Below are positions 1 to 23,740 of a stretch of 23,740 nt of DNA, piece after piece. Origin of the DNA: a virus; the IMG/VR virus record IMGVR_UViG_3300027852_000168, positions 1 to 23,740 of that record; one strand, 5' to 3'. Each line of letters begins with the position of its first letter. Position 1 is the stretch's first letter. Made by a program: the position numbers and the translations under genes. The notes beneath the pieces were generated by a model. The model saw only the letters and a program-made list of their open reading frames with translations, did no database searches and had not been told where the DNA came from.

Positions 1-156
1 CGCTCCGCATACTTCGCCGGGTTCAATCCCGAGAACCATTCTGGCATTCTTTTTCGTTGTTTGCTTGTGGTGCCACGTCCATTCACCACACCAGATGCAG
101 CGCTGATCCTGTTCGTGCCACCGATTTAGGCCGATGCGGGTTTTGCTTAACGTCAT
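1..156 (-). CDS. Partial small protein with a Cys-x2-Cys motif (3' end outside window)
   Basis: Reading leftward from the ATG at 156, an open frame of 52 codons runs off the left edge. The visible part begins MTLSKTRIGLNRW and contains a C-x-W-C-G pair followed by Trp/His-rich residues (EWTWHHK), which suggests a zinc-binding protein, possibly of HNH type; too little is present to decide. Its start overlaps the stop of the upstream gene (153-359) by ATGA, the same coupling used throughout this leftward operon, and this is the main support for it being real. No function is assigned. Confidence 0.5.
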   Translation of the reverse strand, partial: MTLSKTRIGLNRWHEQDQRCIWCGEWTWHHKQTTKKNARMVLGIEPGEVCGA

Positions 157-359
157 TGGGCCATCCCCCCCACATCCATCGCGGTGATTTCAGGCACCGT
201 CAGCACAACGTAGAACATCACGCAGATGCAGAGCAAACAGCCAACGTCGCTAAGCAGTTCGCGCAGGCCAATGCGGTTGCGCGCCCCGGAACATGCGGCG
301 CAATGGTCGCAACCGGGCCGGGCGGAGTGCCATTTGCATCTGGCGCATAGGCGGTTCAT
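153..359 (-). CDS. Small Cys-rich protein with one membrane segment
   Basis: A 68-residue protein. The N-terminal third holds C-x2-C (CARC) and C-x2-C-x2-C (CDHCAAC) groups that could bind zinc. A hydrophobic stretch at about residues 38-55 (GCLLCICVMFYVVLTV) is a plausible single transmembrane helix. It overlaps the upstream 41-residue gene by ATGA (356-359) and the downstream partial gene by ATGA (153-156). No family is recognised. A membrane-anchored zinc ribbon in the early operon of a phage would fit an accessory host-interaction role, but that is inference only. Confidence 0.55.
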   Translation of the reverse strand: MNRLCARCKWHSARPGCDHCAACSGARNRIGLRELLSDVGCLLCICVMFYVVLTVPEITAMDVGGMAQ

Positions 360-481
360 AGCCAGGCCCCCGTAGCCCCATACATGAATCCAACGGTCAC
401 CCAGAAAATCAGGTCATCACCGAGCATATCGCGATAGGTCATGCGCGGCTTGATGTTTCGGATTGCTTGTTCATTTGTCAT
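356..481 (-). CDS. 41-residue hypothetical protein
   Basis: The protein begins MTNEQAIRNIKPRMTYRDM and ends in a short hydrophobic stretch (LIFWVTVGFMYGATGAWL) that could be a membrane helix. A good ribosome site (AAAGGGAAA) lies just upstream of the ATG at 481, inside the 3' end of the LRR-like gene, which it overlaps by 11 bp. Its stop overlaps the next start by ATGA. The position in an unbroken chain of coupled genes and the strong ribosome site support it despite its size. Function unknown. Confidence 0.55.
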   Translation of the reverse strand: MTNEQAIRNIKPRMTYRDMLGDDLIFWVTVGFMYGATGAWL

Positions 482-995
482 GTTTTTCCCTTTCGTTTTG
501 CTCTACCGCCGCGACGAATGCAGCGCCGCGCTCCCTATTCAGATACCAATTCGCGCCCCAGTGGGCTATCGCCTCGGCTGCGGTGAAGGTCCGGCACCCG
601 GCGTAGTAGCGACCATGGGCCTCAAGTAGCACATAGCCGCGTTTGTCGCGGTAGAGGGCGGGAAGTAGGGCGCAGTTCTGGACATTCACCCTCTTGCACC
701 CCTCGGGGATGGTGAGCGTGGTCAGGGTGGCGCAGTTGTAGACCTCCACCCACTCGCACCCCTTTGGGGTGGTTAGCGAGGTCAGAGCGGGGCATTTATA
801 GACATCCACCTGCTTGCACCCCTTCGGGACGGTGAGCGAGGTGAGCGCGGGGCAGTTATAGACCTCCACCCGCCTGCAACCCTTCGGGATGGTGAGCGAT
901 GTTAGCGCGAGGCAGTTGACGGCACTCACCACCTCACACCCTTCCTGCGCGGCATATGCCCCAACGGTATCTTTCGGAACGCAGCGGAGTGTCAT
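471..995 (-). CDS. LRR-like 20-residue repeat protein, copy 1
   Basis: A 174-residue protein with four full repeats and one terminal partial repeat of a 20-residue unit, consensus G-C-x-x-V-x-x-x-N-C-x-A-L-T-S-L-T-x-P-(K/N), at about residues 19-115. Regular Leu/Val spacing suggests a short solenoid of leucine-rich-repeat type. The C-terminal domain (about residues 117-174) contains GYVLLEAHGRYYAGCR and AIAHWGA, and is nearly the same as in the second copy at 4362-4940. The start at 995 overlaps the upstream gene by ATGA. The role is unknown; solenoid proteins usually bind other proteins, so a host-factor or anti-defence function is possible but unproven. The gene is bracketed by the same junction sequence as its paralogue. 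Confidence 0.8.
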   Translation of the reverse strand: MTLRCVPKDTVGAYAAQEGCEVVSAVNCLALTSLTIPKGCRRVEVYNCPALTSLTVPKGCKQVDVYKCPALTSLTTPKGCEWVEVYNCATLTTLTIPEGCKRVNVQNCALLPALYRDKRGYVLLEAHGRYYAGCRTFTAAEAIAHWGANWYLNRERGAAFVAAVEQNEREKHDK

Positions 996-1267
996 GTTCT
1001 TTCCCTCTCTGCCCTATCCAAATTATCGGCGTGTCTCGCCAGCGTGTTGGCCGTGACCATGGTTGCCGCCGCAGTCGCTTGTGGGTGGTTGACCACGGCG
1101 TCGGCAAACGCCACCAGCGCCACCCCATAGGGCAGCGTAGGGACCACATCCTTGATCATAGCAAGCGCGATTGCGATCTGCTCCAAGCGGTCCTTTTCTT
1201 CGGCCCGGCGCTTCTTTTCTGACCGAGTGATATTGTCGGCCCCAAACGGGTTTTTCATGCGTTTCAT
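992..1267 (-). CDS. 91-residue hypothetical protein
   Basis: The N-terminus is very basic and charged (SEKKRRAEEKDRLEQ, about residues 16-30) and is followed by an Ala/Val-rich helical region at about residues 31-80. No family is recognised. The C-terminus reads AERERT because the Shine-Dalgarno sequence of the following LRR-like gene (GAGAGGGAAAGA) lies in its last codons. ATGA overlaps at both ends (992-995 and 1264-1267) place it firmly in the operon. A second ATG three codons in (1258) is an alternative start. Confidence 0.6.
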   Translation of the reverse strand: MKRMKNPFGADNITRSEKKRRAEEKDRLEQIAIALAMIKDVVPTLPYGVALVAFADAVVNHPQATAAATMVTANTLARHADNLDRAERERT

Positions 1268-1599
1268 TTTCTATCCACCACTGTTGATCTGGCCCATGCG
1301 GTTGCTTCCAGAACCTTCGAAGGCCTGCGCCATGAACGCCGCCCCCCGCGTTCAGAATTGTCTTGATCGCGCCAATACATGCATAATCGTGTGATCAAAA
1401 ACCAAACCTTTGCTTTTTTCGCAAGCTTGCGCTCATTGCGGTTGATCATCATCAAATCATAAAGGACTTGGCCGCGCAGGGATCGGCGCTTATTGAATTG
1501 AATGCGGCAAGTTGCAGAGCAATATTCTGCATCCCTGCGCACGGGCTGAAATTCAGCGCCACAATCAACGCAACACCTTGTTCGGTGGTCATGTGCCAT
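1264..1599 (-). CDS. Small zinc-ribbon protein
   Basis: A 111-residue protein. The first 40 residues hold a clear zinc-binding knuckle, C10-x2-C13 ... Y-C27-x3-C31-R, followed by a basic NKRRS stretch. This layout is common in small phage and bacterial proteins that bind nucleic acid. The remainder is rich in Arg, Trp and Lys (KLAKKAKVW, GGRRSWRRP), in keeping with DNA or RNA contact. It overlaps the LexA-like gene upstream by 11 bp and the next gene by ATGA. Specific function unknown. Confidence 0.65.
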   Translation of the reverse strand: MAHDHRTRCCVDCGAEFQPVRRDAEYCSATCRIQFNKRRSLRGQVLYDLMMINRNERKLAKKAKVWFLITRLCMYWRDQDNSERGGRRSWRRPSKVLEATAWARSTVVDRK

Positions 1600-2050
1600 T
1601 CTTTGGACCCCGCAGCCTGGGCGTCACCCCACGCGCAAAAATAAAGTTTCTTTTTGGCTTTAGGCCTGTCGGCATCAAAAGGACTATGCTGCGCGGTTGC
1701 CCCTTCTCACGGCGCTTTAGAACCTTCTTGCGCACCAGTGAACTAACAGTGGCGAAGGCTTCGCTTTTGCTATACAAGCCACACCCATCACAAATTTCCT
1801 GATAGGTCGGGGAAAGCTGATGCCGCGCAATGTAAAGTTCAATAAATTGATGAACCTTGGCCTGATTTTTGGTAAGCCCTTGGATTATTGGTTTTGGTGA
1901 ATGGTGCAGCATTTCTGCCCATATAGCCCTGATTATTCTTTTGTCTCTGGGTGGCGTTCCGGATGCCATGCTAGACAAAAGAGGATATGCAGCTTCAACC
2001 ATTTGATCGGTTGGGTTAATGGGTAAGGCGCGATGCGTTGCATCTTTCAT
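1589..2050 (-). CDS. LexA-type winged-helix DNA-binding protein without protease domain
   Basis: A 153-residue protein. Residues about 59-125 match the N-terminal LexA DNA-binding domain: LTKNQAKVHQFIELYI corresponds to LexA helix 1, SPTYQEICDGCGL to the helix-turn-helix entry, and AFATVSSLVRKKVLKRREKG to the recognition helix and wing. The S24 protease domain (Ser/Lys dyad, Ala-Gly cleavage site) is absent, so self-cleavage on DNA damage is not expected. Residues 1-55 are of unknown type. It probably acts as a transcription regulator of phage or SOS-type operators (inference). The start at 2050 overlaps the upstream gene by ATGA and is preceded by GGGGAAGGGAA. Confidence 0.8.
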   Translation of the reverse strand: MKDATHRALPINPTDQMVEAAYPLLSSMASGTPPRDKRIIRAIWAEMLHHSPKPIIQGLTKNQAKVHQFIELYIARHQLSPTYQEICDGCGLYSKSEAFATVSSLVRKKVLKRREKGQPRSIVLLMPTGLKPKRNFIFARGVTPRLRGPKNGT

Positions 2051-2358
2051 TTCCCTTCCCCCGTTGTGAATCCACCATCGCCCGCGCCTTCATCCCCCTG
2101 CTCGTTTGGCATGTCGCCATCATCTATGGGGTAAAATTCAGGCGGCGGCGGCTCTTTCCTTGGTGCGCGTGGCAAGCGATGATGCTTTTTGGCTTGGTTG
2201 TCATTGGGATTAGAAACCATATGAGCCTGACGGGTGGTCAGGTTGTGTATGGTAACAAGATGCTGCTGAATTTGCCGACCTGGTTTCAGTCTGACGCTAC
2301 AATAAGGGCATTCAATCATGCCGCGTGGAAAGTTCGCACGGTGGGTTTCGCACTTCAT
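2047..2358 (-). CDS. C2H2 zinc-finger protein with acidic C-terminal tail
   Basis: A 103-residue protein. Residues 17-38 form a C-x2-C-x12-H-x4-H finger (CPYCSVRL ... QQHLVTIH). A Lys/Arg/Pro-rich linker (about 55-75) is followed by an acidic tail containing GDMPNEQGD and GDGGFTTG. That tail is almost the same as the tail of the RecA-fold ATPase just upstream (see findings). The finger suggests nucleic-acid or protein binding, and the shared tail suggests a shared partner or a copied 3' end. It overlaps its neighbours by ATGA on both sides (2355-2358 and 2047-2050). Confidence 0.7.
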   Translation of the reverse strand: MKCETHRANFPRGMIECPYCSVRLKPGRQIQQHLVTIHNLTTRQAHMVSNPNDNQAKKHHRLPRAPRKEPPPPEFYPIDDGDMPNEQGDEGAGDGGFTTGEGK

Positions 2359-3341
2359 GTTCGCCCCCCCGTTGTAAAGCTGCCATCGCCCGTGTCATCG
2401 CCCCTCTGGTCGTTTGGCATGTCGCCAAATTCACCAACACCGGGGCGGGTTTTGTCCTCTGCATCTGCGGCTATATTCTTCAGCCTTTCAAGGTGCTTTT
2501 GCATTTCGGCGCGGCGTGGTGTGACCGCCTTTATATCGCCATCAGGGCCAGCCTTTTTCCATTCCTCTTTCCATGCGGCTTTCAGACTTTCGCTGCCCGC
2601 ATAGGCTTCACTTTCCAGCCGGGTCATGGCTTCAATAAGATCCATGTTTGGTTTTTCATGCAGGTCAACATCAGACGCAAGGCGCTGGCCGTGTTCCTTT
2701 GTGATCAAAACACCATCATCCACAATCCCAATCAGCGGCTTAGGCACCTTAATCACTTTCGTCGTGTGATCCGGTCGAAGTTCAACCGATAGGTCCATTC
2801 TGTAGGGCAGGTCTTTGTCACATTCCGGCTTCATAATTTCCTTGGCCGGTTTGCTTGTCATATCAACAATTCGGTTTAGGCGGATGGTAACGATAACATG
2901 GGCATGGCTTGAACTGATCGCGGAATAGAAGCGTTTCCGGCCTGCCTTGGGCTTGATCCATTTATTCCGGCTAACCCCGCGCCCTGTCAGGCGGGCTTCC
3001 TCTTTGTCAGCAAATTCAAGGAATCCTTCATGTTCATGGCTGGCCGTGTCGATGATAACGGCGTCGGCACCATAGGCAACGGCGGATCTGAACGCATCAA
3101 GGAACCTGTCTGACGTGTAGGGTTCAACCATATCAATCCGCTTGAAACCGCCTATATCCGGATCATCGGCATAGATATTTGCGCGCCCGCCTTCGCTGTC
3201 GATAACGACTATTTCCCCGTCAGGACCAACAAGGCCGCGCGCGAACAGAAGGGCGGAATAGGTTTTGCCTGACCCTGAACCACCAATAAATGCGGCGGTG
3301 ATCGGTGCGCTTTCGCGCTTGGCGTCTATAACTTCAAACAT
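2355..3341 (-). CDS. RecA-fold ATPase, AAA_24/Sak4-like (recombination)
   Basis: A 328-residue protein from the ATG at 3341, which has a proper ribosome site (AAAGAGGAA) and leaves a 16-bp gap after the exonuclease stop. The longer frame starting at 3527 would lie inside the exonuclease gene and was not chosen. The Walker A motif is GGSGSGKT (residues 20-27), a VVIDSEGGRA strand follows at 46-55, Walker B is AVIIDTA with D98, and a sensor-like strand HVIVTIRLNR lies further on. This arrangement fits phage AAA_24 ATPases, including Sak4-type single-strand annealing proteins. Next to a RecE-like exonuclease it probably anneals or loads processed DNA ends. The C-terminus carries an acidic tail (GDMPNDQRGDDTGDG) shared with the next gene. 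Confidence 0.8.
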   Translation of the reverse strand: MFEVIDAKRESAPITAAFIGGSGSGKTYSALLFARGLVGPDGEIVVIDSEGGRANIYADDPDIGGFKRIDMVEPYTSDRFLDAFRSAVAYGADAVIIDTASHEHEGFLEFADKEEARLTGRGVSRNKWIKPKAGRKRFYSAISSSHAHVIVTIRLNRIVDMTSKPAKEIMKPECDKDLPYRMDLSVELRPDHTTKVIKVPKPLIGIVDDGVLITKEHGQRLASDVDLHEKPNMDLIEAMTRLESEAYAGSESLKAAWKEEWKKAGPDGDIKAVTPRRAEMQKHLERLKNIAADAEDKTRPGVGEFGDMPNDQRGDDTGDGSFTTGGRT

Positions 3342-3357
3342 GTTTATTCCTCTTTTC

Positions 3358-4365
3358 CTATGATTCCCAATCAAAGATTGATCGCGCCGCGCCCAATTCT
3401 TCATCAGTGAATGATTTCCAGTGTGTAGGTCTGACCCACATTTCGCCAGGTTCAAATTCGGCCATATGTTCGGCGAAAATGCAGGTTGCATAATCCACCC
3501 CTCTTTGCGCCGATTTCCAATATTCATTGTCTGGCTGACCGTCGCGGCTGTTCCTTACAAACTGGCGCGGGATCACATTTGGCACCCCGTCTTTTTCCAG
3601 GTAAATATACCAGTGCGCAAAGTGGCTTTCAGCGCCATCCTTGATTTCAGACAATATTTCTTCAAATTCTTCTATTTTGTTAGCAGAATCAGCGTGAAAC
3701 TGGATATTGACCTTCCCCCCGTCGATGGCAGCGCGCATATGGTCAATCCCCGTGCGATACCACACCGCGCTAATGTGATAGCGAAGGTTGCCGGTCGCGT
3801 AGGCGATGCAGGTTCCAAGGTCTTTATCCATTTGGTTCGCAAAGGTTTTCAGATCAAAGGCCATGTCGCCCTTCAAGGCATCAAGCCGGATTTTGCAGCG
3901 GTGGCCGCTTTCGTGTGTCCAGATATAGGTAACCTCGGGGATTGAACCGTTGATCATTTCTGTCACGCCTGACCGGCGACAAGCCTCAATAATTGATGCG
4001 AGCGTTCGGTTTTCATCCGCTGTTATAATCTCTGCACCATCATCAAGCCGGGTCTGTCGCCACGCCTTGCCTTCTTTGGTGGCGAATGACATGCCTTCCG
4101 GCTTCGCGACAAAAATCTTGTCGGTGTTTTCCAGAACAACTTCATGGATCAGCGTCCCAAGTTGTTTGGCGGGGGTGCTTTTGCTGGGGGTCCGGTTTGG
4201 ATTTAGGTGGCTGTTAACCCAATATTTTAGCGGGCTGATCAGCAGGTTTTTCAGGTCAGAAGACCCAAGCGCCGGGTCGGCCAAATACGCTTCAAGCGAA
4301 AGGCCCAAATGGATTCCGTCAGGCAGTAATTCATCCCTTTTTTCGGTTGTGGATTCGTCGGTCAT
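3358..4365 (-). CDS. RecE-like PD-(D/E)XK exonuclease
   Basis: A 335-residue protein from the ATG at 4365 (ribosome site AAAGGGAAAGA; ATGA overlap with the LRR-like gene). The in-frame upstream ATG at 4482 would add 39 residues read from inside the LRR-like gene and is unlikely. Family features of the exodeoxyribonuclease VIII C-terminal type (PF12684-like) are an early YWVNSHLNP segment, KQLGTLIHEVVLE with H74 at about 66-79, and the catalytic pair R-L-D162 ... F-D171-L-K173-T. It should degrade duplex ends to expose single strands for the annealing or ATPase protein encoded just downstream. The terminal part (Trp-rich, DWES) looks complete. Confidence 0.82.
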   Translation of the reverse strand: MTDESTTEKRDELLPDGIHLGLSLEAYLADPALGSSDLKNLLISPLKYWVNSHLNPNRTPSKSTPAKQLGTLIHEVVLENTDKIFVAKPEGMSFATKEGKAWRQTRLDDGAEIITADENRTLASIIEACRRSGVTEMINGSIPEVTYIWTHESGHRCKIRLDALKGDMAFDLKTFANQMDKDLGTCIAYATGNLRYHISAVWYRTGIDHMRAAIDGGKVNIQFHADSANKIEEFEEILSEIKDGAESHFAHWYIYLEKDGVPNVIPRQFVRNSRDGQPDNEYWKSAQRGVDYATCIFAEHMAEFEPGEMWVRPTHWKSFTDEELGAARSIFDWES

Positions 4366-4940
4366 GTTCTTTCCCTTTCGTTTTTCCGGACCGCCTCGAC
4401 AAACGCAGCGCCGCGCTCCTGATCCGGATAGCACTTCGCGCCCCAATGGCGGATGGCCTGCTTTGCGGTGAATGCCCGGCACCCGGCGTAGTAGCGACCA
4501 TGGGCCTCAAGTAGCACATAGCCTCGATTGTCGCGGTAGAGGCAGGGGAGGTTGGGGCAGCTATAGACATTCACCGTCTTGCAACCATTCGAGATGGCGA
4601 TTGAAGTCAGAAAGGCGCAGTCATAGACATTCACCACCTCGCACCCCTTCGAGACGGTGAGCGATGTTAGCGCGGGGCAGTTGATGGCATCCACCACCTC
4701 GCAACCATTCGGGACGGTGAGCGAGGCAAGCGCGGGGCAGTTGATGGCATCCACCACCTCGCAACCATTCGGGACGGTGAGCGAGGCAAGCAAGGGGCAG
4801 TTGTAGGACTCCACCCACTTGCACCCCTCGGGGAGGGTTAGCGAGGTGAGCTTGGGGCAGCTAATGGCATTCACCCTTTTGCACCCTTCCGGCGCGATAT
4901 AGGCACCAACGGTATCTTCCGGAACGCAGTGGACAATCAT
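4362..4940 (-). CDS. LRR-like 20-residue repeat protein, copy 2
   Basis: A 192-residue paralogue of the protein at 471-995. It has five full 20-residue units plus a terminal one (about residues 19-135), of the form G-C-x-V-V-x-x-x-x-C-P-A-L-T-S-L-T-V-x-x, then the shared C-terminal domain (GYVLLEAHGRYYAGCR, AIRHWGA). The central units include two 60-bp DNA copies that differ at only two bases, so unit number has changed recently. The start at 4940 is preceded by GAAAGGGAAAGAG and overlaps the upstream gene by ATGA; the stop overlaps the exonuclease start by ATGA. Function unknown; a protein-binding solenoid is the likely fold. Confidence 0.8.
   Translation of the reverse strand: MIVHCVPEDTVGAYIAPEGCKRVNAISCPKLTSLTLPEGCKWVESYNCPLLASLTVPNGCEVVDAINCPALASLTVPNGCEVVDAINCPALTSLTVSKGCEVVNVYDCAFLTSIAISNGCKTVNVYSCPNLPCLYRDNRGYVLLEAHGRYYAGCRAFTAKQAIRHWGAKCYPDQERGAAFVEAVRKNERERT
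4561..4880. repeat. In-frame 60-bp tandem repeats coding 20-residue LRR-like units
   Basis: The DNA is periodic at 60 bp over about five units. The units at 4681-4740 and 4741-4800 are identical except for a CG-to-AA change near the end. The period equals exactly 20 codons, so gain or loss of a unit keeps the reading frame. A more diverged version of the same array lies at about 680-930 in the paralogue. Confidence 0.85.
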
Positions 4941-5155
4941 GCTCTTTCCCTTTCATCTTGCGCGGGCATATGGGCGATGATGCTGCGAACGCGCAGCCAC
5001 GCTTGGGCCTTCTTTTGCGCATCGGAAATGTTGCCCGCATGTTCAATGACGCGCTTGCCACACACAACGCAGGCTTGGCCCTCAATGTGCTTGATGGACA
5101 ACCTGTCACGGCATTTCAGCGCCCAAGCGTTGTTCACATTCACGTCGATTTTCAT
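4937..5155 (-). CDS. 72-residue hypothetical protein with C-x2-C motif
   Basis: The protein begins MKIDVNVNNAWALKCRDRL and contains CVVCGKRVIEH at about residues 29-39, a possible half zinc site. The C-terminal half is helical and charged. The last residues (DERERA) are read from the ribosome site of the next gene. It overlaps both neighbours by ATGA and is preceded by GAAGGTG. No family is recognised. Confidence 0.6.
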   Translation of the reverse strand: MKIDVNVNNAWALKCRDRLSIKHIEGQACVVCGKRVIEHAGNISDAQKKAQAWLRVRSIIAHMPAQDERERA

Positions 5156-5433
5156 GCTTCACCTTCCTGATCCGCCATCAAGGCCCGAATCGTCGGGATC
5201 AGCGCGGCCCGGCGTTCATCGTCAAGCTGCCCAAAGGTTGTGAGGATTTCGGCGTCAACGTCATTTAGGAAAAACGGTGTAATTTCGGTTTCGTGATCAT
5301 CACCACTGTAGGTCCTTGAGAGAAAAGACAGTGTCACGCTGTTTTTCGTCCGGTCAAACTTAGAGGTCGAGCTGAATTGCAGCCCCCCTCTTTCCATATT
5401 TCTGTGGGGGAAAATCGAGAGTTCGGTTGACAT
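5152..5433 (-). CDS. 93-residue hypothetical protein
   Basis: A soluble-looking protein with no membrane segment and no clear motif. The N-terminal half is polar and beta-rich (SVTLSFLSRTY) and the C-terminal half is helical and acidic (DDERRAALIPTIRALMADQEGEA). The ATG at 5433 has a weak ribosome site (GAAAGG) and follows a 27-bp gap after the promoter-proximal gene; the stop overlaps the next start by ATGA. Function unknown. Confidence 0.6.
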   Translation of the reverse strand: MSTELSIFPHRNMERGGLQFSSTSKFDRTKNSVTLSFLSRTYSGDDHETEITPFFLNDVDAEILTTFGQLDDERRAALIPTIRALMADQEGEA

Positions 5434-5460
5434 GTTAAATACCTTTCTATTGGCCGTTGT

Positions 5461-5682
5461 TCAGGAAAATTCCAGATCATCAGTGTGTTTCATCATTTCG
5501 TTTATCAGCTCTTTCGGCAAAACCTTCGGGTCTACGTCAAAGCCCATGATCTGAACTTGCTCAACCTCAACATCAACCACCTCATTCCAAGTCGGTGAGC
5601 GGGGAACGCCATAGTCACAACGCTCCAGCCCCCCGCGAAATGTTATTTCCAAGTCTTCGTTTTCGTATGTTGCGGTTACCAT
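5461..5682 (-). CDS. 73-residue hypothetical protein, first gene of the leftward operon
   Basis: The start was set at the ATG at 5682 because AAAAGGAAA lies directly upstream; an in-frame ATG at 5742 would add 20 residues running into the control region. The protein is acidic, begins MVTATYENEDLEITFRGG, and probably folds as a beta-rich domain followed by a helical tail (PKELINEMMKHTDDLEFS). No family is recognised. Its position directly beside the divergent control region suggests early expression. Confidence 0.55.
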   Translation of the reverse strand: MVTATYENEDLEITFRGGLERCDYGVPRSPTWNEVVDVEVEQVQIMGFDVDPKVLPKELINEMMKHTDDLEFS

Positions 5683-5761
5683 TTTTTTTCCTTTTCCCGG
5701 CGTTTGTGGTTTACATCTAATTTCACAAACCCAAGTTTGCAACTAAAAAAATGTCTTGTAA

Positions 5762-5787
5762 GTATCTTTTTGATAAAATAAAGATAC
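5762..5787. promoter_or_regulatory. Inverted-repeat operator candidate in the divergent control region
   Basis: Perfect 8-bp arms GTATCTTT (5762-5769) and AAAGATAC (5780-5787) flank a 10-bp AT-rich spacer. The site lies between the divergent genes starting at 5682 (leftward) and 5815 (rightward). It is about 28 bp upstream of a gene for an Arc-like ribbon-helix-helix protein, and such proteins usually bind inverted repeats at their own promoter. Promoter boxes are not clear enough to place, although TTGTAA at 5756-5761 and the AT-rich spacer could contribute to one. Confidence 0.5.
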
Positions 5788-5814
5788 CATATAGGGTGCA
5801 AAGGACTGGAGAAA

Positions 5815-5979
5815 ATGACAAAACACAACGACAAATCTACTATGACCTTGCGGCTTCCGAAAGATTTGGATGTTTGGCTTGTCGAAGAAGCATATAAATT
5901 CGGAATTGCGAAAAATGCAATGATCGTGATGTATCTTCAAAAGGCCAGAACCAACACATCGGAAACAGCCGATGGCTAA
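5815..5979 (+). CDS. Arc-like ribbon-helix-helix DNA-binding protein
   Basis: A 54-residue protein, close in size to P22 Arc. The ribbon strand is at about residues 8-15 (STMTLRLP), helix A at 17-29 (DLDVWLVEEAYKF) and helix B at 33-45 (KNAMIVMYLQKA), the standard order of the MetJ/Arc fold. The ATG at 5815 is preceded by GGACTGGAGAA. It is the first gene of the rightward operon and overlaps the next gene by 8 bp (start inside GATGGCTAA). It probably represses or times the divergent promoters through the inverted repeat just upstream (inference). Confidence 0.75.
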   Translation: MTKHNDKSTMTLRLPKDLDVWLVEEAYKFGIAKNAMIVMYLQKARTNTSETADG

Positions 5980-6436
5980 TTCCAAATGGAAGGGGCGGAA
6001 TCTGTCTTCATTCAAGCGGGTTTCCGGAAGCCATGCTGGCCGCGTGGCGGTGCGGGTCTATGTCTGTAAATCATGTGGCATCCAGCATCCACCTGGACGA
6101 AAGCCCGAACGTTGCATGGATAGATTGTGTGGGGGGTTGGCCTTCACATCTTTTGATAGCACGGGGGAAGCTGGCCGATGGGCAACCCTTCTTTTGATGG
6201 AGGGTCAGGGGGTAATAAGCGATCTTGAACGGCAAGTAAGCTTTGACCTGATGGCCGCAACATCCTTGAACAACAGAACTGTTGGCGCAAAGGTCGCCAG
6301 GTATGTCGCTGACTTCACTTATACCCGCGACGGTGAACAAGTGATTGAAGACTTCAAGGGCGCGCTGACCGATGTTGCCGCGCTAAAACTGAAGTGGATG
6401 GCTGCAATGGGCAAGCCAGTAAAACTAACATCCTGA
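5972..6436 (+). CDS. DUF1064-type PD-(D/E)XK nuclease with N-terminal zinc ribbon
   Basis: A 154-residue protein. Residues 32-53 give a Cys4 ribbon (C-x2-C ... C-x4-C). The remainder follows the DUF1064 (PF06356) pattern: E66 before G-R-W, an LERQVSFDL strand, then Y-V-A-D114-F-T-Y, then V-I-E-D127-F-K129-G as the (D/E)XK element, ending in an LK-rich helix. Family members are thought to be phage nucleases acting on branched or structured DNA, often in the place of a Holliday-junction resolvase; the exact substrate is not known here. The zinc ribbon is an addition to the usual compact domain. Confidence 0.75.
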   Translation: MANSKWKGRNLSSFKRVSGSHAGRVAVRVYVCKSCGIQHPPGRKPERCMDRLCGGLAFTSFDSTGEAGRWATLLLMEGQGVISDLERQVSFDLMAATSLNNRTVGAKVARYVADFTYTRDGEQVIEDFKGALTDVAALKLKWMAAMGKPVKLTS

Positions 6437-6447
6437 AAGGAAGTTCC

Positions 6448-6804
6448 ATGGGAAATATTAAACCAGCTAAGGAAGAAACTGCCGGGCTTAAACATGCAGG
6501 CTCGAACATTTCAAAGTTGAAGGAAGATGTTCGAAATGGCGTCAATCGGATTGAAAAGCAAAAGGAAATCCGAACCGGGGCCAATGAAGAAATTGCATCA
6601 ATCAAGGCCGATCTGGTTGCCAAGGGCATCCACAAAAAGGCTTTGGATATGGCAATGACCTATATGAACATGGACCCTGACAAGCGCGAAGGGTTTGACA
6701 TTGCTTATGACATTGTTCGGGAAGCAATCGGCCTGCCGGTGTCGGCTCAAACCGACATGTTTGACAATGACCAAACTTCTTCTGGCGGTAAAACCGATGG
6801 GTGA
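6448..6804 (+). CDS. GapR/DUF2312-like coiled-coil DNA-binding protein candidate
   Basis: A 118-residue protein from the ATG at 6448 (ribosome site GAAAGGAAG). An alpha-helical segment NRIEKQKEIRTGANEEIASI is followed by KADLVAKGIHKKALDMA, then DPDKREGFDIAYDIVREAIG. This recalls GapR, the alphaproteobacterial protein that binds overtwisted DNA: long coiled coil, a K-x-L/K-A-L step, and a terminal helix ending in A-I-G. It ends in a polar tail with TDMFDNDQ. The resemblance is by eye and moderate. A role in phage DNA topology during replication would fit the position between a nuclease and replication genes. Confidence 0.5.
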   Translation: MGNIKPAKEETAGLKHAGSNISKLKEDVRNGVNRIEKQKEIRTGANEEIASIKADLVAKGIHKKALDMAMTYMNMDPDKREGFDIAYDIVREAIGLPVSAQTDMFDNDQTSSGGKTDG

Positions 6805-7111
6805 AGATTCTTCCGACATGGAACGCGCGGCTGATAGTGCCGCGCGTGACAAGCGCGCTTCGAAAAAAGCTGCTGAAATTCAAGCGCAAAAGCGGCTGGC
6901 CGGAGCGATGTTAACCTTGCTACCGCTTCGTGATCAGGAAGTTCTGTCTTGGATATGCGATGTCCATGGAAAGCCCCCAGGTCAGATTTTGACAGAAATG
7001 ATTCGGGTGTCCTTAGTTAAGGAGCGCCGCACATATCGCGAAGCTCACGGCGGCGGCGGGGCATCATCAACCGATTTAGATTATTTGACTGAACGGCTTC
7101 CCAGAAGGTGA
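6797..7111 (+). CDS. Possible ribbon-helix-helix regulator
   Basis: A 104-residue basic protein. The start at 6797 lies inside the end of the previous gene (8-bp overlap, ATGGGTGA). After a charged N-terminal helix rich in Lys/Arg/Ala, residues about 38-77 read as a ribbon (AMLTLLPLRD), a helix (EVLSWICDVHG) and a second helix (GQILTEMIRVSLVKERR), the spacing expected of a ribbon-helix-helix fold. A Gly-rich linker follows. The fold is inferred from pattern only; it may act as a second DNA-binding regulator in the early operon. Confidence 0.5.
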   Translation: MGEDSSDMERAADSAARDKRASKKAAEIQAQKRLAGAMLTLLPLRDQEVLSWICDVHGKPPGQILTEMIRVSLVKERRTYREAHGGGGASSTDLDYLTERLPRR

Positions 7112-7116
7112 CTTGA

Positions 7117-7968
7117 ATGACAGGAAAGCAAATAAAGCCAGACTGGATTCCTTGGGAACCGGCTAGATGGGTGGCCGGAACTGCCGAAATGGATCAGCAA
7201 ACAGAGTTTGTTTTTTTCAGGCTTTGCATGTTTGCCTATGTGAAAGCTGATCCAATTGTTAGCGGTTCCGAAAAAAGAAACTCCATGCGCTGCAAAGTTT
7301 CAGTCGAAGAATACCGCGATGCCTTGGCGGTTCTGGTTGAATTAGAGAAAGTCACAATCACAAAAAACGGTGTTTTAGTTCACTCAACCGAAGGGCGTTT
7401 GCGCGATAGCGTCACACGGATTTCAGCACGGCAAAGGGGGGCGGCAATATCCAGGCGCAGGCGTGAATTGAAGTTTGCAGGCAAAAAAACTTCTGAAATT
7501 AATCTGATCATCAGTAAGGAATTTTCTGATGACCAACGTAGTATACAGACAGACAATACAGACAGACAGACAATACAAGACACACAAGGGGGTGTGGGGG
7601 AACAGTTTGAATTGGTCCCATCAGAAGGAAACAAAGTTGATGATGCCAAGGCGGCGGTTGATCTATGGAATGACCTGGCCAAAACTGAAGGGCTTGCCCG
7701 CGTCCAGATACTTTCTGATTCTAGGCGCAAAAAGCTAAAAGATCGGTTGAAGCAGGTCGGCGGCATAGATGGTTGGAACGGTGCCTTGATGAATGTGGCT
7801 GACAGTGACTTCCTGTCTGGTCGGGTGCCAAACAAGGATTGGAAGGCAACATTTGACTTCATGCTTCAAGAAAAAAGTTTGGTTAAGATCATGGAAAGAT
7901 CTTATCCACCATACCGCAGCGAAGGGCGGAAAGCTTCTGAAGTAATGAGCGCAATCAGGGATATATAA
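7117..7968 (+). CDS. DUF1376-type phage replication initiation protein
   Basis: A 283-residue protein. The N-terminal domain (about 1-110) resembles DUF1376: W-I-P-W at 11-14, a TAEMDQQTEFVFFRLCMFAY helix, and SVEEYRDALAVLVELE, a winged-helix layout. The linker (about 135-165) is Gln/Thr/Asp-rich and is coded by an iteron-like DNA repeat. The C-terminal domain contains VDLWNDLAKTEGL and WNGALMNVADSDFLSGRV ... WKATFDFML, the pattern seen in many phage primosome or origin-binding proteins. Likely role: recognise the phage origin and recruit the helicase machinery, as lambda O does. Ribosome site GAAGGTGA. Confidence 0.7.
   Translation: MTGKQIKPDWIPWEPARWVAGTAEMDQQTEFVFFRLCMFAYVKADPIVSGSEKRNSMRCKVSVEEYRDALAVLVELEKVTITKNGVLVHSTEGRLRDSVTRISARQRGAAISRRRRELKFAGKKTSEINLIISKEFSDDQRSIQTDNTDRQTIQDTQGGVGEQFELVPSEGNKVDDAKAAVDLWNDLAKTEGLARVQILSDSRRKKLKDRLKQVGGIDGWNGALMNVADSDFLSGRVPNKDWKATFDFMLQEKSLVKIMERSYPPYRSEGRKASEVMSAIRDI
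7526..7580. repeat. Iteron-like repeat A inside the replication gene
   Basis: The sequence has a 22-bp lead beginning CTGATGACCAAC and ending TAGTATACA, followed by alternating AGAC and AATACAGAC units. It codes the Gln/Thr/Asp linker of the replication protein. A copy of both the lead (one mismatch) and the unit array occurs at 12858-12920. In lambdoid phages the origin iterons lie in the linker of the O gene, so this may be the replication origin. Confidence 0.6.
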
Positions 7969-7970
7969 TC

Positions 7971-8543
7971 ATGGAAAATAAAATTTTACTTCCTGCGCGG
8001 CTGAATTTAAATATCAACACAGTCACCAGCATTTTGAAGCAGCGCAAATCAAGGCCTGAATTCATGGAGTTGATACCAGTTTCGGAGCTTATGCCGTTGA
8101 TTCATGGTCTGGAAGATGCAGCAAAGCCTGCCGAAATCGAACAGGCAAAGCGCGCCGCTGAAGTTCTGTTGGGATCATACCCGCGACACAACATTGAAGC
8201 GCCTGAAATCTATTCACGGGCCATTGTTTCGGTGCTGATTAACTTCCCGGCACACGTTGGGGCAAAGGCGGTCGATAACCTAACCTTGAAATCACAATTC
8301 ATCCCAACAAGGTCAGAATTGAATGCGCAATGTGAAGCCATCATGGGCGAAATTCGCGCCGCACAAGCAATAGCCAAGTCCATGATTCAGGAACACAAAC
8401 GGCGGGAAAGTTCCCGCCAGGAACAGGAAGAAAGGGCTAAAGCCCGCAAAGAATTCCGCGACAAGCACGGCAACAAAACGCCGATGGAAGTGCTAGCAGC
8501 GGAAGGAATCACCATCGGCAAATCAACCAAAAGGAAAAACTGA
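7971..8543 (+). CDS. Replication-associated hypothetical protein (possible helicase-loader analogue)
   Basis: A 190-residue protein starting 2 bp after the stop of the replication gene. Residues about 60-125 (AAEVLLGSYP ... YSRAIVSVLINFP ... QFIPTRSELNAQCEAI) match a pattern often seen in phage proteins next to replication initiators: a helical domain with a P-T-x-x-E-L step. The second half is a long charged helix (RRESSRQEQEERAKARKEF) followed by a short basic tail. By position it could be a partner of the replication protein, such as a helicase loader (inference). No catalytic motif is seen. Confidence 0.6.
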   Translation: MENKILLPARLNLNINTVTSILKQRKSRPEFMELIPVSELMPLIHGLEDAAKPAEIEQAKRAAEVLLGSYPRHNIEAPEIYSRAIVSVLINFPAHVGAKAVDNLTLKSQFIPTRSELNAQCEAIMGEIRAAQAIAKSMIQEHKRRESSRQEQEERAKARKEFRDKHGNKTPMEVLAAEGITIGKSTKRKN

Positions 8544-8545
8544 AT

Positions 8546-8779
8546 ATGACACGATCAACAGCAATGCGCGTTCGCATGGACTTAGCCCTTCCCGTTGATG
8601 CGGGTGACTTTTCATCCGTTGGGAAGGCAGCAAAAAAACTGGAAACCCTGAAAGAAACTGCAAAAGAACTTGGATTTTCTTTGACTACTGACGTTGCGGC
8701 CCGCGTCGGATCATTCGATTTCGGGGATTCGGGCGCGCCTGAAGGGCCTGAAGGGCCTGAATCACCGGCCAGCGAATAA
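8546..8779 (+). CDS. 77-residue hypothetical protein with Gly/Pro/Glu repeat tail
   Basis: The start at 8546 follows the previous stop by 2 bp and has AAAAGGAAAA upstream. The N-terminal part is basic (TRSTAMRVRMDLALP), the middle is a Lys/Glu-rich helix (KAAKKLETLKETAKELGF), and the tail repeats G-P-E from the DNA unit GAAGGGCCT in tandem (about 8740-8762). No family is recognised. A shorter version from a later in-frame ATG cannot be excluded. Confidence 0.55.
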   Translation: MTRSTAMRVRMDLALPVDAGDFSSVGKAAKKLETLKETAKELGFSLTTDVAARVGSFDFGDSGAPEGPEGPESPASE

Positions 8780-8780
8780 G

Positions 8781-8951
8781 ATGATTAGGTTCGTTTGCAA
8801 CGCTGCCCTTGCAGCCGTTCCATTGCATTTCTCAAATCAAGTAATGGAAACGGTGGAAAAGGATGGCGTTGCAGCGGGCCTAATCCACCTTATTTTTTGC
8901 TTGGTATTTATTGAAGTTGTCGTTGAAATTGTAAAGGGATGGTTGGAATGA
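8781..8951 (+). CDS. Small membrane protein, 56 residues
   Basis: The start at 8781 is one base after the previous stop (TAAGATG). Residues about 32-51 (GLIHLIFCLVFIEVVVEIVK) form a clear transmembrane helix, and the N-terminal part is mildly hydrophobic. The stop overlaps the next start by ATGA. The ribosome site is weak (AGCGAATAAG), so it is probably translated by coupling. Function unknown; a lysis or inner-membrane accessory role is possible. Confidence 0.5.
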   Translation: MIRFVCNAALAAVPLHFSNQVMETVEKDGVAAGLIHLIFCLVFIEVVVEIVKGWLE

Positions 8952-9556
8952 CAGGCGAAAAAGAGCTAAAACCGCTGACCCATGAAGCATCCGAATTGTT
9001 TCAAAAACAGCGGGAAACTGACACAGTTATTCAAAACAAATGTGTAGATTGTGGCGCTTGGTTTGAGACAGACAAGAAGTCAGTCCCTTTCCAAGAAAGC
9101 TTCCAATGCGACTGCGGATCAATCATGCAATTTGACGTGCCAGCAGCCATTCAAGAAAGCCCGATAATTCAACCAACCAATGAAACAATCTTGGCGATCA
9201 TGGATGAAGATCAGCGACTTGATACCGGGATGAAAATTTCCGAAGCAGTTAAAACCGCTGCGGAATGGTGGGAAGCGATTGGGCGCGTCCAAATGCAAAA
9301 AGAGCTTATGCGCCAGGCGAAGCCCGTTGGTGGGGCAGACAATGGGGCCGGGGGCGTTTTCGCTTCCAAAGATGCCAAAGATCCGAATTTTCTTCCGTCC
9401 GGAATTGTTCATGGAATGCCCTGGGAAGCCCTGGGGAAACGTGAGCGCATAATGATCATCAAGATATGGCATCACTTCAAGGTTCGGAACCCCGATTTGA
9501 TAGGCGAAAACCCAAACATCAAACACAAAATGCAACACCGTGGAAAGGTCCAATAA
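8948..9556 (+). CDS. Zinc-ribbon hypothetical protein, 202 residues
   Basis: The ATG at 8948 (ATGA overlap, GGGATGG upstream) was chosen over an in-frame ATG three codons earlier. Residues about 32-56 form a zinc ribbon (CVDCGAWF ... CDCGS). The middle contains an acidic helix (DEDQRLDTGMKISEAVKTAAEWWEA, about 87-111). The C-terminal region is basic and His-rich (IWHHFKVRNP, HKMQHRGKVQ). No family is recognised; the ribbon and basic tail point to nucleic-acid binding. Confidence 0.6.
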   Translation: MTGEKELKPLTHEASELFQKQRETDTVIQNKCVDCGAWFETDKKSVPFQESFQCDCGSIMQFDVPAAIQESPIIQPTNETILAIMDEDQRLDTGMKISEAVKTAAEWWEAIGRVQMQKELMRQAKPVGGADNGAGGVFASKDAKDPNFLPSGIVHGMPWEALGKRERIMIIKIWHHFKVRNPDLIGENPNIKHKMQHRGKVQ

Positions 9557-9557
9557 A

Positions 9558-9938
9558 ATGAAACATTTTAACGTTGAAAAGGTGGTCGAAAAGGTGCGTA
9601 AGTCGCTGCTTGAAGCGCATTCAGACAACCCGTCACAAAACGAAACCATTTTTAAAATGACGGACCCCGTATATCTCGAAATGATCCGGCTTTTATACAC
9701 CAGCCAAAACATGAATGTTGATGCGCCAGAAATGATCAGTGCGCTGGGATGCATGATCGGGTCATTCGTTCGCGGCGCTTTCGCGAAATGCGACGATGGT
9801 TTTGATGACGAAGACAAAAGAAATGTAACAGAAGTAATTAAGCACCTACATGATGCAGCTTTAGGGGTAGCCTTGGCAGACGCAAAAGCCCTTGTCAAAG
9901 TTGACATTGGCGCACCAACAAAAGCCGGGCGCGCGTGA
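9558..9938 (+). CDS. 126-residue hypothetical protein
   Basis: The start at 9558 follows the previous stop directly, with GGAAAGG upstream. The protein is mostly helical: FNVEKVVEKVRKSLLEAH, then PVYLEMIRLLYTSQN, then ALGCMIGSFVRGAFAKC, then an acidic stretch and a final Ala-rich helix. No motif or family is recognised. It sits in a block of small genes between the replication and packaging genes. Confidence 0.6.
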   Translation: MKHFNVEKVVEKVRKSLLEAHSDNPSQNETIFKMTDPVYLEMIRLLYTSQNMNVDAPEMISALGCMIGSFVRGAFAKCDDGFDDEDKRNVTEVIKHLHDAALGVALADAKALVKVDIGAPTKAGRA

Positions 9939-10228
9939 TGGGGTGCAAATCTCTCTGGGCGCAAGTCATTTTTCAGGCCGTTACTGATGCAAAATCAGAA
10001 GACAATTCAACCCCGGCCCGCCTTGCAAAAGATACGGCTAACAACTGGATATTGAATGGGGGCAAAGGGTTTGTCATGGTTTGCAGCATGGCCGGGGTTG
10101 ATCCTGATGAAGTCAGGCGCGCATATCTTGAAGGAAGACTGAACAAGGTGCCGCTAAAAGGGTTGAAAAACAACAATAACCCAACCCCAAAACGTTCAGA
10201 GCAAGTGGGCGTTTTAGGGGGGGCTTAA
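9938..10228 (+). CDS. Small phage protein upstream of the terminase genes
   Basis: A 96-residue protein from the ATG at 9938 (TGATG overlap); a GTG at 9935 is an equally possible start one codon earlier. The pattern L-W-A-Q-V-I-F-Q-A-V-x-D-A ... A-x-x-W-I ... V-x-C-S-M-A-G-V-D-P-D-E-V-R is one I know from many phage genomes, usually near the terminase, with no established function. The last step looks like a helix-turn-helix end (AGVDPDEVRRAYLEG). A DNA-binding regulator is possible. Confidence 0.6.
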   Translation: MGCKSLWAQVIFQAVTDAKSEDNSTPARLAKDTANNWILNGGKGFVMVCSMAGVDPDEVRRAYLEGRLNKVPLKGLKNNNNPTPKRSEQVGVLGGA

Positions 10229-10317
10229 GCTATTTGCGCACAATATCACATATTTTTACCATGTATGTGCATAAATGCGTAATAGCTCAAATTGGTGAAA
10301 TCGAAAGGAAACGAGCG

Positions 10318-10596
10318 ATGTCAAAGGGGATCAGTGACCGCAAGAAGGAAGCATCCAGCACATTTTCAGCCATGTTTGACGGTTCTGAGGATCGCCCATC
10401 GCCTGAAGAACTGGTCGTTCGGGTGATGCACGGCAAAGATGGTAACAACGCAATAACAGAGCGCCAATTTGAAGCGGCCAAGCTTCTTTTGCCCTATCGC
10501 CTGCCCAAGCTTGCAACGGTTGAAGCACACGTTGCCACTGAAGAACTTAGCCACGAAGATTGGGTTGCTTCATTGGATGATGATGATGATGAATAA
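10318..10596 (+). CDS. Conserved phage protein, small-terminase candidate
   Basis: A 92-residue protein. The ATG at 10318 has GAAAGGAAACGAGCG upstream; an in-frame TTG at 10234 would add 28 residues without a ribosome site and was not used. The sequence contains TERQFEAAKLLLPYRLPKL (about residues 49-67), a pattern common in short proteins just upstream of large terminases, and ends in a run of Asp coded by a GAT repeat (10577-10591). It could supply the DNA-recognition subunit of the terminase, but no helix-turn-helix is certain. The preceding 89-bp gap (10229-10317) holds only a weak 6-bp inverted repeat. Confidence 0.55.
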   Translation: MSKGISDRKKEASSTFSAMFDGSEDRPSPEELVVRVMHGKDGNNAITERQFEAAKLLLPYRLPKLATVEAHVATEELSHEDWVASLDDDDDE

Positions 10597-10597
10597 C

Positions 10598-10684
10598 ATG
10601 AAAATTGAAGGTATCATTTTAGCCTGTGCGCTTGTGCTTCACCTGGTTTTTGTTGCCCAGATCCTGTTTGAAAGGTTCTTCTGA
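10598..10684 (+). CDS. 28-residue membrane peptide
   Basis: The predicted peptide, MKIEGIILACALVLHLVFVA plus eight residues, is almost entirely one transmembrane helix ending in Arg-Phe-Phe. The start is one base after the previous stop, and the stop overlaps the next start as TGATG. The ribosome site is weak. Support comes from the gapless packing between two genes and the strong hydrophobic character. It could be a lysis-related or membrane-regulatory peptide, or an artefact. Confidence 0.4.
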   Translation: MKIEGIILACALVLHLVFVAQILFERFF

Positions 10685-10875
10685 TGCAGTGGTTTGTTGA
10701 AGAACTGAACCCTTTTGGTGAATGGTCACCGTGCATCTATCATGGTGATAAGCCCCCCCGTGACAGGCCAGAGGGTGGAAGCAAAAGGTGGCGTTCTGAA
10801 CCTGTGCTTGTCCCTGAAGCTTTGATCGGGCGCAGCCTCAGGCAAATTGCTGCCTGCCTGTCTGCCGATGGGTAA
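10684..10875 (+). CDS. 63-residue hypothetical phage protein
   Basis: Begins MQWFVEELNPFGEWSPCIYH and ends RQIAACLSADG. The layout W-x-P-C-x-x-H ... (R/K)-W ... V-P-E-A-L ... R-S-L is familiar from small genes near phage terminases, but I know no function for it. It is coupled to the preceding peptide (TGATG) and overlaps the following gene by 8 bp. No membrane segment. Confidence 0.5.
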   Translation: MQWFVEELNPFGEWSPCIYHGDKPPRDRPEGGSKRWRSEPVLVPEALIGRSLRQIAACLSADG

Positions 10876-11116
10876 GAAGCGTGATCCACATCCTGAAGCG
10901 GTGGTTTCTGAAGCTGATAGGATTCTGGTTGACCAACTGAGCGAATTCATGCGGGGTTGCCGATCAGTGGCGGATGCCAATAAATGCTATGCAGATCATC
11001 ACAATGACCTTGCACGGCTTTGGAAGCTTGGTGGGTGGAACAGAACGGCCTGCATCATTTTCTATAATCTGCGCGCCTATCAGGTCGAAGCAATCAAAAA
11101 AGGCTGGATCAAATGA
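10868..11116 (+). CDS. 82-residue hypothetical protein before the large terminase
   Basis: The ATG at 10868 lies within the end of the previous gene. The protein is helical and basic at the ends (MGKKRDPHPEAV ... VEAIKKGWIK), with a central Cys/Trp-containing segment (NKCYADHHNDLARLWKLGGW). The stop overlaps the terminase start by ATGA, so the two are translationally coupled. It may be the small terminase subunit or a packaging accessory protein; the sequence alone does not decide. Confidence 0.55.
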   Translation: MGKKRDPHPEAVVSEADRILVDQLSEFMRGCRSVADANKCYADHHNDLARLWKLGGWNRTACIIFYNLRAYQVEAIKKGWIK

Positions 11117-12756
11117 ACCAAGTTAACCCGAAGCGCGTGAGGGCTGTTCGGGCGCGGCTAAAGTCTGATTTCGATTATTACGCCCCGCGTTGCCTGAAGA
11201 TATTGACCAAGCCCGATCACAAGGGAAAAGTTGGAATCGTTCCGTTCAACATGAATGCTGCGCAGAAACATATTCACGATAAAATCGAGGAACAGCGGGA
11301 ACGGCTTGGCTATGTTCGGGCCATCATCCTGAAGGGTCGGCAGCAAGGCGCCAGCACCTACACAGAAGGGCGGTTCTATTGGAAGACCACGCAGAACCAG
11401 GGTGAGAAAACATATATTCTTACGCACAGTAAGGAAGCGACGGACAATCTGTTTGGCATGGTGGATCGGTATCACCAGAATGCCCCGGTGCATGTCAGGC
11501 CCTATGTAGGCAAGGACAACGCCAGGGAACTGGTTTTTGATAAGCTGGATAGCCGATACCAGGTTGCAACTGCTGGGGCAAAGGGGGCTGGCCGGTCGGC
11601 CACGCTTACCAATGTTCACGGATCAGAGGTTGCTTTCTGGGAAAAGGCCGAAGAACACCTTGGCGGGATGCTTCAGGCGGTGCCGCTGGCGGTTGGAACA
11701 GAGGTCATTTTGGAAAGCACCGCCAACGGGGTCGGGAACGTTTTTCACAAACAATGGGTGATGGCAGAGCGCAAGCAGTCTGACTTCATCGCAATCTTTG
11801 TTCCGTGGTTCTGGCAAAGCGAATATCGACGGACGTTGCCCGACGATTTTCAGGTGTCCTATGATGCTGAATCCGTTCCGGACGGGGAACCAACAGAAGG
11901 CGAATATCAGGAAGCCTATGGACTGACTGAACAACAAATGTTCTGGCGGCGAATGAAGATCATTGAATTGGGTGGTGGGGAAGATGGGTATTTCCTTTTC
12001 AAGCAAGAATATCCTGCAACACCTGATGAAGCGTTCCAGTCATCAGCAGCGGGCAACAGCCTGGTCAAACGCAAGTTTGTCCTGAAGGCCAGGAAGTCTG
12101 ATGTTACCAGCAGCGGGCAACTGATCATTGGCGTTGATCCAGGCGGCGAAGGTGAGGGGGGCGACCCAACTGCCATCATCCGGCGGCGTGGCCGCAGAAT
12201 GTTCAATCCGCAAAAGTTCACAAAGATGAACACAATGCAGATCGCGGCTTTGATCCTTCGGATTATCAAGAAAGAGCGCCCGCTAAAAGTGTTCATAGAT
12301 GTTGGCGGTTTGGGTGCTGGGATCATGGATAGATTGCTTGAATTCCCCGATGCACAAGGCATCGTGTCACCAGTGAATTTTGGGGAAGCAGCCCTAAACC
12401 CTGAGCTATACAAAAACAGGCGGGCTGAAATGCATTGGACACAGAAGGATTGGCTTGAAGACGTTGGGGGCGCAAATATTCCCGATGATGATGATCTTCA
12501 GGCTGACCTTCTGGCTTCAGTTATTTCGCCAACAGACAGCCAACAAAGACGCCAACTTATGTCTAAAATATGGATGCGATCTAAGGGCATCCGGTCGCCC
12601 AATTTGGCCGATGCTGGGGCGCTTACTTTCGCCCTTCCTGTTGCCGCAATTGATGCCCAAGGTGGGAATGCTGAATCTGACTTTGATCCCCTGAATGGTG
12701 GTGGTCAACATTGGGGAAATCAGGGGTCAAGTAGGGTGGATTTCGATGTTTTCTGA
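11113..12756 (+). CDS. terL: Large terminase subunit (packaging ATPase-nuclease)
   Basis: A 547-residue protein. The N-terminal ATPase has a deviant Walker A, K74-G-R-Q-Q-G-A-S-T: the usual Lys before S-T is Ala, and the available Lys is the first residue, as in lambda gpA. Acidic candidates for Walker B lie in SEVAFWEK (171-178), and the coupling motif is ESTANG (201-206). The C-terminal RNase H-like nuclease has D342 in IIGVDPGG, D396 in VFIDVGG, and D500 in NLADAG as the likely metal-binding triad. It cuts and translocates DNA into the procapsid through the portal encoded downstream. The start overlaps the preceding gene by ATGA. Length and motif order are normal. Confidence 0.92.
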   Translation: MNQVNPKRVRAVRARLKSDFDYYAPRCLKILTKPDHKGKVGIVPFNMNAAQKHIHDKIEEQRERLGYVRAIILKGRQQGASTYTEGRFYWKTTQNQGEKTYILTHSKEATDNLFGMVDRYHQNAPVHVRPYVGKDNARELVFDKLDSRYQVATAGAKGAGRSATLTNVHGSEVAFWEKAEEHLGGMLQAVPLAVGTEVILESTANGVGNVFHKQWVMAERKQSDFIAIFVPWFWQSEYRRTLPDDFQVSYDAESVPDGEPTEGEYQEAYGLTEQQMFWRRMKIIELGGGEDGYFLFKQEYPATPDEAFQSSAAGNSLVKRKFVLKARKSDVTSSGQLIIGVDPGGEGEGGDPTAIIRRRGRRMFNPQKFTKMNTMQIAALILRIIKKERPLKVFIDVGGLGAGIMDRLLEFPDAQGIVSPVNFGEAALNPELYKNRRAEMHWTQKDWLEDVGGANIPDDDDLQADLLASVISPTDSQQRRQLMSKIWMRSKGIRSPNLADAGALTFALPVAAIDAQGGNAESDFDPLNGGGQHWGNQGSSRVDFDVF

Positions 12757-12831
12757 CCATTGTGAAAAAAGTGAATATTGTTGTGTTTTCTTGATAACCA
12801 GAGCATTTTTTTCTGATGATCTAAAATATAG

Positions 12832-12920
12832 GACTGATGACCAGACTGATGACCAGACTGATGACCAACATAGTATACAATACAGACAATACAGACAGAC
12901 AATACAGACAATACAGACAG
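12832..12920. repeat. Tandem and dispersed repeat B in the gap after terL
   Basis: Three perfect copies of the 12-bp GACTGATGACCA (12832-12867) run into a 22-bp sequence also found at 7526-7547 (one mismatch), then AATACAGAC twice, AGAC, AATACAGAC twice, and AGAG (12879-12922). This fills most of the 191-bp gap 12757-12947, and the rest is AT-rich (TCTAAAATATAGG near 12821-12832 could hold a -10 element). Possible roles are origin or regulatory iterons, or a recombination product of copy A. Confidence 0.65.
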
Positions 12921-12947
12921 AGGGATTGTTAAGGGAGATTTGAACAG

Positions 12948-13109
12948 ATGATTTCTTCACGGGAAAGAATTCGGATTTATCGGCGTTGGATATGGGTCGG
13001 CTTCAAAGAACGGATAATTGATCTTGGATATTTGTCGATTCCAGTTTTCACAATGACCGGCGTTATTGCCGTTTGTGCTAAGTTTTGGATGTGGGTGCTT
13101 GGGATATGA
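12948..13109 (+). CDS. Small membrane protein, 53 residues
   Basis: Begins MISSRERIRIYRRWIWVGF, a strongly basic N-terminus, followed by a hydrophobic stretch (YLSIPVFTMTGVIAVCAKFW, about residues 28-47) fit for one membrane helix with the N-terminus inside. The ribosome site AAGGGAG is good, and the stop overlaps the next start by ATGA. Its place just after the terminase and before a possible cell-wall-type hydrolase makes a holin-like or spanin-like role conceivable, but no family is recognised. Confidence 0.55.
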   Translation: MISSRERIRIYRRWIWVGFKERIIDLGYLSIPVFTMTGVIAVCAKFWMWVLGI

Positions 13110-13633
13110 ACATCGGTTTGTCAAATGAACGCTTCACGGCTTGGGTTGTTTTCCAGGGTGCAGAGCATCGGCGCTTCTGGCGGTTGTTCACAAAGCGGGG
13201 ATGGCGTCACTGTTTCGTGATCGTCCCAGCATACAACCATGAAGTTGGGCTAAAGGCGGGAAGGTCTTGTGTTGTGATTGATCCCCGAACAAATCACGTT
13301 TCCATTGACGTGCTGTTTATGCCAGCCGAAGACGTTGCCAATCATGCGTTGGAACAGGGCGCAAAATGCGTGATAAAATATTACGTTGACCGCAGGGGGC
13401 TTCCCGATTACGTTCCAAGGGGAATTCTTACTTGCGTGTCGATGCTAAAGGCGATCTGTGGAATTGGGGCTTGGTATGTTTGGACCCCGCAACATTTTGC
13501 AAGGTGGCTTTTGCTAAACGGCGGTGAACTGATCACAAGGGACAAAGTTGATGGCGAAGCTGTTCAAGGTGAAAACTCCGGGGCCAAGCTCAGCAATGCT
13601 GCAAGCCCAAAGGCGACAATCGCAATCGGTTGA
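13106..13633 (+). CDS. Conserved virion-region protein, possible permuted papain-like fold
   Basis: A 175-residue protein from the ATG at 13106 (ATGA overlap). An early His segment R-H35-C-F-V-I-V is followed by beta strands (SCVVIDPRTNHVSIDVLFM), and a late segment L-T-C110-V-S-M-L-K leads into GIGAWYVWTPQHFARWL. His first, Cys later, then a T-P-x-x-L step is the order of permuted papain-like enzymes (YiiX/LRAT type). Relatives occur beside portal genes in other phages without known function. Its last 27 codons overlap the next gene in another frame. Enzymatic role and partner are unproven; it could act on peptidoglycan or on a virion protein. Confidence 0.55.
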   Translation: MNIGLSNERFTAWVVFQGAEHRRFWRLFTKRGWRHCFVIVPAYNHEVGLKAGRSCVVIDPRTNHVSIDVLFMPAEDVANHALEQGAKCVIKYYVDRRGLPDYVPRGILTCVSMLKAICGIGAWYVWTPQHFARWLLLNGGELITRDKVDGEAVQGENSGAKLSNAASPKATIAIG

Positions 13634-13760
13634 AGACCAAACGGCCAATGAAGCGCGTGAGATTGGAGCCAGAAATCGCCTGATTGATTCGACCCGCAAA
13701 GGTGGCGGGTTGTTTTCACGCCGGGGCGCTCAGGGCGTTGTCAAAGAAACACTTGGTTAA
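13551..13760 (+). CDS. Small basic protein upstream of the portal gene
   Basis: A 69-residue protein from the ATG at 13551 (AAGGGAC upstream). It starts inside the previous gene and overlaps it by 83 bp in a different frame, unusually long for this genome. The C-terminal half, with RNRLIDSTRKGGG, then LFSRRGAQG and a final LG, follows a pattern seen in small proteins just before podovirus portal genes. The N-terminal half is a Gln/Ser-rich helix. It may be a head-assembly accessory protein; function unknown. Confidence 0.6.
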   Translation: MAKLFKVKTPGPSSAMLQAQRRQSQSVEDQTANEAREIGARNRLIDSTRKGGGLFSRRGAQGVVKETLG

Positions 13761-13774
13761 GTTCTGGAAAATGA

Positions 13775-15421
13775 ATGGCGCGCTTGAATGTCGAAACTGT
13801 CAAAGAAGCATCAGACAAGGCATGGAATGCGAAATCCCACTTTGATGATCTAATCAAGGAAGCGTTTGAATACGCCCTTCCTGACCGAAACACCTACCAT
13901 TCAAACGGAACTGGCAAGCCGCAAGGTTCTTCTGGTGAAAAGGGGAAAGATAAGAATTCCCGTCGCGTGTTTGACAGCACCCTTCAGAATGACGCCATCA
14001 AGATCACCAACAGAATCCAATATGAGCTTTTCCCCATCGGCCATCAGTGGGCTTCTTTTTTGCCTGGTGCCTTTGTTCAAACCACCGATCAAGAACAAGC
14101 CCGGCGTGACCTGTATGCGCTTCAACAGGTGATATTCACTTCCATTAGCTTCAGCAATTTTGATCTTTCAATTTCTGAATGGCTGTTGGAATTGGTTGTA
14201 GCTGGCACGGCTTGCATGATGGTGATGGGCGGTGATGAAGACAATCCGGTTGTCTATCAGACCGTTTCGCAATCGCATGTTGCCCTTCGTGAAGGCGCGC
14301 TTGGCAAGATTGACCTGATTTCGCGTATGCACAAAATGAGGATCAGCCTTGTTGAACAAACCTGGCCAGATTCGAAGTTCGCTATCTCGGAAGACGAACG
14401 GAAAGAAGACGCTGAAATTGATTTGATTGATGTGTGCTATTATTCGTTTAAGGACAAAGAATGGTTCTATGACGTGATCGTCACGGCGGGCCTGAAATCC
14501 AAGGAAGAAAAGAGGATTGTTGAACGGTCCTATCAGATCTGCCCTTGGGTGATTGCGCGCTGGAACAAGGCTGCTGAAGAAGTTCAGGGGCGTTCGCTTG
14601 TGATGCAGGCCTTGCCTGATGCAAGGGTTCTTTCAGCCATCAAAGCATACCTGTTGCGCCATGCAGCTTTGGCCATCGGCGGCGTGTTCATGGTCAAAAA
14701 TGATGGCGTGGTGAATGCGAACAACGTTCGGGTTTTTCCCGGCGCCACAATCCCGGTTCGCACAACCGGCGGGCCTGCTGGTGCTTCTATCGCGCCGCTT
14801 CCTGTTGCTGGTGATGTTAACCTTGCCGATCTTGTCATTCGTGATCTTGTCAATTCCATTCATCAGATAATGCTGAATGATGGGATGCCTGATGTTTCCG
14901 AAGGGGTTAGAACCGCCACAGAGCTTGTTGAACGGATGAAAGAACTTCAACAATCCCTTGGCGCACCGTTCGCCAGGATATTGAAGGAAGGGATTGTTCC
15001 GATGCTGGAATCAAGCATCGCAGTTCTTGCCGAACAAGGCGTTATCCCTGTTGAAGCTGGTCGAAAGATTAAGCTGAACAATGGTGAAATTGATGTGAAG
15101 TTTGCATCGCCACTGGTTCAGGGCCAATCAATTCGTGAGGTGGAAGCCGCCCGGAATTCTATGCAGATCACGAAAGAAGCTGCTGGCGAAGAAGCCGTTG
15201 GGCTGAATTTCAAGATAGAAGACTTTGGTGCATGGGTGGGCGCGAAGCTGGGCATGGTCCCAGAATTGATGCGAACCGTTGAAGAACGGGAAAAGATGCA
15301 GGAACAGGCGGGGCAAATTCAGGCCGCGCAGGCAACGGGGCAACCCCCTGTTGGGGGGGATGGTGGTGTTATGCCACAACAACAGCAACAGCAAGGCCAA
15401 CAACCCCCCATGGCCGCATAA
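13775..15421 (+). CDS. Portal (head-tail connector), T7-like
   Basis: A 548-residue protein of the podovirus head-tail connector type (PF12236-like). Supporting segments are an early FEYALPDRNTY region, DSTLQNDAIKITNRIQYELFP, the long alpha/beta core, and near residues 375-420 the helix RTATELVERMKELQQSLGAP with ARILKEGIVPML, the usual connector stem signature. The C-terminus is Gln-rich (MPQQQQQQGQQ). It forms the ring through which the terminase loads DNA and to which the tail tubular proteins attach. The ATG at 13775 has GGAAA five bases upstream; an out-of-frame ATG at 13771 was rejected. Confidence 0.92.
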   Translation: MARLNVETVKEASDKAWNAKSHFDDLIKEAFEYALPDRNTYHSNGTGKPQGSSGEKGKDKNSRRVFDSTLQNDAIKITNRIQYELFPIGHQWASFLPGAFVQTTDQEQARRDLYALQQVIFTSISFSNFDLSISEWLLELVVAGTACMMVMGGDEDNPVVYQTVSQSHVALREGALGKIDLISRMHKMRISLVEQTWPDSKFAISEDERKEDAEIDLIDVCYYSFKDKEWFYDVIVTAGLKSKEEKRIVERSYQICPWVIARWNKAAEEVQGRSLVMQALPDARVLSAIKAYLLRHAALAIGGVFMVKNDGVVNANNVRVFPGATIPVRTTGGPAGASIAPLPVAGDVNLADLVIRDLVNSIHQIMLNDGMPDVSEGVRTATELVERMKELQQSLGAPFARILKEGIVPMLESSIAVLAEQGVIPVEAGRKIKLNNGEIDVKFASPLVQGQSIREVEAARNSMQITKEAAGEEAVGLNFKIEDFGAWVGAKLGMVPELMRTVEEREKMQEQAGQIQAAQATGQPPVGGDGGVMPQQQQQQGQQPPMAA

Positions 15422-15432
15422 GGTGATCTGAA

Positions 15433-15804
15433 ATGGTAGACAAAAACCAAGCGTTCGATTGGCTTTCGGGCGCTTTGAACGTTCCGGAAGATGGCGGAAT
15501 AAAAGAAAACCAAAAGATGATGGATGAAGCGTTCCAAGGCCAAATGGAACTGGCGCGATTGGTTCATGCAGTTTTCGAAACACCGCAGGGGATTGACCTG
15601 ATGGATCGTCTGTATGGCCTGACCCAAGGCGCGCCATTGATGCGCGTTTCCGGGTCTTTGGTGGAAGGCGAAGTTGCGCTTTCGCCTTCCGACTGGGCCT
15701 ATATTCGTGAAGGGCAAAACAGCGTTATTCGCTTCCTTCTCGGACAAATCGAACTGGCCAAAAACCCGCCAGTTCAAATTCAACCAACGGAGGAAGAAAC
15801 ATGA
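15433..15804 (+). CDS. Bbp19-like virion-region protein
   Basis: A 123-residue protein. RLVHAVFETPQGIDLMDRLY, then a short loop, then YIREGQNSVIRFLLGQIELA, follows the phage Bbp19-like pattern (F-x-T-P-x-G-x-x-x-L ... E-G-x-x-x-x-x-x-x-I). Such proteins sit next to portal genes in many phages and are presumed structural or assembly factors. The gene follows the portal stop by 11 bp and overlaps the next gene by ATGA. Ribosome site AAGGTGATC. Confidence 0.65.
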   Translation: MVDKNQAFDWLSGALNVPEDGGIKENQKMMDEAFQGQMELARLVHAVFETPQGIDLMDRLYGLTQGAPLMRVSGSLVEGEVALSPSDWAYIREGQNSVIRFLLGQIELAKNPPVQIQPTEEET

Positions 15805-16421
15805 CAAACCTATCCCTGGCTGGCGCTCTCAATGCGCTGGACGTGAATCGTGATGATGATTGGACCAATGGGGGCGACCCATTAATGAAGCGGATCCATG
15901 AATTGATGGGAACCAACGACACAACCCGCGCAGATGTTGAAGCCATGACGCCACACGGTTTCAACCGCTCAAATGCCCACGCCGCATCATCGTTTCAGGA
16001 GGTCGATAATGGAACTGCTTCTGATCCTGAAACCACTTCCGAAACACCTTCAGCCGATGCTGGGGCCGAAGCCTCTCAAATGGGTGGTGAAACAGGGGCC
16101 GCGAATAACGAAGCGAATGAGAACGTGGGCCTAACCCGATCATCTGCATCCATGGCCGTTGAAGAATGTCTTTCAGGTTGTTTTGATGGGCGTGATTTTG
16201 ACGCCATCTGCTTGATAGAAGCCGTGGTCGCTGCGGCGCAAAGTGACCGCTACATGCGCAACAGCGCGCTTCAAAGCCTCGTTCACGGCTATCAGGCTTC
16301 GCAAGGCCAGATCAAGGAGGTGCAGGGTCGTTTGGATGCCCGGATTGCTGATCGGGCAAAGAAGAATGCTATTTCCCGCGCCAAAACGGCGGATGAAGAA
16401 GAATACGATATTCCGGCTTAG
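15801..16421 (+). CDS. Hypothetical head-region protein with N-terminal W-T-x-G-G-x-P motif
   Basis: A 206-residue protein. Residues about 7-56 (GALNALDVNRDDDWTNGGDP ... TRADVEAMTPHGFNR) match a small N-terminal module found in phage head-region proteins. The middle (about 60-120) is an acidic, disordered Ser/Thr/Glu/Ala linker. The C-terminal part is helical and charged (QIKEVQGRLDARIADRAKKN). The strong AGGAGG at 15998-16003 is internal and serves no in-frame start (see findings). An intrinsic terminator follows. It is probably an assembly accessory protein; function unknown. Confidence 0.6.
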   Translation: MTNLSLAGALNALDVNRDDDWTNGGDPLMKRIHELMGTNDTTRADVEAMTPHGFNRSNAHAASSFQEVDNGTASDPETTSETPSADAGAEASQMGGETGAANNEANENVGLTRSSASMAVEECLSGCFDGRDFDAICLIEAVVAAAQSDRYMRNSALQSLVHGYQASQGQIKEVQGRLDARIADRAKKNAISRAKTADEEEYDIPA

Positions 16422-16446
16422 ATCGGCCGGAATCGTGACAACACAT

Positions 16447-16477
16447 AAGGGCTGGGCAATCAAGCCTTGCCCTTTTT
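16447..16477 (+). terminator. Intrinsic terminator before the scaffold gene
   Basis: An outer stem AAGGGC/GCCCTT and an inner stem GGC/GCC are separated by a small internal loop, with loop AATCAA, followed by five T. It sits 26 bp after the stop of the preceding gene and ends 24 bp before the scaffold start. In an operon of virion genes it would reduce, rather than block, transcription into the scaffold gene. Confidence 0.7.
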
Positions 16478-16500
16478 GACAACAGCAAAGGGCAACAAAA

Positions 16501-17496
16501 ATGAAATGGAATGAACGACGCGCAATGCTTATGGGCCTCAGCGCGGGGCCGGTGTTTGATAAACCCGATGAAGGCACACCCGGCAACGATGAAGCTGACA
16601 AGGGCGATCAGGGCGGTGAAGATATTGGGTCTGATCGCAGCGAAACGAAATCGGAAACAAACATCACTGGTGGCCTGCTGGACCGACGCAAATCAGATGA
16701 AGGCACCAAACCGGACGACAAGCCCGAAAACAAAACCCCGGATGATGGACGCCCGGAAGGCCTCGCTGATAAGTTTTGGGATGCTGACAAAAAAACAGTT
16801 CGGCAAGATGTTCTGGCTAAATCCTATTCAGAACTGGAAACCGCGCATGGCAAACTGAAGCGTGAAAAGGCTGTTGGCGGCGAAGTTCCGGAAAGTGCCG
16901 ATGATTATTTCACCGAAGGTTTGGAATTGGGCGATGATGTTGATCGCCTGACCGTCGATGGTCCTGATGATCCGGGCTTGAAGGCCTGGGGCAAGGTTTG
17001 CCACAAAAGGGGGATCGGAAAAGAACTGGCGGTTGATCTGGCCAAAGACATGTTCGGACTGATGAACGAACATGCCCCAGAACCATTGGACGCTGATGCT
17101 GAATATGACAAGCTGGGCAAAGGCGCGGATGCCATTATTGACGGGGTTTTCACTTGGGTTGAAGGCGCTGAATCATCAGGGCGTCTGTCTGAAGATGATG
17201 TAGAAGTTATCAATGGCCTTTCGCAAACAGCCAATGGAATCAAGTTCCTTGTGGCAATGCGGGCGATGGCCGGGGAACAACGTATTCCGCTTGTGCCATC
17301 AACCGGCGCACGGGGCCTGTCTCAAGATCAGTGGCGCGAGGAAATGAAAACGGCGGTGAAGGACAAAGATTACAAACGTCAGAGCGAACTTGAAGAAATG
17401 TCGGCGGGTATTTTTGGGGATCACCCGTCAAGCGGAAGTTTTTCCGGTGGTGTGGATCACGAAAAAACATTGACGCGGGCCGCAACCAAAAGTTAG
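16501..17496 (+). CDS. Capsid scaffolding protein
   Basis: A 331-residue very acidic protein (many Asp/Glu, few aromatics) directly before the major coat gene. The first 80 residues are disordered and polar. Then RPEGLADKFWDADKKTVRQD and LAKSYSELETAHGKLKREKA form the segment typical of podovirus scaffold/capsid-assembly proteins. The rest is helical with a charged C-terminus (KDKDYKRQSELEEM ... TRAATKS) that could bind coat subunits. It directs procapsid assembly and is lost on maturation. The gene is bounded by intrinsic terminators on both sides. Confidence 0.82.
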   Translation: MKWNERRAMLMGLSAGPVFDKPDEGTPGNDEADKGDQGGEDIGSDRSETKSETNITGGLLDRRKSDEGTKPDDKPENKTPDDGRPEGLADKFWDADKKTVRQDVLAKSYSELETAHGKLKREKAVGGEVPESADDYFTEGLELGDDVDRLTVDGPDDPGLKAWGKVCHKRGIGKELAVDLAKDMFGLMNEHAPEPLDADAEYDKLGKGADAIIDGVFTWVEGAESSGRLSEDDVEVINGLSQTANGIKFLVAMRAMAGEQRIPLVPSTGARGLSQDQWREEMKTAVKDKDYKRQSELEEMSAGIFGDHPSSGSFSGGVDHEKTLTRAATKS

Positions 17497-17540
17497 GTTC
17501 AGGAAGACACTCCCTGGTGTTGCGGTTGTGCAGGCTGCGG

Positions 17541-17572
17541 AAAGCCCGTCATCGAAAGATGGCGGGTTTTTT
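17541..17572 (+). terminator. Strong intrinsic terminator after the scaffold gene
   Basis: A nine-pair stem CCCGTCATC/GATGGCGGG (one G-U pair) closes a GAAA tetraloop and is followed by TTTTTT. The A-run before the stem (17541-17543) also pairs with the T-run, so it might work in both directions. It lies 44 bp after the scaffold stop and would separate scaffold from coat transcription. Confidence 0.85.
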
Positions 17573-17578
17573 CTTGCC

Positions 17579-17608
17579 TTGACAAGCGCAATGGATAACC
17601 CCTACTTT
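17579..17608 (+). promoter_or_regulatory. Candidate promoter for the major coat gene
   Basis: A perfect -35 hexamer TTGACA (17579-17584) lies directly behind the terminator. The best -10 match, TACTTT (17603-17608), is weak and sits at 18-bp spacing. The position between a strong terminator and the coat gene is what supports it. It would give a 5' leader of about 160 bases. Confidence 0.4.
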
Positions 17609-17774
17609 CGCGGCCAACGGAAAGCCCCTAATCGCACAACTAGCGCCCGGCAGTTCTGTTGCAAGACGCGGCCCGGAACGGCCACGGGAACACAACCGGC
17701 AACGGCCTTCCCAACAACACGTTTCGCCCTAACCGCAATTCACCTGATATTGAAACGCGGACAAGGGGTAAATC
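17609..17774 (+). other. Long untranslated leader before the coat gene
   Basis: No convincing gene starts here. The region is GC-rich with several GGCC/CCGG pieces that could fold. One frame (about 17644-17774) reads like protein (VLLQDAARNGHGNTTGNG ...) but begins just after a TAG and has no good start or ribosome site; it may be a remnant of a gene. The coat ribosome site AAGGGG lies at the end, 17763-17768. Confidence 0.4.
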
Positions 17775-18620
17775 ATGTCACGCAATCTAACGCAAAACGA
17801 ACAAAGCTCATTTGACGTTCGTGTGAAAGCGGCCTACGAAATGGGCGGGATGCTTCGCGCGACGGTCGAAATCGCTGACAACATTGTTGGTTCAACCCAT
17901 CGTTTTAACAAGATGGGGAAGGGTCTGGCGACCCGACGCATTGATCAAACTGATGTGGTTCCGATGAACATAACGCACGGCAATGCAACCGCAACCTTGG
18001 AAGATTGGAACGCTGCCGAATATACCGGCATTTTCAATCAGCAAAAAGTTCCCTACAAAGAACAGGACAAGCTGGCCGGTCGGATTGCCAATGCTATTGG
18101 TCGCCGCGAAGATCAACTGATCCTTGATGCGCTGGACGCTGCCGCCACATCTTTGACGGTTGATACCGACATTGGCGGCACTAACAGCGGATTGAACACC
18201 GCGAAATGTCGGCGGGCAAGACGCCTTATGAATGAAAAGGGCGTTCCGAAGGGCAGGGGTGAACGTTGCTTCCTTGTTTCCGCCACGGGCATGGAACAAC
18301 TGCTTGGCGACGGGGATGCAAACACGGTTGACAAAAACGTGATCAAGGCCCTTTTCGATGGCGAAATTGCCCACTGGGTTGGCTTTGACTTCATCGAAAT
18401 TGAAGATCGCGAAGAAGGCGGGTTGCCGAAAGCATCAAATGACCGGACCAACTTTGCCTATCACAAAGCTTCAACTGGCCTGGCCGTTGGCTTGAACATG
18501 CGCACAGAAGTCAACTATGTTGCACAAAAAACGTCTTATCTTGCGAACGGCCTTTTCAGCGCCGGTTCTGTTGCCATCGACGATGAAGGCATTGTTGAAA
18601 TCACCACAACCGAATCATAA
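17775..18620 (+). CDS. Major capsid protein
   Basis: A 281-residue coat protein of the Phage_capsid_2 (PF19821-like) type. Diagnostic segments are FDVRVKAAYEMGGMLRATVE (about 13-32), FNKMGKGLATRRIDQTDVVP (44-63), LEDWNAAEYTGIFNQQKVP (75-93), LAGRIANAIGRREDQLILDAL (100-120), and a C-terminal GLAVGLNMRTEVNYVA region. The fold expected for the family is HK97-like. It forms the icosahedral shell with scaffold and portal help. The gene stands alone between terminators, with its own candidate promoter and a good ribosome site (AAGGGG), consistent with high expression. Confidence 0.9.
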   Translation: MSRNLTQNEQSSFDVRVKAAYEMGGMLRATVEIADNIVGSTHRFNKMGKGLATRRIDQTDVVPMNITHGNATATLEDWNAAEYTGIFNQQKVPYKEQDKLAGRIANAIGRREDQLILDALDAAATSLTVDTDIGGTNSGLNTAKCRRARRLMNEKGVPKGRGERCFLVSATGMEQLLGDGDANTVDKNVIKALFDGEIAHWVGFDFIEIEDREEGGLPKASNDRTNFAYHKASTGLAVGLNMRTEVNYVAQKTSYLANGLFSAGSVAIDDEGIVEITTTES

Positions 18621-18628
18621 GAACATTT

Positions 18629-18657
18629 GGCGGGGCAATCAGCCCCGCTGATCTTTT
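18629..18657 (+). terminator. Hairpin after the coat gene
   Basis: A seven-pair GC-rich stem GCGGGGC/GCCCCGC with loop AATCA (18630-18648) lies 9 bp after the coat stop. The following T-run is short and interrupted (TGATCTTTTC), so it is probably a partial terminator or an mRNA-stabilising 3' end. Confidence 0.65.
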
Positions 18658-18679
18658 CAATCTCATAGGGAAGCAAGTC

Positions 18680-18925
18680 ATGGCTTTTTCAAAAACTAAA
18701 CTGGATCCAACTGGATCAGGGTCTAAAGGGGCTGGCGCGCGCGCCATTTACCAAACGACAGACAACAAAGCGACTGTGAAGGGGGCCGGTTATTTCAACT
18801 CGGTTGCAAACGAATTGATGAATGCAAAGTCGATGCTGATCATCGCTTCTGATGCGACGTTTGAAGCCAAGGTCACGGCCACATCAACCACTGTCACGAT
18901 AGCGGCCCTGGACGCTTACGCATAA
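18680..18925 (+). CDS. Small head protein, decoration-type candidate
   Basis: An 81-residue protein placed right after the coat gene. The layout SGSKGAGARAIYQTTDNKA, then VKGAGYFNSVANEL, then alternating strands (FEAKVTATSTTVTIAALDAYA) matches small beta-rich proteins that follow coat genes in many phages and are taken to be decoration or head-fibre proteins. Ribosome site AGGGAAGC. It is flanked by hairpins on both sides. A structural role is likely; the exact location on the particle is unknown. Confidence 0.65.
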   Translation: MAFSKTKLDPTGSGSKGAGARAIYQTTDNKATVKGAGYFNSVANELMNAKSMLIIASDATFEAKVTATSTTVTIAALDAYA

Positions 18926-18950
18926 TAATATCCCTTGCTGTTGGGGGTGC

Positions 18951-18985
18951 GGGCGGTGCTGGGGAAACCTGGCCCGCCCATTTTT
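18951..18985 (+). terminator. Intrinsic terminator before the tail genes
   Basis: The stem GGGCGG + GCTGGG / CCTGGC + CCGCCC (one bulged T, two G-U pairs) closes a GAAA tetraloop and is followed by ATTTTT. The T-run ends within the ribosome-site region of the gp11-like gene, so expression of the tail genes depends on readthrough or on a further promoter. Confidence 0.8.
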
Positions 18986-18998
18986 ATAAGGAAAGATC

Positions 18999-19634
18999 AT
19001 GGCTGAAACCGATATTTCAATTTGTTCCCGCGCATTGGTGACGCTTGGCGCGCAGCCAATATCTTCCTTTCTGCCCTCAGAAGGGGATACGGCAGTTATT
19101 TGTGCAAACATATATCCCGGCCTGAAGTTGGGCATCATGTCGCGCCATCAATGGCGGTTCTTGATGAAGAAAAAATCCCTTACTCGTGACGAAACTGCAC
19201 CTGTTGGGGAATGGCTCTATTCGTATGTGATCCCTGGTGATGCGATTGGTTTGCCGAATGCAATTTTTAGCTCTACGCAACAGCGGGTTTCAGAAGGTCA
19301 GTTTGAAGTTTTTGGTCGCCGTGTGTTTTGCAACTTTGAAGCCCTGATTATGGATTACACCGCTGATTCAAAAGAAGATATATGGCCACCATTCTTTGCC
19401 GACTTGATGGTCAAAAGCCTTTGCGCAGAAATCGCTTTTGCCGTTACAGATCAACAGAATGTAGCGGAAACGTGGTCATTGAAAGCGTATGGACCGCCAA
19501 GCCAAGGCGGCGTAGGTGGTGCCTTGGGCGATGCGATGGCGATTGACGGTCAGAGCAATGGGACTTCAGGAATTGTGTCAGATGCCTTTGTCAACGCACG
19601 GTTTGGCGGCGGCGGTTTTTTGGGGGGGTTCTAG
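18999..19634 (+). CDS. Tail tubular protein A-like (T7 gp11-type adaptor)
   Basis: A 211-residue protein. The start ETDISICSRALVTLGAQPIS with a following SEGDTAVICANIYPGL and HQWRF is the standard opening of podovirus gp11-type adaptors. The C-terminus is Gly-rich (ARFGGGGFLGGF). It bridges the portal and the nozzle protein encoded next. Ribosome site AAGGAAAG. The stop overlaps the GTG start of the next gene by one base (TAGTG). Confidence 0.85.
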   Translation: MAETDISICSRALVTLGAQPISSFLPSEGDTAVICANIYPGLKLGIMSRHQWRFLMKKKSLTRDETAPVGEWLYSYVIPGDAIGLPNAIFSSTQQRVSEGQFEVFGRRVFCNFEALIMDYTADSKEDIWPPFFADLMVKSLCAEIAFAVTDQQNVAETWSLKAYGPPSQGGVGGALGDAMAIDGQSNGTSGIVSDAFVNARFGGGGFLGGF

Positions 19635-21805
19635 TGGCGCGCGTTCACCAGCTAAAAACTAACTTTGTGGCTGGGGAATTTGACCCCCTGCTTTTGGCTC
19701 GTTCAGATATTCGCCATTATTACAACGCTGGTGAGCGTGTTCGTAATGCCATTATCATCCCACAAGGGGGGGTATCAATCCGACCCGGATCAAAGTTTAT
19801 GTGGGAAGTTCCGAAGATTCCTGACATTGACGGTGGGGGGCAAAGCAATGTGCGGCTTGTTGAATTTAAGTTCAACACAGAGCAAACCTATCTGATCGCG
19901 CTTCACCATAAAACCATTACGATTTTCAGAAATGATCTTGTGGTTGCAACCATCATCACCACTTACGAATCCGATGATTTGGTTTCTTCTGAAACGGCCA
20001 CCGGCGATCTGATTTCATCGGGTATCTATTGGACGCAATCCAAAGACACAATGTTTCTGTTTCACGAAAACTTTCCAGTCAAGGAACTTAAGCGCGATGG
20101 TTCCCACACCGCATGGACCTTTACCGATTACGCTTTTAACAATGTGCCGCGCTATGATTTTGGTGAAACTTATACAGATCCAGATGAAGTTGGCGTGAAT
20201 GAGGTTCAGGAAATTGAATTCCCGAATCCTGGGTCGCAAGGGAACTGGACTAGTGGCGACACATTTGCGCTAATCCTTGAAGATGAGCAAAGCGAAAATA
20301 TCCGCTGGGATCAATTTGCAGACACATTAGCACCACGTATCCAAGCAGCTTTGCGTGAAATGCCAAACACATCTGGCGACGGGATTGACGTGGTGCATGA
20401 CGGAATCGGTGGTGCAGAGACAAAAACAGTGACATTCACTGTGACATTCACGGGTGATGATGGGTCGCGTAAATGGGGATCAATATACTACCAAGTCGTT
20501 TCAGCCGAAGAAGTGCCATCAATTGATATTCTGGTTACAACAAAGGGCCAATATCCGGGGGAGGTGGTTTTCTCAGCCACCCGTGGCTACCCGCGTTGCG
20601 GCGCTTTTTTCCAAGGGCGTTTGTGGCTGGCCGGAACAAGTTCTTTACCCCATTGGGTGTGGGCTTCACGCCCTGGTGCGCCATTTGATTTGAATTCTGA
20701 TGTGTTTAAAGATGATTATGGAATATCTGTTCCAGCCGATGCTGACGATGTTCCCGCCTTTACGGCAATTCATGCTGGGCGGCATCTTCAGTTTTTCAGC
20801 AAGTCTGGCGAATTCTACGTTCCTGTTTCAGACAGATCAGAAATCACGCCTGGAAATGTGGCGCTTCGAAGATCAACATCACGGGGATGCAAGCCAGGTC
20901 TTCGGGTTGTTGAAGTCGATGGTGCAACCCATTTCGTTCAGCGACGGGGCGGCGCTTTGCGGGAATTTATTTTCGCTGAATCTGAACAGGCATATCAGGC
21001 AAACAACATTTCCCTTTTGTCACCCCATTTGGTCAAAGACCCGGTAGACTTCGCGCTTCGAAGATCAACATCAACGACCGATGCAGATTATGAATTCCTT
21101 GTCAATTCTGATGGTTCTATGACTGTTTTTTGCACCTTACGAACGCAAGAAGTGAACGCAATGGCCTTGTGGAAAACAGCGGGTTTTTACCGTGGCGTTG
21201 TGGTGGTTTTGGACGAAGTATATTTTGCAGTCACGCGCGAAATCGACAGCGTAGAGCGAACTTTTATTGAAAAGATGAACAATGACATGACCGTTGATTG
21301 CGGGTTGACCGGCGGGTCCGGATCGTCCGGAACCTTGGGGCATTTGCCAGAAACCGAAATTGAACATCTTCTTGATGGGGTTATTCAACAAGCGGTGACT
21401 TCAAGCGATACTGGCGTTGTCACGTTTGCACGGGATGCTGTTACAGAATGGCAGGCAGGCCTTCGGTTTTCTGCGGCGGATGATGAATATCCGGATATGG
21501 TTTGGCTGGTTAAAACGCTACCGGTGGAAGTGGAACTTCCCGATGGGGCAAGCCTTGGCCGAAAGCGCAGGATTGTGGATGTTGCCATGCGCTTGGACAA
21601 CACATCATCATTGACTATGAATGGGAAGGTGATCCCGTTTCAAAAATTCGGTGAAAACCTGTTAGATCAGAAGGTGACCCCTTTCAGCGGGGTCAAGCAA
21701 ATTCGTGGGCTTCTTGGATGGGACTATAACGGTTCGGTCGTTTTGGGGTCTGATAAGTCACTGAAAGGCACGATATTGGGCCTTTCCTATGCGGTGAGTA
21801 TTTAA
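19634..21805 (+). CDS. Tail tubular protein B-like (T7 gp12-type nozzle)
   Basis: A 723-residue protein starting with GTG. The N-terminus (LKTNFVAGEFDPLLLARSDI ... YYNAGERVRNAIIIPQGG ... IRPGSKF) is typical of podovirus nozzle proteins. Later family segments are GAFFQGRLWLAGTSSLPHWV, PADADDVPAFTAIH and LRRSTSRG. It forms the tail nozzle below the gp11-like ring and should contact tail spikes or fibres. The length is near that of T7 gp12. A 21-bp DNA repeat occurs twice (20861-20881 and 21053-21073), coding ALRRSTS both times. Confidence 0.85.
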   Translation: MARVHQLKTNFVAGEFDPLLLARSDIRHYYNAGERVRNAIIIPQGGVSIRPGSKFMWEVPKIPDIDGGGQSNVRLVEFKFNTEQTYLIALHHKTITIFRNDLVVATIITTYESDDLVSSETATGDLISSGIYWTQSKDTMFLFHENFPVKELKRDGSHTAWTFTDYAFNNVPRYDFGETYTDPDEVGVNEVQEIEFPNPGSQGNWTSGDTFALILEDEQSENIRWDQFADTLAPRIQAALREMPNTSGDGIDVVHDGIGGAETKTVTFTVTFTGDDGSRKWGSIYYQVVSAEEVPSIDILVTTKGQYPGEVVFSATRGYPRCGAFFQGRLWLAGTSSLPHWVWASRPGAPFDLNSDVFKDDYGISVPADADDVPAFTAIHAGRHLQFFSKSGEFYVPVSDRSEITPGNVALRRSTSRGCKPGLRVVEVDGATHFVQRRGGALREFIFAESEQAYQANNISLLSPHLVKDPVDFALRRSTSTTDADYEFLVNSDGSMTVFCTLRTQEVNAMALWKTAGFYRGVVVVLDEVYFAVTREIDSVERTFIEKMNNDMTVDCGLTGGSGSSGTLGHLPETEIEHLLDGVIQQAVTSSDTGVVTFARDAVTEWQAGLRFSAADDEYPDMVWLVKTLPVEVELPDGASLGRKRRIVDVAMRLDNTSSLTMNGKVIPFQKFGENLLDQKVTPFSGVKQIRGLLGWDYNGSVVLGSDKSLKGTILGLSYAVSI

Positions 21806-21807
21806 CG

Positions 21808-22350
21808 ATGGCAACACTAATGGCAACAATGCTGGCCGGTTTGAAGGCAACAGTAGCAGGCGCAGCGGGAACCGCTGGCGCAGCGGCGGGTGCAGCGGGA
21901 ACCGCTGGCGCTCTGGGGGGGATTTCTACTGCCCTAACAGTGGTGGGTGGGCTGGCTTCGATTATGTCAGGGGCGCAACAAAAGAGCGCGCTTGATCAGC
22001 AAGCCGCTGACGAAGAAACCCGCGCCACACAAGAGACTATTCAGGGACGCCAGGACGCGCTTCAGGCAATGCGGGCGCTGAACAATGACATGGCGCAAAT
22101 CGCTGTTGCTGGCTATGCATCAGGGATCGGCGGTGGTGAAGGTTCTGTTTTGGCTGCGCAAAATGAAGCGCGTAAAGTCGGGGAACAGAATATCAACATG
22201 TCACGGCAAAGCGCGGCAATGCAGTCTGCGGCGCGGCGCAGTCAGGCAGGCCAGCTTAGGAAAGAAGGGCGCGGTGCGCTTGCTGGTGGAATCTTTGGGG
22301 GCATAAAGGGTGTGTCTTCACTGTTTCAGCGAGTGGGGGCGCGTGGATAA
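21808..22350 (+). CDS. Internal virion protein (T7 gp14-type)
   Basis: A 180-residue Ala/Gly-rich protein. Residues about 12-55 are low-complexity Ala/Gly/Thr, partly from two copies of GCAGCGGGAACCGCTGGCGC, and could insert in a membrane. A helical body follows (ALDQQAADEETRATQETIQG) with the family step VAGYASGIGGGEGSVLAAQN and QSAAMQSAARRSQAG. Proteins of this kind are ejected core proteins that help build the DNA channel through the envelope. Position after the nozzle gene is typical. A second ATG 12 bp in is an alternative start. Confidence 0.7.
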   Translation: MATLMATMLAGLKATVAGAAGTAGAAAGAAGTAGALGGISTALTVVGGLASIMSGAQQKSALDQQAADEETRATQETIQGRQDALQAMRALNNDMAQIAVAGYASGIGGGEGSVLAAQNEARKVGEQNINMSRQSAAMQSAARRSQAGQLRKEGRGALAGGIFGGIKGVSSLFQRVGARG

Positions 22351-23740
22351 ATGGCAGGTAATTCAACAATTGTCGGGGTTCCCCGCGAACTAACAACACA
22401 AAACAGAATGGGACGGGCGGGCGTTACGCCTGCTTCTTCCGTTCCGCGCATTCAGTTTTCAACAGGCACGGCAAAAGCCCTGTCTGAATTTTCGTTTGAT
22501 ATGTTCCAAATGTCAGGCCGGATAGAAGATGAACGTGATCAGCAAGCATCGGCTGAAGCTGAGGTTGAAGGCGCGGCGGCTGGCGCAACAGGAACGTTTG
22601 AAGTTCGGGATTACACAACGATCAGGAACCGCGCATACAACCAAGCCGGAATCCAAACATTTGTTTCCACACTCGAAACCCGTTCAATTTTTGGAACCGC
22701 TGAAATCCAGCGCCAATATGCGAATGATCCGGCAGGCATGGCCGCTGCCATGGAACAATATCATCAGGGCGTTGCGGATGAATTAAACGGGGTTTCCCCT
22801 GGCGCCGGTGCTGCATACCTTCAACGGGCTGCTGCCAGAACTGTTCCTGCCGTTGAACGCGCGCGGGATGCGGCCTTCACCCTGACAAGGGATCAAGCAG
22901 ACGCAATGCTGATTCAGTCTCAGGTGGCGCTAAATGCAGAACTGACAAGCCACGCGGCCGATTTGTTTTCTGACAATCCTGACAGATCGCGGGCAGCTTC
23001 AAATGCTGTTGGTGTGGTTGGGGCTGAATTGATGCGCGTTTATGATGCGGTTGATGAAACCACTGGTCTTCCGCTGTATTCTGCATCAGAGCGGGCGCGG
23101 GCAAAAGCTGACTTCACTTCAACGGTGTTTCGCCAAGCAACTCTATCTTGGTTTTCAGAGCAAGAAGACATGGCGCAGGCGTATCTGGACTTTGTGGCAG
23201 GTGATTTCAAAATTGATCTGCATATGACTGGCCCTGATTTCAGCCGTATGCCATCGAATGTTTCATCTGCTATCGCTAACGCCGCAACCCGCCATGGAGT
23301 TGATGCCGATGCCCTTGGCACGATTGCCTACCTTGAAAGTCGTTTCAACACAGATGCGCAAAATGCGAATAGTTCAGCCGGTGGGCTGTTCCAATTCATT
23401 GACGATACGGCAGAAACTTATGGTCTTGAAGATCGCCTAGATGCTGATCAATCTTCGGATGCGGCTGCGCGAATGATGAAAGATAATATCGAAAGGCTTC
23501 GCGGTGTTCTTGGGCGGGAACCTACTGTTGGGGAACTTTACCTAGCGCACCAACAGGGCGCAGGTGGTGCATCCGAATTGCTTGGCAACCCGAACATGTT
23601 GGCCGTGGATCTTGTGGGTTCTGATGAAGTAACCCTGAACGGCGGGCGCGCCAACATGACAGCGCAGCAGTTTGCAAATATGTGGATCAGAAAGGCTGAA
23701 AGTGTCGCAGACCGTCAACCTATAGACCTTCGCCAAGCAA
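22351..23740 (+). CDS. Internal virion protein with lytic transglycosylase domain (3' end outside window)
   Basis: An open frame of 463 codons from the ATG at 22351 runs off the right edge. The first 300 residues are helical and Ala/Gln-rich, as in ejected core proteins. A soluble lytic transglycosylase (SLT) domain begins near residue 307: AIANAATRHGVDADALGTIA, catalytic E329 in Y-L-E-S-R-F, then SSAGGLFQFIDDTAETYGL, and later YLAHQQGAGGA. This order matches the SLT fold and the T7 gp16-type role: local cleavage of peptidoglycan during DNA entry. The domain lies in the middle, not at the N-terminus as in T7 gp16. It is separated from the previous gene by nothing (TAAATG). Confidence 0.85.
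   Translation, partial: MAGNSTIVGVPRELTTQNRMGRAGVTPASSVPRIQFSTGTAKALSEFSFDMFQMSGRIEDERDQQASAEAEVEGAAAGATGTFEVRDYTTIRNRAYNQAGIQTFVSTLETRSIFGTAEIQRQYANDPAGMAAAMEQYHQGVADELNGVSPGAGAAYLQRAAARTVPAVERARDAAFTLTRDQADAMLIQSQVALNAELTSHAADLFSDNPDRSRAASNAVGVVGAELMRVYDAVDETTGLPLYSASERARAKADFTSTVFRQATLSWFSEQEDMAQAYLDFVAGDFKIDLHMTGPDFSRMPSNVSSAIANAATRHGVDADALGTIAYLESRFNTDAQNANSSAGGLFQFIDDTAETYGLEDRLDADQSSDAAARMMKDNIERLRGVLGREPTVGELYLAHQQGAGGASELLGNPNMLAVDLVGSDEVTLNGGRANMTAQQFANMWIRKAESVADRQPIDLRQA

Follow-up and report, generated by a model that had tools for sequence, protein, structure and literature searches.

A zinc-finger gene flanked by copies of one gene junction in a phage operon, probably through insertion

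Why two neighbouring phage genes whose protein bodies are unrelated should end in nearly the same DNA is the question raised by the locus described here. The window (the whole stretch of 23,740 nucleotides that was analysed, virus record IMGVR_UViG_3300027852_000168) carries on its minus strand a gene for a Sak4-like RecA-fold ATPase of 328 amino acids (2355–3341), a gene for a zinc-finger protein of 103 amino acids (2047–2358) and a gene for a LexA-like DNA-binding protein of 153 amino acids (1589–2050). The ATPase was matched to phrog_1366 (E = 4.7e-50 over residues 1–296) and to the Sak4-like phrog_124 (E = 3.6e-6), and the LexA-like protein to PF01726 (E = 2.9e-8). The reading favoured here, with a probability of about 0.83, is that the zinc-finger gene would have been inserted where the ATPase gene meets the LexA-like gene, and that the junction sequence would have come to flank it on either side.

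The last 73 bp of the zinc-finger gene (2047–2119) and of the ATPase gene (2355–2427, both on the minus strand) were found to align without gaps at 57 of 73 positions, and the approximately 16 differences counted in a preliminary description of this DNA proved to be exactly 16. The next-best ungapped match of either end in the whole window reached 38/73, and codon-order shuffles of both gene ends gave a maximum of 39/73 in 300 trials. The two encoded tails, GDMPNDQRGDDTGDGSFTTGGRT and GDMPNEQGDEGAGDGGFTTGEGK, have 13 of 23 residues in common, and the best identity within the aligned ends is a stretch of 18/18 nt, TGGCGACATGCCAAACGA, located more than 50 nt upstream of the start. The bodies of the two proteins are unrelated despite this DNA repeat, as had been stated earlier. 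No third copy of the tail was found in the 23,740-base contig, and the exact 17-mer GGCGACATGCCAAACGA was present at five places in other contigs, none of which reads as a gene end with the tail. A reading of TGGCGACATGCCA as a DNA operator was rejected, the dyad being weak and confined, within the window, to the two repeat copies.

The 3'-end match noticed in the preliminary description stands, but its supposed limit at the gene end does not, since the repeat continues into the start of the next gene. A whole-window repeat search returned a 92-nt direct repeat, D3 (2336–2427 versus 2028–2119, 74% identical), each unit of which contains tail codons, a G-rich ribosome-binding stretch, the ATGA overlap of stop and start, and the opening codons of the gene that follows. 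The first copy, J1 (2336–2427, minus strand), thus comprises the ATPase 3' end, the ribosome-binding site (RBS), the overlap and the first zinc-finger codons, and the second, J2 (2028–2119, minus strand), comprises the zinc-finger 3' end, the RBS, the overlap and the first LexA-like codons. Beyond the stop the match is short, with 5 of 8 residues at the protein starts: the zinc-finger protein opens with MKCETHRA and the LexA-like protein with MKDATHRA, and the codons of the common K, T, H, R and A show synonymous differences only. Among approximately 117,000 pairs of ORF starts, 15 had at least five of residues 2–9 in common, true homologues included. Because the repeat crosses the stop into the next start, the duplicated unit reads as a gene junction rather than as a tail, with its copies standing on both sides of the zinc-finger body.

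The zinc-finger ORF is a chimera, in which residues 1–13 are of the LexA-like-start type, residues 14–80 (67 residues) form the body and residues 81–103 (23 residues) are of the ATPase-tail type. The C2H2-like body, presumed to be the inserted part (2119–2319, minus strand, about 200 bp), has the spacing C-x2-C-x12-H-x4-H, read directly as Cys18, Cys21, His34 and His39, and its profile matches were weak (phrog_35915, E = 0.001; PF16293, E = 0.041). These domain matches have residue 14 or 15 as their first position, close to an internal Met14, consistent with a body of approximately 200 bp between two junction copies. The structure models were poor, with mean pLDDT values of 40.7 and 58.4, and were left unused.

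The related phage contig IMGVR_UViG_3300029264_000336 (L003, a 35-kb record) encodes the exonuclease, ATPase, LexA-like and treble-clef proteins in the same order as the window, with protein identities of 73%, 75%, 72% and 77%, respectively; its full gene order is exonuclease, HNH-like ORF, ATPase, LexA-like and treble-clef. The L003 ATPase ends in EFGDMPNSQPEEDHGPGQFGGGEGQ (tail EFGDMPN...GEGQ), and the TGA of its gene overlaps the LexA-like start, VKKELTHRSLPI, as GTGA with no gene between them. When the zinc-finger protein was searched against the whole L003 record, the ATPase tail was the sole match and no zinc-finger body was found. The comparison of 3' ends that had been proposed earlier gave, for L003, a single copy of the junction, without the zinc-finger gene. 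This arrangement makes the THR(A/S)LP start a feature of the LexA-like gene and the GDMPN tail one of the ATPase gene, the zinc-finger gene having a copy of each. The HNH-looking ORF of L003 (4675–5016, 113 amino acids), which separates the exonuclease and ATPase genes and has no counterpart at that place in the window, gave no Pfam or NCBIfam match, and Xanthomonas phage FoX5 carries an annotated HNH gene at the same exonuclease/ATPase junction.

In the explanation proposed, an insert would have entered where the ATPase gene adjoined the LexA-like gene, and the junction would have been duplicated around it. Set between two copies, the zinc-finger gene shares its end with one neighbour and its start with the other, its frame opening with the copied LexA-like start and running in frame into the copied ATPase tail. 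The alternative offered in the preliminary description, a 3'-end duplication made by recombination, is supported and can be worded more exactly as a duplication of the whole junction around an inserted gene. Of the 11 gene junctions in this arm, eight overlap by 4 nt at ATGA, among them the two that bound the zinc-finger gene, when the exonuclease ATG is taken as 4363–4365. Such overlaps couple the translation of neighbouring genes, and the tail in its 3' part also provides the next gene with its RBS. An insert landing in an ATGA junction would break this link unless it brought a new stop, RBS and start, and a duplicated junction would supply all three, provided that the insert read into the copied tail in phase. 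The tail would be a passenger of the junction duplication, and the junction copy may have been retained for its RBS and for the stop/start overlap by which successive genes are linked. Homologous or homeologous recombination at a short boundary sequence is the likely mechanism, and the exonuclease VIII-like protein and the Sak4-like ATPase of the phage itself, encoded nearby, may plausibly have carried it out, as annealing proteins of such a kind recombine diverged sequences according to two reports (PMC5499656, PMC2327257).

The age of the event was estimated from a comparison of 78 sites, in which J1 and J2 agreed with each other at 59 sites and with L003 at 44 and 47, respectively. Synonymous divergence between J1 and J2 was 0.35, half of the 0.68 found for the orthologous ATPase cores of the window and L003. 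The duplication is thus old, arguing against an assembly artefact, but the greater likeness of the copies to each other, together with their lower synonymous divergence, places it after the two phages separated, unless homogenisation has made J1 and J2 alike. These values favour insertion on the window lineage, the direction (gain rather than loss) being judged from one close relative, a sample in which insertion and loss are not separable by a polarising outgroup. They also weigh against the converse history, in which the three-gene order with two junctions would be ancestral and the zinc-finger gene would have been removed from the L003 lineage when the two copies recombined. Such a loss is considered unlikely, even though the direct repeats, at a distance of 308 bp, could recombine to leave exactly the L003 order and the single L003 junction leans towards J1 upstream and J2 downstream. 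The latter pattern holds at 11 of 13 informative tail sites (p ~0.06), or at 13 of 17 sites when the start codons are included (p = 0.12); it would be expected from recombination between two different junctions and is suggestive only. The contigs L039–L041 carry relatives of the treble-clef gene, with a LexA-like gene in L039 only. At L039 4157–5941, this LexA-like relative (37% identical) follows a different recombination module, composed of a YqaJ exonuclease and an unnamed protein ending in FGTGDQGDGS, so that the LexA-like and treble-clef genes are seen in the company of recombination genes of unrelated kinds; the event is thus not polarised by these contigs. A donor of the zinc-finger body was not found in phages, plasmids or viral contigs, nor were prophage relatives found in bacterial genomes in two scans; the viral-contig scans used a few short peptide patterns, so that relatives may have been missed. 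No RNA family was found in the region.

A shared docking tail resembling that of SSB was the preferred reading of the preliminary description. As weighed here, the duplication would have supplied an acidic peptide with the core GDMPN, and selection would keep it on both proteins for one partner. EFGDMPN is indeed identical in the ATPases of the window and L003, with two synonymous and no replacement changes in seven codons, against replacements in 12 of the 18 freely changing codons that follow. The five GDMPN residues are also kept in the zinc-finger copy, and pN/pS between J1 and J2 (0.20/0.35) is below 1. Between J1 and J2, however, the GDMPN stretch is identical at synonymous sites as well, and hence gives no sign of protein-level selection. 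The tail proved to be the fastest-evolving part of the ATPase, with a pN between the orthologues of 0.41 versus 0.13 for the core, an approximately threefold faster protein change, and the GDMPN motif was present in none of nine more distant ATPase homologues (from Vibrio, Salmonella, Pseudomonas, Xanthomonas, Acinetobacter and Achromobacter phages and contig L009). The tails close with GGRT and GEGK rather than with the Pro-Phe of the SSB type, whereas PF is the terminus of seven of the eight SSBs encoded at homologous loci. A search of the window, L003 and L039 records, which are possibly fragments, gave no SSB domain, and the 3' part of the tail has its RBS role to serve in any case. As descent from the junction explains the shared tail, docking is not required and is regarded as quite improbable. 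The locus is ordinary phage gene mosaicism and not good evidence for a shared docking tail; any room for function would be limited to EFGDMPN, the short core that the two related ATPases have both retained. That the zinc-finger protein gained, with this EFGDMPN-type peptide of the ATPase, a place in the same recombination complex is very doubtful; if true, junction duplication can equip a newly inserted phage gene with a functional tail from the outset. Separately, F is the last residue of ATPase homologues from Salmonella and Vibrio phages (IEGF, IEEF and IENF; L011 2977–4017, L012 2995–3999 and L015 2495–3532), the gene that follows in L011 and L015 being an SSB, and these F-ending peptides might be candidate docking tails. 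Convergence, by which the ends would be alike merely through the needs of the RBS and the ATGA overlap, finds some footing in the purine-rich G tracts that precede the starts in the L003, J1 and J2 junctions, but it is contradicted by the positions of the identities, with TGGCGACATGCCAAACGA lying far from any RBS and the whole 73-bp match far above the codon-shuffled controls, and its likelihood is next to negligible.

Junction sequences of duplicated genes were also found elsewhere in the same arm. Two BspA-type leucine-rich-repeat (LRR) paralogues (471–995 and 4362–4940, minus strand) are 79% identical over a 300-nt stretch, differ in their numbers of 60-bp repeat units and have no match in the L003 record. 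These duplicated genes share the junction sequence GAAAGGGAAAGAACATGAC, or close variants of it, at their ends, and as a result several proteins in the arm end in ERERT or ERERA. The duplicated LRR genes would likewise have carried their RBS junctions along, a second case that points in the same direction as the insertion between copied junctions proposed above; GAAAGGGAAAGAACATGAC is purine-rich, and the common sequence could be partly convergent. At two distant places in the window, a 43-nt ACAGACA-rich direct repeat was also observed (7549–7591 versus 12882–12924, 79% identical), with a 12-bp tandem repeat, TGACCAGACTGA, at 12826–12876, just before its second copy.

Comparable arrangements have been described in other phages. 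In mycobacteriophage Island3, gene 68 is absent from Brujita, and its last 18 residues and approximately 60 bp of its DNA match the upstream gene 67; Brujita holds one copy, and recombination at a short shared sequence was proposed by the authors (PMC3029335). The present locus similarly has an extra small gene whose 3' end matches the upstream gene and a relative with one copy. It differs in that the repeat enters the start of the next gene, the inserted gene being copied at both ends, and in that the relative is approximately 75% identical in protein rather than nearly identical, with a single copy that is not clearly recombinant. The locus is a further member of the Island3 67/68 kind, and one in which the inserted gene also takes its start from the copied stretch. 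LRRHood genes 43–46 lie between 29-bp direct repeats, with a single copy in Cali (PMC3029335), and resemble this locus in having extra genes between direct repeats near gene ends and a single copy in a relative; they differ in that four genes are involved, the repeat is shorter and no shared protein tail of such length was described. The tight packing of small genes with ATGA stop/start overlaps recalls the chain of ATGA-interlinked genes of the lambda nin region (Kroger and Hobom 1982, as cited in PMC8022706 and PMC7166090), although the genes and the phage are different and the comparison is one of arrangement. In the Sak4–SSB pair of phage HK620, the acidic tail is on the SSB and ends in NDYPPF (PMC5928155). 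An acidic C-terminal peptide is thus again found in a system with a Sak4-like ATPase, whereas the tails described here are on the ATPase and the zinc-finger protein.

This one locus shows how a gene may be added to a tightly linked operon without breaking the translation of the next gene, a junction with its stop, RBS and start being copied together with the insert. It also serves as a warning that the shared tails or starts of neighbouring phage genes may be by-products of insertion, and that a docking reading of such tails needs the support of relatives.
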